The translations under genes were made by a program, and so were the position numbers. From Alphaproteobacteria bacterium (GTDB lineage Bacteria > Pseudomonadota > Alphaproteobacteria > UBA828), in NCBI GenBank assembly GCA_022826665.1, contig JAJDUK010000051.1, positions 1 through 64,000 on the forward strand: DNA of 64,000 nucleotides, read 5' to 3'. This document shows, in pieces, positions 1 through 64,000 of this stretch. Within the stretch, counting starts at the first letter, position 1. Every line of letters starts with the position of its first letter. The notes below the pieces were generated by a model that saw nothing but the letters and a program-made list of their open reading frames with translations, did not search any database and was not told the DNA's origin.

Positions 1-1
1 G

Positions 2-358
2 GAGATCACGCTGGTCAGCAACGACCTCAATGCCCCGGCCGAGGAGATCGCAGCCCTCTACAAGCAGCGCTGGCAGGTCGAGCTGTTCTTCAAGTGGATC
101 AAGCAGAACCTCAAGATCAGACACTTCCTCGGCACCAGCGAAAATGCCGTGCGCATCCAGATCGTCACCGCGCTGATCGCCTACCTGCTGCTGCGGCTCG
201 CGCAGATCGGAACCGGAACCGGGCTCGGCCTCCAGGCCATCGCCCGCCTCGTCGCCAAGACGACCTTCCAACGCCGGGCCCTCACCGACCTCTTCGAACC
301 ACCGCCTGACACACCGCAAGCCCATGACCAACTCCAAATCCCCTTCGCCAAAATCTAA
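2..358 (+). mobile_element. IS4-type transposase, C-terminal part (cut by window edge)
   Basis: The reading frame is open from the first bases to a TAA at 356-358 and encodes about 118 residues. It carries the Y-(2)-R-(3)-E-(6)-K signature of IS4-type DDE transposases (YKQRWQVELFFKWIK), in which the E is the last catalytic acidic residue. A hydrophobic helix follows (VTALIAYLLLRLAQI) and then a short tail. The N-terminal part, with the first two catalytic aspartates, lies outside the window, so it is unknown whether the element is intact. No terminal inverted repeat could be identified just downstream because the other end is missing. It marks the left part of the window as accessory DNA next to a tRNA gene. 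Confidence 0.85.
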
Positions 359-691
359 ACCGGACAGCAGTGGACTTGATCCGGGCATCTTTCTCCGCGG
401 CACTCACATGGATGGCCAGGACACCACGACAGCCTCCCGGCAGTGCGGGGGCTTCCAGACCCGATTCCAGGCGCGGTGCCGAAGGGCCAGCGGCATCACC
501 GCCATAAACGGGCCGACAACGCAAGTCCTTGACCCCGATCCCCCTCGCCGATACTAGGTCCCATCGTGTCACGGCTGTGAGGTGTGAGGAAACCGGGGAA
601 AACCGTTATTTCCGGGTTGCGTAGGGGGTTCTCGATGGCACAGTGATGGTGGTCGGAGGCGCCGGTTGGACCCTCGGGTCCAGCCGCTGTG
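359..691. other. Intergenic stretch between transposase tail and tRNA
   Basis: About 330 bases with no convincing gene. Short open frames exist on both strands but have no recognisable domain or ribosome binding site. It probably contains the right end of the insertion element and the downstream flank of the tRNA gene, which is read leftwards. No clear T-run terminator for the tRNA is visible. Confidence 0.5.
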
Positions 692-781
692 TGGTGGAGG
701 GAGTGGGATTCGAACCCACGGTACGGCAAGCCGTACACCGGTCTCGGAAACCGGCGCCTTCGACCGCTCGGCCACCCCTCC
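692..781 (-). tRNA. Class II tRNA, serine-type body with CCG anticodon
   Basis: The minus strand folds into a complete cloverleaf of 90 nt including an encoded CCA. It has a 7-bp acceptor stem (GGAGGGG with TCCCTCC, last pair G-U), a D arm of the serine type (GCCGAGCGGTCGAAGGC), a perfect 5-bp anticodon stem (CCGGT with ACCGG), a long variable arm (GTACGG CTTG CCGTAC) and a canonical T arm (GTGGG TTCGAAT CCCAC). The 7-nt loop is TTCCGAG, so with U33 in place the anticodon is CCG at 747-745, which would read CGG (Arg). The discriminator is A; bacterial tRNA-Ser normally has G. Body and long arm say serine, the anticodon says arginine. It could be a mistranslating chimera, a decayed tRNA-Ser(CGA), or a sequencing artefact. 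Confidence 0.85.
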
Positions 782-905
782 GGCACCGTCCCATACTATA
801 TCGAGGCGTAGCACGACCCACAAGCGCGACCGATGGGGGATGACACGAGATATCGGCAGAGACGACGGGCTGTTCGGTCAGGCGTATAAGCGACCAAATT
901 CTCCC

Positions 906-928
906 ACTCCTCCCCGCCGGGGAGGAGT
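906..928. repeat. REP-like GC-rich hairpin
   Basis: A 10-bp inverted repeat (ACTCCTCCCC with GGGGAGGAGT) around a 3-nt GCC loop, followed by GGCCGGGGTGAGGAGGGGG. This arrangement of a CCTCCCC/GGGGAGG palindrome followed by a GGTGAGGGGG tail resembles dispersed REP elements common between genes in GC-rich proteobacteria. It lies between the tRNA promoter side and the DUF3486 gene. No second copy was noticed in this window. Confidence 0.55.
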
Positions 929-964
929 AGGCCGGGGTGAGGAGGGGGCGTTCCCACTCGGAGG

Positions 965-1020
965 CCCCGCAACATGGTGCGGTGCACAGTGTGGGCGGCG
1001 CGGGGCAGCATCGCGGGATG
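965..1020 (+). repeat. Dispersed intergenic element, copy 1 (before DUF3486 gene)
   Basis: The core CCCCGCAACATGGTGCGGTG continues as CACAGTGTGGGC. It is nearly the same as a stretch at 21683-21740 and more distantly like one at 6680-6718. Copies 1 and 2 share not only the core but also the distance of 30 nt from GTGCAC to an ATG, with ATCGCG just before it. The core can form overlapping short hairpins (GCAC..GTGC, GCACC..GGTGC in copy 2). Function unknown; a small mobile repeat or a conserved leader are both possible. Confidence 0.55.
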
Positions 1021-1833
1021 AGCCACCACACCACCCGCGAGCACAGTCACGCCATGCAAAACGACCCCCCCAAGAGCACAACGGCCGGGACGTTCGGGCG
1101 CTCCTCCATCAAGCGCCTGCCGCCCAAACTCCGCGAGGCCGTGGACGCGGCCATCGCGGACGGCGCCACCATCGACGAGATCACCGCCCGCATCCGGGCC
1201 GAGGGCGAGACATGCTCGCGCTCGGCCGTCGGCCGTTACGTCAAGAACGTGCGCGACCTGATCCGCCAGCAGCAGGAGACCGACCGCACCATCAAGGCGT
1301 GGGTGGACGCGCTCGGAGAGCGCACCGAGGGCCAGGCGGGACTCGTCCTGATCGAGACCCTGCGGACCATGGTGCTCGCCACCATGGCCGATCTCAGCGC
1401 GCGGGAAGAGCCCGTGTCCTTGCAGGATCTTTCCCGCCTCTCTCTCATCCTCAAGCGCATCGAAGGCACCGACAAGCTGCGCAAAGACCGGGAGCGGGCG
1501 GCGAAGAAGGCGGCGAACGACGCAGACCGCGCCAAGGGCCAGGGCGGGCTCTCGCCGGAGGCCGTCGCCATCATCCGCGCGGAGGTGGAAGGCAGGCCCC
1601 CGCCGCCGCCTGCTCCCCGCACCGTCACGTCGGTGCCGGTGGACCCGTGGAACCCTGCGGAAGCTCGCCTATACCCATCAATCCCAGCTGATCCCGGCGA
1701 ATCCCACTCAATCCCGGATAATCCCGACGAATCCCACTTGAGCCCGGATAATCGCTATGAATCCTGGACGGAAATTGCTCCGCGCGTGTTTCGCACCAGC
1801 CCCACGTCGATCCTGTCCCTCGGGCCGGAGTGA
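1018..1833 (+). CDS. DUF3486 / phage Mu gp27-like protein with repetitive C-terminus
   Basis: About 271 residues from the ATG at 1018; an alternative ATG at 1054 gives 259. After a low-complexity start, residues about 25-75 show the DUF3486 pattern (GRSSIKRLPPKLREAVD, then a helix-turn-helix-like IDEITARI and CSRSAVGRYVKNV), as in Mu gp27, a terminase-associated protein. A helical, charged middle (RKDRERAAKKAA) follows. The last 55 residues are encoded by a 10-bp tandem array and read as PDNPDESH-like decads. No other phage gene is nearby, so this is a remnant or a domesticated gene. The start is uncertain because no strong ribosome binding site precedes either ATG. Confidence 0.7.
   Translation: MSHHTTREHSHAMQNDPPKSTTAGTFGRSSIKRLPPKLREAVDAAIADGATIDEITARIRAEGETCSRSAVGRYVKNVRDLIRQQQETDRTIKAWVDALGERTEGQAGLVLIETLRTMVLATMADLSAREEPVSLQDLSRLSLILKRIEGTDKLRKDRERAAKKAANDADRAKGQGGLSPEAVAIIRAEVEGRPPPPPAPRTVTSVPVDPWNPAEARLYPSIPADPGESHSIPDNPDESHLSPDNRYESWTEIAPRVFRTSPTSILSLGPE
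1671..1770 (+). repeat. 10-bp tandem array (ATCCCNNNNN units)
   Basis: Nine consecutive 10-base units from 1681 begin ATCCC or a one- to two-base variant (ATCCC six times, then AGCCC, ATCGC, ATCCT), preceded by a degenerate unit at 1671. The last five bases of each unit vary among a few forms (ACTCA, GGATA, GACGA, ACTTG). The array lies within the 3' end of the DUF3486 gene. Because 10 is not a multiple of 3, three units give one 10-residue protein period. A 10-bp spacing puts every ATCCC on nearly the same face of the helix. Confidence 0.85.
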
Positions 1834-1865
1834 GGCGCAGTCGGAAGTGAGGCGGGAAAAGCCGT

Positions 1866-3494
1866 TCAGGCGTCCGGCAGGCGGTAGTCCTGAAACATCT
1901 CGCGCAGGCGAGACTTCTGGATCTTGCCGGTGGCGGTCAGCGGCAGCTCGTCGACCAGCACCACGTCGTCGGGCAGCCACCACTTCGCGACCCTGGTGGC
2001 GAGGTAGGCGTTGATGGTGTCCTTGTCCGGCGCGCAGCCGTCGCGCGGCACGACCACCATGAGCGGGCGCTCCTCCCACTTGGGATGGAAGACGCCGATG
2101 ACGGCGGCCTGCTTCACGTCGGGGTGGCCCACCGCCGCATTCTCCAGGTCGATGGAGCTGATCCACTCGCCGCCCGACTTGATCACGTCCTTGGTGCGGT
2201 CGGTGATGCGCATGAAGCCGTGCTCGTCGAGGGTCGCGACATCGCCGGTGGGGAACCAGCCGTCGTCGTCGAGCTTGTCTCCGCCCTCGCCCTTGAAGTA
2301 GCCGCTGGCGGCCCAGTTGCCGCGCACCCACATGTCGCCAAAAGTCTTGCCGTCGCGGGGCACCGGCGCGCCGTCGGCATCGGTGATCTGGAGCTCCAGG
2401 CCGAACTGTACGCGGCCCTGTTGGCTGAGCACTGCCTGGCGCTCTTCGTCGGAGAGCGCGTCGATCTCCGGCGTCGCCGTTGCCATGGTTCCGAGCGGCG
2501 AGGTCTCAGTCATGCCCCAGAGCTGGTGCACCGTCACCCCGTAAGGGTCGGCCAGCCGTTCGATCATCGCCCGCGGCACCGCCGAGCCGCCGATGGCGAC
2601 GCGCTCCAGGCTTTCGACCGTCTTGCCGCTCTCGTCGAGATGGTCGATCAGCATGGTGAAGACCGTCGGCACGCCGAGCGCGAAGGTCACCCCCTCCCCT
2701 TCGATCAGCTCCTGCAGGCTCTGGCCGTCCATCTTCGTGCCGGGCAGTACCAGGCCCGCGCCGGAGAGGCAGCCCAAATAGGGCAGCGACCAGGCGTTGC
2801 CGTGGTACATCGGCGCAATCGGCATCAGCACGTCGTGGGCGGAGATGCCCATGGCACTATTCTGGCAGGCGGCCATGGCGTGCAGCAGGGTCGAGCGGTG
2901 GCTGTAGAGCACGCCCTTGGGATTGCCGGTCGTGCCCGAGGTGTAGCAGAGCGAGGACGCGGCGCGCTCGTCGAAGAGCGGCCAGTCGTAGTCCTCGCTC
3001 TCGCCCACGAGCAGGGTCTCGTAGCAGAGGACGTTGGGAAGCGCTGTCTCCGGCATGTGCGCCTCGTCGGTCATCACCACGACCTGCTCGACCGTGGTGA
3101 GCTGGTTCGCGATGCGCTCCACCAGCTCGACGAAGGTGAGGTCCACGAACAGCACCCGGTCCTCGGCATGGTTGATGATGTAGACGATCTGCTCGGTGAA
3201 GAGGCGCGGGTTCACCGTGTGCAGCACCGCGCCCATGCCGGAGACGCCGTAGAAGAGCTCCTGGTGGCGGTAGCCGTTCCAGGCCAGCGTGCCGACCCGA
3301 TCCCCGTGGCCGATGCCGAGCCGGGCCATGAGGTTGGCGACGCGCCGCGCGCGCCGCTCGCATTCGGCGTAGCCGTAGCGGTGGATCGGGCCTTCGACGG
3401 TGCGCGAGACCACCTGGCGGTCGCCGTGATACTCGGCTGCATAACGAATCAGCGACGAGATCATCAGCGGGATCTCCTGCATCAGGCCGTGCAT
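1866..3494 (-). CDS. AMP-forming acyl-CoA ligase (DmdB-like)
   Basis: 542 residues, cytoplasmic; activates a carboxylic acid to its CoA thioester through an acyl-adenylate. All core motifs are present: the P-loop-like [35 protein letters not shown] with [18 protein letters not shown], and the C-terminal catalytic lysine in [16 protein letters not shown]. The N-terminus ([20 protein letters not shown], then [11 protein letters not shown]) and the length resemble the 3-methylmercaptopropionate-CoA ligase (DmdB) group and related medium-chain ligases, so short or medium-chain substrates are likely. The start ATG has a strong GGGGAGGAG site directly upstream. It stands alone, divergent from the SDR gene. 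DmdB itself would imply a role in DMSP demethylation, but motifs alone cannot settle the substrate. Confidence 0.88.
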
Positions 3495-3660
3495 GGCTCC
3501 TCCCCTCGCTCGGTCGGCCGGGGCCGCGCGCCCCGCGCCATTATCGGCCGGCGCCGCGCCGGTCGAAAGACTTTCCCGTGCGTCGCTGATATTCTCGCCG
3601 CCCTTGCAGGGAGCGGCATGCGTTCAGGCTGCGCAACCAGAGACCGGGGAGGAGAGGATC

Positions 3661-4428
3661 GTGAAACTGGTGGGAAAGACGGCGCTGGTCACCGGAGGTT
3701 CCTCGGGCATCGGCGAGGCGATTGCGGTCAGGTTCGCGGCCGAGGGCGCGCGCGTCGCGGTGGTGGGCTCCTCCGATCTGGCCAAGGCGCAGCAGGTCGT
3801 GGAGAAGATCGAGGCGGCGGGCGGCGCGGCCCAGGCCTTCGTCGCCGACGTGCGCGACGTGGATGCGGTCAAGGCGCTGGTCGGCGCCGTGAAGGATGCC
3901 TTCGGGCGCATCGACATCCTGGTCAACTCGGCCGGTATCTTCGAGCCGACGCCCATCGGCGAGACCAGCGAGGCCGAGTACGACGCGACCATGGACATCA
4001 ACGTGAAGGGCACCTTCTTCGCGATCAACGAGGTGGCGCCGGTGATGATCGCGCAGGGCGGCGGCAAGATCGTCAACCTCTCGTCGGTGACAGGGGTGAT
4101 GGGGTTCAAGAGCTTCTCGGTCTATTGCGCGTCGAAGGCGGCGGTCAACTACCTCACGCGCGCGCTGGCGCTGGAGCTGAGCCCGCACAACATCGCCGTG
4201 AACGCGATCCTGCCCGGCAACACGGCGACGCCGATGAACGTGAAGATCCGCACCGAGCCGCAGTTCAAGGAGATGCTGGAGGGCATGACCGCGGTGACGC
4301 CGAGCAACCGGACCTACTCGGAGGCCGACGACATGGCGTCCGCCGCGCTCTTCCTCTGCTCCGAGGACGGCCGCGCCGCCCACGGCTCGCTCATGCTGCT
4401 GGACGAGGGCATCTCCTGCGGGCTCTGA
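3661..4428 (+). CDS. SDR-family NAD(P)-dependent oxidoreductase
   Basis: 255 residues from a GTG start preceded by GGGGAGGAGAGG; the open frame extends further upstream but without a site. Classical short-chain dehydrogenase: TGGSSGIGEA nucleotide-binding turn near residue 12, NSAG in the fourth strand region, and the catalytic Ser-Tyr-Lys set in NLSSVTG and YCASK. Length and motifs fit 3-oxoacyl-reductase or sugar/alcohol dehydrogenase-like members. It is divergent from the acyl-CoA ligase and 10 bases upstream of a GNAT gene, with which it may be co-transcribed. The substrate is not predictable. Confidence 0.9.
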   Translation: MKLVGKTALVTGGSSGIGEAIAVRFAAEGARVAVVGSSDLAKAQQVVEKIEAAGGAAQAFVADVRDVDAVKALVGAVKDAFGRIDILVNSAGIFEPTPIGETSEAEYDATMDINVKGTFFAINEVAPVMIAQGGGKIVNLSSVTGVMGFKSFSVYCASKAAVNYLTRALALELSPHNIAVNAILPGNTATPMNVKIRTEPQFKEMLEGMTAVTPSNRTYSEADDMASAALFLCSEDGRAAHGSLMLLDEGISCGL

Positions 4429-4438
4429 GCGCCCGGCC

Positions 4439-5047
4439 ATGAGTTCGCACGCGGCGGAGTCCGTACCGGCCGGCAAGCTCTACACGGTGATTACCCATCT
4501 CGCGATGGAGGCGCCGCCCGCAGAGACGCCGCCGCCGGCGCCCGTGCCCGGCGTTACGCTCGAGCGGCGGCGGGCCATGCCGGTCGCCGATTACCTGCGC
4601 CTCTATCACGCGATTGGGGACGACTGGCTCTGGTGGAGCCGACTGACATGGGACGAGGCGAGGCTCGCGGCCCATCTCGCGGAGGAGGAGACCGAGGTCT
4701 ACGTGGCGGAGGCCGACAGCGAGGAGATCGGCCTGATCGAGCTGAACCTGCGGCCGGCGCCGGATATCGAGCTGCGCTACTTCGGCCTGGTTCCGTCGTG
4801 GATCGGCAAGGGGCTTGGCGGCTGGTTGCTCGCCCATGCGCTCGCCGCCGCCGGGCGTCACCGACCCCGCCGCATGATCCTCAACACCTGTACTCTGGAC
4901 CACCCCGGTGCCCTCGCCTTCTACCAGAAGCATGGTTTTGCCATCACCCACAGCGAGGTCGATATCGTGGACGACCCCCGCCTCGTCGGTCTGCTGCCGA
5001 TGGATGCCGCGCCCCACATCCCCCTGGCCGCCCCTGCCAATGGCTGA
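4439..5047 (+). CDS. GNAT-family N-acetyltransferase
   Basis: 202 residues. The acetyl-CoA site is seen in LVPSWIGKGLGGWLLAHAL (the Q/RxxGxG/A-type loop), and the family C-terminal strand in HPGALAFYQKHGFAI. The first 45 residues are a proline-rich extension. It starts 10 bases after the SDR stop and probably shares its transcript. The acceptor substrate is unknown. Free-standing small-molecule or protein acetylation is equally possible. Confidence 0.85.
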   Translation: MSSHAAESVPAGKLYTVITHLAMEAPPAETPPPAPVPGVTLERRRAMPVADYLRLYHAIGDDWLWWSRLTWDEARLAAHLAEEETEVYVAEADSEEIGLIELNLRPAPDIELRYFGLVPSWIGKGLGGWLLAHALAAAGRHRPRRMILNTCTLDHPGALAFYQKHGFAITHSEVDIVDDPRLVGLLPMDAAPHIPLAAPANG

Positions 5048-5093
5048 CCGGGGGCGCTTGTTGCTTCATGCTCCCACTCGCTAGATTGAGCCC

Positions 5094-5885
5094 ATGACTG
5101 ACACCAAGAGCGACGCGGCGGCGCAGGCCATCTGGACGGCCTGGAGCGGCCATCACCTGATCGACGGTCTGCCCGAAGACTTCCGCCCAAGCACGACCGC
5201 CGAGGGCTACGCGGTACAGGCCGCGCTCGCACGCCTCGCCGGCGCCACGCCCGTGGGCTGGAAGATCGCGGCCACCAGCGAGGCCGGCCAGAAGCACATC
5301 GGCGTGGACGGCCCGCTCTCCGGGCGCCTGTGGCAGAGCAAGCTCCATCAGAGCGGTACCAAGCTGCCGGCCGGCCACCTGCACATGGCGGTGGTCGAGG
5401 CGGAGTTCGCCTTCCGTATGGGCGTCGACCTGCCCGGCGAGGGCGGCGAGTACACGGTGGACGCGGTCATGGATGCGGTGGCGGCGCTGCACCCGGCCAT
5501 CGAGATTCCGGATTCGCGCTTCAGGGACTTCACCGTCGTGGGCGCCGCCCAGCTCATCGCCGACAACGGCTGCACCGAGTATTGCGTGCTGGGGCCGGAG
5601 GCGCCGGAGGGCTGGCGCACGGTCGACCTCGCCGCCCACCCGGTCGTGGTCTCCATCGATGACGAAGAGGCGGCGACAGGCAAGGGCGCCAACGCCCTCG
5701 GCGACCCGCGCATCGCGCTCACCTGGCTGGCGAACGACCGGGTCCGCCACGGCGTACCGCTCGCGGCCGGCGACGTGGTCATCACCGGCACCTGCATCGT
5801 GCCGGCTCCGATCGCGCACAAGAAGCACGTGCGCGCAGACTTCGGGGCGCTCGGCGCGGTCGAGGTGGCGCTGGCTTCCTTCTAG
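5094..5885 (+). CDS. 2-keto-4-pentenoate hydratase-like protein (FAH superfamily)
   Basis: 263 residues, matching the MhpD/fumarylacetoacetase-like hydratase length. Family features are PVGWKIAATS near the N-terminus, the acidic metal-binding VVEAEFAFRMG, HPAIEIPDSRF, and the C-terminal GDVVITGTCIVPAPI. Such enzymes hydrate 2-hydroxy-dienoates in meta-cleavage pathways or act as oxaloacetate or 2-oxo acid decarboxylases. No other ring-cleavage genes are near. The stop overlaps the stop of the convergent aquaporin gene by four bases. Confidence 0.82.
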   Translation: MTDTKSDAAAQAIWTAWSGHHLIDGLPEDFRPSTTAEGYAVQAALARLAGATPVGWKIAATSEAGQKHIGVDGPLSGRLWQSKLHQSGTKLPAGHLHMAVVEAEFAFRMGVDLPGEGGEYTVDAVMDAVAALHPAIEIPDSRFRDFTVVGAAQLIADNGCTEYCVLGPEAPEGWRTVDLAAHPVVVSIDDEEAATGKGANALGDPRIALTWLANDRVRHGVPLAAGDVVITGTCIVPAPIAHKKHVRADFGALGAVEVALASF

Positions 5886-6577
5886 CCGGTGTCGGACTCC
5901 GCTTCTGCCGGCTGGCGGGACTTGACGAGCCAGCCGAGCAGTAGGGTCGCCACCACCGCGCCGATCAACTGGGCCACGATGAAGGCCGGCATGTGGAGCG
6001 GCATGATCCCGGAGAACGTGTCGGTGAGCGAGCGCGCGATGGTCACCGCCGGGTTCGCGAACGACGTGGACGACGTGAACCAGTAGCCGGCGGTGATGAA
6101 GAGACCCACGCCGTAAGGCACCAGCTCGGGCCGGAAGCGCAGGCAGCCCAGGATCGTCGCGACCAGGCCGAAGGTCGCCGTGAACTCGCCGAGCCATTGG
6201 GAGAAGCCGGTGCGCTCCTTCATCGACGCGGCGACGATTGGCTCCTCGAACATGCCGTGCGCCAGCATCGCCCCGCAGATGCCGCCGGCCACCTGCGCCA
6301 GCAGGTAGAGCCCGGCGTCGCGCAGGCCGATCTCGCGGCGTATCAGGAAGCTGAGGGTGACGGCTGGATTGAAGTGCGCGCCGGAGATGGGGCCGAAGAT
6401 CACGATGAGCACCACCAGGATGGCGCCGGTGGGGATCGTGTTGCCGAGCAACGCGAGCGCGACGTTTCCGCCGGAGAGCGTCTCGCCCATGATGCCGGAG
6501 CCGACGACCACGGCGAGCAGCAGCAGCGTCCCCAGCCACTCCGCGAAGAGCCGCCGCCCTAGATCGAACCGTTCCAT
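5882..6577 (-). CDS. MIP/aquaporin-family channel
   Basis: 231 residues with six predicted membrane helices and both pore-forming NPA motifs (GAHFNPAVTL and TSFANPAVTIARSLTD). It conducts water or small neutral solutes across the inner membrane. The STSFANPAVTIARSLTDTF segment resembles the AqpS/AqpZ-like bacterial channels, some of which pass arsenite, but no ars genes are next to it. It has its own upstream region of about 450 bases. Confidence 0.92.
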   Translation of the reverse strand: MERFDLGRRLFAEWLGTLLLLAVVVGSGIMGETLSGGNVALALLGNTIPTGAILVVLIVIFGPISGAHFNPAVTLSFLIRREIGLRDAGLYLLAQVAGGICGAMLAHGMFEEPIVAASMKERTGFSQWLGEFTATFGLVATILGCLRFRPELVPYGVGLFITAGYWFTSSTSFANPAVTIARSLTDTFSGIMPLHMPAFIVAQLIGAVVATLLLGWLVKSRQPAEAESDTG

Positions 6578-7025
6578 CCCCTCCCCCCGGACTCGTTCGT
6601 TCAGCGCTTAACCCGGAACTTTCCCCGATGTCATGGCCTGCATGGCACATTCCGGCCTGCCGCCGGTCGATCCGGCGACCGCACCATGGGCCGGAGCACA
6701 GCGTGGGCAATCCGGGTTAGACACCTGCGAACCCTGTCGATCGGATCAGGACGGAAAGACGAGATGAAGGAATTGCGAAACGACAGAACGAACCCAATCT
6801 CCCGCAGCCGCCGGTTTGGCATCGAATTGCGTCGAGACACGCGCAAGCTGGTTCCCGATCATCGACCATACTCACGCGTCGATTCTTCCCGAAACGCCGA
6901 GAGTCAATTGTGACATCTGTGTTGCAGTTGCATGACAGACGGTGTTCCGGCGCCGCGGGTCGCCCCGTTTGACCCCCGTCTGTCGCAGTGAATAATCGGC
7001 GCCGACACGCCGCAGGGAGAACGCA
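6578..7025. other. Intergenic region between divergent aquaporin and HyuA genes
   Basis: About 450 bases without a convincing gene. It contains a diverged copy of the dispersed element at 6680-6718 and lower-GC stretches around 6830-6930, where promoters for the two divergent genes could lie. A CAATTG site is present at about 6905. No clear sigma-70 pair was found. Confidence 0.5.
6680..6718 (+). repeat. Dispersed intergenic element, copy 3 (diverged)
   Basis: CCGCACCATGGGCCGGAGCA followed by CAGCGTGGGC aligns without gaps to the element at 965-1020, with about three quarters of positions identical over roughly 39 bases. The downstream half is lost and no ATG follows at the conserved distance. 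It lies between divergent genes. The match is good enough to suspect a family but not conclusive. Confidence 0.4.
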
Positions 7026-9065
7026 GTGGGCCGACTGGCGACCGATATCGGCGGAACCTTCACCGATCTGGTCTACTTCGACGAGCAGACCGGCGCACTC
7101 AGCGTCGCCAAGTCTCTCAGCACGCCGGACGATCTGACGCGAGGCGTGCTCGACACCATCGATCAGGCGCAGCTCGACGCCGACGCCGTGGGCTACTTCG
7201 TCCACGGTGGCACGACCGTCATCAACGCGATCACCGAGCGGACGGGCGCCAAGACCGCGCTGGTCACCACCGAGGGCTTTCGCGACGTGCTGGAGATCGC
7301 GCGCGGCAACCGGCCCGATCTCTACAACCTGCGCTACCGCAAGGAGGTCCCCTTCGTGCCGCGCCGGCTGCGCTTCGAAGTGCGCGAGCGGGTCGATGCC
7401 AAGGGGCGCGTCCGCGTGCCGCTGCATCTCGAAGACCTGGACCGCGTGATCGAGGTATGTCGGGCCCAGGGTGTGGAGGCGATCGCCATCCAGTTCCTCC
7501 ACTCCTACGCCGCGCCTGCGCACGAGGAGGAGACGGCGGCCTACTTGCGCGAACGACTCAACGGCGTCGCCATCACCGCCTCCCACGAGATCACCCGCGA
7601 GTGGCGCGAGTACGAACGCGCCAACACGGCCGTGCTCAACGCCTACGTGCAGCCCATCGTGCAGCGCTACTTCGACACCCTTGAGGCCGGCATCGACAGG
7701 CTCGGGCTCGACTGCCCGATGATGGCGATGCAGTCGAACGGCGGCACCACGAGCTTTGGATGGGCCAGGGAGCACCCGATCACGCTGCTTGAATCGGGGC
7801 CGGCGGCAGGCGTCAACGGCGCCGCGCTGATCGGCCGGCTCTGCGACGAGCCCGACGTGATCTATCTCGACATCGGCGGCACAACCGCCAAGTGCTCCAC
7901 CATCGAGGGCGGCGAGCCCAAGGTCACCACGGACTACCGGCTGGAGGCGACGCGCATCCGCTACGGCTACCCGGTGCGGGTGCCGGTGATCGACATCGTG
8001 GAGATTGGCGCGGGCGGCGGCTCAATCGCCTGGTTCGACGAGGGCGGCACGCTCTGCGTGGGCCCCCGCAGCGCCGGCGCCGATCCGGGGCCCGCCTGCT
8101 ACGGCCGCGGCGGAACCGAGCCAACCGTGACCGACGCCAAGCTCATCACCGGCGTGCTCAACCCGGAAAACTTCGCGGGCGGGCAATTCTCCCTCGATGT
8201 TGGGCTGGCACGGACCGCCATGAGCAAGATTGCTGACGGGTTGGGCTGCAGCGTCGACGAGGCGGCGGTTGCAGTGATTCGCCTGGTCGATGCCAACATG
8301 ATCAACGCGCTCAAGCTGGTCTCGATCCAGCGCGGCCACGATCCCAACGACTTCGCGCTGATGGTGGGCGGCGGCGGCGGCGCCATGCACGGTGCCAGCC
8401 TCGGCCGCGAGCTCGGCGTCAACGAGATCGTGGTGCCGCGCTATCCCGGCCTCTTCTCGGCCTGGGGCATGCTGGCGACCGCACCCCGGCGAGATTTCTT
8501 GCGCACGGCGCTACAGCGTGCGGATACGCTCGAGATCGCCGACGTGCGCGCGCTTTTCGCCGAACTGCACCGGGAAGCAGAGCGCTATTTCAGGTCCGAG
8601 GGCGGGCACGGCACGTTCTCCGCCGCCTGCCATCTCGACATGCGCTATTTCGGGCAGGAGCACGCGGTGACGATCCCGATCGACCTCGATGGGGCGGGCC
8701 GCGACTCGATCCTCGATGCGTTCCATGCCGCGCACGAGCGCGCCTACACTTTCCGCCTCGCGGACACACCGGTCGAGCTGGTCACCTTCCGTCTCACCGC
8801 AACGGCCGATGTCGCCCGGCCGGAACTGACCCCGTGGACGACGGAAGGGCGCTCGGCAGGCGCGGCGGCGCGGGAGGGGCGCACGGTCGATTTCGGCGAG
8901 GACGGTCGGCACGAGACCCGCGTCTACGACCGCGACCTGCTGCCGCCGGGCTTCGAGGCGGACGGCCCGGTTATCGTCGAGGAACCGTCATCGACGACCC
9001 TGGTCTGCCCTGGCCAGCGCGTCCGGGTGGACGACCTGGGCTTCCTCAGAATCACCGAGAACTGA
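7026..9065 (+). CDS. hyuA: Hydantoinase/oxoprolinase subunit A
   Basis: 679 residues from GTG 7026 (upstream GCAGGGAGAACGCA). It has the N-terminal ATDIGGTFTDLVYFD phosphate loop of the hydantoinase-A/oxoprolinase ASKHA fold, the EITREWREYERANTAVLNAY region, LESGPAAGVNGAALIG and the second ATP motif YLDIGGTTAKC. With subunit B it forms an ATP-dependent amidohydrolase acting on hydantoins, 5-oxoproline or lactams. The likely B subunit lies 5 kb away on the other strand (14287-16011) rather than directly downstream. A Zn-alcohol dehydrogenase follows closely. N-methylhydantoin, leading to sarcosine, is one possible substrate given the rest of the window. Confidence 0.92.
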   Translation: MGRLATDIGGTFTDLVYFDEQTGALSVAKSLSTPDDLTRGVLDTIDQAQLDADAVGYFVHGGTTVINAITERTGAKTALVTTEGFRDVLEIARGNRPDLYNLRYRKEVPFVPRRLRFEVRERVDAKGRVRVPLHLEDLDRVIEVCRAQGVEAIAIQFLHSYAAPAHEEETAAYLRERLNGVAITASHEITREWREYERANTAVLNAYVQPIVQRYFDTLEAGIDRLGLDCPMMAMQSNGGTTSFGWAREHPITLLESGPAAGVNGAALIGRLCDEPDVIYLDIGGTTAKCSTIEGGEPKVTTDYRLEATRIRYGYPVRVPVIDIVEIGAGGGSIAWFDEGGTLCVGPRSAGADPGPACYGRGGTEPTVTDAKLITGVLNPENFAGGQFSLDVGLARTAMSKIADGLGCSVDEAAVAVIRLVDANMINALKLVSIQRGHDPNDFALMVGGGGGAMHGASLGRELGVNEIVVPRYPGLFSAWGMLATAPRRDFLRTALQRADTLEIADVRALFAELHREAERYFRSEGGHGTFSAACHLDMRYFGQEHAVTIPIDLDGAGRDSILDAFHAAHERAYTFRLADTPVELVTFRLTATADVARPELTPWTTEGRSAGAAAREGRTVDFGEDGRHETRVYDRDLLPPGFEADGPVIVEEPSSTTLVCPGQRVRVDDLGFLRITEN

Positions 9066-9090
9066 GCCAGCGGTGACCGGGGCTGCCGCC

Positions 9091-10077
9091 ATGCGCGCCA
9101 TGGTATATCGCGGCGACGGCCCCGCGCTCAGCCTGGAAGAGCGGCCGGTGCCCGAGCCCCGCGCGGGTGAGGTTCTGGTCCGGGTCTCTGCGTGTGGCGT
9201 GTGCCGCACCGATCTCCACATGGTGGACGGCGACCTCACGGAACCTCGGCTGCCGGTGGTGCCGGGACACGAGATCGTGGGGCGCGTCGCGGCGCTCGGC
9301 ACCGGCGTCGAGCGGTTCACCGAAGGCGAGCGCGTCGGCATCCCCTGGCTCGGCTGGACCTGCGGCACCTGCCGCTATTGCCGGAGCGGCCGGGAGAACC
9401 TGTGCCCGGACGCGCGCTTCACCGGCTACACCCTGGACGGCGGCTACGGCAACTACTGCATCGCCGACGAGCGCTACTGCTTCCCCCTCCCCGGCGAGCG
9501 CGACGACGCCCACGCGGCCCCGCTTCTCTGCGCCGGGCTCATCGGCTACCGCGCGCTCGCGATGGCGGGCGATGCCGAACGCCTCGGGCTCTATGGCTTC
9601 GGCGCGGCGGCGCACATCATCGCCCAGGTCGCGCGCGCCCAAGGCCGGCGGGTGTTCGCATTCGTCCGGCCCGGCGATCGGGCAGCAATCGACTTCGCCC
9701 GCGGCCTCGGCGCCGAGTGGGCCGGCGCGTCGGACGAGGCGCCGCCGGAGGAACTGGACGCCGCTCTGCTGTTTGCGCCCGTCGGCGCCCTTGTCCCCGC
9801 TGCGCTCCGCGCCATCGCGCCGGGCGGAACCGTGGTCAGCGCCGGCATCCATATGAGCGACATTCCCTCGTTCCCCTACGAGCTTCTGTGGCGGGAGCGG
9901 CGCATCGTCTCGGTCGCCAACCTCACGCGACGCGACGGCGAGGATTTTTTGGCGCTCGCCGCGAAGACGGCGATCGAGATGCACATCGAGCCCATGCCGC
10001 TTGCCGAGGCCAACACGGCTCTGGATCGCCTGCGCGCGGGACAACTCCAGGGCGCCGCCGTGCTCACGATGGACTGA
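9091..10077 (+). CDS. Zinc-dependent alcohol dehydrogenase family protein
   Basis: About 328 residues from ATG 9091; an in-frame GTG at 9073 is an alternative. Catalytic zinc ligands are seen in CGVCRTDLH and GHEIVG, and the structural zinc cysteines in CGTCRYCRSGRENLC. The nucleotide-binding part is GLYGFGAAAHIIAQVARAQG, an AdhP-like variant of the usual GxGxxG. It probably oxidises or reduces an alcohol/aldehyde with NAD(P). It follows hyuA after a short gap and is convergent with the hydrolase gene three bases away. Confidence 0.9.
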   Translation: MRAMVYRGDGPALSLEERPVPEPRAGEVLVRVSACGVCRTDLHMVDGDLTEPRLPVVPGHEIVGRVAALGTGVERFTEGERVGIPWLGWTCGTCRYCRSGRENLCPDARFTGYTLDGGYGNYCIADERYCFPLPGERDDAHAAPLLCAGLIGYRALAMAGDAERLGLYGFGAAAHIIAQVARAQGRRVFAFVRPGDRAAIDFARGLGAEWAGASDEAPPEELDAALLFAPVGALVPAALRAIAPGGTVVSAGIHMSDIPSFPYELLWRERRIVSVANLTRRDGEDFLALAAKTAIEMHIEPMPLAEANTALDRLRAGQLQGAAVLTMD

Positions 10078-10080
10078 GGC

Positions 10081-10956
10081 TCAGAGAGGCACGCCCATCT
10101 GCGCCATCGTCGCCCGCGTCAGATCGCTGTCGGGCTCGCGAAGCTGGTCGGCCATGGTGAAGTGGTTGTAGCCGGGGAGCTCCAGCCGGCTGAGCGGGTA
10201 GCCGTGCGCTTCCCACACCGCCGCCATGGCGTCGGCCTGGCGCTCGTATTCTTCAGATTCGATGTCGCCCGAGACCAGCATCAGCGGCGCCGCCACCGGG
10301 TAGCGCTGCGCCACCGGGCTGTTGCGCCGCGACTCGGCCGCGTCCATGCCGACCTTGTCGTTGAGGTAGCAGAGGCGGATGGGCTCCAGGTCGTAAATCC
10401 CTGAGATCGAGATTGCGCTCTTGACGAGATCGGCCGGCAGGCCGGCGCCGAAGGCAGGCCAGTCTGTCGCCAGCAGCATGGCGGCGAGGTGGCCCCCCGC
10501 CGACTGGCCGAGCGCGTGGATGCGCCTCGGATCGCCGCCGATCGACGCGGCGTTGCGCCACACCCAGGCGGCGGCGGCGCGGTTCTGGCGCACGATCTCG
10601 TCCATGCGGTAGTCGGGGGCGAGGCCGTAGTTGATGACGACGGTGGCCACGCCGTGAGGGCGGCAGCCGTCCGCCACGAAACTGTCGTGATGCTTGTCGA
10701 GCGAATACCAGTAGCCGCCGTGGATCATGATGAGGATCGGGGCGTCATGCCTCTCCGCCGGAAAGATGTCGAGGGTCTCGACCGGGAGATCGCCGTAGGC
10801 GACATCCCGCCCGCCTGGCAGCGCCGCGCGAGTCTCCGCGCTCCAGTCCAGCCAGCGCTCGAAATAGTCGACGTACTCGGGGATGCGCGCGCGATTGTTG
10901 TACTGCTTGTCGAGCGCCGCCCGATCGTAGCCGCGGTAGATCGCCTCTCCACTCAT
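10081..10956 (-). CDS. Alpha/beta hydrolase, kynurenine formamidase/esterase-like
   Basis: 291 residues from ATG 10956, chosen because GGGGAGGGCGGG precedes it. It has the oxyanion-hole motif HGGYWYS and the nucleophile elbow GQSAGG, with a late Asp and His (ELPGYNHF) completing the triad. HGGYW with this length is typical of arylformamidase-like and BD-FAE-type esterases. It could hydrolyse N-formyl or ester bonds in small molecules. It stands alone, convergent with the alcohol dehydrogenase. Confidence 0.85.
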   Translation of the reverse strand: MSGEAIYRGYDRAALDKQYNNRARIPEYVDYFERWLDWSAETRAALPGGRDVAYGDLPVETLDIFPAERHDAPILIMIHGGYWYSLDKHHDSFVADGCRPHGVATVVINYGLAPDYRMDEIVRQNRAAAAWVWRNAASIGGDPRRIHALGQSAGGHLAAMLLATDWPAFGAGLPADLVKSAISISGIYDLEPIRLCYLNDKVGMDAAESRRNSPVAQRYPVAAPLMLVSGDIESEEYERQADAMAAVWEAHGYPLSRLELPGYNHFTMADQLREPDSDLTRATMAQMGVPL

Positions 10957-11074
10957 CCCGCCCTCCCCGTAACTGCCTCCCACGAGTGTAGCCGTATTCC
11001 GTCCCGGCCATCGACCGAAGCGGAGCGGCGCACTACATTACGGGGACGGCGAGTGAAGCAAGAGGAGCACGCCC

Positions 11075-11641
11075 ATGCACCGCATGTTCCGCACGATGGT
11101 CGCCGCTGCCGCCGCCATCGGCGCAACCTTGTGGATCGGAGTGCCGGCCGCGCAAGCCGCCTCCATCGGGGGCCCCTTCGAGCTCGTCGACCACACCGGA
11201 CAGACGGTCACCGAAGAGAGCTTCGACGATCGCTACCTGCTGGTCTATTTCGGCTACGCATACTGCCCGGACATCTGCCCGACGGAGCTGCTCATCATGG
11301 GCCAGGCCGTGGACGAGCTCGGCGACCTCGGCGACGAGGTCCAGCCGCTCTTCGTCACGGTCGATCCCGCGCGCGATACGGTCGAATACCTGGCCGATTA
11401 CGTGCCCTCGTTCCATCCCCGCCTGGTCGGGCTCACGGGCAGCGACGAGCAGATTCACGCCGCGGCCAAGGCCTACCGCGTCTTCTATCGGCTCAACGAG
11501 CCGGACGAAGACGGCGCCTATCTGGTCGATCACACGTCCTACATCTATTTCATGGACCCCGACGGCGACTATCTGACCCACTTCGTCTTCGGCCAGGGGC
11601 CGGAGAAGATGGCTGAGATCATCCGCAAGCACCTGGATTGA
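11075..11641 (+). CDS. SCO1/SenC copper chaperone
   Basis: 188 residues with a cleavable signal peptide (hydrophobic run at about 8-25, APAAQA-type cleavage). The thioredoxin-like fold carries the copper ligands CPDIC (CxxxC) and a later His in LVDHTSYIY. SCO proteins deliver copper to, or reduce, the CuA centre of cytochrome oxidase in the periplasm. It sits 22 bases upstream of fixL, which fits control of terminal oxidases by oxygen. A ribosome binding site (AAGAGGAG) precedes the ATG. Confidence 0.92.
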   Translation: MHRMFRTMVAAAAAIGATLWIGVPAAQAASIGGPFELVDHTGQTVTEESFDDRYLLVYFGYAYCPDICPTELLIMGQAVDELGDLGDEVQPLFVTVDPARDTVEYLADYVPSFHPRLVGLTGSDEQIHAAAKAYRVFYRLNEPDEDGAYLVDHTSYIYFMDPDGDYLTHFVFGQGPEKMAEIIRKHLD

Positions 11642-11663
11642 GCAGGCAGGACCAGGCGGGCGA

Positions 11664-12812
11664 ATGGCGGATTCGGGGAGCAGCGCCGCCGCTATCGCCG
11701 CAGCGCGGGAACGCGAGGAACGCCTGCGCTCGATCACCCGGACGGCTCCGGATGCCATCGTCATCATCGACGAGAGCGGCGTCATCGATACGGTCAACCC
11801 GGCGGCGGAACGCCTCTTCGGCTATTCCAGCGCCGAGCTGGTGGGCCAGAACGTCAAGATGCTGATGCCCTCGCCTCATCGGGAAGCCCACGACTCCCAC
11901 CTGTCGCGCTACCGCGAGACCGGCGAGAGGCGCGTGATCGGCATCGGTCGCGTCGTCGTCGGCAGGCGCAAGGACGGCACCACGTTCCCGGCGCGTCTCG
12001 CGATCGGCGAAATCGAGCTCGATCAGGGGCGGCTCTTCACCGGGTTTCTCCACGACGTCACCGAGCGGGAACACATTCAGCGCCGCGCCGGCATCCTCCA
12101 GCAGGAGCTCATGCACGCCTCGCGGCTCTCCGCCATGGGGGAAATGGCGTCGGGCATCGCGCACGAGCTGAATCAGCCGCTGACGGCCGTTATGAACTAC
12201 ACACGAGCGGCGCGACGGCGACTTGATCGCGATGAACGGGATCCCACGCCCATCGCCGATCTCGTGGACAAGGCAGGGCAGCAGGCCGAGCGGGCGGCAG
12301 AGATCATCAAGCGGCTGCGGGGCTTCATCAAGAAGGACGAGAGCGTGCGTCGCCTGGAGCCGATCAACGCGATCGTCGAGGAGGCGGCGGCGCTGGCCCT
12401 GATCGGCGCGAGCGATCGCGACATCGAGTTGATCTTCTCCTTGGACGATACGCTGCCGCCCGTCCTGATCGACCGCATCGAGGTACAGCAGGTCGTGCTC
12501 AATATCCTGCGCAACGCGATCGAGGCGTTCGAGGGGCCGGGGGAACGAAAGATTCGTATCGCAACCTGGGCAGCCAGCCCCCGGCAAATCCAAGTCGATA
12601 TCAAGGACAACGGCCCCGGCCTTGCGCCGGGCATCGAGGACAATCCCTTCCGCCCCTTCCAGACCACGAAGGAGGACGGCTTGGGCATCGGCCTCGCCAT
12701 CAGCCGCACGATCATCGATGCCCACGGCGGGCGGCTCTGGGCCGAGAACGCGCCGGAGGGCGGCGCCGCCTTCCACTTCCTGCTGCCGGTCGGGGACGAG
12801 GCCAATGAATGA
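11664..12812 (+). CDS. fixL: FixL-type oxygen-sensing PAS histidine kinase
   Basis: 382 residues, no membrane segment, so a cytosolic kinase. One PAS domain covers about 20-135, with the haem-PAS signature PHREAHDSHLSRYRETGE and IGIGRVVVGRRKDGTTFP. By comparison with known FixL, His76 in EAHD is the likely proximal haem ligand. The kinase has the H-box GEMASGIAHELNQPLTA (His167), an N-box NILRNAIEAF, and G-boxes DNGPGLAPG and GLGIGLAI. It would autophosphorylate at low oxygen and pass phosphate to FixJ. Its stop overlaps the fixJ start by eight bases. Confidence 0.93.
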   Translation: MADSGSSAAAIAAAREREERLRSITRTAPDAIVIIDESGVIDTVNPAAERLFGYSSAELVGQNVKMLMPSPHREAHDSHLSRYRETGERRVIGIGRVVVGRRKDGTTFPARLAIGEIELDQGRLFTGFLHDVTEREHIQRRAGILQQELMHASRLSAMGEMASGIAHELNQPLTAVMNYTRAARRRLDRDERDPTPIADLVDKAGQQAERAAEIIKRLRGFIKKDESVRRLEPINAIVEEAAALALIGASDRDIELIFSLDDTLPPVLIDRIEVQQVVLNILRNAIEAFEGPGERKIRIATWAASPRQIQVDIKDNGPGLAPGIEDNPFRPFQTTKEDGLGIGLAISRTIIDAHGGRLWAENAPEGGAAFHFLLPVGDEANE

Positions 12813-13431
12813 CCGGGCCGAGGCCGTCGCCGTCATCGACGACGACGATGCGGTGCGCGATTCCCTGAGCGCGCTGCTGGAGGCCGCCGGCTACGACGTC
12901 GACACCTATGACTCGGGGCGGGCTTTCCTGAACGCCCTGCCCCAGGCCTTGCCTGCCTGCGCGCTCGTCGACGTGCGGATGCCGGAAATGGACGGGCTGG
13001 AGCTGCAGCAGCGTCTGACGGACGTCGCGCCGGCGCTACCGGTCATCATCATCACCGGCCACGGCGACATCGCGATGGCAGTGAAAACGATCAAGGCGGG
13101 CGCCGTCGATTTCGTCGAAAAGCCGTTTACGGACCGCACCATTCTCGACGGCATCGCGCAGGCTCTGGCGTTGCGGGAGGAGACGCTGAGCCGCGAGGCG
13201 CGACGCCTCGACGTGGGCCGGCGGCTGGATCGGCTCACCGCGCGTGAGCGTGAGGTCTTCGAGCGGCTCGCCCGAGGCAGCGCCAACAAGGTCATCGCCC
13301 GCGAGCTCGGCATCAGTCCACGTACCGTCGAGGTGCATCGCGCGCGGGTCATGGAGAAATTGCAGGCGCCGAGCCTCTCGCACCTGGTCCGCATGGCCAT
13401 GATCGCGCAGGTGGATATGGGCGACATCTGA
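12805..13431 (+). CDS. fixJ: FixJ-type response regulator
   Basis: 208 residues starting inside the 3' end of fixL (ATG 12805), which indicates translational coupling. The receiver domain has the acidic pocket DDDD near residue 12, the phosphoacceptor Asp56 in LVDVRMPEMDG, and Lys in FVEKPF. The LuxR-type output helix-turn-helix is LTAREREVFERLARG with ISPRTVEVHRARVMEK. It should activate fixK-type promoters under low oxygen; a fixK-like gene follows directly. Confidence 0.93.
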   Translation: MNDRAEAVAVIDDDDAVRDSLSALLEAAGYDVDTYDSGRAFLNALPQALPACALVDVRMPEMDGLELQQRLTDVAPALPVIIITGHGDIAMAVKTIKAGAVDFVEKPFTDRTILDGIAQALALREETLSREARRLDVGRRLDRLTAREREVFERLARGSANKVIARELGISPRTVEVHRARVMEKLQAPSLSHLVRMAMIAQVDMGDI

Positions 13432-13588
13432 TCGCCCGCGGCGCATGGCGGCGCGCCGCCACCGGATGCCATTCGTGCTGCCCCGTAGGGAGAATTCCTT
13501 ACGCAACCACCCCAATTGCGCGGCCACGCGAAAACCACGAAATACCCGTCCGGGAAGCCCGCAACTGCTGCGGGAAGGGAAGATCACC

Positions 13589-14323
13589 ATGAGCGTTGCC
13601 GCTAGGAATCGGGCGGTGCATCCGGCCACTGCCGGGGAGCCGCCCGCCGGGTTCGACCGGCTCGATGGAATTGGCGTCATCAAGCATCTGGTGCCGCATG
13701 AATCGCTGGCGCTCGAAGGCGATTCCGCCGATCGCTTCCATCGGGTGCTGAGAGGCACCATCGCCGGCTACAAGGCGACGGCGGACGGGAGACGGCAGAT
13801 TATCGCGTTCTTCTTCCCCGGTGACCTGGTGGGGCTCACCGTGGGCGAGCGTTATGCTTACAGCGCCGAGGCGATTGATCGGGCCAGCGTCCGTTCCGTC
13901 CCGCAAGCCCGGCTGAGAGAGCTCGCGGCATCGGCGCCGGCTCTGCGCGAGAGCCTGCTCGACGCCTTGCACCGGGAGCTCTCGGCCGTACAGGAGCGGC
14001 TGTTGTGGCTCGGGCGCAAGACGGCGCGAGAGCGACTCGCCGGCTTCCTCCTGGAATGCGACGGCCGCGTCGGGCTGCACGACAAGGACGGGCGGCGGAT
14101 CGTTCCGCTGCCGATGAGCCAGCTCGAGATCGGCGACTACCTGGGTCTCGCCTCGGAGACGGTGAGCCGGGCTCTCGCCGAGCTAGTGCGGGATGGCACC
14201 ATCGAGATCGTGCGCCCCTTCGCCGGCGTCATCATCCGCGACCACCGCCGCCTGGAGCGCGCGGCGGACGAGGGCGGCCCTCCCGGCTACTCTGCCGCGC
14301 TCTTCTCAGAATCGAAGCCGTAG
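13589..14323 (+). CDS. fixK: Crp/Fnr-family regulator, FixK-like
   Basis: 244 residues from ATG 13589 (site GGGAAGGGA). A cyclic-nucleotide-like barrel (RQIIAFFFPGDLVGL) is followed by a winged helix-turn-helix with MSQLEIGDYLGLASETVSRA. The E and SR residues in ETVSR are those that read the TTGAT half-site in FNR/FixK proteins. There is no N-terminal cysteine cluster, so it cannot sense oxygen directly like FNR, and with fixLJ upstream it fits FixK. Its 3' end overlaps the convergent hyuB by 37 bases. Confidence 0.88.
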   Translation: MSVAARNRAVHPATAGEPPAGFDRLDGIGVIKHLVPHESLALEGDSADRFHRVLRGTIAGYKATADGRRQIIAFFFPGDLVGLTVGERYAYSAEAIDRASVRSVPQARLRELAASAPALRESLLDALHRELSAVQERLLWLGRKTARERLAGFLLECDGRVGLHDKDGRRIVPLPMSQLEIGDYLGLASETVSRALAELVRDGTIEIVRPFAGVIIRDHRRLERAADEGGPPGYSAALFSESKP

Positions 14324-16011
14324 CGTGCCGCCGCCGCGGCGGAGACATAGCCCTCACGGAGATCCTCCGCGACCATCTCGGGCGCTCTCGTGCCCGGCTT
14401 GCCGTACCCGCCGCCGCCGCAGGTGGTGAGTCGCACCCGGTCGCCGCGCCGGATCGCCACGTTGGCGAACTTCGACGGCGAGACCTTGCCCCAAGCCGCG
14501 CACGCGTCCTGCCAGCTGTCGGAATTCGCACGCCGGACGAGGAGCGAGGCGGCTCCTCCCTCTCCTCCCCCCAGCAACCCCCATGGCCCGGTCCGATGGC
14601 GGTCTCCCATGTGGCTGATCGTGATCTCGTCGGCCTGGCAGACGAGGGTCTTGGTGCTGCCGAGGCCGCCTCTGTAACGGCCAGGACCGCCGGAATCTTC
14701 GACCAGGGACAGGGTCTCCACCAGCCACGGAAAGCGCGTTTCGTAGACCTCGACGGGTACGGTACGGCAGTTGCCGTTGATGCAATTGCAGGTGTCGTGG
14801 CCGTCGGCGAACGGGCGCCCGCCCCAGCCGCCGATCATGAAGTCGTAGCAGACGTAGTATTCGCCGGTCGCAGGGTGCTGGCCGCCGAACAGGAAGTTGC
14901 AATGGGTGCCCGCGTCCGGGGCGAACGTCCGCTCTGGCACGCGCTCCGACAGCGCCGCAATGACGGCGTAGCAGAGCCTGAGATGGGTCTCGGTGTTACC
15001 GCCGACCTCTGGCGCGGGATAGTCCACATTGGCGACGCTGCCGGGGCGCGCGAGAACGCGGATGGGGCGATAGCACCCGGCGTTGCGCGGGATCGACGGG
15101 TCGGTGACGTGGAGCATCGCGTTGAAGGTAGCCGACCAGGTGACTCCGAGAGTCGCGTTGATCGCACCGCGCGCCTGCGGGTCGCTGCGTGCGAAATCGG
15201 CGACCAGCTCGTCTCCCTGCACGAAGACATCGACCGCGACCTTGCGCGGCCGGTCCTCGATGCCGTCGTCCTCCATGTGGTCCTCGAAGCTGTAGCGCCC
15301 GTCCGGGATGGCCGCGATCTCGGCGCGCATGCGGCCTTCGGAATAGCGGATGAGCGCGTCGGTCAGCGCGGAGAATCGATCCTTGCCGTATTTCTCGATC
15401 AGCGCACTCATGCGGCTCGCGCCGGTCTCGCAGGCGCTGATCATCGCGCGGTAATCGCCGTAGTTGTGACGCGGCGTGCGCACATTCGCGAGGACGAGCT
15501 TCCAGACTTCCTCGACATCCTCGCCGCGCCGCTTGATGTGGACCGGTGGCACACGCATCCCTTCGTGAAAGATTTCCGTGCCTTCACTGGCGAAGCTGCC
15601 GGGCACCATGCCGCCGATTTCCGCCACATGACCGATGGAGACGGCGTAGCCCATCAACTCGCCGTCCACGAAGAACGGCATGAAGAAGGTGTGGTCAGGC
15701 GTGTGCAGGCCGCCCCGGTAGGGGTCGTTGTGCATGATGACATCGCCCTCGGCGAGCCCCTCGCGCGCCATCTCGCGCACGCAGCTCTTGATGACGACTG
15801 GCATGCCGCCGATATGAGCCGGGCAGAAGTCCGCCGCCGCGATCATGTCGCCCTTCGCGTCGGAGAGGACGCAGGTGAAGTCGAGAGCCTCGTTGAAGAT
15901 CGTCGAGTACGACGTCTTCATCAGGGTGATGCCCATTTCCCGGCAAATGGAGAGCATCGTGCCTTCGAGGATGCTCATCGCCACGACATCCTCGGTCGGC
16001 CGCTCACTCAT
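14287..16011 (-). CDS. hyuB: Hydantoinase/oxoprolinase subunit B
   Basis: 574 residues from ATG 16011. Characteristic motifs are CREMGITLMKTSYSTIFNEA, NDPYRGGLHTPDH, GVTWSATFNAML and the C-terminal GGGGYGKPG. Subunit B pairs with the ATP-binding A subunit to open hydantoin or lactam rings. The presumed partner (7026-9065) is on the opposite strand about 5 kb away, with the Fix/SCO1 group between. It overlaps the end of the fixK-like gene by 37 bases, a convergent arrangement that could cause transcript interference. Confidence 0.92.
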   Translation of the reverse strand: MSERPTEDVVAMSILEGTMLSICREMGITLMKTSYSTIFNEALDFTCVLSDAKGDMIAAADFCPAHIGGMPVVIKSCVREMAREGLAEGDVIMHNDPYRGGLHTPDHTFFMPFFVDGELMGYAVSIGHVAEIGGMVPGSFASEGTEIFHEGMRVPPVHIKRRGEDVEEVWKLVLANVRTPRHNYGDYRAMISACETGASRMSALIEKYGKDRFSALTDALIRYSEGRMRAEIAAIPDGRYSFEDHMEDDGIEDRPRKVAVDVFVQGDELVADFARSDPQARGAINATLGVTWSATFNAMLHVTDPSIPRNAGCYRPIRVLARPGSVANVDYPAPEVGGNTETHLRLCYAVIAALSERVPERTFAPDAGTHCNFLFGGQHPATGEYYVCYDFMIGGWGGRPFADGHDTCNCINGNCRTVPVEVYETRFPWLVETLSLVEDSGGPGRYRGGLGSTKTLVCQADEITISHMGDRHRTGPWGLLGGGEGGAASLLVRRANSDSWQDACAAWGKVSPSKFANVAIRRGDRVRLTTCGGGGYGKPGTRAPEMVAEDLREGYVSAAAAARYGFDSEKSAAE

Positions 16012-16154
16012 GGTGGGCCCCTTCACGCGTCGTCCCGATACCCGCTGGGGGCTCATGCACCCCGAGGGTGTCGGAATGGTTCACGACCATGCGGAGGCCG
16101 TCAAATGGCTCTAGCGGGCCGCGCAAGCCCGCTCGCCGACTCGGCGCTGCCGGG

Positions 16155-16580
16155 TCAGCCGTCGCGGTGGGTGCGCTCGTGTCGCTCGTGACGCTCCTGC
16201 GCCTCGACACTAAGGGTCGCGATCGGGCGGGCTTCCAGGCGGCGGATGCTGATGGGCTCGGCGGTCTCCTCGCAATAGCCGTAGGAGCCGTCGTCGATCC
16301 GCTGCAGCGCAGCTTCGATCTTCGAAACGAGCTTGCGAGCCCGGTCCCGAGTGCGAAGCTGGACCGAGCGTTCCGATTCGACGGCGGCGCGATCCGCCAG
16401 ATCGGGCTCCTGCGCGGTATCGAGCCTGAGCTTCTCGAGGGTTGCGTCGGTTTCGTCGAGGATATCCTGCCGCCACATTTCCAGCTTGCGCCGGAAATAC
16501 TCCCGCATCCGCGGCGACATAAACTCCTCCCGGCTCGTTGGCCGGTACTTATTCGGGAGCTTAATTTGCTTCTGCGCCAC
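16155..16580 (-). CDS. dksA: DksA-like RNA polymerase secondary-channel factor
   Basis: 141 residues from a GTG at 16580. The usual alphaproteobacterial start region (KYRPTSREEFMSPRMREYFRRK) is followed by the coiled-coil hairpin, whose tip region is EPDLADRAAVESERS with the D-x-x-D-x-A signature. The C-terminus SYGYCEETAEPISIRRLEARP keeps only the first of the four zinc cysteines, as in the single-cysteine Rhodobacter homologue. It would modulate rRNA and amino-acid promoters with ppGpp. An upstream extension of the frame exists, but the homologous region begins at this GTG. Confidence 0.88.
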   Translation of the reverse strand: MAQKQIKLPNKYRPTSREEFMSPRMREYFRRKLEMWRQDILDETDATLEKLRLDTAQEPDLADRAAVESERSVQLRTRDRARKLVSKIEAALQRIDDGSYGYCEETAEPISIRRLEARPIATLSVEAQERHERHERTHRDG

Positions 16581-16831
16581 TGTCTTGCCGCGTCCCCCTT
16601 GAAATGGGCGCGGAGTATAAGAATGCACCGGCGCCTCGGCAAGCCATTCCGACGCCCTTCCGCGACTACGAAGAAGACCTGGGACTCGAGATGATTTTCT
16701 CTCTAATTCAACCCGATACAATAAGTTTCTCAACATGGGGTGGAACGCCGCGGCGCTCCAAAATGGTCGACGGATCGTCACGCGACTATCATGCCGGCGC
16801 CGCAGCGACCCCCAGCGGAGAGAGAACAGCG

Positions 16832-17029
16832 ATGGTCGAGGGCCTCGCGCCAGGCGACTGGGTCAGGAACCCGCACGCACCGGAATGGGGCCTCGGGCAG
16901 GTGCAGTCCGTGATCGGCGAGCGGGTGACGGCGAATTTTGAAAATGCGGGAAAACGCCTGATCAACGCCGCCGTGGTCAGTCTCACGAAGGTCGATTCGC
17001 CCGCACCGCCTGACGAGGATCCGTTCTGA
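16832..17029 (+). CDS. DUF3553 small protein
   Basis: 65 residues from ATG 16832, chosen because GGAGAG lies upstream and because known members start here; the open frame runs back to 16604 without a site. The domain reads GDWVRNPHAPEWGLGQVQSV and GKRLINAAVVSLTKV, a short beta barrel like the one found at the C-terminus of some UvrD helicases, suggesting binding to nucleic acid or RNA polymerase. It lies between dksA and the formate dehydrogenase genes. Function not established. Confidence 0.75.
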   Translation: MVEGLAPGDWVRNPHAPEWGLGQVQSVIGERVTANFENAGKRLINAAVVSLTKVDSPAPPDEDPF

Positions 17030-17177
17030 ACAGCCCGATCACTGCCTCGCAACGCGGTGCACCTGGATCGACAATCAAACTAATTCTCGACCGTTGCCCG
17101 GCTAGGTGTTAGGCATCGGGGCAGTTTGTCATACCGCCCGCCGAACTCGGTGGAACAACAATCGTCGGAGACCGTGA

Positions 17178-18878
17178 GTGGCCCAATCGGCCGGAAATCA
17201 GGCGCCCAGACACCCCGGAAGCGGGAGGCGCAGAGCGCGTTACACCGAGAAGGGCCGGCAGGTCGAACCTGCGGCGCAGGCCGAGATCCGCGCGCTGCTG
17301 GGAGACGAGCCCAGGCGCCAAGACCTGCTGATCGAGCATCTGCACAAGATCCAGGACCATTACGGCTGCCTCGCGGCCCGGCACTTGGCGGCGCTCGCGG
17401 CCGAGATGCGCCTCGCCATGGCTGAGGTCTACGAGGTCGCGACCTTCTACGCGCACTTCGACGTGGTGATGGAGGGCGAGAGCCCGCCGCCGCCGCTGAC
17501 GGTCCGGGTTTGCGACAGCCTCACGTGCGAATGTCTTGGCGCGCCTCAGCTGCTGGAGAAACTACCCGGCGCTGTAGGGGATGCTGTGCGGGTGGTGCGG
17601 GCGCCCTGTATGGGCCGCTGCGAGGAGGCGCCGGTGGCCGAGGTGGGTCATCGCCACGTGACCGAGGCGACGGTTGATTCGATCCTCGCCTGCGTCGAGG
17701 GGGCGGACCATTCGCCGGTCAATCCGCCTTACGTTGATTTCGACGCCTATGTCGCTGCTGGCGGCTACACCGTGCTCAAGGAATGCCTCTCGGGCGCGCG
17801 GTCCGTGAACGACGTGATTGCGGCGCTGGAGGAGAGCGGCCTCAAGGGCAAGGGCGGCGCGGGCTTCCCCACCGGTCGCAAGTGGCGCTTCGTCCGCGCC
17901 GAGACGGGGCCCCGGCTGATGGCGGTAAACGCGGACGAGGGCGAACCCGGCACGATCAAGGACCGGGTCTACATGGAGCAGGACCCGCATCGCTTCCTCG
18001 AAGGCTCGCTGATCGCCGGCTGGGCGGTGGAAGCCGCCGAGTGCTACATCTACCTGCGCGACGAGTATCCCGGCATCCGTGAGGTGCTGCTGGAGGAGAT
18101 CGCGAAGCTCGACGCCGCGGGCCTCACTGACCAGACCAGGCTCATCCTCCGCCGGGGTGCGGGCGCCTACATCTGCGGCGAAGAGTCGGCGATGCTGGAG
18201 AGCATCGAGGGCAAGCGGGGCGAGCCGCGGCACAAGCCCCCTTTCCCGTCCCAGGTCGGTCTCTGGGGCCGGCCCACGCTCATCAACAATGTCGAGACGC
18301 TGCACTGGGTGCGCGATATCTTGGAGCACGGGCCGCACTGGTTTGCGGACGAAGGCCGCAACGGGCGCTCCGGCTTCCACAGCTTCTCGGTGTCGGGCCG
18401 AGTGAAGGAGCCGGGCGTCAAGCTGGCGCCCGCAGGCATCACCATGAACGAGCTGCTGGCCGAATACTGCGGCGGCATGGCGGACGGCCACAGCTTCAGC
18501 GCCTACCTGCCGGGCGGCGCGTCGGGCGGCATCCTGCCAGCCTCGATGGCCGACCTCCCGCTCGATTTCGGCACCCTCGAGGAGCACGGCTGCTTCATTG
18601 GCTCGGCTGCGGTCATGGTGCTTTCCGACCAGGACGACTTGAAGGGCGCGGCCCTCAATCTGATGCGGTTCTTTGAAGACGAGAGCTGCGGACAATGCAC
18701 GCCTTGCCGTGTCGGCTGCGAGAAAGCGGCGGTCATGATGAGTAACGGCCACTGGGATGCGCCGCTCTTGCGCGAGCTGAGTGCCGCCATGGCCGACGCC
18801 TCGATCTGCGGGCTTGGACAGGCGGCGCCAAACCCGCTGCTCTCCATCCTGCGCTACTTCCCGGAGGAGCTCGCATGA
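17178..18878 (+). CDS. fdsB: NAD-dependent formate dehydrogenase, fused gamma-beta subunit
   Basis: 566 residues. The first ~160 are a NuoE/FdsG-type thioredoxin-like domain with 2Fe-2S cysteines in VCDSLTCECLG and APCMGRCEE. The rest is a NuoF/FdsB domain with the FMN/NADH site (GLKGKGGAGFPTGRKW, GAGAYICGEESAMLESIEG) and a 4Fe-4S site (CGQCTPCRVGC plus a later Cys in SICGLG). It passes electrons from the FdsA subunit to NAD. In many soluble formate dehydrogenases these are two genes; here they form one polypeptide. GTG 17178 is the assumed start; other upstream GTGs are possible. The stop overlaps the fdsA ATG. Confidence 0.9.
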   Translation: MAQSAGNQAPRHPGSGRRRARYTEKGRQVEPAAQAEIRALLGDEPRRQDLLIEHLHKIQDHYGCLAARHLAALAAEMRLAMAEVYEVATFYAHFDVVMEGESPPPPLTVRVCDSLTCECLGAPQLLEKLPGAVGDAVRVVRAPCMGRCEEAPVAEVGHRHVTEATVDSILACVEGADHSPVNPPYVDFDAYVAAGGYTVLKECLSGARSVNDVIAALEESGLKGKGGAGFPTGRKWRFVRAETGPRLMAVNADEGEPGTIKDRVYMEQDPHRFLEGSLIAGWAVEAAECYIYLRDEYPGIREVLLEEIAKLDAAGLTDQTRLILRRGAGAYICGEESAMLESIEGKRGEPRHKPPFPSQVGLWGRPTLINNVETLHWVRDILEHGPHWFADEGRNGRSGFHSFSVSGRVKEPGVKLAPAGITMNELLAEYCGGMADGHSFSAYLPGGASGGILPASMADLPLDFGTLEEHGCFIGSAAVMVLSDQDDLKGAALNLMRFFEDESCGQCTPCRVGCEKAAVMMSNGHWDAPLLRELSAAMADASICGLGQAAPNPLLSILRYFPEELA

Positions 18879-21631
18879 GCGACGTCATCCGCTTCACTCT
18901 CGACGGCCGCACCGTCACCGCGCAGCCGGACGAGACCATCTGGCAGGTCGCCAAGCGGACCGGGATCGACATTCCTCACCTCTGCTACACGCCGGAGCCC
19001 GGCTACCGGCCAGACGGCAACTGCCGGGTCTGCATGGTGGACATCGAGGGCGAGCGGGTGCTCGCAGCCTCCTGCATCCGCAAGCCGGCGGACGGCATGG
19101 TGGTGCGCGTCGACGCAGAGCGTGCGGTGCGCTCCCGCGAGATGGTGATGGAGCTGCTGCTCGCCGATCAGCCCCCGCCCGAGTCCAGCCACGATCCGTC
19201 CTGCGAGCTCTGGGACTGGGCGGAGACCATGGAGCTTTCGACGAGTCGCTTCGAACCACGGCAGTCCCCGACCCCCGACCTCAGCCACACCGCGATGGCG
19301 GTCAACCTCGATGCCTGCATCCATTGCACGCGCTGCGTCCGTGCCTGCCGCGAGGTGCAGGTCAACGACGTGATTGGCATGGCGGGCCGGGGCGCGCGCA
19401 ACAAGATCGTCTTCGACTTCGACGACCCGATGGGCGAGAGCACCTGCGTCGCCTGCGGCGAATGCGTTCAGGCCTGCCCCACCGGCGCGCTGATGCCGGC
19501 CAAGGAGGTCGGCAAGGAGACACCAGCCAAGCAGGTCGACAGCGTCTGCCCCTACTGCGGCGTCGGCTGCCAGCTCACCTTCAACGTCAAGGACGACAAG
19601 ATCCTCTGGGTGGACGGCAAGGACGGCCCGGCCAACCACGGCAGGCTCTGTGTCAAGGGGCGCTTCGGCTTCGACTACGTGAATCACCGGCACCGGCTGA
19701 CGACGCCGCTGATCCGCCGGGAGGACGCGCCGAAATCGGCCGATATCGATATCGACCCGGCGAACCCCTTCACCCACTTCCGGGAGGCCACCTGGGACGA
19801 AGCGCTCGACGTGGCGGCGGCGGGCCTCAAGCGAATTCGCGACGAGCACGGCCCCGGCGCTCTCGCCGGCTTCGGCTCCGCGAAGGGATCGAACGAGGAA
19901 GCCTATCTCTTCCAGAAACTCGTCCGCGCAGGATTCGGCACCAACAACGTCGACCACTGCACCCGGCTCTGCCATGCCTCATCGGTGGCGGCGCTGCTGG
20001 AATGCATCGGCTCCGGCGCGGTCACTGCCAGCTTCAACCAGGTCGAGCATTCCGACGTCATCATCGTGATCGGCGCCCAGCCCACAGCGAACCATCCGGT
20101 GGCCGCGACCTTCTTCAAGAACGCGGCGAAGCGTGGGGCGAAGCTGATCGTGATCGACCCGCGCGGCTCGGCGCTCTCACGCCACGCGAGCCACTTCATG
20201 CAGTTCAAGCCCGGCACGGACGTGGCGCTCCTCAACGCGCTGATGCACGTCATCGTCGAGGAGGAGCTTTACGACCGGCAATACGTCTCGGCCCACACCG
20301 AAGGGTTCGAGCAGTTGAAGGCCCACCTCAAGGACTACGCGCCGGAGGGGATGGGGCCGGTCTGCGGCATCGAGCCCGACGTGCTGCGCGAGGTCGCGCG
20401 CCTCTACGGGCGTGCCGAGGCGGCGATCATCTTCTGGGGCATGGGCATCTCACAGCACATCCACGGCACCGACAATGCGCGCTGCCTGATCTCGCTGGCG
20501 CTGATCGCGGGCCAGGTTGGCCGCCCCGGCACCGGCCTGCACCCGCTGCGTGGGCAGAACAACGTGCAGGGCGCCTCTGACGCCGGGCTGATCCCCATGA
20601 TGTACCCCGACTACCAGCGGGTGTCGGACCCCGAGCCGCAGGCGAAATTCACGGAGTTCTGGGGTACCGAGCTGGACCCCAACGCCGGCCTCACCGTGGT
20701 GGAGGTGATGAACGCCGCCCATGAGGGCCAGGTCAGGGGCATGTATATCATGGGCGAGAACCCGGCGATGTCGGACCCCAACCTGCACCATGTGCGCGAA
20801 GCGCTCGCCTCTCTAGATCATTTCGTCGTCCAGGAGCTTTTCCTCACCGAGACCGCCTGGCATGCCGACGTGGTGCTGCCGGCCTCCGCGTGGCCGGAGA
20901 AGGACGGCACGGTCACCAACACCAACCGCCAGGTTCAGATGGGGCGCGTCGCGCTCACCGCGCCCGACGGCGTCAAGCAGGACTGGTGGATCATCCAGGA
21001 GATCGCGCGCCGCATCGGGCTCGACTGGAATTATGGCGGGCCGGCCGATGTCTTCGCCGAGATGAAGGGCTGCATGCCCTCGCTCGACAACATCAGTTGG
21101 GAGAGGCTGCGCCGCGAAGGCGGCGTGACCTATCCCTGCGAAGGCGAAGAGCTGCCCGGCCGCGACGTGATCTTCGAGGACGGCTATCCGACCCCGAGCA
21201 AGCGGGGCAAGCTGGTGCCAGCCGGCATCGTGCCGCCGGACGAGACGCCCGACGACGAGTTCCCCATGGTGTTGACCACGGGCCGCATGCTGGAGCACTG
21301 GCACACGGGCGCGATGACCCGGCGCGCCACTGTGCTAGACCACCTCGAGCCAGAAGCGGTCGCCCACCTCGCGCCGGCGGAGCTTGAGCGCATGCACATC
21401 GCGCCGGGCGCGCCGATCACGGTGGAGACCCGGCGCGGCGCCATCGGCCTTCGCGCCCGCGCCGATGCAGGCGTTCCCGCCGGCGTGGTCTTCGTACCGT
21501 TCTGCTTTGCCGAGGCCGCCAGCAACATGCTGACCAACCCGGCCCTCGACCCCTTCGGCAAGATTCCGGAGTTCAAGTACTGCGCCGCCCGCGTCACTCC
21601 GGCGGAAGCCCCTGCCGAAGCGGCTGAGTAA
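18875..21631 (+). CDS. fdsA: NAD-dependent formate dehydrogenase, molybdenum alpha subunit
   Basis: 918 residues, cytosolic. From the N-terminus: a 2Fe-2S ferredoxin domain (HLCYTPEPGYRPDGNCRVC), two 4Fe-4S motifs (CIHCTRCVRAC and CVACGECVQAC), then the molybdopterin domain beginning with CPYCGVGCQL. The active-site Cys lies in NVDHCTRLCHASS, the place of selenocysteine in other FDHs. The C-terminal MGD-binding domain has LTTGRMLEHWHTGAMTRR. It oxidises formate to CO2. ATGA overlap with the preceding gene. The FdhD-type sulfur-transfer and FdsD genes common in such operons are absent downstream, so maturation factors must lie elsewhere. Confidence 0.93.
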   Translation: MSDVIRFTLDGRTVTAQPDETIWQVAKRTGIDIPHLCYTPEPGYRPDGNCRVCMVDIEGERVLAASCIRKPADGMVVRVDAERAVRSREMVMELLLADQPPPESSHDPSCELWDWAETMELSTSRFEPRQSPTPDLSHTAMAVNLDACIHCTRCVRACREVQVNDVIGMAGRGARNKIVFDFDDPMGESTCVACGECVQACPTGALMPAKEVGKETPAKQVDSVCPYCGVGCQLTFNVKDDKILWVDGKDGPANHGRLCVKGRFGFDYVNHRHRLTTPLIRREDAPKSADIDIDPANPFTHFREATWDEALDVAAAGLKRIRDEHGPGALAGFGSAKGSNEEAYLFQKLVRAGFGTNNVDHCTRLCHASSVAALLECIGSGAVTASFNQVEHSDVIIVIGAQPTANHPVAATFFKNAAKRGAKLIVIDPRGSALSRHASHFMQFKPGTDVALLNALMHVIVEEELYDRQYVSAHTEGFEQLKAHLKDYAPEGMGPVCGIEPDVLREVARLYGRAEAAIIFWGMGISQHIHGTDNARCLISLALIAGQVGRPGTGLHPLRGQNNVQGASDAGLIPMMYPDYQRVSDPEPQAKFTEFWGTELDPNAGLTVVEVMNAAHEGQVRGMYIMGENPAMSDPNLHHVREALASLDHFVVQELFLTETAWHADVVLPASAWPEKDGTVTNTNRQVQMGRVALTAPDGVKQDWWIIQEIARRIGLDWNYGGPADVFAEMKGCMPSLDNISWERLRREGGVTYPCEGEELPGRDVIFEDGYPTPSKRGKLVPAGIVPPDETPDDEFPMVLTTGRMLEHWHTGAMTRRATVLDHLEPEAVAHLAPAELERMHIAPGAPITVETRRGAIGLRARADAGVPAGVVFVPFCFAEAASNMLTNPALDPFGKIPEFKYCAARVTPAEAPAEAAE

Positions 21632-21682
21632 CGCTTACAGCGCGCCTCTTCGCGCCACCGCCGAGAGCCGACCGATTTTCAA

Positions 21683-21740
21683 CGCCCCGCACCATCGTGC
21701 GGTGCACGGCGCGCGGCGGTTGCGCCAAGATCGCGTCATG
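21683..21740 (+). repeat. Dispersed intergenic element, copy 2
   Basis: CCCCGCACCATCGTGCGGTG then CACGGCGCG. The first 24 bases match copy 1 at 965 with two differences. The spacing from GTGCAC to an ATG (21738) is exactly 30 nt in both, and ATCGCG precedes that ATG in both. The following frame shows no similarity to the DUF3486 gene. The shared spacing suggests that more than the core was duplicated. Confidence 0.55.
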
Positions 21741-21880
21741 CAGAGCGAGAGCAGACAGGTCGCGGCAGGCACGACGAGCTGGAGCGCGAGACTCATCTCC
21801 ACGCGCACGACCGTTCAGACGTGCGGGACCGTCGCCACCGTTATCGGCGTCGGCCGCGGCTCTGGATCGAGAGACGCCGT

Positions 21881-21995
21881 CTTGAGCCACTTTGGGCCAC
21901 TATGGGCCGGAATGAGCCGCTTCGAGAGAGGCCGCCCTGGACCACCTTGGGCCACTTTGAGCCACCTTGGGCCGGAGTGGGCCGGAATAGGCCGC
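21881..21995 (+). repeat. 10-bp tandem array (GCCacttTGG units)
   Basis: GCC recurs at 21886, 21896, 21906 and 21916, then after a 5-base phase jump at 21931 and every 10 bases from 21951 to 21991. Typical units are GCCACTTTGG, GCCACCTTGG and GCCGGAGTGG. The period equals that of the array at 1671-1770, but the unit sequence is unrelated. It is not in a recognisable gene. Confidence 0.8.
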
Positions 21996-22182
21996 AAACA
22001 AATCTAATTCGATCATATCCCAGATTCATCCCGTCACGAGGACGGGTTACAGGGTTGGGCAGGAACACGCAGTTTGCTTCGCGCAACTTGCGCCCCGCAG
22101 GTGTACAAGCGCGCGGAGCAGGCCGCGTTCGCGGTGGAACTTCGGGTCGGGGGTGGTGGCGGTTCTGCGTTTTCCGGCGCGC

Positions 22183-22920
22183 TTACGACGACCCGCCCCG
22201 GCCGGAGAGAGGCACGACCGTCGTGGAGACCGCCTCGGCGGGGTCATCCTCTTCGGCATCGTCGGCGTCATCGGGCGCACACCCGCCCTCTTCCTCCGAC
22301 GACATCTGCGCGGGCGCCTCGTCTTGTCCTTCCGCCGCCGGATCGGGGCTGTCGAGCAGGCCCGCAGCCTCCAGCTCGTCGATGCCGGGAAGGTCGTCGA
22401 GGCTCTCCAGCCCGAAATGCTCCATGAATGACGGCGTGGTCACCCAGGTGACCGGGCGGCCGGGCGTGCGCCGGCGCCCCTTCGGCGCGATCCAGCCGGC
22501 CTCCAGCAGGATGTCGAGCGTGCCCCGCCCCAGGTGGACGCCGCGAATCTCCTCCACCTCCGCCCGCGTCACCGGCTGGTGGTAGGCAATGATTGCAAGT
22601 GTCTCCAGAGCCGCGCGCGACAAACGCCGGCGGACCACCCGGTGTACGGCCAAGTGATCGGCCAAATCCTGGGCGGTGCGGAAGGTCCAGCCGCCGCCGA
22701 CCTTCACGAGATGGATGCCGCGGTGGTCGTAGAATGCGGCGAGCGCCGCGAGCTCCCCCTCGACATCGATGCCCTCCGGCACCTGCGCCGCGAGCGTCGC
22801 GGCATCGACCGGCCGGCCCGCCGCGAAGATCATGGCCTCCATGATGCGGCGCGCACGGGCCGCACGCTCCTCGTCTTCGGTGGGCTCTGCGGACAGTGAC
22901 AACTCAGGCGAATCAGTCAT
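22183..22920 (-). CDS. scpB: Segregation and condensation protein B
   Basis: 245 residues. Two winged-helix domains, with the family signature LETLAIIAYHQPVTRAEVEE, IRGV and LLEAGWIAPKGRR. It binds ScpA and Smc to form the chromosome condensin. The last 45 residues are an acidic tail. It is the last gene of the minus-strand operon, with an ATGA overlap to scpA. The tatABC genes that often follow scpB in alphaproteobacteria are not here; repeats follow instead. Confidence 0.93.
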   Translation of the reverse strand: MTDSPELSLSAEPTEDEERAARARRIMEAMIFAAGRPVDAATLAAQVPEGIDVEGELAALAAFYDHRGIHLVKVGGGWTFRTAQDLADHLAVHRVVRRRLSRAALETLAIIAYHQPVTRAEVEEIRGVHLGRGTLDILLEAGWIAPKGRRRTPGRPVTWVTTPSFMEHFGLESLDDLPGIDELEAAGLLDSPDPAAEGQDEAPAQMSSEEEGGCAPDDADDAEEDDPAEAVSTTVVPLSGRGGSS

Positions 22921-23738
22921 GTCTCTTCCCGCCTCCGGCGGAGGTAGATCGGGCCGAACGGTTCCAACTGGCGAAGCTGCAACTGGCCCTCGCGCGCAAG
23001 CTCCAGCGACGCAGCCAATGTGCTCGCCACGCCAGAGCGCGCGGCCGCATCGCTCTCGGGGCCAGGGCCGCTCGGCAGGAAGCGCTCCAGGATCTCCCAG
23101 TCCGGCGTGCTGCCCAGCAATTGGGTCAGCCGCTTGTAGGCGTCTTCCATCGAGTGATAGGCGCTGAGCTCGATCAGCAGGCCGCGAGGCTTGCGCCGGA
23201 TGCGGTGGGCGGCGTAGGCGCGCAACAGCTCGACGAGCGTGCCCTCGTGCAGCGCTTCCTCATGCACGGGCAGGCCCTCGGCAGCACCGGCGGCGAAGAC
23301 GTCCCGCCCGAGCTGCGGCCGGTCCATCAGGATCGCAGCGGCGTCGCGCATCGCGGCCAGGCGCCGCAGCCTGAGGGCGAGCGCGGCGGCCATCTCGGGC
23401 CCGCTCGGCTCCTCGGCATCCTCCCCCTCATCAGGCAGAAGCAGGCGCGACTTGAGGTAGGCGAGCCACGCCGCCATGACCAGATAGTTGGCCGCGAGCT
23501 CCAGGCGAAGCCGGCGCGCCTGGGCGACGTAGTCCAGATACTGCTCGGCCAGCGCCAGTATCGAGATGCGGGCGAGGTCTACCTTCTGGTTGCGTGCGAG
23601 CGTGAGCAGCAGGTCGAGCGGCCCCTCGAACCCGTCGAGATTGACGATCAGCGTGGGCTCGTCGCCGGCAGCACCGGGCGCGCGCGCAGCCGAGCCCTCC
23701 GCGCTCGCGTCGTCTTCAAACGGTGTCAGATCAGCCAT
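22917..23738 (-). CDS. scpA: Segregation and condensation protein A (kleisin)
   Basis: 273 residues from ATG 23738, which overlaps the end of the upstream protease gene by 13 bases. Kleisin N-terminal pattern FEGPLDLLLTLARNQKVDL with ALAEQYLDYV and NYLVMAAWLAYLKSRLLLP; a C-terminal winged helix contacts Smc. It bridges the Smc heads with ScpB. The long in-frame extension upstream runs antisense-like through the protease gene and is not part of the protein. Confidence 0.93.
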   Translation of the reverse strand: MADLTPFEDDASAEGSAARAPGAAGDEPTLIVNLDGFEGPLDLLLTLARNQKVDLARISILALAEQYLDYVAQARRLRLELAANYLVMAAWLAYLKSRLLLPDEGEDAEEPSGPEMAAALALRLRRLAAMRDAAAILMDRPQLGRDVFAAGAAEGLPVHEEALHEGTLVELLRAYAAHRIRRKPRGLLIELSAYHSMEDAYKRLTQLLGSTPDWEILERFLPSGPGPESDAAARSGVASTLAASLELAREGQLQLRQLEPFGPIYLRRRREET

Positions 23739-24430
23739 GACACCAGTGCCTCCACCCCGAACAGGCCGACGATCAACTCGAAGGCCGCTGCCGTCGGCGG
23801 CAGGATGATCGCTGCCAGCGGGTTGAACGCGCTGCCGAACTCGGCCGCGGCCAGCGGCACGAGAAAGAACGCGACCAGCACGGCAATTATACCGAAGCGC
23901 TCGAGTCGCGCGAAACGCTCGGCATGGCGCGGCGGCAGCAGCCCGTGCACCACGCGGCCGCCGTCGAGCGGCGGCACCGGCAGCATGTTGAAAATAGCCA
24001 GCACGAGGTTGATGACGATGCCGAGCGTGAACGTCGCCTGCCACCACTCCGCCAGCGACGCCGGGAGGGCCGTTGCCACGTGGAGCAGCAACGCCGAGAC
24101 GCAGGCCAGCAGGATATTCATCCCCGGCCCCGCAAGCGCCACCAGGACCATGCCGCCGCGCGGGTTGCGCAGCCGCGCCGGGTTGACCGGCACGGGCTTC
24201 GCGAAGCCGAAGACGAAGGGCGCGCCGACGGCGATGAGCGCGCCCGGCAGCAGGATCGTGCCCACCGGATGAACGTGCTTGATCGGATTGAGGGTGATTC
24301 GGCCAAGCCTCTGCGCCGTGTCGTCGCCGAGCTTGAGCGCCGCCCAGCCGTGCGCAGCCTCGTGCAGGGTGATGGCGAACAGCACCGGTATCACCCAGAC
24401 CGATGCGGCGAGGAGCCACGCCTCGATCAC
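23726..24430 (-). CDS. Site-2 protease (M50) family membrane metalloprotease
   Basis: 234 residues, about six membrane segments. The zinc motif HEAAHG (HExxH) lies near residue 24 in the first helix, and the third ligand in NMLPVPPLDGGRVV. Short, PDZ-free M50B members like this cleave or process membrane proteins by an unknown signal. It overlaps nagZ by 4 bases and scpA by 13, and is commonly found in this gene neighbourhood in alphaproteobacteria. Confidence 0.9.
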   Translation of the reverse strand: MIEAWLLAASVWVIPVLFAITLHEAAHGWAALKLGDDTAQRLGRITLNPIKHVHPVGTILLPGALIAVGAPFVFGFAKPVPVNPARLRNPRGGMVLVALAGPGMNILLACVSALLLHVATALPASLAEWWQATFTLGIVINLVLAIFNMLPVPPLDGGRVVHGLLPPRHAERFARLERFGIIAVLVAFFLVPLAAAEFGSAFNPLAAIILPPTAAAFELIVGLFGVEALVSWLI

Positions 24431-25461
24431 GAGGGACTCACTCGGGCCAACAGGGCGTCCAACTCGCGGCAGCCGGCGGCATGATCGAAGGGGTCGGGTT
24501 CGTGCCGTGACGCCAGCATGAGCTCGAATCGCTCCCGCGCGCGGCCGTCGAGCCGGGGCACAGCCGCCGCGACATCCTCCATTTCGTCGCGGTTTCCGTT
24601 GCAGTGAAGGGCCACATCGCAGCCGGCCGTGAGCGCGGCACGGGCTCGCTCGCCGATCGGCCCGGTCAGGGCACCCATGGAGAGATCGTCGCTCACCAAC
24701 AGGCCGTCGAAGCCGATGGCGCCTCTCACGGCCTCCTCGATCACGGTCCTGGACAGTGTACCGGGCTGCTCGGGGTCGAGCGCCTCATAACATACGTGGG
24801 CCGTCAGTCCCGCCGGCACGTCGCGAAGCGCGCGAAAAGGCTCGAAGTCGCGGTCCTGCAGTGCGTCGAGAGAGGCGTCGACACGCGGCAACACCGCGTG
24901 GCTGTCGGCAGCCGCGCGTCCGTGCCCAGGCAAGTGCTTGATGGCCGGCACGATGCCGCCCGCGGCAAGGCCGTCACAGACTGCCCGGCCCAATCGCCCC
25001 ACCAAGTGCGGATCGGCGCCGAGCGCGCGGTCGCCGATGGCATTGCCGGTATGGCCGACGTGGAGGTCCAGCACCGGCGCGCAGTTGACCGTGATTCCGA
25101 GCGGATGCAGGTCGGCCGCCACCAGGCGGGCATTGAGCCAGGCCGCGCGCGCGCCGTCGGTCTCGTCGAGCTTGGCCAGCGCGCCGAGCAGCGCCGGCGC
25201 CGGTGGCACACGCCAGTGTGGGGCGCCGAGACGCGCCACGCGGCCGCCCTCCTGGTCGATCAACACCGGCGCATCGGGTCGAGCGATAGCCTCGCGCAGT
25301 GCCGTGATTAGCGCCCGTAATTGTTCCGGGGTCTCGCAGTTGCGCTTGAACAGGATGAAGCCTGCCGGAACGGAATCGGCGATGAAGCGGCGCTCGTCCG
25401 CGTCAAGAACCGGGCCCGCGCAGCCGAGAATTGCCGCCCGCGGCGCGGCGTGCTGCGTCAC
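24427..25461 (-). CDS. nagZ: Beta-N-acetylhexosaminidase (peptidoglycan recycling)
   Basis: 344 residues, glycoside hydrolase family 3. Signature KHLPGHGRAAADSHAVLPRV contains the catalytic His/Asp loop, and the nucleophile Asp is in LLVSDDLSMGAL. It removes N-acetylglucosamine from anhydro-muropeptides in the cytoplasm. It lies in the cell-envelope part of the operon between the SPOR protein (7-base gap) and the M50 protease. Confidence 0.92.
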   Translation of the reverse strand: MTQHAAPRAAILGCAGPVLDADERRFIADSVPAGFILFKRNCETPEQLRALITALREAIARPDAPVLIDQEGGRVARLGAPHWRVPPAPALLGALAKLDETDGARAAWLNARLVAADLHPLGITVNCAPVLDLHVGHTGNAIGDRALGADPHLVGRLGRAVCDGLAAGGIVPAIKHLPGHGRAAADSHAVLPRVDASLDALQDRDFEPFRALRDVPAGLTAHVCYEALDPEQPGTLSRTVIEEAVRGAIGFDGLLVSDDLSMGALTGPIGERARAALTAGCDVALHCNGNRDEMEDVAAAVPRLDGRARERFELMLASRHEPDPFDHAAGCRELDALLARVSPS

Positions 25462-25468
25462 GCCGTCC

Positions 25469-26740
25469 TCAATCGCGCGCCACGAAGCACTCGCGCCCGC
25501 GTACCTTCAGCCGCTCGCAGACCCTCTGCGCGGCAGCCACGTCGGTGAGCGGACCGGCGCGCAGCCGATAGAAGATGCCATTGTCGCCGCGATCGACCGG
25601 CATGATCAGCGGGCTAAGGCCGGTGAGCGCATCGTCGTTGCGGCGGCGGAGCGTTTCCCAGAGCGTCTCCAATGGGCCTCTGGCGCTCGCGGTGCCGAGC
25701 TGAACGTAACGCCAGGCGCGGGGTTGATCCGTTGCCGATGAAGCGGGCGCTTCGCGAGCCGGCTCGGCCCGCGCCAGGCGGCGCGGTTTGTAAGGGGGCA
25801 GAGGCACCGGGTCCGCCTCTTCAGCCTGGGGGGACGCAGCAGGCGCCCCGGCGTCTCGCTGCAGCACTTCTTCGACCAGAGCCAGCGTGTCAGCCTCCAA
25901 TTCCGGCGATTCCTCAACTGTGGATGGTAGCTCGGTTTCCCGCGTGGGGACTTCGACCGCGGCCGGCTCATCGAGCTCGGACAGCCGTGCCTCCTCGGCC
26001 AGTATGGCCGCAAGTGTTCCGGGCTTGGGCGGCGGCGGCAGCAGAACTCCGTCGATTTCCGAAACCTTGGGTTCGAGGGGGGCCGCTTCCTCGACCGCTG
26101 CGAACTCCGGGGGTCCGTCAGGCTCGAGCGAGGGTGCCTCTTCGAGCGAGATGGGCTCCGTCGGCGCCTCGGGTTCTGCGGGTGTCGCCTCTCCAGTCGT
26201 TGGGGAGAGCGCAGGTTCTTCGACGCCGCCTGTATCGGGTTGCAGCGCCGCCACCGCGGTATCTGCGCCGGACCCCGCTACCGCGAGCGCTTCGGCACTG
26301 TCGGGCTCCGGCTTCGGCGGAGCCAGCGGTTGCTCCGGCGGCGGCAAGACTCGCTCCGGCGCTTCCTCGGGCTCGTCAGTCGTCAGCGTCTCGTAGATCA
26401 GCGTGCCCTGGTTCGGGATTTTCAATCCGCCGGGATCGTCGGGGCGCACCTTCCAGGGCTCCGCTGAAGCGGTGATGAGCGGCACCGAAGCCTCGTCCGG
26501 AGGCGGCCCTCCTCCGCCCCCCATACGCTCGGTCACTGCCCAGGCGCCCCCCGCGAGCGCGGCAGCGCCCAAGAGTATCCACACCGGAAGCAACCGGGGG
26601 CGCCGGCTTTCCGCCCGCCCGTCGTCGGCTTGCTCGACTGGCTCCTGAGGTGCCGCCGGCGTCTCCGCTTCCGGCGACTCGGGCGCGGGCGGAGTCTCGG
26701 ACGCCGACGGGGTCTCCGAGCCGTCTTCGCCGCTGCTCAT
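25469..26740 (-). CDS. SPOR-domain membrane protein
   Basis: 423 residues. A Pro/Glu-rich cytoplasmic start, one membrane helix ([20 protein letters not shown], about 50-70), then a long low-complexity periplasmic linker rich in Pro, Glu and Ala, and a C-terminal SPOR domain ([40 protein letters not shown]). SPOR domains bind denuded glycan strands at the division septum. ATGA overlap with argS. The linker is poorly conserved in such proteins, so the domain order is the main evidence. Confidence 0.88.
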
Positions 26741-28491
26741 CGCATCTCCTGCACCGGCTCGACTCCGAACAGCGCCAGCCCCTCCGCAATAACGATCCTG
26801 ACACCGGTGATCAACGCAAGGCGCGCGCGCGTCTCCGACGGTCGCTCCGCATCGACGAAGCGCAGCCGCGCGTCGTCCTTTCCTCTGGTCCAGAGCAGAT
26901 GGAAGGCGCCCGCAAGCTCTTGCAGATGATAGGCGATCCGGTGCGGTTCATGGGCCAAAGCGGCGCCCGCCAGCACGCGAGGCCACTGGCAGAGCCGCCG
27001 GATCAGGTCAAGCTCGGCCGGGTCGTCCAGGCAGGTGAGATCGGCACCGGCGAGAGCGGCAGACGTGAGCTCGTTCTCGGGCACGATCTCGGCCCCGCGG
27101 CGCAATGCCGAACACGCTCTGGCGTGGGCGTATTGGACGTAGAAGACCGGATTGTCGCGCGACTGCTCCAGGACCTTGCGAAGGTCGAACTCAAGCGGGG
27201 CGTCGTTGCGGCGGGTCAGCATGATGAAGCGCACCACGTCGCGGCCGACCTCGTCGACGACATCGCGCAGCGTCACGAAGCGCCCGGCGCGCTTCGACAT
27301 CGCTACCGGCTCGCCGCCGTCCATCAGCTTCACCATCTGGCAGATCTTGACGTCGAGAGTCGCCGAATCGTTGGAGATCGCCGCAACGGCGGCTTTCATT
27401 CGCTTGACGTAGCCGCCGTGGTCGGCCCCCCACACGTCGATCAAGTCGGCAAAGCCGCGCTCGATCTTGTCGCGGTGATAGGCGATGTCGGTGGCGAAAT
27501 AGGTCCAGGTGCCGTCCGATTTCTTGAGCGGCCGGTCCGTGTCATCGCCGAATTCGGTAGCGCGGAACAGGCTCTGCTCGCGCGGCTCCCAATCCTCGTC
27601 ACGCTTGCCCTTGGGCGGCTCCAGCACGCCGCTGTAGATGAGCCCGGCGCCCTCCAGTGCTGCGTACGAGTCGTCGACCCGACCCTCGCCGACCAGCCCG
27701 CGCTCCGAGCGGAAGAGATCATGCCGCACCCCAAGTGCGTCGAGGTCTTCGCGCACGAGGTCCATCATAGCCTTGATGGCGAAGCTGCGGACTTCCGGCA
27801 GCCAGACTGCCGCCGGCTCCTCCAGCCAACGCCGGCCGTCGCGGGCCGCAAGCGCCTCACCCACGGGCACCAGATAGTCGCCGGGATAGAGCCCTTCGGG
27901 GATTTCCCCGATTGCCTCCCCGCATGCCTCGCGGTAGCGGGCATGGACGGAGCGAGCGAGGGTGTCCACCTGCGCACCGGCATCGTTCACGTAGTATTCC
28001 CGCGTCACGGCAAAGCCCATATGGGCGAGCAGATTGGCGAGCGCGTCGCCCACCACCGCCCCCCTGGCATGGCCGACGTGGAGCGGCCCGGTGGGGTTGG
28101 CGGAAACATATTCCACGTTGATGCGCTGCCCTTGACCCAGGTCATTGGCGCCGTACCCAGGCCCAGTGGCGAGAAGCTCGGCCAACCGCGCCCACCAGAA
28201 ATCGTCCGTCAGCCTCAGGTTGACGAAGCCGGGACCGGCCACTTCGACCGAGCGAATTTCCGCGCGCTCTCGCAACCGCTTCGCGAGATGTTCGGCGATC
28301 TCGCGCGGCTTGCAGCGCGCCTGCTTGGCCAGCACCAGCGCCGCGTTGCAGGCCGCGTCGCCGTGCTCCGCCTCGCGCGGCGGCTCCACCTGGACTGCCG
28401 AGAGATCGATCCCGGCGGGCAACGCGCCGGCATCGCACAACTCCTCAATTTCTCTGCGAATAATCTCTGACAAATGGCTGAAAACATTCAT
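26737..28491 (-). CDS. argS: Arginyl-tRNA synthetase
   Basis: 584 residues, class I synthetase. The HIGH motif is [14 protein letters not shown] after [10 protein letters not shown], and the KMSKS-like motif is VAMSKRAG. The N-terminal Add-1 domain and the C-terminal DALR anticodon-binding domain ([15 protein letters not shown]) are both present, so it looks complete. The start ATG 28491 overlaps the dgt stop by four bases. It matters here because the window also has a tRNA with an arginine anticodon on a serine-type body. Confidence 0.95.
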
Positions 28492-29684
28492 CTCCACAGC
28501 ACCGTATCGAAGAGATTGCGATGTTCCTGAATGGCGAAGCGATCCGTCATCCCGGCGACGTAGTCGGCAACGACGCGCGCCGTACTCAGTGTTCGCGGTC
28601 CGTCGCACCGGGCCCGCCACTCCTCGGGCAGGCATTGCGGCTCGTCGATGAAGAGCTCGAACAGCTCGCCCACCGTCCTGCGTGCCTTGCTGGCCATCCG
28701 GTTGACCTTGTGATGACGATACATGCGCTCGCGCAGGAACGCCTTCAACCCCTCGCCATGGGCCTGCATCGTCGCCGAGAAGGCGATCAGCGGGGCGCCG
28801 TGGCGGCGCACCGCCTCGGCATTGGCCGGCCCGACCTCCTCCAAGCGTTGCCGGCTGGCATCGATCACGTCTTCGACCATGGCGCCGATCATGCGCCGAA
28901 CCGTCTCGTGAATCCGGCGGCTCTCCTCGCCGCCCGGGTGATCAGTAGCCACCTCATCCAGAATTTCGCCGACCAGGGGGACGTCCTTCAGATCCTCGAC
29001 GGTGAAGAGGTCCGCGCGCAGCCCATCGTCCACGTCGTGATTGTTGTAGGCGATATCGTCCGCCAAGGCCGCGATCTGAGCCTCCAGCCCGGCGTGGGTG
29101 TGAAGCTCAAGGTCGTGCCGCGCCGAATAGGCCTCGATGGCGCCCGGCGCAGCATCGGCTGGACGCGGACCATTGTGCTTCGCCACTCCTTCCAGGGTCT
29201 CCCAGGTGAGGTTCAGACCGTCGAAGTCGTTATAGCGCTGCTCCAGTGCGGTCAGGATGCGCATGGTCTGCGCGTTGTGATCGAAACCGCCGTAGGGTTC
29301 CATCGCCTGGTCGAGCGCGCTCTCGCCCGCATGGCCGAAGGGCGGGTGCCCGAGATCGTGGGCCAGCGCCAGCGCCTCGGCGAGATCCTCGTCCACCCTG
29401 AGAACACGGCTGATCGAGCGCGCGATCTGCGCCACCTCCAGGCTGTGGGTGAGGCGCGTGCGGTAGTGATCCCCCTCGTGATAGACGAAGACTTGCGTCT
29501 TGTGCTGGAGCCGGCGGAACGCCGCGCAATGGATGATGCGGTCGCGGTCGCGCTGGAAGGCCGTCCGCGTGCGGCTTTCGGGTTCTGGGTAGAGACGCCC
29601 GCGGCTCCTCTCGGGAAACGAGGCGTAGACCGCAGCCGCGCGGGGCCTGGCCGGCGCAGTAGCGTTGCTGGTGCTCACGCTCAC
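28488..29684 (-). CDS. dgt: dGTP triphosphohydrolase-like protein
   Basis: 398 residues. HD-domain metal ligands are seen in [17 protein letters not shown] (His), [15 protein letters not shown] (HD) and later [13 protein letters not shown] (Asp). The N-terminal [19 protein letters not shown] is typical of the deoxyguanosinetriphosphate triphosphohydrolase-like family. It hydrolyses dNTPs and so tunes nucleotide pools. It is translationally coupled on both sides, following a 170-residue membrane protein and preceding argS. Confidence 0.92.
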
Positions 29685-30193
29685 ATCTCGCCCGCAGGAC
29701 CGCGGATGGCGTGGAGCCGCTTCGTCGGCAGCAGGAGCGGCGGCGGCACCGCGTAGAAGTTGTTGGCCCCTGTCGCTTCCTCCTCCGGTGCGTCCACGTC
29801 ACCGCCCTCTTCCGCCCTCTGGATTACCACATCGTGACCAGAGCGCCGCGTCTCGCGCATGACGGACTGAAGCCGCTGGGCTGCCGCCTGGTCCCACGGC
29901 AACGCATAGAAGCGGGGCGTCCCCTCGACGGAAAGCCAGAGATAGATCGCCTCGTCCTCGCGCAGTGCGGCCGAAAGCACATGCGCTCCGGACACGTCCA
30001 TCATGTCCAGAGAAAGTGGCTTCGGTCGTGAGAGCAGCATGGAATAGCTGAAATAGCCGATCACGACGAGGGCGGCGAGCAGGCCGACGGCAACGGCCTT
30101 CCACTGCGCCCTGCGCCTGGACCAGACCGCGATGCTGGCGAGCGCGGCTCCTACCAGCGCAAGGGCGACATAGAGATAGGCGAAACTATCCAC
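29681..30193 (-). CDS. Hypothetical two-helix membrane protein (third member of motor-like trio)
   Basis: 170 residues with two predicted membrane helices (about 5-22 and 33-54) and a ~115-residue soluble part. The soluble part contains YLWLSVEGTPRFYALPWD and ends in an acidic segment (EEGGDVDAPEEEATG) and a proline-rich tail. No family recognised. It overlaps the upstream ExbD/MotB-like gene by eight bases and dgt by four, so it is surely translated with them. Its fixed place behind the two motor-like genes suggests it is their partner, but there is no direct evidence. Confidence 0.75.
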   Translation of the reverse strand: MDSFAYLYVALALVGAALASIAVWSRRRAQWKAVAVGLLAALVVIGYFSYSMLLSRPKPLSLDMMDVSGAHVLSAALREDEAIYLWLSVEGTPRFYALPWDQAAAQRLQSVMRETRRSGHDVVIQRAEEGGDVDAPEEEATGANNFYAVPPPLLLPTKRLHAIRGPAGEM

Positions 30194-30830
30194 CCGGCCG
30201 CCCCTCGAGCAGACGGTTGTGGGCTCTGGCGTACTCCATAATGAGGGAGTGTTTGACGTCGTTGACGCTGCCGTGCACGAGCGCGCCCTTGCCGGTCAGT
30301 GCGAAGCGGAACACGGTCAGCTCGTGGCGGAGGAAGCGCAGCTCGACCTCCTTCTTCAGGATCGGCGTCGGCCTGTCCTCACCCTCCCGCTTGACACTAA
30401 TCACGACCTGGACCGGAACCGGCGTCGGCTGAATCGGGTCCTCAAGCCGGTAGGCCTGGACGTTGACGATCCATTCGCCTGGCACGATGCCGCGACTGTA
30501 GACAATCTCGTAATTGATGTCGGTAAGGTCTTGAAACAGGCCGAGATCGTCACGCAATAGGTTGACCACCTCGTTGCCCTTGTTGGGGAAGCCCACCGGC
30601 GCCCGCTCCGGCGCCTTGACCCAAAGATCGATGTCGGCATCGCGGTCCGGCGCCCACAGGAGCTCGATGATTACGTTGCCGGGATCGCTGATCCCGTCGG
30701 TCTCGCTCTCGACCTCCGCTCCTGTATTGAGGAACGGCAGCAGCATGAGCACCATCGCGACGAAAGCGGCGAGCGCGAGCAGCGTGACGTCGCGGAAGAT
30801 CGTGCCGCTGTCGTCGTCAAACTCGTCCAT
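30186..30830 (-). CDS. Single-span membrane protein, MotB/ExbD-like position and topology
   Basis: 214 residues from ATG 30830, which overlaps the upstream gene by 14 bases. One N-terminal membrane helix (about 15-36) begins with FRDVTLLALAAFVAMVLMLL; Asp14 sits at its cytoplasmic edge, where MotB and ExbD place their ion-binding Asp. The rest, about 175 residues, is exported and beta-rich, beginning VIIELLWAPDRDADIDLWVK, a pattern like DUF2135/YfaP-type domains. There is no OmpA-like peptidoglycan domain. Together with the ExbB-like gene it looks like the stator rod of an ion-driven complex; the load is unknown. Confidence 0.7.
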   Translation of the reverse strand: MDEFDDDSGTIFRDVTLLALAAFVAMVLMLLPFLNTGAEVESETDGISDPGNVIIELLWAPDRDADIDLWVKAPERAPVGFPNKGNEVVNLLRDDLGLFQDLTDINYEIVYSRGIVPGEWIVNVQAYRLEDPIQPTPVPVQVVISVKREGEDRPTPILKKEVELRFLRHELTVFRFALTGKGALVHGSVNDVKHSLIMEYARAHNRLLEGRPGG

Positions 30831-31410
30831 TGGCCGCAAGGAGCTCGCTGTAGAGGGTGGAGGTGCCGGTTGCCAGCATACGGTAGTTGACGGTGAGCCA
30901 GAGGCCCAGAACGGCGCCTTCGAGGGTCGTGTAGAGCGCGACCGACATGCCGCTGATGAGGGTCGAGATCATCGGCTGCACGGCGGCGAGGGTGCCGGCT
31001 TCCTCCGCCGAGACACCGGAGAGCGCGATGATGAAGCCCGCCACCGTGCCGATCAGCCCGAGCACCACCAGCGCGGCCGCGATCTGCCGCACCACCGCGA
31101 TACGGCTGAAGAGCCGCGCCTTGAGCGCCTCGGCCATCAGCTCCGGGCGGACGGAGGGACTGGTCCAGTCGGCGGGAAGGTCGACCGTCTCGCCTTCTTC
31201 CAGCCTGTTGAGGACTGCGCTTGTTTTGAACAAGCGGTAACCGCAGAGCGCGAGGCCGACCGCGAAGACGCCGAAGATCACGAAGACGAGGCCGGTGGGG
31301 TCTGCCTCGGCAATGCGCGCGATCCAGCCTTGGGCGCCCGCGAGCCCGAGCAACGCCGCGCCCACGATATTGACGATCAGGAATCGGTAGAGGAGCAGAT
31401 AGCGGCGCAA
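30817..31410 (-). CDS. MotA/TolQ/ExbB-like proton-channel protein
   Basis: 197 residues with membrane segments at about 10-30, 41-60, 110-131 and 148-175. The last two helices carry the MotA/ExbB signature (VVLGLIGTVAGFIIALSG and ISTLISGMSVALYTTLEGAV). The cytoplasmic loop between helices 2 and 3 is short (about 50 residues). It is the first gene of the long minus-strand operon, followed with overlap by a single-span MotB/ExbD-like protein. No TonB, TolA, Pal or flagellar genes are near. Confidence 0.85.
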   Translation of the reverse strand: MRRYLLLYRFLIVNIVGAALLGLAGAQGWIARIAEADPTGLVFVIFGVFAVGLALCGYRLFKTSAVLNRLEEGETVDLPADWTSPSVRPELMAEALKARLFSRIAVVRQIAAALVVLGLIGTVAGFIIALSGVSAEEAGTLAAVQPMISTLISGMSVALYTTLEGAVLGLWLTVNYRMLATGTSTLYSELLAANGRV

Positions 31411-31566
31411 CCGGTCGACTCCTGGGTCGTGGCGGCGGCCCGCGCGGGCGCAACGCGCCCAGACCAGCGCTCCCGACCGTCTATCGAACGTAGGCGCCTG
31501 TCAATGGTGGCGTCCCTGTCCTACAGACGATGCTAAAGGAGGATGCCGGGCCATGATGCCGGGCCA

Positions 31567-31854
31567 TCAGGCCGCTGCAAAGCGCTCCACTTTAATTCGC
31601 TGAGCGCGGTCGCGGGCCTGCCAAAGATCATAAGCCATTTGCATCCCAAGCCAGGTCTCGGGTGTGGAGCCGAACGCCTTCGACAGCCGTATTGCCATGT
31701 CGACTGAAACGCCCGTGCGCTCGTTAATGAGTTCGGAAAGTGCTTGGCGTGTGACCCCAAGTCCCTGAGCAGCCCGTGTCACGCTTAGCCCCAGTGGCTC
31801 CAGACATTGCCGCTTCACGATCCCTCCCGGATGCGGCGGGTTGTGCATCGCCAT
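31567..31854 (-). CDS. HigA-family antitoxin-like HTH protein (no toxin nearby)
   Basis: 95 residues from ATG 31854 (site GAGGAGA upstream). Start MAMHNPPHPGGIVKRQCLEP and helix-turn-helix LSVTRAAQGLGVTRQALSEL, then MAIRLSKAFGSTPETWLGMQ: the HigA/VapI-type XRE antitoxin pattern. A HigB/RelE toxin gene normally lies directly upstream. Here the upstream 110 bases are a promoter region shared with the divergent decarboxylase, and no toxin is seen on either side. It may act as a stand-alone regulator. Confidence 0.85.
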   Translation of the reverse strand: MAMHNPPHPGGIVKRQCLEPLGLSVTRAAQGLGVTRQALSELINERTGVSVDMAIRLSKAFGSTPETWLGMQMAYDLWQARDRAQRIKVERFAAA

Positions 31855-31965
31855 GTCCCGTCTCCTCAGTGATAGTCGACGTAATCGACATCGACCGCCA
31901 GCCTGTGCGTTCAGGCGGAGGGGCAGTCTATCATCGCCCAATCGCTTACGACCGGAGAGACCCGA

Positions 31966-33105
31966 ATGATTGAGGCCGACGCCTTCCTCCAACCCGCGCA
32001 GGAACGCGGGTTTTCGTTCTATACCGGCGTCCCCTGCTCCTTCCTCACCCCGCTGATCAACCGGGTGATCTCCGATCAGGCACTCAACTACGTGGGCGCG
32101 ACGAGCGAGGGCGAGGCCGTGGCGGTGGCGGCAGGCGCCTGGCTCGCGGGCAAACGAACAGTCGTGATGTGCCAGAACTCCGGTCTCGGAAACACCGTCA
32201 ATCCGTTGACGTCCCTCAACCATCCTTTCCGCATTCCGACGCTCTTGATCGTCACCTGGCGGGGGCAACCGGGGCTGAGTGATGAACCGCAGCATGAGCT
32301 CATGGGCGAGGTGATGGGACCGCTCCTGGATACCATCGCCGTCGGCCGTGCCGGCTTCCCCAAGGATGAAGAAGCCGTGTCGGTGGCGCTCGACCGGGCC
32401 GAGCAGGCCATGGCAGGCGATGAGCTTCCCTTCGCGCTGGTCATGGAGAAGGGCAGCGTGCGTGATGACGGCCTCGATCAGCCGGACCAGCCGATTCGCC
32501 CGCGCGGCACGATTGAGGACTTGCGCCAGAGCGGCGAGCTGCCCTCACGTATCGACCTCCTGCGCTGCGTTCAGACACTCGTGCCGGCGGAAGTTGCGGT
32601 GGTCGCGACCACCGGCAAGACCGGACGCGAGTTGTTCACTCTCGAAGATCGTCCGCAGCAGCTCTACCAGGTGGGCTCGATGGGCTGCGCCTCGGCAATG
32701 GGCCTCGGCATCGCGCTCAACTCGACGCGGTCGGTGCTGGTGCTGGACGGTGACGGCGCGGCGCTGATGAAGCTCGGAACGATGGCGACCATCGGCACCC
32801 ACGCCCCCGACAATCTGATCCACGTCCTGCTCGACAACGGCGTGCACGATTCGACCGGCGGGCAGGCGACCGTCTCGCCCAACGTCGATTTCGCTGCCGT
32901 CGCCCAGGCCTGCGGCTATCCCAGGGCTTACCGCTGCGACAGCGCAAAAGGCTTCACCCAAGCCCTGGAGTCCGCCATCGCCGACGACCCAAGGCCGGTG
33001 CTGATCCATGCAAAGATCGCTCCCGGCTCCCTCGCCGAACTGGGCCGCCCTACGATCGCGCCCCGCGATGTGGCGCGGCGCTTCCGCGCTTTCATCGCAG
33101 GATGA
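31966..33105 (+). CDS. TPP-dependent phosphonopyruvate/sulfopyruvate decarboxylase-like
   Basis: 379 residues. The N-terminal half has the pyrimidine-binding part with a catalytic Glu (GATSEGEAVAVAAGAWLAGK) and CQNSGLGNTVNPLTSL; the C-terminal half has the TPP/Mg motif LDGDGAALMKLGTMATIG ending in LLDNG. This order and length match phosphonopyruvate decarboxylase and the fused sulfopyruvate decarboxylase. No PEP mutase or other phosphonate gene is near, so sulfopyruvate or another 3-substituted pyruvate is possible. Confidence 0.85.
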   Translation: MIEADAFLQPAQERGFSFYTGVPCSFLTPLINRVISDQALNYVGATSEGEAVAVAAGAWLAGKRTVVMCQNSGLGNTVNPLTSLNHPFRIPTLLIVTWRGQPGLSDEPQHELMGEVMGPLLDTIAVGRAGFPKDEEAVSVALDRAEQAMAGDELPFALVMEKGSVRDDGLDQPDQPIRPRGTIEDLRQSGELPSRIDLLRCVQTLVPAEVAVVATTGKTGRELFTLEDRPQQLYQVGSMGCASAMGLGIALNSTRSVLVLDGDGAALMKLGTMATIGTHAPDNLIHVLLDNGVHDSTGGQATVSPNVDFAAVAQACGYPRAYRCDSAKGFTQALESAIADDPRPVLIHAKIAPGSLAELGRPTIAPRDVARRFRAFIAG

Positions 33106-33159
33106 GCCAAATCGGTTCGACCCGCGAAACCACCATCATGTACCTAGTCAACTTTGACG

Positions 33160-33165
33160 TATAAT
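33160..33165 (+). promoter_or_regulatory. Candidate -10 box upstream of TAXI binding protein
   Basis: A perfect TATAAT in otherwise GC-rich DNA, 33 bases before the ATG of the TRAP-TAXI binding protein gene. No good TTGACA is found 17 bases upstream, so any activity may depend on an activator or another sigma factor. Confidence 0.4.
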
Positions 33166-33198
33166 GTAAGGACATCGAACTCACTGGGAGGACAGATC

Positions 33199-34197
33199 AT
33201 GAAGATACTCAGACTCACCACATGCGCGCTGGCCGCCGTCGCCCTCATGGGCGCGACCTTCAGCGCTGCCGACGAGGCGAGCGCGCAGGAGAAGAAGTTC
33301 ATTTCCATCGGGACCGGTGGCCCGACCGGCGTTTATTTCGTGGTCGGCAACTCGGTCTGCCGGATGGTCCACAAGGAGGCCGCCGAGGGCCGCAAGTCGG
33401 GCCGCAAGCACGGCATCCGCTGCGCGGCACCGTCGACCGGCGGCTCCACCTACAACATCGGCCAGATCTGCCAGGGCGAACTCGACTTTGGCGTCGCCCA
33501 ATCTGACTGGCAGTTCCATGCGGTCAACGGCAGTTCCGAAAAGGTCACGAACTGCCCCGGTCTGCGCGCGGTCTTCTCCGTGCACGGCGAGCCCTTCCAC
33601 CTGATCGCCGCCGAAGGCTCAGGCATCGGCTCCTTCACCGATACCAAGGGCAAGAGGATGAACATCGGCAACCCCGGCTCGGGGCAGCGCGGCACGACCG
33701 AGGTGTTGATGGAAGGCTACGGCATGACCACCGACGACTTCGCGGCGGCGACCGAGCTAACCTCGACCGAGCAGTCGCAGGCACTCTGCGACGGCAAGAT
33801 CGACGCCTACGGCTACACGGTCGGCGTGCCCAACGCCGGCGTGTCCGTGGCGACCGACGGCTGCGGTGCCTACATCGCCAACCTCAACGGCGAGGTCGAG
33901 CAGAAGCTGGTGGCCGACAATCCCTACTACGCCTTCACGACCATCCCGGCCGGCACCTACAAGACCACGGCCGCCGATGTGACGACCTTTGGCGTGATGG
34001 CGACCTTCGTCAGCCACGAGAGCGTGCCCGAGGACGTGGTCTACGAGGTCACCCGCGCGGTAATGGAGAACCTGGACGACTTCAGGTCGCTGCATCCCGC
34101 CTTCGCCAACCTTGATCCCGCGAACATGATCAAGAACGGTTTGTCCGCACCGCTTCATGCGGGTGCGGCCAAGTACTACGCGGAACAGGGCTGGTAG
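33199..34197 (+). CDS. TRAP transporter solute-binding protein, TAXI family
   Basis: 332 residues from ATG 33199 (site GGGAGGAC). A signal peptide (about 1-30, cleavage after SAADEASA-Q) is followed by the TAXI start FISIGTGGPTGVYFVVGN, then APSTGGSTYNI and GELDFGVAQSDWQFHA. It captures a solute in the periplasm for the fused permease encoded next. Extra cysteines (CRMV, RCAAP, CQGE, NCPGL) suggest disulfides. A strong hairpin separates it from the permease gene. Confidence 0.93.
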   Translation: MKILRLTTCALAAVALMGATFSAADEASAQEKKFISIGTGGPTGVYFVVGNSVCRMVHKEAAEGRKSGRKHGIRCAAPSTGGSTYNIGQICQGELDFGVAQSDWQFHAVNGSSEKVTNCPGLRAVFSVHGEPFHLIAAEGSGIGSFTDTKGKRMNIGNPGSGQRGTTEVLMEGYGMTTDDFAAATELTSTEQSQALCDGKIDAYGYTVGVPNAGVSVATDGCGAYIANLNGEVEQKLVADNPYYAFTTIPAGTYKTTAADVTTFGVMATFVSHESVPEDVVYEVTRAVMENLDDFRSLHPAFANLDPANMIKNGLSAPLHAGAAKYYAEQGW

Positions 34198-34214
34198 CAG
34201 CCCCCGCGATCATG

Positions 34215-34246
34215 ACGGCCGGCACCCCTGAACGGGTGCCGGCCGT
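34215..34246 (+). terminator. Hairpin between TAXI binding protein and permease genes
   Basis: A perfect 13-bp inverted repeat (ACGGCCGGCACCC with GGGTGCCGGCCGT) around a 6-base loop, 18 bases after the binding-protein stop and about 60 before the permease start. The following bases (TCGCTTTC) are only weakly T-rich, so partial termination or 3'-end protection of the upstream message is likely. Confidence 0.75.
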
Positions 34247-34309
34247 TCGCTTTCAGATTGTCCCGAGGCGTACAACGCTAGGGGGCGCACGCGCCGGACA
34301 GGGGCGCCC

Positions 34310-36685
34310 GTGACGAATAGTGAGCCGAGCGCGGCGGCCACGCCCGCCGATGTTCAGAAGACCCTGGAGAAGGTCGAGTACCAGGGGCGCCGGCAGGGGC
34401 CGCGCCTGGCACTGCTCATAAGTTTGCTTTGCTTCCTGTGGTCGGTCTACCAGCTGTGGATCGCCTCGCCTCTGCCCTTCATGTTCAATTTCGCCATTAT
34501 CGGTGACGTGCCGGCACGCGGCATTCACCTGTCGTTCGCGCTGCTGCTCTGCTTCCTGATGTACCCGCTGACGCGCCGCTGGAGCGAGCGCGGACTGCCG
34601 CCCTGGGATATCCTCTGCGCGCTGGCCGGCTGCGTTGTGGCCCTCTACCTGTTCTTCGGTTGGGACGGCCTCGTCTCCCGCCACGGTCTCCTCTACGTCT
34701 GGAACGGTATTCCGGTCGAAGCCATCCTCGGCGGCGTTGGCATCCTGCTGCTGTTGGACGCGACGCGTCGCGCCATCGGGATACCGCTCGTCATCGTCTG
34801 TGCGGTCTTCCTCGTTTATTCGATTTTCGGCCAGTCGATGCCGGACGTCATCTCGCACAAGGGGCTCAGCCTGAACCGGCTGATCGGCTATCAGTGGCTC
34901 ACGGGCGAGGCGATCTTCGGCATTCCGCTGAGCGTCTCGGTCGGCTTCGTTTTCCTGTTCGTGCTGTTCGGCGCACTGCTCGACAAGGCCGGCGCCGGGC
35001 AGTACTTCCTCGCGCTTTCCTTCGCCATGGTGGGGCGCTTTACCGGCGGGCCCGCCAAGGCGGCAATTCTCGCATCGGGCATGACCGGCATGGTCTCCGG
35101 CTCGTCGATTGCCAACGTCGTCACGACCGGGACCTTCACCATCCCCGTCATGCGGCGGATCGGCATGCCCGCAGTCAAGGCCGGCGCCATCGAGGTCGCG
35201 GCGTCGACAAACGGCCAGCTCATGCCGCCAATCATGGGAGCGGCCGCCTTCATCATCGCCGAATTCATCGGCATATCGTATTTCGACGTGGTCGCGGCGG
35301 CAGCGATCCCCGCGGTGCTCAGCTATCTCGCGCTGCTTTACATCTCCCACCTGGAGGCCAAGAAACTCGGACTCAAGGGCCTGCCGCGGGTCGAGATTCC
35401 ACCGTTTCGCAAGACCTTCCTCAGCGGCGCCCATCACCTGCTGCCCATCTTCATTCTGGTCTATCTGCTGATGGTCGAGCGCTGGAGCGCACACAGTGCG
35501 GTCTTCTACTCGATCCTCTCGGTGATGGTGATCATCGTCGTCAGACGGATCATCGCCTCGGCCCGTGGTGGCGGCCAGCCGATGGGCGAAGCAGTGCGCG
35601 ACGGCTTCACCGAAATCTACATCGGCATGGTCGCGGGCGCGCGCAACATGGTGGGTATCGCGGTTGCCGTCGCCGCCGCCGGCATCATCGTGGGCGCTGT
35701 CTCCTCGACCGGTCTCAACAACGCCATGGTGGGCGTGGTCGAGGCGATCGCCGGCGGCAACGTCTACATCCTGCTCGGGCTGACCGCGATCCTCTGCATC
35801 ATTCTCGGCATGGGCCTGCCGACCACCGCCAACTACCTCGTGGTCGCCTCGCTGCTGGCCGGCGTGCTGGTGGAGCTGGGCAATGCAGCGGGTCTTGTTT
35901 TGCCGCTGATCGCCATCCACCTCTATGTCTTCTATTACGGCTTGCTGGCGGATTCGACGCCACCCGTCTGCCTTGCCGCCTTCGCGGCCTCGGCCATATC
36001 CAGAGCGGATCCGCTGAAAACCGGCGTGCAGTCCTTCATGTACGACATCCGCACGGCCATCCTGCCGCTGGTCTTCCTGTTCAATACGGAGCTGCTGCTG
36101 ATCGGTGTGGAGAGTATCTGGCACGGTGCCCTGGTCGCGGTCATGTCGCTGCTCGCGATCCTCGCCTTCAGCTCGCTCACGCAGGGTTGGATGTTCGTCA
36201 AGGTGCGCTGGTACGAGGCGATTCTGCTCGCTGCCGCCTGCTTCATGCTGTTCCGCCCCGGCTTCTTCATGGACCATATCGCGCCGCCCTTCGAGCCGGT
36301 CGCGTTCCAGTCCTTCGTCTCCAGCACATTCACGCCGGAGCCTGGCCGCCAGGTCCGCCTGCACGTGACGCGGGAGACCGACTACGGCGAGCGTTACAAG
36401 CTGTTCGTGCTGGAGACTCCGGTGGAGCAGGCAACGACGCCGGCGGAGACCTTCGGCGTCGGGCTGGAGCGTGAGGAGGACGGCCGCTACGCCGTGGTCG
36501 ACCTCGCCTGGAGCGGGATGGCGGAGCAGGCCGGTATCGACTGGGGCGATTACGTCACGGGCGTGGACGTGGAGCAGACCGACCTGCCGCCCAAGGAACT
36601 GATCTATCCCGCCGGCCTCGCGTTGCTCGGCCTGGTTTTCCTGTCGCAACTCGTGCGTGGGAGGCGTGCCGCCCGCGCGTCATAG
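34310..36685 (+). CDS. TRAP transporter fused DctQM permease with DUF3394 tail
   Basis: 791 residues from GTG 34310. Many membrane helices: a small DctQ-like part first, then the large DctM-type part with GMTGMVSGSSIANVVTTGTF, STNGQLMPPIMGAAAF and LGMGLPTTANYLVVASLLAG. The C-terminal 130 residues, after about residue 655, match the DUF3394 periplasmic/PDZ-like tail of TAXI permeases (FGVGLEREEDGRYAVVDLAW, MAEQAGIDWGDYV), ending in a last helix. It imports the solute bound by the TAXI protein using an ion gradient. Confidence 0.93.
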   Translation: MTNSEPSAAATPADVQKTLEKVEYQGRRQGPRLALLISLLCFLWSVYQLWIASPLPFMFNFAIIGDVPARGIHLSFALLLCFLMYPLTRRWSERGLPPWDILCALAGCVVALYLFFGWDGLVSRHGLLYVWNGIPVEAILGGVGILLLLDATRRAIGIPLVIVCAVFLVYSIFGQSMPDVISHKGLSLNRLIGYQWLTGEAIFGIPLSVSVGFVFLFVLFGALLDKAGAGQYFLALSFAMVGRFTGGPAKAAILASGMTGMVSGSSIANVVTTGTFTIPVMRRIGMPAVKAGAIEVAASTNGQLMPPIMGAAAFIIAEFIGISYFDVVAAAAIPAVLSYLALLYISHLEAKKLGLKGLPRVEIPPFRKTFLSGAHHLLPIFILVYLLMVERWSAHSAVFYSILSVMVIIVVRRIIASARGGGQPMGEAVRDGFTEIYIGMVAGARNMVGIAVAVAAAGIIVGAVSSTGLNNAMVGVVEAIAGGNVYILLGLTAILCIILGMGLPTTANYLVVASLLAGVLVELGNAAGLVLPLIAIHLYVFYYGLLADSTPPVCLAAFAASAISRADPLKTGVQSFMYDIRTAILPLVFLFNTELLLIGVESIWHGALVAVMSLLAILAFSSLTQGWMFVKVRWYEAILLAAACFMLFRPGFFMDHIAPPFEPVAFQSFVSSTFTPEPGRQVRLHVTRETDYGERYKLFVLETPVEQATTPAETFGVGLEREEDGRYAVVDLAWSGMAEQAGIDWGDYVTGVDVEQTDLPPKELIYPAGLALLGLVFLSQLVRGRRAARAS

Positions 36686-36725
36686 TAATGGGCGCGGTCC
36701 GCACGGCTGCGCCCTACCCCACCCT

Positions 36726-38771
36726 CTACAACGTCCGGCAGAGGCGGAACGCGTCGAGCACGGCGGCGTAGATGTTGCGGCTGGAGACCGCGTCACCGAT
36801 ACGGAAGAGTCGGAAGCCACCGTCCGCCGCCTCCGGCTGCGGCGCCCCTGATAGCAGCGCTTTCTGATCGACTACGCCGCGGTTGGAGGCGCGATCCGCC
36901 AGTCCGTGAAAGAGCGCGTCGGCAGGACGCGTTCCGTGCTCGACCACGATGCGCCCAGTCTCATGCTGCTCAGCCTCGTCCGTAAGCTCGTTGCGGAAGG
37001 TCACGCGCAGCCGGTTGCCCTCGCGTTCGACGCGCTCCAGGCGCCGGTCGAGCCTAGGCTCGATGCCCAGCTCGTAGGTGCGCCGGCGCCAGATTACCTG
37101 CTCCGCGTAGGACATCTCCATCGCGAGATGACCATCGAGGCCGAAGAACGCGACCTCCCCGCCGGCTTGCCTGATCGCCTCCGCCGCCGTGAGCGCCGCA
37201 TGGCGGCCGGTCCCGTCATAGACGATCGAGTCCTCGGCAGCGCTCGCCCCGCCCGAGAGGACGTCCCAGACGCTGGTGCAGTGCTCAGAGCCCTCGATCC
37301 AGTCGAGGTCGGGAACGCCGCCGGTCGCGACGACGAGCACGTCGGCATCGCTCTCGGCCGAACCGGGTTCGACGGGGCAGTTAAGCCGCACCTCGACACC
37401 GAGCCGTTCCAATTCGCGGACTCGCCACTCGACGATCCCTGCAAGTTCACCGCGCCAGCTTGCCTGCGCCGCCAGCAGCACCTGTCCGCCGAGCCGCCCT
37501 GCTGCCTCGCAAAGCCGTACGTCGTGGCCGCGCTCAGCGCACACCCTGGCGGCCTCTAACCCGGCCGGCCCTCCCCCCGCGACCAGCACGCGGCGCTTCA
37601 TCGTCGCCGGCTCGATCGCGTGTGGCAACGCCGCCTCGTGGCCGGTGGAGGGATTGTGGATGCAGGTCGGACGAAGGGGACTCATGCAATGGGTCGCGCC
37701 GACGCAGGGCCGCACGCGCGTCTCCTCGCCGCGCGCGAGCTTTGCCACCAGGTTGGGATCCGCAATGTGTGCGCGGGTCATCGCCACCATGTCGAGCAGC
37801 CCATCGCGGATCGCACGCCGTGCCGTCTCCAGCGAGGTGATGCGCGTGGCATGAAAGACCGGAAGCCCCACCGCCTGCTTGAAGGCGCCGGCGCGGGCCA
37901 GGAACGGCGCCTCGGGCGAGGCCATGCCCGGCATGCAGTCCGCCGCGAGCTTGTACTCCGTGTCGATGCGGCCGTAGATCGCGTTGAAGAAGTCGATGGT
38001 GCCGGATGCCTCGAAGATGACGGCGATCTTCAGTCCGTCCTCGAACGTGAGGTGGTTCGGTCCCGCCTCGTCGATCACGAAGCGGATGCCGACGATGAAA
38101 TCGTCGCCGACGCGCTTGCGGATCGCCTCGTGCACCATCAGCCCGAAGCGGCAGCGGTTCTCCACCGAGCCGCCGTAGCGGTCGGTGCGCCGATTGGTCG
38201 CCGGCGAGAGGAACTGGCCGATCAGGTGCGCGCCGGCAAAGGTCTCGATGCCGTCGAGACCGCCTTCCTTGCACCGCGCCGCCGCCTTGCCGAAGTCGGC
38301 CACGACGCGCGCGATGTCGTGCTCGTCCATCTCCTTTGCGAAGGCCCGGTGCAGGGTCTCGCGCACGGGCGACGGGCCGATGGGCGCAAGCGCCGCCCCG
38401 GCGTAAGGCTCGGCCCGCCCGCCGACGTGGCTCACCTGGCACATCAGGGCGGCACCGTGGGCGTGGATGCGCCGCGAAAACCGCTGAAGGTGCTCGACCA
38501 CGCGTTCGTCGTAGAGGTTGATCTGCGGCAGGCTCCACGCGGATTCGGGCGAGACGTTGGATGAGCCGCCGAACATGGTAAGCGCCAGCCCGCCTCTCGC
38601 CTTGGCCTCGTGGTAGCGCTGGTAGCGCTCGCTCGGCATGCCGTCCTCGACCAGCCCGCACGCGTGGCTGGTGCTCATGATGCGGTTCTTGAGAGTGAGG
38701 TGCTTCAGTCTGAAGGGCTGCAGCAGCGGATCGCCCGTGCCGTCCTTGGATACCGGCGCCGTTTCGGTCAT
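36726..38771 (-). CDS. OYE-type FMN/FAD/4Fe-4S oxidoreductase (N-methylproline demethylase-like)
   Basis: 681 residues from ATG 38771. The N-terminal TIM barrel is of the old-yellow-enzyme type (PFRLKHLTLKNRIMSTSHA, GAHLIGQFLSPATNRRTDRYGGS). A cysteine cluster (RPCVGATHCMSPLRPTCIHNP region) fits a 4Fe-4S centre. The C-terminal FAD/NAD domain starts with VLVAGGGPAGLEAAR. This architecture is shared by 2,4-dienoyl-CoA reductase, trimethylamine dehydrogenase and N-methylproline/stachydrine demethylases. The unusual spacing of the cysteines is closest to the last group. The Rieske and DMGDH-like genes nearby support methylated-amine breakdown. Confidence 0.82.
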   Translation of the reverse strand: MTETAPVSKDGTGDPLLQPFRLKHLTLKNRIMSTSHACGLVEDGMPSERYQRYHEAKARGGLALTMFGGSSNVSPESAWSLPQINLYDERVVEHLQRFSRRIHAHGAALMCQVSHVGGRAEPYAGAALAPIGPSPVRETLHRAFAKEMDEHDIARVVADFGKAAARCKEGGLDGIETFAGAHLIGQFLSPATNRRTDRYGGSVENRCRFGLMVHEAIRKRVGDDFIVGIRFVIDEAGPNHLTFEDGLKIAVIFEASGTIDFFNAIYGRIDTEYKLAADCMPGMASPEAPFLARAGAFKQAVGLPVFHATRITSLETARRAIRDGLLDMVAMTRAHIADPNLVAKLARGEETRVRPCVGATHCMSPLRPTCIHNPSTGHEAALPHAIEPATMKRRVLVAGGGPAGLEAARVCAERGHDVRLCEAAGRLGGQVLLAAQASWRGELAGIVEWRVRELERLGVEVRLNCPVEPGSAESDADVLVVATGGVPDLDWIEGSEHCTSVWDVLSGGASAAEDSIVYDGTGRHAALTAAEAIRQAGGEVAFFGLDGHLAMEMSYAEQVIWRRRTYELGIEPRLDRRLERVEREGNRLRVTFRNELTDEAEQHETGRIVVEHGTRPADALFHGLADRASNRGVVDQKALLSGAPQPEAADGGFRLFRIGDAVSSRNIYAAVLDAFRLCRTL

Positions 38772-38929
38772 GTTCCTGCTCTCCACTACAAGGCGCGCGC
38801 CTGTCGTCTATCGGCGCGTGCAGGATAGCCGCGCCGGGTTCCAGCAGCGACAGTGGAGCCCTGGAATCCAGTTGCGCACTTTCGATAACCGTGCGCCAAA
38901 TGCGCCGCCTCCTCTCCTGAGCCTGACGC

Positions 38930-40270
38930 ATGGAACGGTATCTCGGGCGCCTGGGCGCCGCCGCCTTCGAGGACGTGCCGCACTTCGGGCACTACGACGT
39001 GGTGGTCGTCGGCGGCGGGCCGGCCGGGATCGCCGCGTCCACCACCGCTGCCGAGCTGGGCCACAAGACGCTCCTGATCGAGCGCCTGGGCTATTGCGGC
39101 GGCGCTGCGGTCTCCGGCATGTCGGGCACCGTTTGCGGGCTCTACATGACGGTGGACGAGCCGCGCATGGCGCAGCCCCAGCAGGTCATCTTCGGGTTCG
39201 CCGAGCGCTTTCGCGCGGCGCTCGAGGCCGAAGGAGGCGTCACCCGGCCGCAGATCTACGGCAAGACCTGGGTCGTTACGCACGACTGCGCTACATACAA
39301 GCGGGTCGCCACCGATCTCGTGCGCGGCGCCGGCGTGGATGCCCTCTACCACACCCAGATGATCGACGTGATCGTCGAGGACGACGCCCTCGCCGGCCTC
39401 GTCCTGCACACCAAGTCCGGCTACACCAGAGTGAGCGCCGAGCGGGTCATCGACGCCAGCGGCGATGCCGATGCCGTCTTCAAGATGGGTTTGCACACGA
39501 CCAAGGGCAACAACGGTGTCATCCAAAATCCAACGATGATGTTCAAGATCGGCAACGTCGATGTCGAGCGCTATCTCGACTATTGGGGGGAGGATACTAT
39601 TTCGCCGCCCAAGGTCATTTCGATGCTGGAGGCGCGCGACGAACTCGTGCGCAAGAAAGTTTGGTTGTTTCCCACCGTCAATCCGCGCGAAGTTCTGGTT
39701 AACGCGACCAAGATTACCGGCTTCGATGGGCGCGCGCTCGATGTTACCGATCCGGTGGATCATACCGAGGCGGAGCAGTTCTCCATCTATCAGGCACGCG
39801 CCATTTTCGATTTTCTCAAAGAGCACGTTCCCGGCTGCGAAGACGCCTATTTCATCGATTACGGTGCGGAAGTCGGCGTGCGTCAGACCCGCTCCATCGA
39901 CGGCATGGCGCGCCTCATGAACAGCGATGTGGTGGGCACGAGTAAGAGGGCCGACGCCATCGCTCGCTCGAGCTGGCCCATCGAGCTTCACTACGGCGCC
40001 AAGCCGAAGACGGAATGGCTGGTCGACGACTACTACGAGGTGCCGTTCGGCACCCTGGTGCCCAAGGAAGGCCGCAACGTCATCGTTGCCGGCCGCTGCC
40101 TCAGCGCCGAGCATGAAGCGCTGGCGAGCTGTCGCGTCACGGCGCAGTGCTTCGAGTACGGCCGCGCCGCCGCGATCGCCGCCGACATGTCCATCAGGGA
40201 CGACCTGACGTTCCAGGAGATTGATGGTGCCGCGGTCTCCGAGAGGATGAAGGCCGGAACGTTCGCATAA
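38930..40270 (+). CDS. FAD-dependent oxidoreductase (FAD_oxidored type)
   Basis: 446 residues. The FAD site is YDVVVVGGGPAGIAASTTAA with LLIERLGYCGGAAVSGMSG, and the C-terminal FAD contact is NVIVAGRCLSAEHEALASCR. This matches the PF12831-type family of often uncharacterised oxidoreductases. The 3' third has lower GC than the 5' part, with long T-ending codon runs. An AT-rich spacer and two enolase-superfamily genes follow on the same strand, suggesting one pathway. Confidence 0.85.
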   Translation: MERYLGRLGAAAFEDVPHFGHYDVVVVGGGPAGIAASTTAAELGHKTLLIERLGYCGGAAVSGMSGTVCGLYMTVDEPRMAQPQQVIFGFAERFRAALEAEGGVTRPQIYGKTWVVTHDCATYKRVATDLVRGAGVDALYHTQMIDVIVEDDALAGLVLHTKSGYTRVSAERVIDASGDADAVFKMGLHTTKGNNGVIQNPTMMFKIGNVDVERYLDYWGEDTISPPKVISMLEARDELVRKKVWLFPTVNPREVLVNATKITGFDGRALDVTDPVDHTEAEQFSIYQARAIFDFLKEHVPGCEDAYFIDYGAEVGVRQTRSIDGMARLMNSDVVGTSKRADAIARSSWPIELHYGAKPKTEWLVDDYYEVPFGTLVPKEGRNVIVAGRCLSAEHEALASCRVTAQCFEYGRAAAIAADMSIRDDLTFQEIDGAAVSERMKAGTFA

Positions 40271-40334
40271 GTGACAAAATATGATTTATTTGAAATAGTT
40301 TACACATATTTATTCATCTGATGAGACAGCAGAA
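40271..40334 (+). promoter_or_regulatory. AT-rich spacer, likely promoter of the enolase pair
   Basis: A 64-base interval made mostly of A and T (ATGATTTATTTGAAATAG, TTTACACATATTTATTCATC) in otherwise GC-rich DNA. It contains TTGAAA and several TATTTA/TTATTC-like hexamers, but no pair with ideal spacing. It begins right after the stop of the FAD gene and ends at the ATG of the first enolase gene. An acquired promoter or regulator site is likely. Confidence 0.5.
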
Positions 40335-41459
40335 ATGCCCCCTGTAATCGTCGAACGAATCGAGTTGCTGGCGATCGGGCCCGATGGCGAGAGGGTGACG
40401 TGGTCGTCACACCTCGGGCCCATTTACGAGGCGCTGATCGTCGCGCGGCTCTTCCTCTCCAATGGCGTGGAGGCGATTGCCGGGACCACGACCTACACCG
40501 AGCACGAGTTCGACAAGGCGACGTTTCACGCGGCGGCCCTGATGGCGCCGTTTGTGCTGGGACGCAGTGCCTTCAACACCCGTGCCGCCTACGCGGACAT
40601 GCGCAAGCGCTACGTGCCTTTGGGCCATCTGGCCACATCTCTCTTCGACATTGCGCTGCACGACGGCAAGGCGAAGTCCGAGAACAAGCAACTATACCGA
40701 ATGCTTGGCGCCGCACGGCATGAAGTCCCGGCCTACGCATCGAGCCCGTTACTGCCGACCGATCAGAGCTATGTCGACTACTGCCACGACATGCTGAAGC
40801 TTGGCTATCGGGCCATCAAGATTCACCCTTTTTGCGTGTTCGACTATGACATCCGTTTGGTCAGTACACTCGTTGAGGAATTCGCTGAGCGGGACGTTAA
40901 GTTGAGCCTGGATGTGGACGGGATGTACTCATTCGATCAGGCACTGAGTTTGGGAAGAGTTTTGGATCAAGCCGGTTGGGAATTCTTCGAGGCGCCGCTC
41001 CCCGACACCGATTTACGCGGCCACAAGAAGCTCGCCGATGCACTCGATCTCGACGTGATCTGCGGCGGAAACAGTCTTCCCCACCCACAACTCATCGGGT
41101 ACGCGTTGGAGATGGGTGCCTGGGACCGCAGCCGCTTCGACGTGACCGGTATCGGCGGGTTCAGCGGCGCCGGCGAGGCGGCAGAGATCACCCGCGCCCA
41201 CGGCAAGATGTGCGAAGTGCAAAGCTGGGGGTACACGCTCACGCAAGCGGCGAACCTGCACTTCATGCTCGCTCATCCGCACTGCACCCATTTCGAACAG
41301 GCGGCGCCGTTCGAGAAATACGAGTTCGGTGCGGGGCAGGTCATTCGCCCGGGCGCGGACGGCTTCGTCCGCCCGAGTGATCTGCCCGGACTGGGAGTCG
41401 AGATGGACTGGGACCGGATCGAGCCCTTCGTCTACGCCCGGCGGGTATTCCCGCCATGA
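40335..41459 (+). CDS. Enolase-superfamily protein with altered active-site residues
   Basis: 374 residues, with mandelate racemase/muconate lactonizing enzyme architecture: N-terminal cap, then barrel. Strand-2 motif AIKIHPF has Lys but His in the second basic place. Metal ligands are Asp in LSLDVDG and Glu in FFEAPLPD; the third position reads CGGNSLP, with Asn instead of Glu/Asp. The Asp of the Asp-His dyad may be FDVTGIGGFSG, but where the His is expected the sequence is CEVQSWG. So several catalytic positions differ from well-studied members. The codon make-up of 40640-41000 is more AT-rich than neighbours. ATGA overlap with the next gene. Confidence 0.82.
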   Translation: MPPVIVERIELLAIGPDGERVTWSSHLGPIYEALIVARLFLSNGVEAIAGTTTYTEHEFDKATFHAAALMAPFVLGRSAFNTRAAYADMRKRYVPLGHLATSLFDIALHDGKAKSENKQLYRMLGAARHEVPAYASSPLLPTDQSYVDYCHDMLKLGYRAIKIHPFCVFDYDIRLVSTLVEEFAERDVKLSLDVDGMYSFDQALSLGRVLDQAGWEFFEAPLPDTDLRGHKKLADALDLDVICGGNSLPHPQLIGYALEMGAWDRSRFDVTGIGGFSGAGEAAEITRAHGKMCEVQSWGYTLTQAANLHFMLAHPHCTHFEQAAPFEKYEFGAGQVIRPGADGFVRPSDLPGLGVEMDWDRIEPFVYARRVFPP

Positions 41460-42613
41460 CCGTGACCGTCGAGCGGGTGGAGGTCCTCTGCCTGCAGGAC
41501 CCGCAAGCCGCCTACTATCGCTTCGAGGGCAGCTATCGGAACGTCGTCGTGCTCGTGCATGGCGACAATGGGCTTGTCGGAATCGGCGAGAGCGATGCGC
41601 CGCCCGAGATCGTGAAAGCCCTGATCGAGATGCCGTCCTACAACCAGCGGTCCGAGGGGCTGGCCGGCATCGTCACCGGGCAGCGGGTGGACGACCCAAG
41701 CCGCCTCTGGGACGAAATGTACGCGCGCACGCAGTGGCACGGCCGCCGCGGCGCGGCGATGCATGCGATCAGCGCGCTCGATATCGCCATCTGGGACCTC
41801 TTCGCGCAGTCGCAGGGCATCCCGGTCTGCCAGGCGCTTGGCGGCTCTCGTCACGACCGCCTCCCCGCTTATGCGACCATCTATCCCCTCGAAGACACGC
41901 CCGCGCGCATCGACGCACAGGTCGTGCCGCTGCTCGAGCGCGGCTTCCGCCACCTCAAGATTTGCGTCGAGCCGTGGTGGAACGAGCCGGACCGGGTGCG
42001 GCGAAACCTGGCTCACCTGCGCGACCTGGTGGGGCCGGAGCACGGCCTGATGCTCGATGTCGCGCAGGAGTACGCCCGCCTCGAGCAGCTCCAACCTTTC
42101 CTCGACCTGCTGGCCGATTTGAACTTCGCCTGGATCGAGGCGCCCTTCCCCCTCGACAATTTGGAGGACCACGCACGGCTGCGTGCATCGACGCGCATCC
42201 CCATCGGTGTCGGCGACCTGGGCCTCACCACTTGCAGGGAGTTCAAGCCCTTTCTCGCGGCCGACGCGTTCGATATTGCGCAGCTGGACCTCACCAATTT
42301 CGGCGGCTTTACCGAGGCGCAGCGGCTCGCGCAGATGCTGGCCGGCACCGGCCGGCGCATCGTGCCCCACGCCTACAACACCGACATCACCATCGCGGCC
42401 AACCTGCACTTCCTGGCCGCGCAGCCGGAGCCCGAACTTGTCGAGTATTCGACGAGTCCATCGCGCCTGCGCCAAAGCCTGGTGCGAGGCCTCGAACCGA
42501 TCGACGCCGATGGGATGATCCCAGTCCCTACCCTTCCCGGCCTCGGCGCGACGTTGAATCCCGATGCGGTCGCGGAATTCGCGGTCAGTCGCGCCGCTGA
42601 AGCATCCCGTTGA
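41456..42613 (+). CDS. Enolase-superfamily (mandelate racemase-like) enzyme
   Basis: 385 residues. It has KIC after RHL on barrel strand 2 (Lys followed by Cys), metal ligands Asp (LMLDVAQEY), Glu (WIEAPFP) and Asp (GVGDLGLTT), and a complete Asp-His dyad (LDLTNFGGFTE and IVPHAYNTD). Unlike its upstream neighbour it looks catalytically competent as a dehydratase or epimerase of a carboxylate. Translation is coupled to that neighbour, so the two may form a heteromer or act in sequence. The 3' end overlaps a convergent permease gene by 29 bases. Confidence 0.85.
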   Translation: MTVTVERVEVLCLQDPQAAYYRFEGSYRNVVVLVHGDNGLVGIGESDAPPEIVKALIEMPSYNQRSEGLAGIVTGQRVDDPSRLWDEMYARTQWHGRRGAAMHAISALDIAIWDLFAQSQGIPVCQALGGSRHDRLPAYATIYPLEDTPARIDAQVVPLLERGFRHLKICVEPWWNEPDRVRRNLAHLRDLVGPEHGLMLDVAQEYARLEQLQPFLDLLADLNFAWIEAPFPLDNLEDHARLRASTRIPIGVGDLGLTTCREFKPFLAADAFDIAQLDLTNFGGFTEAQRLAQMLAGTGRRIVPHAYNTDITIAANLHFLAAQPEPELVEYSTSPSRLRQSLVRGLEPIDADGMIPVPTLPGLGATLNPDAVAEFAVSRAAEASR

Positions 42614-43382
42614 TGGTGAGCCCGACCGCGAGAATGATTCCGCCCAGCACCACCGTGATGAGCCCAACCGCCGGCACCATGGGCGTATAGCCGCCGATCA
42701 TCTTGCCGTAGAGCCATTCGGGCACGGTGACATCGGCCCCGCTGGTGAAATAGGCGAGCGGGAAGTTGCCCCAGGAGAGCAACACCGCGAACAGGAACCC
42801 GGCGAAGATTCCGGGCCCGAGCAAGGGCAACGTAATGGTTCGGAAAATCTGCCAGCGGGAGGCGCCGAGGTCGTAGGCCGCCTCCTCCACCGCCGAATCG
42901 TAGCCGTAGGCCTGAATCGCGATCACCAGCGTCACGATCGGCACGATCCAGACGAGCTGGGCGAACACCGTCGACTGCCAAGACATCTGGATGCCGATGG
43001 AGTTGAACCAGAGCTGCAGCGCAAGCCCCAGCACCGCCTGGGGAAAAAAGATCGGGATCAGCAGCACCTGCTGGAAGAGCTTGCGCCCGCGCCAGTCGTA
43101 GCGGGCGTAGGCGAGCGCGCCGAAGAAGGCCAGGATCACCGAGATCAGTGCCACACAGACGGCGATCGTCAGTGATGTGAGGAAGCTCTCGTGCACCTGC
43201 AGCGAGTCCCACGTCATCTCGTACCATTTCGACGAGGTTCGCTTCATCGGGAACAGGAAGAAGCGCGACTTGGAGATCGACGCCAGCCCGACGATCACCA
43301 TCGGGATGTACATGATCACCAGGATGACGGCGATGTAAGCGGCCAGCAGTCGGCGGGTGAGCAGCCTGTCGATGGTGCCCAC
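42585..43382 (-). CDS. ABC transporter permease, PotC-like
   Basis: 265 residues, six membrane helices. The ATPase-contact loop is EEAAYDLGASRWQIFRTITL (EAA motif). It is the second permease of a spermidine/putrescine-type importer, lying three bases after the PotB-like gene. Its end overlaps the convergent enolase gene by 29 bases. Confidence 0.92.
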   Translation of the reverse strand: MGTIDRLLTRRLLAAYIAVILVIMYIPMVIVGLASISKSRFFLFPMKRTSSKWYEMTWDSLQVHESFLTSLTIAVCVALISVILAFFGALAYARYDWRGRKLFQQVLLIPIFFPQAVLGLALQLWFNSIGIQMSWQSTVFAQLVWIVPIVTLVIAIQAYGYDSAVEEAAYDLGASRWQIFRTITLPLLGPGIFAGFLFAVLLSWGNFPLAYFTSGADVTVPEWLYGKMIGGYTPMVPAVGLITVVLGGIILAVGLTINGMLQRRD

Positions 43383-43385
43383 GGC

Positions 43386-44294
43386 CTAGCGTCTTCCCAG
43401 CATTCGATCGAGGTTCACCCGTCGCATCGCGAGCCAGACGGCGGACCCCGCCAGCACGATCATCAGCACCGACAGCGCGGAGCCGCGCGGCCAGTTCTGC
43501 CCAAAGGTGAAGGCGGACTCGATGTCCTGTGCGACGGTGACGATCACGCCCTTGCCGAGGAACTTGGCTTCGTTGAAGGCGCCGAGCGAGATCACGAAGC
43601 AGAGCAGCGAGCCGATCAGGATTCCGGGCATCGCCAGCGGCAGCTCGATGTCCCGAAAAACCCGCCAGCGCGAGCCGCCCAGATCGTAGGCTGCCTCGCG
43701 CGCCTCCCTGGGCACATTGCCGAGCCCCAGCAGGATCGGGAACAGCATGAACGGCAAGTAGATGTAGCAAATGCCGAAGACGATGGCCGGCACGTTGTTG
43801 ACCAGGCTTCCGGTCTCCAGCCCGGTCACCACCTTGAGCGCACCGTCGAGGAAGCCGCCCTTGTCGAAGAAGAGCACCCAGCCTTGCAGCCGGATGTTCT
43901 CGGCGACGAAGAGCGGCGCCACGATCAGCAAAGTCAGCAGATGGGCCCGGCGCCCCTTGATCCGCCTCAGCGCGACCGCCAGCGGATAGCAGACGATGAG
44001 CAGGATCACGACGCTGATGAAGGCGAGGAAGAGCGACCAGGCGAAGGAGATGTAGAAGTCCTGCTCGACGATATCGACGTAGTTTTCCAGCGACGGCGAC
44101 CCCGGGATGGAGAAGCTGCCACGCGGCATGAAGCTGTAGATCAGCACCAGCGCCATCGGGCCGATGAAGCCGATGAACAGGAGGATGATGATCGGCAGCG
44201 CCGCGACGAAGCCTTCGGACACCTTCCACGGCAGCAGCTTACTCCGCGGGCGCTCCGGCTCCTCTGTCCGCGTCTCGATCACAGCCTCGGTCAT
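43386..44294 (-). CDS. ABC transporter permease, PotB-like
   Basis: 302 residues from ATG 44294, which overlaps the ATPase stop (ATGA). A polar, arginine-rich N-terminal tail precedes six membrane helices; the EAA loop is REAAYDLGGSRWRVFRDIEL. It forms the translocation pore with the PotC-like permease. Confidence 0.92.
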   Translation of the reverse strand: MTEAVIETRTEEPERPRSKLLPWKVSEGFVAALPIIILLFIGFIGPMALVLIYSFMPRGSFSIPGSPSLENYVDIVEQDFYISFAWSLFLAFISVVILLIVCYPLAVALRRIKGRRAHLLTLLIVAPLFVAENIRLQGWVLFFDKGGFLDGALKVVTGLETGSLVNNVPAIVFGICYIYLPFMLFPILLGLGNVPREAREAAYDLGGSRWRVFRDIELPLAMPGILIGSLLCFVISLGAFNEAKFLGKGVIVTVAQDIESAFTFGQNWPRGSALSVLMIVLAGSAVWLAMRRVNLDRMLGRR

Positions 44295-45367
44295 TCCGGG
44301 AAGACCATCGAATCGCCCGGCTGCCACGAGAGCGTCACCTCGGCGCCCGGAATGCGAGCGACGGCATCGGCGCGCAGCTCCTCTATGAGGAAGACCATTG
44401 CGCCGCTTCTCACCTGGTACTGGATACGTGAGCCGAGCAGATACTCGTTGAAGAGCTCGCCCCGAATCAGGTTCCCACCCGCCGCCGGCTCAGGGTCGTC
44501 CGAGATCGCGACGTTCTCCGGCCGTACGATCAGCACGCCGCGGCTGAAGCCCGGCGGCATTTCGGCGGGCGGCTCGAAGCTGGCGTCGAGCTTCTCGCAG
44601 TGGAGCCGTCCGTCATCGGCGAGCTGCACGGGGAGCGAGTTCACCTCGCCCATGAACTCGGTGACGAAGCGGTTCTCCGGCTGGGTGTAGATCGTCGCCG
44701 GGCTGCCGACCTGGGAGAGCTTGCCTTCGCGCATGACGCCGATGCGGTCGGACATCACCATCGCCTCCTCCAGGCTGTGGGTGATGTAGACGAAGGTCTT
44801 GCCCGTCTCGCGCTGGATGTCCTTGAGCTCCTTCTCCAGCGTCTTGCGCAGGCGGTAGTCGATGGCGGACAGCGGCTCGTCGAAGAACAGGATCTCGGGA
44901 TTGAAGGCCAACGCGCGGGCCAACGCCACCCGCTGGCGCTCGCCGCCCGAGCACTGCGTGACCGGCTTGTCGTAGTAGCTCTGCGGCAGGTGGGAGAGCT
45001 TCAGGCACTCGGCGGCACGTTCCCGCCGCTCCTTCTTCCCGATGCCCTTGCACTTGGCCGAATACTCGACGTTCTCGCCGACGCTCATGTGCGGAAAAAG
45101 CGCCAGAGACTGGAACACCATGCAGGTCGGGCGCTTGTTGGCGGGCACGTCGTTGATCCGCTTGCCCCGGAGCAAGATGTCGCCGGCGGTCGGCTTGTCC
45201 ATGCCCACCAGCATGCGGATGAGGGTCGTCTTGCCGGAGCCCGAGGGGCCGACGATGGTGAAGAGCTCGCCCTCCACGATGTCGAGGCTCACGCCATCGA
45301 CCGCATTCAGGCTGCCGAAGCTCTTGACGATGTTCCTGAGTTGCAAGATGGGCGGGGCTGCGGCCAT
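44291..45367 (-). CDS. ABC transporter ATP-binding protein, PotA-like
   Basis: 358 residues. Walker A GPSGSGKTTL, Q-loop VFQSLALFPHMSV, signature CSGGERQRVALARAL (Cys in place of the usual Leu), Walker B ILFFDEPLSAID and switch His in YITHSLEEAM. The C-terminal TOBE-type domain contains LIVRPENVAIS. It powers the polyamine-type importer. It follows the binding-protein gene after a strong hairpin. Confidence 0.93.
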   Translation of the reverse strand: MAAAPPILQLRNIVKSFGSLNAVDGVSLDIVEGELFTIVGPSGSGKTTLIRMLVGMDKPTAGDILLRGKRINDVPANKRPTCMVFQSLALFPHMSVGENVEYSAKCKGIGKKERRERAAECLKLSHLPQSYYDKPVTQCSGGERQRVALARALAFNPEILFFDEPLSAIDYRLRKTLEKELKDIQRETGKTFVYITHSLEEAMVMSDRIGVMREGKLSQVGSPATIYTQPENRFVTEFMGEVNSLPVQLADDGRLHCEKLDASFEPPAEMPPGFSRGVLIVRPENVAISDDPEPAAGGNLIRGELFNEYLLGSRIQYQVRSGAMVFLIEELRADAVARIPGAEVTLSWQPGDSMVFPE

Positions 45368-45395
45368 CGCGCACTGGGCTCCAGGTATGCACAGG

Positions 45396-45429
45396 TGCCG
45401 GTGCGGGCGGCGGGCCGCCCGCACCGGCA
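45396..45429 (-). terminator. Hairpin between binding protein and ATPase genes
   Basis: A perfect 15-bp inverted repeat (TGCCGGTGCGGGCGG with CCGCCCGCACCGGCA) with a 4-base loop, just downstream of the binding-protein stop and upstream of the ATPase. No T-run follows in the reading direction. It probably protects the upstream message or gives partial termination. Confidence 0.75.
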
Positions 45430-45437
45430 GGTAGCGA

Positions 45438-46727
45438 TCAGGCGCCGCGCGCGCGTTTCGCCTGGGTGTAGAGGTCGTGCATTGCGTCGTAGTCGGGGTT
45501 GATGTCGAAGTCGATGCAGCGATCGACCAGCGAGGCCAGCCAGCTGCCCTCCTCGCCCCAATGCACGGCCTCGAGCTCGTCCTGAGAGAACTGGCTCAAC
45601 ACCTCTGGCGCACCCATTTGCACCACCGGGTTCAGCGTACCTGGCGCCTTGGCGGCCACCTTGTAGGCGGCCTCGGGCGTATGACAGTAAATCAGGAACG
45701 CTTCGGCCAGCGGCGTCGGGTTGGGGTTATTGACCAGCGAAGTGATCTCGATCCAGACGATGCCGCCCTGGCCGTTCGGCCGCTCGGCGGTCTTTGTCTC
45801 CTCCGGACCTTCCGCCGGTACGACGTTCACGAGTTGGGTCTCGCCCTCGAGCCTGGCGGCCGAGACGGTGTAGACCGAGCCGGGGTAGGTCCCGATGATC
45901 TCGCCGGTGATCATGTCGCGGGCCAGCGCCGCCTGATCGTCCGAGACCTTCTTGGCGTTCTCGAAGAGCTTGAAGATGTTCTCCTCGAAGGCCGCCATCT
46001 CGTCGGCGGTGTGCTCGCGGAAGGGGATGAACCCCGACGCGATGCAGGTGTGCATGATCACCCAGTTTTCGTAGTCGAGGATGCCGTACTGGCCTTTAGC
46101 GCCCTCGATCATCTCCATGTAGCCGCCGCTCTCCATCGTCTGCGGATCGACGGCGTCGGTACTGACCGCCAGGCCCGCGGGGCCGTAGCGCTGGAGCATG
46201 CCGAGCAGGTGCTCGCCGCTCTCATCGAGCGCCCAGTGATAGGGCCACTCGAAGCCCGTCACGTTCATGTCGTAGAGCGGCGCGAACTTGTCCTTGTCGA
46301 GCGGCGTAATCAGCCCCTCGGGGAAGAGCTGATTGCGCTGCCAGGAGTTGTTGAGGTTGATCACGTCCCAGGTCGAGGTGCCGCCGCCGCGCAGGTTGTT
46401 CACGGCTGCGGGGTCCGAGATCAGCATCTGCGGGTTGACGTTCGCTCCGGTCTGGCGGCTGAAGGGGTCGAGCACCGGCTCCTCGGTGTAGCCCTCCCAC
46501 GAGTGCAGGTTGAGGTCCATCCGGATATCGCTCATGCCCGCGAGATCGGCCTTGGTCTTTTCCCAAAGCTCGTCCGCATAGGCCGCGCCCGCCGCCGCGT
46601 TGGCGCTGCCCGCGCCTGCGCTAAGCGCCGCCGGCGCCACGCCGACCGCCGCAGCCAGCGCCGCCGACTGCTTGAGGAACTGCCGGCGCGAAGAGCTGAA
46701 GTTCCTGAAGATGTTTCCGCTGTTCAT
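45438..46727 (-). CDS. Polyamine-type ABC transporter solute-binding protein (Tat signal)
   Basis: 429 residues from ATG 46727 (site GGGAGGAAG). The Tat signal SSRRQFLKQSAALAAAVGVA indicates export in folded form. Body motifs such as LHSWEGYTEEPVLDPFSRQT, TSTWDVINLNNSWQRNQLFP and SGGYMEMIEGAKGQYG fit the PotD/PotF-like family 1 binding proteins. The ligand may be a polyamine or another amine. It is the first gene of a four-gene importer operon and divergent from the Rieske oxygenase gene. Confidence 0.9.
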   Translation of the reverse strand: MNSGNIFRNFSSSRRQFLKQSAALAAAVGVAPAALSAGAGSANAAAGAAYADELWEKTKADLAGMSDIRMDLNLHSWEGYTEEPVLDPFSRQTGANVNPQMLISDPAAVNNLRGGGTSTWDVINLNNSWQRNQLFPEGLITPLDKDKFAPLYDMNVTGFEWPYHWALDESGEHLLGMLQRYGPAGLAVSTDAVDPQTMESGGYMEMIEGAKGQYGILDYENWVIMHTCIASGFIPFREHTADEMAAFEENIFKLFENAKKVSDDQAALARDMITGEIIGTYPGSVYTVSAARLEGETQLVNVVPAEGPEETKTAERPNGQGGIVWIEITSLVNNPNPTPLAEAFLIYCHTPEAAYKVAAKAPGTLNPVVQMGAPEVLSQFSQDELEAVHWGEEGSWLASLVDRCIDFDINPDYDAMHDLYTQAKRARGA

Positions 46728-47022
46728 GTCTTCCTCCCAGTTTGCCATTCTGTTTCACGCAGCATAGTTAGCCCCAAATGCTAATTGATGCTCGGGCCTG
46801 TCTCTAGTGCATTCGAGGCCGAACTGCGTGTCGCGGCAGGCCGCTCCTCGATTGCCAGTCGGTGGACCGCCTTCAGCGCTTGCATTGCCCAGTTAGAAGG
46901 CGCCCACCAGCGTCGCAATCGCGACAAATTAATGCGGATTCGCAGTAGCCGCGACGGTCCGCGCCGCGATAGCTTGAGTTGCAGGGCGGACGCGGCCCCC
47001 GGCACACGTGGAGAACGCGGCG
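46728..47022. other. Divergent promoter region (binding protein / Rieske oxygenase)
   Basis: About 295 bases. The part near 46750-46790 is AT-richer (TAGTTAGCCCCAAATGCTAA) and near 46925 reads ACAAATTAATGCGG, so each divergent gene has a plausible promoter segment. No recognisable riboswitch or clear operator was found. Confidence 0.4.
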
Positions 47023-48225
47023 ATGACAGACCATTGGTGGGAAAGCAGCACGGGCGTGAGCACCACTCTCGCGAACGTGGTGCGACCCATCGAGGAGTGG
47101 GCGAGCGGGCTGCCGAACGAGGCCTACGTCTCGGACGAATTCGCCGAGTGGGAGCAGGACGTGTTGCTAGCCCGCACCTGGGCCTGCATCGGCACCGGCA
47201 GGCGCGTGCCCGACACAGGCGATGCGGTACCGCTCGAATTTGCCGGCCTGCCTCTCATCATGGTGCGCGGGCGTGACAGCGAAGTTCGCGTCTTCCACAA
47301 CGTGTGCAGTCACCGGGGCATGGTGCTGCTGGAAGAGCCCGCGCGGAGGCGCAGCGCGATCCGCTGTCCCTACCATTCCTGGACCTACGATCTGGACGGC
47401 TCGCTTCGCTCCACGCCGATGATCGGCGGCACCGACAAGAACACCTGCGAGGGCTTCGAGTGGGCCAAGCACGGGCTCAAGCCGGTGCGGACGGCCACGT
47501 GGTTCGACGCCATTTTCGTCAACCTGAGTGGCGATGCGCCGCCGTTCGAGAGCTTCATCGCGCCGGTGGCCGAGCGCTGGAAGGACTTCGACGGCGCCGA
47601 CCTGCGCCACGAGGCGAGCGACTCCTCCTTCACCCTGGACGTCGCCTGCAACTGGAAGCTCGCGGTGGAGAACTTTTGCGAGGCCTATCACCTGCCGTGG
47701 ATCCACCCGAGCCTCAACAGCTATTCGCGGCTGGAAGATCACTACCAAATTACTGAGGAGGAAGACGGCTACGCCGGGCAGGGCAGCACCGCCTACCAGC
47801 CGCAGCTCGTGGAAAACGGAAACGGCTTGCCGACCATGCCGGGCCTGCCGGAGCGCTGGCATGGGACGGCGGAATACGTCGCGCTGTTTCCGACTGCGGT
47901 GTTCGGCGTCCACGCCGACCACTGCTTCGTCGGCACGCTGATGCCGGCGGGCACCGGGCGCACCATTGAGCATGTCGACCTCTATTACTTCGCCGATGAA
48001 GCCGTGGGCGAAGGCTGCGCCGAGCTGCGAGCGGCCAACAAGGACCTGTGGCGCGGCATTTTCCTGGAAGACCGCTCTGTCGTGGAAGGCATGCAGCGTG
48101 GCCGCGCCTCACCGGCCTACAAGGGCGGCGTGCTCTCCCCCGCCCTGGAGCGCACCACCCACTGCTTCTATCGCTGGGTGGCACGGAAGATGACGGAGGC
48201 GGCGGAGGCCAACGGCGCCGGGTGA
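47023..48225 (+). CDS. Rieske non-haem iron oxygenase, alpha subunit
   Basis: 400 residues from ATG 47023; a GTG at 47008 is also in frame. The Rieske 2Fe-2S motif is CSHRGMVLLEEPARRRSAIR then CPYHSW (CxH..CxxH). The mononuclear iron site is NFCEAYHLPWIHPSL (two His), with the bridging Glu/Asp nearby. The family includes ring hydroxylases but also betaine, stachydrine and carnitine oxygenases that demethylate or cleave quaternary amines. No ring-cleavage or beta-subunit gene is near, and an amine-type transporter is divergent, so an N-demethylating role is favoured. The reductase is not encoded here. Confidence 0.88.
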   Translation: MTDHWWESSTGVSTTLANVVRPIEEWASGLPNEAYVSDEFAEWEQDVLLARTWACIGTGRRVPDTGDAVPLEFAGLPLIMVRGRDSEVRVFHNVCSHRGMVLLEEPARRRSAIRCPYHSWTYDLDGSLRSTPMIGGTDKNTCEGFEWAKHGLKPVRTATWFDAIFVNLSGDAPPFESFIAPVAERWKDFDGADLRHEASDSSFTLDVACNWKLAVENFCEAYHLPWIHPSLNSYSRLEDHYQITEEEDGYAGQGSTAYQPQLVENGNGLPTMPGLPERWHGTAEYVALFPTAVFGVHADHCFVGTLMPAGTGRTIEHVDLYYFADEAVGEGCAELRAANKDLWRGIFLEDRSVVEGMQRGRASPAYKGGVLSPALERTTHCFYRWVARKMTEAAEANGAG

Positions 48226-48241
48226 GCGCCAGCGTTCCCAG

Positions 48242-48556
48242 TCAGAATTCGCAGGCGTCGCCGTTGCAGCCCTGCTTCTCGCGCCCGAAGAGAAGGCGAA
48301 GCGGCGGCAGGTAGAGCGCGAGCCCGTACAGAAATAGCAGGGGAACCTGCAGGCACACCTGGCGCGTGGCGTAGACGCCGGTGAAGACCTTGCTGCGCTG
48401 CTTATCCACCACGACGATCTCGCCGACGGGGACTTCGCCCAGCGGCGAGTCGTCCGTCCGCAGCTCGACCCGGCCCAGCCAGTCCATGCGCGCCGTGAGC
48501 CGTGCCTGACGCACGCAGTCGGGACAGCGCGGGTTGTAGAAGAGAGCGACGGTCAT
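48242..48556 (-). CDS. DCC-type thiol-disulfide protein (DUF393)
   Basis: 104 residues. The thioredoxin-like start has the CxxC motif (LFYNPRCPDCVRQARL) and a C-terminal hydrophobic segment (VPLLFLYGLALYLPPLRLLF) followed by two more cysteines (CNGDACEF). Members of this family are poorly characterised redox proteins. It lies convergent to the Rieske gene. Confidence 0.78.
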   Translation of the reverse strand: MTVALFYNPRCPDCVRQARLTARMDWLGRVELRTDDSPLGEVPVGEIVVVDKQRSKVFTGVYATRQVCLQVPLLFLYGLALYLPPLRLLFGREKQGCNGDACEF

Positions 48557-48594
48557 CGGCTTGTCGGTGCCTGGCTGCGTGCGCGAGGGTGGGA

Positions 48595-49401
48595 CTACGC
48601 CTCCGCCCCCACGGGGGCCGTACGGCCATAGAATCCCAGGCGCTCAGTATCGCTGAATATGACGTCCGCCGTCTCGTAGTACGAGAACACCGCGATGATC
48701 CTGGCGTTGTCGCCTTCGACCGGCGTCACCCGGTGCGCCGTGTTCTTGCCCTTGAAGACGTTGAGCGTGCCCGGTGCGAGCGGCAGCGTCCGCACCCGTT
48801 CGTCGTCGCCGGCGAGCAAGCGGGCAACGCCGTCGTAGTTCGGGTCGTTATCGCTCCGCAGTCCGCTGCGGTACTGGAAACCCCCGCCGCCAAGCGGCGC
48901 CTGCAGGAGCACGGTGATGGTGAACTCGGCCCGGTCGAAGTGCCAGTTGAGCCGCTCCCCTTCCCGGTAGGCCATGACGTTGAGCCGGCCGAGAGGGTCG
49001 GCCATCGGGTATAGCCGCGGCTTGTCCATCGCCGCCGCCAGAAAATCGATGAGCGGCTGCCACTCGTAGACTCGCTCGATGGTGCTGGCCGGGATTTGGT
49101 CGCCGCAAATCGTGCGGTTGACGGTGGTGAAGCGGCGGAGCGCCGGGTGGCCGGCTTCCAGCCCCTCGATCTCGTCGTCGAAGTAGATGTTGTGATCGCG
49201 GGCGTGGGTGAAGGCGGCGGTGTCGAACAGGTGCGCCACCTCCGTGACACACGTCCGAAGCGCCTCCCGCCTGATGAGCCCCGGCAGGCTGAACATGCCT
49301 GTGTCCTGCAGCTCATCGCGGCAACGGGCGACCAGCGCCCGTCCCGGCACACCATTCAGCGCGTCCATGGGCCAGCGCTCGAGGTCGAGAACATGCTTCA
49401 T
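48595..49401 (-). CDS. 2-oxoglutarate/Fe(II)-dependent oxygenase-like protein
   Basis: About 268 residues from ATG 49401; an in-frame GTG lies two codons upstream. The facial triad is visible as His and Asp in NWHFDRAEFT and a distal His in GKNTAHRVTPV, with the 2-oxoglutarate-binding Arg in DNARIIAVF. The N-terminal half is less conserved. Relatives hydroxylate amino acids or small cations. It is next to the Rieske and DddP-like genes, so hydroxylation of a related small solute is plausible. Confidence 0.8.
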   Translation of the reverse strand: MKHVLDLERWPMDALNGVPGRALVARCRDELQDTGMFSLPGLIRREALRTCVTEVAHLFDTAAFTHARDHNIYFDDEIEGLEAGHPALRRFTTVNRTICGDQIPASTIERVYEWQPLIDFLAAAMDKPRLYPMADPLGRLNVMAYREGERLNWHFDRAEFTITVLLQAPLGGGGFQYRSGLRSDNDPNYDGVARLLAGDDERVRTLPLAPGTLNVFKGKNTAHRVTPVEGDNARIIAVFSYYETADVIFSDTERLGFYGRTAPVGAEA

Positions 49402-49442
49402 GAACACACGAGCTTGCGCGATTTCGCTCGCCCCCTCCCCTG

Positions 49443-50633
49443 CTACAGCCAGTCCTCCTCCAACGGATACGACGAGAGCTGCTCGTGGCCGTTTGCGGTG
49501 ATCAGCACCTGCTCTTCGAGTTTGACCGCCTCACGGCCGCCGGCGGGAGCGGCGAGGCCTTCAACGCAAATCACCATCCCCTCCTCCAGCACGCCGTCGT
49601 CTCCGGGCTCATAGTCTTGCGGGTAGAGGATAGCTGGGTATTCGTCGCAGAGCCCCACCCCGTGCATCGACACCGAATAGCGGCCCTCGACGAACTCGTC
49701 GCTGAAGGGGCGCGAGAACTCGGTGAGTTCACGGAATGTCGCGCCGGGCTTCAACAACGCCTTGTTCTCCTGCACCTGCGCGTAGGCCTCGGCGTAGATG
49801 CGCCGCTGCTCATCGCTCGGGCGCGCGTCGCACACCCAGGTGCGCGAGATGTCGCAGCAATAGCCGTAGGGTCCCACAAGGTCCGTGTCGAAGGCCACGA
49901 TGTCGCCGCGCTCGATGACGCGCATCGAGGATTCTCGGAACCATGGGTTCGTGCGTGGCCCGGATGCAAGTAGTCGACACTCGATCCACTCGCCACCGCC
50001 GGCGATGTTGCCGCGATGGAGCTCGGCCCAGAGCGCGTTCTCGGTGATGCCGGGCGTGAGCGCCTCGCGCATCTGCGCGATGGCCTGCTCGCACACCGCA
50101 ATCGAGTGGCGCATCAGGGTGATCTCGCCGGCCGACTTGATCGACCGGGCGTTCTCCATCACCTCGAAGCCGTCGACGATTTCGTAGCCGAGGCGCTGCA
50201 TTTCGATCATGCCCACCGGTCCGACCCGGTCGATGGCGATGCGCCGGTTGCCGCCGGCGTGCTCACGGATCACCGAGGCCAGTTCAGCCGCCCAGGCCCG
50301 CGCGTTGTCAGCCTGACGGCCGCCGGCAATGAAATAGAGCACATAGGTCGCGCCGCGGACCTCGTCTATGGTGGGGAGCCCAGCGGTCAGCAGGTCGCTG
50401 CCGCCGCCGAACTCGAACAGCTGAACCGGCCCTTCCGCCGGCACGTAGAGGTAGCGCGCCTCGTTGTGGGCGCACCACACTTGCATGTTTGACGCATCGG
50501 TGGCGTAGCGGATGTTCAGCGGGTCGTAGAGGATGATGCCGGCGAGATCGCGGGCGACCAGCGCCTCGCGCACGCGCCCGAGCCGGTAGCGGCGCATCTC
50601 GTCGAGATCGCAGGGCGGATTGCTATGCTCCAT
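49443..50633 (-). CDS. M24-fold DddP-like protein (candidate DMSP lyase)
   Basis: 396 residues from ATG 50633. It has the creatinase/aminopeptidase P fold. Metal ligands in DddP spacing are Asp-x-Asp then Asp ten residues later (FDTDLVGPYGYCCDISRTW), His in MHGVGLCDEYP, Glu in CVEGL and Glu 15 residues on in KLEEQV. Tyr five residues before that His and Asp six after it match the residues described as catalytic in DddP. GGEWIECRLLASGPRTNPWF and YDPLNIRYATDASNMQ are also DddP-like. DddP cleaves dimethylsulfoniopropionate to DMS and acrylate. An Xaa-Pro peptidase role is less likely. Confidence 0.82.
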   Translation of the reverse strand: MEHSNPPCDLDEMRRYRLGRVREALVARDLAGIILYDPLNIRYATDASNMQVWCAHNEARYLYVPAEGPVQLFEFGGGSDLLTAGLPTIDEVRGATYVLYFIAGGRQADNARAWAAELASVIREHAGGNRRIAIDRVGPVGMIEMQRLGYEIVDGFEVMENARSIKSAGEITLMRHSIAVCEQAIAQMREALTPGITENALWAELHRGNIAGGGEWIECRLLASGPRTNPWFRESSMRVIERGDIVAFDTDLVGPYGYCCDISRTWVCDARPSDEQRRIYAEAYAQVQENKALLKPGATFRELTEFSRPFSDEFVEGRYSVSMHGVGLCDEYPAILYPQDYEPGDDGVLEEGMVICVEGLAAPAGGREAVKLEEQVLITANGHEQLSSYPLEEDWL

Positions 50634-50990
50634 CGCACCATGCTGGCGCAGTGTGTTGGCGGTGCCGCCGGATGCCTGTGTCATATAGCGCCTCCGTTCC
50701 GAGAGAGCCGACGCCCCCGATCGCCGATCGACGCAGTCACAACTTGGTCGCTTCTATCCATAGACGTTTCCTTCCCACTGATTTCAACCATGCCTCGAAT
50801 TGAGAACGGTATCCTTGCCAGGGTTCCGACAGGACGGGCCGACCTCTCCTCGTAGCGCGTTACATCCTCCGTGCAGATCGGATCGCTGACACATGTGACG
50901 CCGTTGAGCTTGGGCGCGAGAACACGCACTCGATGCAAGATTGATCCCATTTCTCCCGTCTAGCAATGCGTTGTTAGCCACTTTTTCGAT
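50634..50990. other. Intergenic stretch upstream of the DddP-like gene
   Basis: About 350 bases with lower GC than the flanks. An 89-codon minus-strand frame (50681-50950) has no recognisable domain and no clear ribosome binding site, so no gene is called. It holds the promoter of the DddP-like gene and the 3' flank of the restriction gene. Confidence 0.4.
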
Positions 50991-51511
50991 TTACGATAGA
51001 AGCGGCTGTATGTGCTCCTCGAAATGATCGACGACGGGTCTGTAATCCTTCATGTTCTCCCACAACAAGACATGGGCCTCGATCCCTAAAACCAATGCTA
51101 TATCCCACGTCTATAACGGAGGTAGGATGCAATCTCGTCGGTGAAGACCCACCATACCGGGATGACGCCCTGCAGCTGATAACTAATCCGCCTTATCGAG
51201 TTTAGAATTCCAGGCGTCATGAATTTGCGAGCCCACTCGTGGGGGTTTCCCTTTGCCCGTTGCCGCTTGATTTCGACCAACACGGACCTATTGGTGCCTC
51301 GATGTCGAAACACGTAATCGGGAGCGATACCGTACCGACTGTGCTCGTCTCCATAAATTGCTCTGAGCTCTTTCGGGTTCTCTATGCCTGCGATTGGTGA
51401 GTCAATCAAGTAGTGATGCATAATCAGGTCGAATACTTTCTCCGGTTTTACTCCTCTCTCAGCAGCCTCGGCCTGCCAGTTCTCCCGCCACTCCATATGT
51501 TTCCGCGCCAT
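50991..51511 (-). pseudogene. MunI-like restriction endonuclease, frameshifted near the C-terminus
   Basis: The intact frame runs 51511-51098 (137 residues, MARKHMEWRENWQ) and carries a PD-(D/E)xK nuclease site (GIAPDYVFRHRGTNRSVLVE then IKRQ). GNPHEWARKFMTPGIL and VIPVWWVF are also seen; these segments resemble R.MunI (CAATTG-specific). It stops at YRRGI. In the adjacent frame a further 39 codons (51110 to 50994: TWDIALVLGIEAHVLLWENM, ending DHFEEHIQPLLS) continue to a stop at 50991 and resemble the missing C-terminus. A one-base deletion near 51108-51113 would explain this. Start overlaps the methyltransferase 3' end by 53 bases. Probably inactive, unless it is a sequence error or recoding occurs. 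Confidence 0.72.
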
Positions 51512-52079
51512 GCGCTTCGAATCCCCATTTCGCCCAATGATCATCGGTGAAGTCCTGGCCATCCCTCTCGCGCGCGAACAGTTCGATCTTGCGGAGAAGC
51601 GGAAACATCTCTTCGATGCGCAGCCGCACTTCATCCGGTTTTTGCGAGTGAGCCTCCCGCTTGGCGGTGACGAGCTGGCGCACGTTCCTAGCGCCGCGCG
51701 GGGACGGGATCTTTCCTTTCTTGAACACGAGGCATAACTCGCATTGGCTCATGGTATAAAAGCCGGGATTTACTCTTACCTTATCCCACACGAAGGCCAC
51801 GGTTGCCCACGCAAAGCCCCACGCCTTTCCCAGGTCAATCGCTTGGTCTAGATGCGGGTTTGTCGCCCACATGAACAGGAGGCTGTCTTGTGCTGAAATG
51901 CTCGGCACGTTCAACGTCTTGAGGTCATCCACGGTCACGGTCGGATAGTGCCTGACCGCGCCTCCCGTATCTTGGCTGCCCTCGCCGGCGTGCTGAAGCT
52001 GCCCTTTGTAGTCCCAGGGCGGATCGGCATAGAGAATGTCGAATTCTCCAGACGGAAGCGGCGGAAACAACATCCCCAT
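51459..52079 (-). CDS. MT-A70-family (MunI-type) DNA adenine methyltransferase
   Basis: 206 residues from ATG 52079, three bases after the upstream gene's stop; ATG 52073 is an alternative. Motif IV is FDILYADPPWDYKG, followed by HYPTVTVDDLKTL, FMWATNPHLDQAIDLGKAWG and CLVFKKGKIPSPRGARNVRQ, then REAHSQKPDEVRLRIEEM, a pattern typical of MT-A70 enzymes including M.MunI. It would protect the sites cut by the neighbouring endonuclease by N6-adenine methylation. GC is lower than in flanking genes. With the endonuclease frameshifted it may now be an orphan methylase. Confidence 0.87.
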   Translation of the reverse strand: MGMLFPPLPSGEFDILYADPPWDYKGQLQHAGEGSQDTGGAVRHYPTVTVDDLKTLNVPSISAQDSLLFMWATNPHLDQAIDLGKAWGFAWATVAFVWDKVRVNPGFYTMSQCELCLVFKKGKIPSPRGARNVRQLVTAKREAHSQKPDEVRLRIEEMFPLLRKIELFARERDGQDFTDDHWAKWGFEAHGAETYGVAGELAGRGC

Positions 52080-52081
52080 CG

Positions 52082-53281
52082 TCAGAACTCGCGGCCGAGC
52101 AACCTCTCGTCGAAGGGAAACGTGCTCATCAGTTCGAAACCTGTTTCGGTGACCAGAACCTGTTGCTCCAATTTTACCCCTTCGCTCCCTTGTTCGTGAC
52201 CGATGAAGCTTTCCACGCAGAGCGTCATGTTGGGTTCGATGACACCGTCGTAGTCCTGCCCCCCATCGTAGTCGGCCTCGTACACGATATAAGGGTATTC
52301 GCCGGTCGCCCCGATGCCGTGAATCATCAGGTAGTACCGCCGGGCGTAGTACGCAGCCGGAATGTTCCACGCTGCTTCCGTAATTTCCCGGAACGTCCGC
52401 CCCGGTGCGATCAGCGCCATATTGTGCTGGATCTGCTCATGAGCGAGGCGATAGAGCATTCGCTGCTCCGACGTCGGCCTACCGTCACCACAGAGGAACG
52501 TGCGTGAGAAATCGGCGTAATAGCCGTGCGGTCCGACGACATCGGTATCGTGCGCCACCAGGTCGCCGGCGCGGATCACGCGGTCGCCGGTTTCCTGAAA
52601 CCAGGGGTTGGTTTTCTCGCCCGAGCTGAGCAGCCGGGTCTCCACGTAGTCACCGTCATTGGCAATCACGTGGCGGTGGAACTCCGCCCACAGCGCGTTC
52701 TCGGTGATTCCTGGCCGGATCGAGTCTCCGAGAGTCTTTTCCGCCGCCATGACGCACGCCATGGAGCGCTTCGAGCAGACGATTTCCTCCGGCGTCTTGA
52801 TCGCACGCGCTCTCTCTGTCGGAGCCTGCGCATCGAGGATCGTGAACCCCCGATCCGCCAGATGGCCGACGGCCCGTGCATCGATGCGCTCCAAGCCGAT
52901 CCGCGTCTCGCCCGGGCAGTGCTGGCGCATCAGCGCGGCAATCTCCTCGGCCCAGAGCCTTGCCGTCTCATCCAGCAGAGGCCCGCGCGCCACATAGGAG
53001 ACCGTCGTGGAAACGCGTATCTCGTCAATCGCCGGGTTATCACGTTCCATGTGCTCGCAACCCGCGAACTCGAACAGCACGACCGGGCCTTCCAGGGGCA
53101 CGAACACGTAACGCGCTGGATTGCGCAGAAGGAACGGCATCATGTTCCGGGCGCCGGTGGCGTAGCGCACGTTATGCGGATCGGTCAGCACGAGCGCAGC
53201 GAATTCCATCCGGGCCATCTCCGCGCGGAGCCGCTTGAGCCGTCCCAGCCGAAGCGCCGTCTCGTCCGGCGCCTGCGGCAC
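52082..53281 (-). CDS. M24-fold DddP-like paralogue lacking the catalytic Asp
   Basis: 399 residues. Same fold and metal-site spacing as the protein at 49443-50633: HDTDVVGPHGYYADFSRTF, MIHGIGATGEYPY, CVESF, KLEQQV. The Tyr five residues before the metal His is kept (YYLMIH), but the position six residues after it is Gly, where the other paralogue and DddP have Asp. So DMSP lyase activity is unlikely; it may have another substrate. It follows the dipeptide-ABC ATPase gene by 13 bases on the same strand and probably belongs to that operon. Confidence 0.8.
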   Translation of the reverse strand: MPQAPDETALRLGRLKRLRAEMARMEFAALVLTDPHNVRYATGARNMMPFLLRNPARYVFVPLEGPVVLFEFAGCEHMERDNPAIDEIRVSTTVSYVARGPLLDETARLWAEEIAALMRQHCPGETRIGLERIDARAVGHLADRGFTILDAQAPTERARAIKTPEEIVCSKRSMACVMAAEKTLGDSIRPGITENALWAEFHRHVIANDGDYVETRLLSSGEKTNPWFQETGDRVIRAGDLVAHDTDVVGPHGYYADFSRTFLCGDGRPTSEQRMLYRLAHEQIQHNMALIAPGRTFREITEAAWNIPAAYYARRYYLMIHGIGATGEYPYIVYEADYDGGQDYDGVIEPNMTLCVESFIGHEQGSEGVKLEQQVLVTETGFELMSTFPFDERLLGREF

Positions 53282-53294
53282 GTTGTTCGTGGGA

Positions 53295-55406
53295 TTACTG
53301 TGCAGCGTGGAGCTCGTCGCGGTCGGGAATGGAAATCACCGGCTCGACCTCGCGCAGCTCTTCGAGCGGAATGTGGCAGGCGATGACGTGGCGGTCGGCG
53401 TTGGTCTGAAGCGGCGGCGCCTCGTTATCGCAAATCTCGCCGAGCTTGCGCGGGCAGCGAGTCGAGAAAGGACACCCCTTGGGCGGATCGAGCGGGCTTG
53501 GCAGGCTGCCTTCCAGCACGATGCGGCGCCTCTCCACCTCGGGGTCCGCGATGGGCACCGCAGAGAGCAGCGCCTCGGTGTAGGGATGGTAGGGGGGCGC
53601 GAAAATTTGCCCCGTTGAGCCGCGCTCCATGATCTGGCCGAGATACATCACCACCACGCGGTCTGAGAGATAGCGCACCGCCGAGAGGTCGTGGCTGATG
53701 AAGAGCAGCGTGGTGCGGTGCTCGCGCTGAATGTCCATCAGCAGCTCGGTCACCGCCGCGGCGACCGAGACGTCAAGCGCCGAGATCGGCTCGTCCGCGA
53801 TCACCGTCTTGGGATTGCCGGCGAAGGCACGCGCGATGCCCACCCGCTGCTTCTGGCCGCCGGAGAGTTGACGCGGCTTCCGGGTCATGAAGGCGCGCGG
53901 CAGCTTCACCGTGTCGAGCAGCTCGTACACGCGATCCTTCCGCTTGACGGAATCGCGCTCGATGCCGAAGCGCTTGATGACGCGGCCGATCTGATAGCCC
54001 ACGGAGTGAGACGGGTTAAGCGTGTCGTTCGGGTTCTGGAACACCATCTGCAGGGAGGAGAGTTGCGCCGCCGTGCGCTTGTTGACCGGAATGCCGCCAA
54101 GGTCAGTTCCATCCAGCGTGACCTCGCCGTCGGTGGCGGTCTCAAGGCCCATCAGCACTTTGGCGAAGGTGGACTTGCCGCAGCCCGATTCGCCGACGAT
54201 GGCGACCGTCTCGCCTTCGCCCGCGCGGAAGCTGATGCTCTCGTTCGCCTTGACTTCGCGCACCGCGCCGCCGGAGACGAGTGCCGCCAGCGAGCGATCA
54301 CGCACCTTGTAGTACTTGCGCATGTCGGCGACCTCGAGGACCGTCTCGCCGACCTCGATCGGCTCACGAACCTCATCGACACGCACCGCCTCTGTGACGT
54401 CGATCCCCTCCCAGCGCCTACATCGCACCCGATGCGCCGGGTCGTCGTCGGTGTGCACCCCCTCCATCGGGATCAGGCCCTTGTCACACTGCCCCTGCTC
54501 GAAGAACCCGCAACGCGGCCCAAAATTGCAGCCCTCGGGCCGCTCGTGCGGGAGCGGAAGCTGGCCCTTGATCGAGACCAACGGGCGCGCGTTCTTGTCT
54601 GCGTGCGGCAACGGAATGCAGCCGAAGAGGCCCTGGGTATAGGGGTGCTTGGGCCACGAGAAGATCGAATCGATCGTCCCCTCCTCCACCACCTCGCCCG
54701 AGTACATCACGCAGATGCGGTCGCAGACCTCCAGCATCAGGCCGAGATTGTGGGAGATGTAGAGCAGCGAGGAGCCGGTCTCGCGGCTGAGCTCGGCGAT
54801 CAACTCGACGATGCCCGCTTCCACCGTCACGTCGAGTGCCGTCGTCGGCTCGTCCAGCAACAGTAGTGCGGGCCGTGAGAGCAGCGCCATGGCAATCACC
54901 ACGCGCTGCTGCTGGCCGCCGGAGACCTGGTGCGGGTAGGAGATCATGAGCCGCTTCGGGTCCGGAATATGCACCGCCGACAGCATGTCGTAGGCGCGCT
55001 GGAAGGCTTCGGCCTTGTTCACGCCCTCGTGGATTATCGGCACTTCCATGAGCTGCTGGCCGATGGTCAGGCTCGGATTGAGCGAGGCCATCGGCTCCTG
55101 GTAGATCATGGCGATGTCCTTGCCGCGCACCCGGCGGATTTCCTCCTCGGACATCTCGGCCATGTCGCGGCCCTTGAACTTGATGGTGCCGCCGACGATG
55201 TCGCCGTTATGCCCCATATAGCGCATGACGCCGTTGGCCACGGTGGACTTGCCACAGCCGGATTCGCCGACGAGGCCGACCGATTCGCCCTTGGCCACGG
55301 TAAGATCGAAGTCGTAGACGGCGGGAACCTCGCCGGCCCGCGTGTAGTAGCTGAGGCAGAGGCCGGTGATCTCGAGGACTGGCGGCTCGGAAGCGTGATC
55401 CGACAT
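53295..55406 (-). CDS. Peptide-type ABC transporter, fused DppD-DppF ATPase
   Basis: 703 residues with two complete ATPase domains in one chain. First: GESGCGKSTVANG, SGGQQQRVVIAMALLSRPAL, LLDEPTTALD. Second: GESGCGKSTFAKV, LSGGQKQRVGIARAFAG, ADEPISALD. Each is followed by an oligopeptide-transporter C-terminal region with clustered cysteines (CNFGPRCGFFEQGQC and CPFSTRCPRKLGEIC). It energises import of a peptide, opine or other small solute. The permeases lie directly upstream. Confidence 0.93.
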   Translation of the reverse strand: MSDHASEPPVLEITGLCLSYYTRAGEVPAVYDFDLTVAKGESVGLVGESGCGKSTVANGVMRYMGHNGDIVGGTIKFKGRDMAEMSEEEIRRVRGKDIAMIYQEPMASLNPSLTIGQQLMEVPIIHEGVNKAEAFQRAYDMLSAVHIPDPKRLMISYPHQVSGGQQQRVVIAMALLSRPALLLLDEPTTALDVTVEAGIVELIAELSRETGSSLLYISHNLGLMLEVCDRICVMYSGEVVEEGTIDSIFSWPKHPYTQGLFGCIPLPHADKNARPLVSIKGQLPLPHERPEGCNFGPRCGFFEQGQCDKGLIPMEGVHTDDDPAHRVRCRRWEGIDVTEAVRVDEVREPIEVGETVLEVADMRKYYKVRDRSLAALVSGGAVREVKANESISFRAGEGETVAIVGESGCGKSTFAKVLMGLETATDGEVTLDGTDLGGIPVNKRTAAQLSSLQMVFQNPNDTLNPSHSVGYQIGRVIKRFGIERDSVKRKDRVYELLDTVKLPRAFMTRKPRQLSGGQKQRVGIARAFAGNPKTVIADEPISALDVSVAAAVTELLMDIQREHRTTLLFISHDLSAVRYLSDRVVVMYLGQIMERGSTGQIFAPPYHPYTEALLSAVPIADPEVERRRIVLEGSLPSPLDPPKGCPFSTRCPRKLGEICDNEAPPLQTNADRHVIACHIPLEELREVEPVISIPDRDELHAAQ

Positions 55407-55416
55407 TCTGCCTCTC

Positions 55417-56322
55417 CTAGTCCTTGAGCGACACTTCGCGCAGGCCGTCCGCCAGCAGGTTGAAACCGAGCACCAGCAGGGAGACGGCGCAGGCCGGCAA
55501 GATCGCCATGTGCGGGAAGCCGCCGGAGACGAAGGCGCGGGTCTCGGTAATCATGCCGCCCCAGTCGGGGTCCGGCGGCGGCAGGCCGAGGCCGAGGAAG
55601 CCAAGCGCGCCAATGGTGATCGTGGTGTAGCCCATGCGCAGACAGAAATCGACGATCAGCGGCCCACGCGCATTGGGCAGGATCTCCATCAGCATGATGT
55701 ACCAGGGGCCTTCGCCCCGGGTCTGGGCTGCGGCGATGTAATCACGCGTCGCGATGTCCATGGTCACGCCGCGCACGATACGCATGATGCCGGGCGAGGA
55801 CGCAAAGACGACGGCGAAGATGATGTTGATCCCGGACGCGCCGACCTTCGCGATGATCAGCACGTAGAGCACCATGATGGGGAAGGAGAGGATGACGTTG
55901 GCAACAAACGACAGAATTTCGTCGAGATAGCCCCGGAAGTACCCCGCGGCGAGGCCCATGAGGATGCCCACGACGTAGGCCGCGACCGTAGCCGCCGTGG
56001 CGTAGAAGAGCACCCGCTGACCGCCGAAGATGATCCTCGACAGAATGTCGCGCCCAAGATGGTCGGTGCCGAGCAGGAAGATACCCCCTTCCGGCGCCTC
56101 CGCACCGGGGTAGGCGAATGGCACCATCGTCGCATTGGGATCGAAGGGCGCGATGAATTCCGCGAATATCGCCAGAATCACAAAACCGAGGACGATTCCG
56201 GCCCCGATCATGCCGACCGGGCTCTCCCTTAGCAGAAAGACAGGCCTGAGCGACCCCGCGAAGCTCGCGCCGAGCCTGGAGAGCGGCGTGCTGACGGCGT
56301 TCATGCGTGGCACGTCGCTCAT
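55417..56322 (-). CDS. Peptide-type ABC transporter permease, DppC-like
   Basis: 301 residues from ATG 56322, overlapping the DppB-like stop (ATGA). N-terminal helix, FLLGTDHLGRDILSRIIFGG, and the C-terminal EAA-like loop AAAQTRGEGPWYIMLMEILP are typical of DppC/OppC. The longer open frame upstream in this frame is a shadow over the DppB-like gene. Confidence 0.92.
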   Translation of the reverse strand: MSDVPRMNAVSTPLSRLGASFAGSLRPVFLLRESPVGMIGAGIVLGFVILAIFAEFIAPFDPNATMVPFAYPGAEAPEGGIFLLGTDHLGRDILSRIIFGGQRVLFYATAATVAAYVVGILMGLAAGYFRGYLDEILSFVANVILSFPIMVLYVLIIAKVGASGINIIFAVVFASSPGIMRIVRGVTMDIATRDYIAAAQTRGEGPWYIMLMEILPNARGPLIVDFCLRMGYTTITIGALGFLGLGLPPPDPDWGGMITETRAFVSGGFPHMAILPACAVSLLVLGFNLLADGLREVSLKD

Positions 56323-57251
56323 TTGAATCTGATCCTCGGATTCAGATAGGTGTAGCCGAGATCGCCTACGGTCTGGGTGAAGACCGCGACGAAGACCGCC
56401 GCGACGCCGCAGGCCTCGATGACGAAGATGTCGCGCCGGAGCGCCGCCTCCAGCAGCAGCGCGCCGAACCCCTTGTAGCCGAATGCGAACTCGGTCACGA
56501 CCACGCCCGATAGCAGCCAATTGATCTGCAGCATGATCACGGTGAAGGGCGCGATCAGCGCGTTTCTCAAGGCGTGCTTGAGAATGATGTGCCGGTAGGG
56601 CAGGCCCTTGAGCACCGCCGTGCGGATGTACGGGGTGGTCATCACCTCGGCCATCGACGCGCGCGTCATCCGCGCTATGTAGCCGAAGCCATATAGCGTC
56701 AGTACAAGTACAGGCAGGATCATCTGGACCGGGTCGAACCCGGACGTCATCGACGAGGTGCCGGGCAACCAGCCGAGCCAGAAGACGAAGATCCCGACCA
56801 GGAAGACGGCGCTCGCATATTCGGGGATCGAGGTGGTGATGATCGAGAAGACCGAGATCGCCCGGTCCTGCAGGGAGCCTTCCTTCATCCCCGCCAGCAC
56901 GCCGAGGGTGAGTGCGATCAGCACCATGATGACGAAGGTGACGCCCGCCAGGATGCCCGTATTGCCCAGGCGGTCCCAGAAGATCTCGCTGACCGGCCTC
57001 TTGTAGATGACCGAGTCTCCGAGATCGCCGGAGAATATTCGGCCGATCCATTCGAAATAGCGGACAATGACGGAACGGTCGTAGCCGTTCTCAATGACCC
57101 AGGCGTTGAGCTGTTGGTCCTGCGCGTAGGGACCGAGAATACTGCGGGCGATCAGTCTCGGGTCGCCCTCGTTGATGAGGAAGAGCAGCAGCGCAACGAC
57201 CAGCATGATGAGGATCATCATGCCGATGCGACGGATGATCAGCTGGACCAT
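56319..57251 (-). CDS. Peptide-type ABC transporter permease, DppB-like
   Basis: 310 residues, six membrane helices. MTRASMAEVMTTPYIRTAVL and KGLPYRHIILKHALRNALI form the EAA loop; the N-terminal ILIMLVVALLLFLINEGDPR is the usual first helix. It lies downstream of a strong hairpin that follows the binding-protein gene. Confidence 0.92.
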   Translation of the reverse strand: MVQLIIRRIGMMILIMLVVALLLFLINEGDPRLIARSILGPYAQDQQLNAWVIENGYDRSVIVRYFEWIGRIFSGDLGDSVIYKRPVSEIFWDRLGNTGILAGVTFVIMVLIALTLGVLAGMKEGSLQDRAISVFSIITTSIPEYASAVFLVGIFVFWLGWLPGTSSMTSGFDPVQMILPVLVLTLYGFGYIARMTRASMAEVMTTPYIRTAVLKGLPYRHIILKHALRNALIAPFTVIMLQINWLLSGVVVTEFAFGYKGFGALLLEAALRRDIFVIEACGVAAVFVAVFTQTVGDLGYTYLNPRIRFK

Positions 57252-57310
57252 GCCGAACGCCGGTGTCTAGTAGACGCCCCGCACCGAGGGCACCCGCCTA
57301 AGCGGAAAAC

Positions 57311-57342
57311 GCGGCGCGGGAGACTTGCACCTCCCGCGCCGC
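57311..57342 (-). terminator. Hairpin between peptide-binding protein and permease genes
   Basis: A 12-bp inverted repeat (GCGGCGCGGGAG with CTCCCGCGCCGC) and an 8-base loop just after the binding-protein stop. In the minus-strand direction it is followed by GTTTTCC and preceded by AGAAA, so it is closer to a true intrinsic terminator than the two other transporter hairpins. Read-through would still feed the permease genes. Confidence 0.8.
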
Positions 57343-57349
57343 TTTCTGC

Positions 57350-59077
57350 TCAACCGTCCAGCCACACGTTGTGGAACTGGTGGTAAAGCGTCGGGTGGGT
57401 CTGGTGGCCCTTCACCCGCTTGTTCGCCGCCTTGTAGACCGAGCGCCAGAACGGCTGCGGGATGATCGCGTCGTCCTGCAGGAGCTTCTGGCAAACCTCC
57501 ATCTTCTTCCTGCGCTCGTTGACGTCGAGAGTACCCTCGGCATCGTCGAGCGCCGCATCGAAGGCCGGGTTGTCGTAGGCGACTTCGTTCCACGGCACGC
57601 CTTTCCGGTAGGCAAGGCCGAGCACCATGGTGCCAAGTGGGCGATGCGTCCACGCGGTGTAGCCCCATGGCGCCTTGTCCCAGACCTCCCAGTACTGGTT
57701 GGCCGGCATCTTGTTGATCTCAATGTTGATGCCCGCCGGCGCAGCCTGGTTCTTGAAGATCGCGCAGGCGTCGGTCATCCACGGGCCCTCAGTGTCGCCG
57801 TTGGCGATCTCGAGCGTGATCCCGTCGGCATAGCCGGCCTCGGCCAAAAGCGCCTTCGCCTTCTCGACGTCCCGTGTTAGCGGCGGCAGCGCCGCATACT
57901 CTGGATGGATCGGGCAGACGTGGTGGTTCTCGGCGATCTGACCACGACCCTGGAACGCCTTGTCCAGGATCTCCTGGTGATCCATGCACGCCGCGACCGC
58001 CTGGCGAAGCTTGAGATTGTCGAAGGGCGCCTCCGTGATCCGGAACCTCATGACCGCGGTCTGCGCGGTCGTGACCGGGTGAATGTCCACGAACGGCAGA
58101 GCCTGCGCCGCATCGATAAGGTTGTTCGGCAGGCGGAAGACCATGTCCACCTGCTGCGATGCGAGCGCCGCGATCCAGGCGTTGGTGTCCTCGCCGTGGT
58201 CGAAATAGTGGATTTCGTCGAGGTAGAAGTCCCCGGCCCACCAGTCCCGTGCCCGCTTGAGGATGGCGACCTCGCCCAGCGCGTACTCGGCAAGCTCGAA
58301 CGGTCCGGTGCCGATCGGGTTGGCCGAGAGATCGGCCTCGTAGTCCACACCGAAGCCCCGATGCACAATGGCGGTCGGGTAGTTGTAGAAGTTCTCCGGC
58401 ATGGCCAGAGCGGGCTGCTTCAGGTTGAACTGGATCGTGTGGTCGTCGATCACCTCGACCGCGCCAGGGATGCCGCGCGGTTGGCCGTCCTCGCCCTCCT
58501 CGACCATGGCGCCGAAGAGCCCGAGGTTCGAAGAGCCGACCGCCGGGTCGAGCCAGCGGTTGACCGTATGAGCAACGTCGGCGGAGGTGAAGGCGTCGCC
58601 GTTCGACCAGGTGATGCCCTGGTTCAGGTGGAACACCCAGGTCGCCAGGTCGTCGGAGGCTTCCCAGCTGCTGGCGAGATAGGGGACCGTGACGTTGTCC
58701 GACCCGGTGCGAGTCAAATACTCGACCATGAAGCGCGAGACGTTCGACCTCTCTGTCCAGGGGAAGGTCGCCGGATCGGTCATCTCCTGCACACGCATGG
58801 AGACCCTGAGCGTGCCGCCCGCCTTTGGCATTTCGTCGGCCATCGCAGAGCCGATCACGTCACCGCGGCCGGTGAGCTGGTCGGCCATGGCGTAGACGGT
58901 GCCGGTCGCCATGCCGAGCAGTGCCGCCTGGCGCAGGAAGTCGCGCCGGTTGATCTTGCCCGTCCGAAGCTGGTCGCAAAGCTCGGGCATATATGAATGC
59001 GTCTCGGCGCCCAATGCGCGCTCCGACGGCAGCGTATAGCGCCGTGGATCACGGCTTAGCACTTTTCTGTCTTTCAT
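57350..59077 (-). CDS. Peptide-type ABC transporter solute-binding protein (family 5, Tat-like signal)
   Basis: 575 residues from ATG 59077 (site CGGAGGAAAAG). A 55-residue polar start is followed by NRRDFLRQAALLGMATGTVY, a twin-arginine-like signal. The body fits DppA/OppA-type proteins (GGTLRVSMRVQEMTDPATF, VFHLNQGITWSNGDAFTSAD, NPIGTGPFEL, DNLKLRQAVAACMDHQEIL). It binds a peptide or other solute for the transporter encoded downstream. The long N-terminal extension before the signal is unusual. Confidence 0.92.
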   Translation of the reverse strand: MKDRKVLSRDPRRYTLPSERALGAETHSYMPELCDQLRTGKINRRDFLRQAALLGMATGTVYAMADQLTGRGDVIGSAMADEMPKAGGTLRVSMRVQEMTDPATFPWTERSNVSRFMVEYLTRTGSDNVTVPYLASSWEASDDLATWVFHLNQGITWSNGDAFTSADVAHTVNRWLDPAVGSSNLGLFGAMVEEGEDGQPRGIPGAVEVIDDHTIQFNLKQPALAMPENFYNYPTAIVHRGFGVDYEADLSANPIGTGPFELAEYALGEVAILKRARDWWAGDFYLDEIHYFDHGEDTNAWIAALASQQVDMVFRLPNNLIDAAQALPFVDIHPVTTAQTAVMRFRITEAPFDNLKLRQAVAACMDHQEILDKAFQGRGQIAENHHVCPIHPEYAALPPLTRDVEKAKALLAEAGYADGITLEIANGDTEGPWMTDACAIFKNQAAPAGINIEINKMPANQYWEVWDKAPWGYTAWTHRPLGTMVLGLAYRKGVPWNEVAYDNPAFDAALDDAEGTLDVNERRKKMEVCQKLLQDDAIIPQPFWRSVYKAANKRVKGHQTHPTLYHQFHNVWLDG

Positions 59078-59286
59078 CCGCTTTTCCTCCGAGTGTTGCT
59101 CTGTGCCGGCACCGCTGCACCGCTCTTGGAAAGAGATACGCGGCCCCATTCTCCCCGCCCGAAACGAACTGGCCGACCAAGCCTAGCCCATTGCTGATGC
59201 CCTGTCGCCCCTTGCCCCATTTGGGGGAGAGCGTGTCGCTGTGCCGGCTCCCGGTAGTTGGCGATTGCTGATATCCAAGAATGATA

Positions 59287-61773
59287 TCAGCTTCGCATTC
59301 TCCCGCCGTTGGGGTCGTAGAGCGGTGTGGTGTGAACGCGGGCGGGGAACATCTCGCCCAGGATTTCGACGTCGAAGCGTTCGTCGGTCACCGCCATCTC
59401 CGTCGGCACATAACCCATCGCCATGGACTGCTCGACATGATGCGCGTAGCCGCCGGAACTCACGTATCCGACCGCCGCGCCGTCTCGCAGAATTGCCTCG
59501 TCGTTGGAAACGTCGATGGGTTCGCCGTCGATTGACGGGGAGTCGATAACCAGCGGCACCAGGCGCCTTGAAGGCCCTGCTTGCCGCTCGGCTTCCGCTG
59601 CCGCCTTGCCGACGAACTCCTTGTCCCACTGGATGAAGGCGTCGAGCCCGCTCTCGGCCGCGGTGAAGTCGGGGCGGTAGTCGAGTGTCCAGACGCCCCA
59701 GGCCTTCTCCAGCCGGAGCGACATCAGTGCCCGCGCCCCGTACCAACGGAGGCCAAGATCGGCGCCGGCGGCCTCGATCGCCTCGGCTAGCGCGATTTGA
59801 TATTGCGGTGCGACGAAAATCTCGTAGCCGAGCTCGCCCGAGAAGCTGAGCCGCGACACGATTGCCGGGACGCCGCCGACAAAACTCTCGCGAATATCGC
59901 GGAAGCGGAACGCCTCCGCCGACACGTCGTCGCGGGTGATGCGGGCGAGCAAATCGCGGGAGTTGGGGCCCGAGAGCGCGATGCCGTGCAACGCGTCCGA
60001 GAGGTTCTGGTACTCGACGCCGGTGCCGAGGCGCTGCTCGAACCAACGGCGATGCGCCTCCTGCATGACCCCTGAGCCGACCAACATGAAGCGATCTTCC
60101 GCCAGGCACGCGACCGTAAGATCGCCGTAGAGTTTGCCCTGCTCGGTAAGCATTGGCGTCAGCGCGATGCGGCCGGGTCTAGGCACGCGGCCGGCCAGCA
60201 CACGATCCAGGAAGGCGCGGGCACCGGGGCCTTCGAAGCCGTGCTTGGAATAGTTGGCGATCTCGATGCAGCCCACCGCCTCGCGAACCGCCTTCACTTC
60301 GCGCGCCACGTACTCGTGCGCGCGGGAGCGACGGAAGGACGGGTCTTCGTGGGCATCCTCCGGCCCGTCGGCGAACCAGAGCGCGTGCTCCAACCCGAAA
60401 CCCTGGTCCATCACCGCGCCCTTGGCGAGCAACCGATCGTATAACGCGGTAGTCTTTTGCCGCCGGCCCTTCGGCAAGGTCTCGTTGGGAAAGGTCATCA
60501 CGAAGCGGCGCTCGTAGTTCTCCGACGACTTGACCGCGCCCCACTCGGGCGTCGCGAACTCGCCGAAGCGGGCGATATCCATCGCCCATACGTCGATTGA
60601 AGGCTCGCCGTCGATCATCCACTCGGCCATGCTGCGACCGACCCCGCCGCCCTGGCAGAAGCCTGCCATGACGCCCACGGCGACCCAGTAGTTCCGTACT
60701 CCCGGCACCGGGCCGATCATGGGGTTGCCGTCGGGGCCGAAGGTAAAGGGGCCGCAGATGATGTCCTTGATCCCCACCTCGCCGAGCGCCGGGATGCGTT
60801 CGAACGACATTTCCAGCCGGTCGGCGATGCGGTCGAGGTCATGCGGCAGCAGCTCCTGGCCGAAGTCGAGCGGCGTGCCGGAAACGTTCCACGGCGTGGA
60901 CTTGGGCTCGTATGTGCCGAGCAGGACGCCGTGCCGCTCCTGCCGGAAATAGATGTTGGCCTCGTAGTCGATACCCCCCGGCAAGTGGCCAGCGCCGCCT
61001 TCCCCCATCCTCTCCGCGATCACGGGGATCGTGTCGGTAATGAGGTAGTGATGCTCCATCGGCTGGACCGGGAGCGCGACGCCCGCCAATTGGCCTACCT
61101 CGCGCGCCCAGAGCCCGCCGCAGTTCACGATGTGCTCGGCGTTGACCGTGCCGCGCGGCGTGACCACGTCCCACGAGCCGTCCGGCCGCTGGTTGGTCTC
61201 CACCACCGGAGTCCGCGTGAAATACTGCGCACCGTGGACGCGCGCGGACTTGGCGAAGGCGTAGGTCGCTCCGGAGGGGTCGACGTCGCCGTCGAGCTCG
61301 TCCCAGAGCGCCGCGTAGTAGTGCTTCGGATCGATCAGAGGATGGCGCTCCGCGACCTCCTTCGGCGAGATGAATTCCTGGTCGAGCCCCATGTAGCGTG
61401 CCTTGGAGCGCTCGCGCTTCAGGTAGTCGTACCAATCCCTGGTGGAGGCGAGGTAGAAGCCGCCGGTGTTGTGCAAACCGACGGACTGGCCCGACGTCTC
61501 TTCGATCTCCTTGTAGAGATTGATCGTGTAACCCTGCAGGCGGGAGATATTGGGATCCGACGAAAGCGTGTGAATCATCCCGGCCGCGTGCCAGGACGAT
61601 CCGGCGGTGAGCTCTTCCCGCTCCAGCAGGATCACATCCTTCCAGCCGAACTTGGCGAGATGGAAGAGGATCGAACAACCCACCACGCCGCCACCGATGA
61701 CGACGACCCTGGCGTGGCTTGGGAGCGGCTTGCCGGCGCCCACGCCGCCGTCGTCCCTCATGATCTCGGGCAT
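59287..61773 (-). CDS. FAD-dependent dimethylglycine/sarcosine dehydrogenase-like protein with GcvT domain
   Basis: 828 residues. The N-terminal DAO-type FAD domain has ARVVVIGGGVVGCSILFHLA and the covalent-flavin-type His region SSWHAAGMIHTL. A middle FAO domain (GPFTFGPDGNPMIGP) follows, then a C-terminal aminomethyltransferase (GcvT) domain that binds tetrahydrofolate (HGIALSGPNSRDLLARIT, FSGELGYEIFVAPQYQ, GARALMSLRLEKAWGVWTLD). Such enzymes oxidise N-methyl groups and hand the one-carbon unit to folate. It lies downstream of the peptide-type transporter promoter side and fits final steps of betaine or sarcosine breakdown. Confidence 0.9.
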   Translation of the reverse strand: MPEIMRDDGGVGAGKPLPSHARVVVIGGGVVGCSILFHLAKFGWKDVILLEREELTAGSSWHAAGMIHTLSSDPNISRLQGYTINLYKEIEETSGQSVGLHNTGGFYLASTRDWYDYLKRERSKARYMGLDQEFISPKEVAERHPLIDPKHYYAALWDELDGDVDPSGATYAFAKSARVHGAQYFTRTPVVETNQRPDGSWDVVTPRGTVNAEHIVNCGGLWAREVGQLAGVALPVQPMEHHYLITDTIPVIAERMGEGGAGHLPGGIDYEANIYFRQERHGVLLGTYEPKSTPWNVSGTPLDFGQELLPHDLDRIADRLEMSFERIPALGEVGIKDIICGPFTFGPDGNPMIGPVPGVRNYWVAVGVMAGFCQGGGVGRSMAEWMIDGEPSIDVWAMDIARFGEFATPEWGAVKSSENYERRFVMTFPNETLPKGRRQKTTALYDRLLAKGAVMDQGFGLEHALWFADGPEDAHEDPSFRRSRAHEYVAREVKAVREAVGCIEIANYSKHGFEGPGARAFLDRVLAGRVPRPGRIALTPMLTEQGKLYGDLTVACLAEDRFMLVGSGVMQEAHRRWFEQRLGTGVEYQNLSDALHGIALSGPNSRDLLARITRDDVSAEAFRFRDIRESFVGGVPAIVSRLSFSGELGYEIFVAPQYQIALAEAIEAAGADLGLRWYGARALMSLRLEKAWGVWTLDYRPDFTAAESGLDAFIQWDKEFVGKAAAEAERQAGPSRRLVPLVIDSPSIDGEPIDVSNDEAILRDGAAVGYVSSGGYAHHVEQSMAMGYVPTEMAVTDERFDVEILGEMFPARVHTTPLYDPNGGRMRS

Positions 61774-61910
61774 GGCGGAATTCTCTCGGTTTCGCGAGAG
61801 CCAGCGCGCGTACCCTGACGGGCCGCACCACCTCCCCTCCTCCTCATATCATGGCGGAGTTGGCCACTATCGGCTTCGATGCGACGCGGATGCTTCGGAT
61901 TCCGACAGGA

Positions 61911-63524
61911 TCAGCCGTGTAGTCCGCCTGCGGCGGTGCGCCAATAGGGCTCGGTGGCAGCAAAAGCGTGCCAATCTTCGGTCATTTGGCTCCGGGTCTC
62001 CTCACGGGCGCGAGCGTGCCAACCGATCACCTGCCCGGCACCCACTCCGAGCGCGGCGAGATGGTCGTTTTCGCGCTGGGCATCGAGGAGCTCTTTCAGG
62101 CAGCGCTCCGCAACCGCCGCGTCGTTGAGTTGGCCGAGATCGTCTTGCAGCCGACGCAACGTCCTGATGTAGGGACGTGGCTTGCCGTCTGGGAACTGGG
62201 CCGCGAAGAACTCGCCCGCGTAGCGCAGCTTCTTGAGCGAGATCCTGAGCCGGTGCAGGTCGGCGTCCGACAGCTGCTCGAAGTCGCGCCCGCGCTTCAA
62301 TACGCGCTTGTGGCGCCTGTCGAGCAGGCGCCCCCCGAGATGCGCGAGCGGCTGATCGAGCGCGGCGTGGTTCGCAGCTTCACGCCAGCCCGCCGTCTCG
62401 ATCCACCGGCCGAAACGAAGCAGGAATTCCGTGTAGTCGGGCGCGCGCAGCGCCTCCGCCTGCTCGTAGGCGCAGGCGCGCGCGCTCTCGGCCGCTTCGG
62501 AGAGGCGCTCCAGTATCTCGTCATCCGGCCGGGCAGCCCGGACGGTCGCGAGCGTCTCGGTGATGAACACGTCCCAATCGCGTGCCGGGCCGAGCACGTC
62601 GATGAGACGGCTGGCTTCCCTGTTCAGCCAGGCAGTGTGTTCCGGCGGAAGAACCGTCTTGAAGACCACGAGAGCCGAACGCATCCGGCGCAACGCGACG
62701 CGAAACTGGTGCACGCCTTCCGGATCGCTGCGGTCCAGCACCGCATCGTGATTCGCCGCACACTGATTGGCACACACGCGAAAAATCTTGCCCAGGGCCT
62801 CGTTTACGGAGATGCCCCGCGCAAGCGCGAGCGCCGGCGCCTTGTAGCCGGCGTAGCCCTCCCCGCCGGCAAGGACGTAGCCGCGCTTGGCCTTGCTCGC
62901 CGTCTGTATGCGGAGCGGCGCAGAGGCCTGCAGCGTCATGGCGAGCTCGTAGAGTGCGCTTGCCGGCCCCTCGATCAGTTCCAGCTCCAGCTCGGAGACG
63001 GTGTCGCGCCGGTCACGCGCCTTGATCTCTCCGCTGTCGAGCGCGAGCTCGACGAGGGCGGTGCTGTGATCCGAAGCGGCAACCTCGACCACGGCGGTGC
63101 GGCGCATCACGTCGGTGGAGAACGTCGGCGCCAGTTCGGCGGGTTTGAGCGGCCCCACCACATCGCGCACCGCTGGATCAGGCGCGACGGGGAGGCTCGG
63201 CACCGGCTTCTCGACCGTGCGAGTCCACTCGTTGCGCTTGAGCACGGCAGCGGCTGAGGACGGCCCATCCGATTTCAGTGTCTGGACCAGCCGTTCCCCA
63301 TCCTCACGAATGCGCAGCGTGAAGCCGCGCCGGCGTAAGCGGAAATCGCCGGTATCGTAATAGGTGCTGCGCAGCCGCTGTGCGGTTCCGCCCCCGCCTG
63401 CGGGAACTGCCGCACGCCAGCTGCGATCAAGGGCGGCGGGATCGCCGCCGAGCGTCAGCTCGACCTCAAGTGCAGGACCACCATCCCCGGCGGCCACTCC
63501 CCCGCCGCCGTCTCCCTTGCCCAT
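61911..63524 (-). CDS. CYTH and CHAD domain protein
   Basis: 537 residues from ATG 63524; the frame also opens upstream to 63590. The N-terminal CYTH triphosphate tunnel domain has ALEVELTLGGDPAALD (ExExK-type entry), STYYDTGDFRLRRRGFTLRI and NEWTRTVE. The C-terminal CHAD helical domain has conserved histidines (GVHQFRVALRRMRSALVVFK and DADLHRLRISLKKLRYAGEF). CYTH-CHAD proteins bind or act on polyphosphate or triphosphate. Stands alone with its own upstream region. Confidence 0.9.
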   Translation of the reverse strand: MGKGDGGGGVAAGDGGPALEVELTLGGDPAALDRSWRAAVPAGGGGTAQRLRSTYYDTGDFRLRRRGFTLRIREDGERLVQTLKSDGPSSAAAVLKRNEWTRTVEKPVPSLPVAPDPAVRDVVGPLKPAELAPTFSTDVMRRTAVVEVAASDHSTALVELALDSGEIKARDRRDTVSELELELIEGPASALYELAMTLQASAPLRIQTASKAKRGYVLAGGEGYAGYKAPALALARGISVNEALGKIFRVCANQCAANHDAVLDRSDPEGVHQFRVALRRMRSALVVFKTVLPPEHTAWLNREASRLIDVLGPARDWDVFITETLATVRAARPDDEILERLSEAAESARACAYEQAEALRAPDYTEFLLRFGRWIETAGWREAANHAALDQPLAHLGGRLLDRRHKRVLKRGRDFEQLSDADLHRLRISLKKLRYAGEFFAAQFPDGKPRPYIRTLRRLQDDLGQLNDAAVAERCLKELLDAQRENDHLAALGVGAGQVIGWHARAREETRSQMTEDWHAFAATEPYWRTAAGGLHG

Positions 63525-63763
63525 CGAATTTCGCTCTCGGCGCTGGCTGCTGTCGCCGCGTTCTCGCGCGCGGCTGGAACGGATATTCACGAAACTTTCG
63601 CGGAAACGTCAAGGCAGACTGACCAACTCATCGGTTCAGACGGCTCCGAGAGCGCATTGTATCCCGTTTTGAGTTGATGGGCGCGCGTGCATCCCCTATT
63701 GGGAAGCAAGGCGAGGCGTTATCGCAGCACAACCGAACACGGCTCACGAGGAGGATTCAATCG

Positions 63764-64000
63764 ATGGACGACCACAGAACAAGCTGGTCGAGAGCACCGC
63801 TCTCGCGGCGGTCTTTCCTTAAAGGTACGGCGGCAGGCGCTGCTGCGCTGACCGCTGCAGGCTCAGGCGCGTTTGCAGGGCGCGCACAGGCGTCGGACTG
63901 GTCCGGCGAGACCCTGCGCTTCATGATCATCAACCCGCATGCCGGCTCTATCAAGCCGCTCTCCGAGGGCTTCACCGAGCTCACCGGCGCCAATGTCGAA
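63764..64000 (+). CDS. Extracellular solute-binding protein with Tat signal (3' end beyond window)
   Basis: 79 residues are visible, with no stop before the window ends. The start ATG has CGAGGAGGAT upstream. The Tat signal LSRRSFLKGTAAGAAALTAA is followed by WSGETLRFMIINPHAGSIKP and LSEGFTELTGANVE, the usual first strand and helix of a family 1 (sugar- or polyamine-type) binding protein. It is likely the first gene of another ABC importer operon. Confidence 0.85.
   Translation, partial: MDDHRTSWSRAPLSRRSFLKGTAAGAAALTAAGSGAFAGRAQASDWSGETLRFMIINPHAGSIKPLSEGFTELTGANVE

Follow-up and report, generated by a model that had tools for sequence, protein, structure and literature searches.

We found a tRNA gene with a serine-type class II body and the anticodon CCG in a 64,000-nt stretch of an alphaproteobacterial contig, which is called the window here. 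The existence of this isotype-mismatched gene, tRNA-Ser(CCG), was confirmed at 692-781 on the minus strand. With a probability of about 0.6, the gene is a surplus tRNA-Ser paralogue, private to this genome, with its anticodon switched to CCG. It can probably be serylated and is likelier to be a by-product of duplication, silent or expressed at a low level, than a selected mistranslation device. Isotype-mismatched tRNAs with switched anticodons are a route by which sense codons begin to change meaning, and the bacterial precedents compared here were the allo-tRNAs, with their unusual structure, and the tRNA-ProX family. A tRNA-Ser of canonical fold with CCG beside a normal tRNA-Arg(CCG) would offer a natural test of whether a frequently used codon can be ambiguous between Arg and Ser in bacteria. 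A silent gene would be an example of a genome-private mismatched tRNA, which anticodon-based annotation would misfile as an extra tRNA-Arg.

Sequence and fold of the gene

ARAGORN called a single tRNA in the window, labelled Arg (ccg), and the Rfam tRNA model matched the same interval and strand with 55 bits (E 2e-10). Its sequence from 5' to 3' was GGAGGGG TG GCC GAGCGGTCGAA GGC G CCGGT TTCCGAG ACCGG T GTACGG CTTG CCGTAC C GTGGG TTCGAAT CCCAC TCCCTCC A CCA. The acceptor stem had 7 bp with one G7.U66 wobble. The other stems were the D stem (3 bp), the anticodon stem (5 bp, CCGGT/ACCGG), the variable stem (6 bp) and the T stem (5 bp). Standard pairing was found at 26/26 stem pairs, and the T loop and the encoded CCA were intact. 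Marks of a pseudogene, such as broken stems or lost conserved positions, were absent. The geometry of the U32.G38 pair in the anticodon loop was considered as a sign of inactivity and was dismissed because tRNA-Leu(GAG) of the same genome shares this pair. The first-pass annotation had described intact stems, a CCG anticodon and A73. All three were borne out, by the complete pairing, by the ARAGORN call together with the loop TTCCGAG carrying U33, and by the base at 695. The coordinates are collected in Table 1.

Table 1. Features of the tRNA-Ser(CCG) locus, in window coordinates
Feature	Position	Strand	Basis and remarks
Class II tRNA gene of serine type with anticodon CCG	692..781	-	90 nt including CCA; ARAGORN, Rfam, Ser model
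Anticodon loop TTCCGAG (U32 U33 C34 C35 G36 A37 G38)	743..749	-	Sequence; 7 nt
Anticodon CCG (34-36), cognate codon CGG	745..747	-	ARAGORN and alignment
Variable arm, 6-bp stem GTACGG/CCGTAC, loop CTTG	721..736	-	Stem identical to own tRNA-Ser(GCT)
Position 20, U instead of the A20 required by ArgRS	763..763	-	Alignment with own tRNAs; determinant from PMC9976931
Discriminator A73	695..695	-	G73 in 23/23 aligned Ser tRNAs of relatives and 4/4 own Ser
Encoded CCA end	692..694	-	Sequence
DDE transposase 3' part (DDE_Tnp_1), truncated by contig start	2..358	+	Pfam PF01609
Phage Mu gp27-like ORF	1021..1833, within window 965-1838	+	Pfam PF11985; several copies in genome and congeners
Acyl-CoA synthetase (AMP-binding)	1866..3494	-	Pfam; congener counterparts 88-92% match, no adjoining tRNA
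Near-copy (16/17), 17 nt, of the tRNA D-arm/anticodon-stem stretch 749-765, inverted, in 3' trailer	651..667	+	
Weak promoter-like pair TTGTGG (818-823), 17 nt, TATAGT (795-800)	795..823	-	By eye; 8/12 consensus bases

Relationship to the other tRNAs of the genome

A serine-specific covariance model, for which 23 tRNA-Ser genes from relatives were used, gave tRNA-Ser(CCG) 102.1 bits, a score inside the range of the four ordinary tRNA-Ser genes of the genome (84.8-109.5 bits), and tRNA-Tyr and tRNA-Leu scored 77 and 46.7-57.9 bits. By its sequence the body is of the serine type, as had been read at first pass. Identity was 86% to Ser(GCT), 80% to Ser(CGA), 76% to Ser(TGA) and 71% to both Ser(GGA) and tRNA-Tyr. 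The best matches among 60 relatives did not exceed 86%, and every one to which ARAGORN was applied proved to be an ordinary Ser tRNA.

The closest relation, tRNA-Ser(GCT), shared the variable stem, the T arm and the type of D arm with tRNA-Ser(CCG). However, the latter carried CCG, A73 instead of G73, G7.U66, C27-G43 and a shorter variable loop. Ser(GCT) was also conserved in the genus, with an identical sequence in six genomes, whereas tRNA-Ser(CCG) was not. Outside the variable loop, the two differed by eight substitutions (A7G, U16C, G27C, G34C, U36G, A38G, U43G and G73A), and the double change from G27.U43 to C27-G43 preserved the pair. Eight random substitutions spared all 26 pairs in only about 1.3% of trials. 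If Ser(GCT) is the true ancestor, this mildly hints at past selection on folding rather than free decay. The D arm and the anticodon stem also matched Ser(TGA), and the acceptor and A73 resembled those of tRNA-Tyr; the gene may therefore be a mosaic. In the sequence of events that we propose, a tRNA-Ser would have been duplicated, probably from the Ser(GCT) lineage, and the anticodon would then have changed to CCG.

Surroundings of the gene

The insertion element that the first-pass annotation had placed nearby was identified as a DDE transposase, of which only the 3' part was visible before the contig end. A second partial copy of the same transposase end was found at the start of another contig. 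The flank 418-691 was single-copy in the genome and unmatched in the family except for short repeats. A short GC-rich, REP-like repeat at 900-950 was widely scattered over the genomes of congeners. The normal tRNA-Arg(CCG) had a copy of the Mu gp27-like element at a distance of about 330 bp. A link between the element and that neighborhood was considered, and the proximity was taken as coincidence because the other copies inspected had no tRNA near them. In the congeners, no tRNA was within reach of the acyl-CoA synthetase gene. The possibility that tRNA-Ser(CCG) served as an integration site was dismissed, as a second copy of the tRNA ends was absent from the window.

Scanning for promoters and terminators around the gene gave no good candidate. 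The promoter-like pair noted by eye fell below the scan threshold, so it is no evidence of function. The inverted fragment of the tRNA in the trailer was beyond chance, since neither 1000 shuffles (0/1000) nor the 3' flanks of the other tRNAs of the genome (0/32) reached it. We considered whether this antisense stretch acts as a silencer. With the fragment, the folding cost of the cloverleaf was 5.9-7.6 kcal/mol, compared to 6.8-9.5 kcal/mol for normal Ser precursors with trailer, and silencing was dismissed because this cost was within the normal range.

The gene might be an inert relic beside an insertion element, which is untranscribed, unmatured or uncharged, and we consider this rather unlikely. 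The weak promoter, the discriminator A73, which is contrary to serine identity, and the neighborhood, with a transposase end and the repeated Mu gp27-like element, are all consistent with it. So are the tRNA-derived fragment in the trailer and the presence elsewhere in the genome of two more odd tRNA-like singletons, one of which directly adjoins a transposase-like ORF. However, unbroken stems, an intact CCA and a normal Ser-model score speak against a relic, and the inverted fragment left the folding cost no higher than that of normal Ser precursors. A surplus paralogue is the reading that we prefer. Such a gene, fixed recently and either silent or expressed at a low level, would more likely be a product of duplication and mobile-DNA activity than a selected mistranslation device.

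tRNA complement and the meaning of CGG

The tRNAs of the genome, a draft of 4.63 Mb in 106 contigs (99.2% complete, 4% contamination), were gathered by Rfam search and by stretches of genome. Ordinary Ser genes with the anticodons GCT, CGA, TGA and GGA were found, all with G73. The ordinary Arg genes had CCG, ACG, TCT and CCT, and all four combined a short variable loop with A20 and G73. One SerRS in the genome was above the curated cut-off. With a normal Ser set, a tRNA-Arg(CCG) and one SerRS, tRNA-Ser(CCG) is therefore a surplus gene. The first-pass annotation had asked whether a normal tRNA-Ser(CGA) and tRNA-Arg(CCG) exist elsewhere in the genome. Both were present, so the genome is not the one lacking any other tRNA-Ser(CGA) that it had named as evidence against itself.

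Among the arginine codons of the window ORFs, only one was used more often than CGG. The CGG frequency of about 20 per 1000 codons is approximate because the choice of ORFs was greedy, and it agreed with the free usage that had been stated for this codon. In the SerRS of the genome, CGG encoded R171, R174, R260, R316, R360 and R361, which aligned with arginine in solved bacterial SerRS, and R260 is the motif 2 arginine. Reassignment of the codon was ruled out on this basis: conserved SerRS arginines are encoded by CGG, so the genetic code is not reassigned.

Distribution in relatives and wider collections

Searches of seven congeners and 13 further members of the family found no copy of tRNA-Ser(CCG), and searching the genus with the Ser model gave no further serine tRNA of the CCG type. 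Whether close relatives keep the CCG anticodon had been raised at first pass, and the genus and family searched held no copy. Wider scans used a pattern that demanded AAGGC in the serine D arm, the CCG anticodon, GTTCGANTC in the T arm and, in two of the three genome scans, A37. Among 385 genomes of the class, the gene at 692-781 was the sole match, and 398 genomes of the phylum added one sequence that lacked tRNA features. None of the 21 matches in 84,980 species genomes was a serine-type CCG tRNA, and the same was true of the four matches in viral contigs. The pattern misses bodies like that of the Ser(CGA) of this genome, and the relatives are mostly drafts, so the gene is to be described as not found in these collections and not as unique in nature. 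An origin as a phage or plasmid tRNA was dismissed, the best phage and plasmid matches being 78% or lower.

Comparison with known systems

A selected mistranslation tRNA, kept and expressed, perhaps under stress, would insert serine at CGG and diversify the proteome. The intact cloverleaf, the encoded CCA and the structure-preserving substitutions are consistent with this, as are the indifference of SerRS to anticodons (PMC9976931), the frequency of CGG (about 20 per 1000 codons) and the natural dual-identity tRNAs of Streptomyces (PMC10365949). Against it, the relatives searched showed no conservation, and SerRS was single. In addition, no synthetase paralogue was found beside the gene: the nearest genes within 6 kb were the transposase, of which the contig end leaves only the 3' part visible on that side, the Mu gp27-like ORF, acyl-CoA synthetase, SDR, GNAT and FAA hydrolase. 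Essential arginines, including R260 of SerRS motif 2, use CGG, so misreading beyond a low level should be costly. We regard selection for mistranslation as improbable. The deliberate mistranslation suggested by the first-pass annotation found no support in a gene with neither partner synthetase nor conservation, in a genome with catalytic arginines at CGG.

The tRNA-ProX family (ProA, ProN and ProT of Streptomyces and Kitasatospora) is similar in that the body of one isotype carries the anticodon of another, so that charging and decoding disagree. However, tRNA-ProX is a conserved family encoded beside the ProRSx paralogue (PMC10365949), and neither clade conservation nor an adjacent synthetase paralogue was found for tRNA-Ser(CCG). 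In allo-tRNAs, too, serine identity goes with anticodons for other amino acids, among them arginine (PMC7609411), but their acceptor/T branches are 8/4 or 9/3, in contrast to the canonical 7/5 here. In CUG-clade yeasts, tRNA-Ser(CAG) could arise by duplication and anticodon change because SerRS ignores the anticodon (PMC11415595). It is likewise a tRNA-Ser duplicate with a changed anticodon. The codon was reassigned across clades there, whereas tRNA-Ser(CCG) is a singleton in a genome where CGG still means arginine. In yeast, an engineered tRNA-Ser bearing the arginine anticodon UCU inserts serine at arginine codons, which shows that expression of a tRNA of this kind does have that consequence (PMC8473984). 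That tRNA differs in being engineered and eukaryotic and in reading AGA, not CGG. Judged by these comparisons, tRNA-Ser(CCG) is probably not a dedicated mistranslation system.

Charging identity

Serine identity is independent of the anticodon, and G73 of E. coli tRNA-Ser aids serine identity in vivo and acts as an antideterminant against LeuRS and TyrRS (PMC9976931). C2-G71 of tRNA-Leu is an antideterminant against SerRS (PMC9976931). In the alignment, tRNA-Ser(CCG) had a variable arm of the serine type, kept G2-C71 and was without the Leu-type C2-G71. Among the class II tRNAs of this genome, A73 was the state of Leu and Tyr. By the E. coli rules, serylation would be the likeliest charging. 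All aligned Ser tRNAs of relatives have G73, and therefore serylation of a tRNA with A73 may be poor. The barrier against LeuRS and TyrRS is removed because A73 replaces G73, and some leucylation or tyrosylation is possible under the same rules.

If tRNA-Ser(CCG) is transcribed and processed, it would receive serine from the cell's only SerRS, less efficiently than normal owing to A73. At CGG, the charged tRNA would then be a competitor of the ordinary tRNA-Arg(CCG), and serine would be inserted at a low rate. Some leucine might also be inserted at CGG, A73 having removed the LeuRS barrier. A stronger version, in which the canonical fold is expressed and CGG is ambiguous (Arg, Ser and some Leu) at a level tuned by A73 and weak expression, appears quite improbable. 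If it were true, misreading of CGG could feed back on serine charging because the catalytic arginine of SerRS is itself encoded by CGG.

It is very improbable that the gene is an unusual arginine isoacceptor, charged by ArgRS through C35 and G36 and reading CGG correctly, with a cosmetic serine body. In bacteria, A20 is the main determinant of arginine identity, to which C35 and U/G36 are added (PMC9976931). tRNA-Ser(CCG) had C35 and G36; however, U20 replaced A20, and the short-variable-loop class I body of the genome's own Arg tRNAs was missing. The first-pass annotation had stated that C35 and A73 both fit the preferences of ArgRS. C35 did, but A73 did not, as G73 was present in 4/4 Arg tRNAs of the genome. 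The mixed arginine identity that it drew from these bases is weak because A20 is missing and all Arg tRNAs of the genome (4/4) combine A20 with G73. The isoacceptor was dismissed on the lack of A20 and G73, and arginylation is unlikely by the E. coli rules.

An assembly error or a contaminant contig was the least credible explanation: the draft state, the 4% contamination and the contig start 691 bp away inside the transposase allow it, but the neighboring gene matched congeners at 88-92%, the tRNA sequence was unlike any other in the assembly, so that no repeat was collapsed, and a single base-call error cannot turn a serine anticodon (NGA, GCT or ACT) into CCG.

Other odd tRNA genes

Two further odd genes were observed in the genome. 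A singleton at L171:3325-3403 (-), equal to G000:C100:12324-12402, had an Arg-type body (A20), a Val GAC anticodon, the loop TTGACGG and U32.G38. Nothing in the genus matched it at more than 77% identity, and it adjoined an ORF (L171:2336-3316) that resembled an IS1595/ISXO2-type transposase by eye. A tRNA-like gene at L170:2778-2849 (+), equal to G000:C46:6277-6348, scored 42.6 bits and had a Glu/Gln-type body, a GCG (Arg) anticodon and a mismatched T stem; it is probably decayed. In a congener, a contig (L133:1-300) started inside tRNA-Ser(CGA) and continued with an ORF resembling a tyrosine integrase by eye, which suggests that tRNA-Ser(CGA) is an integration site there.
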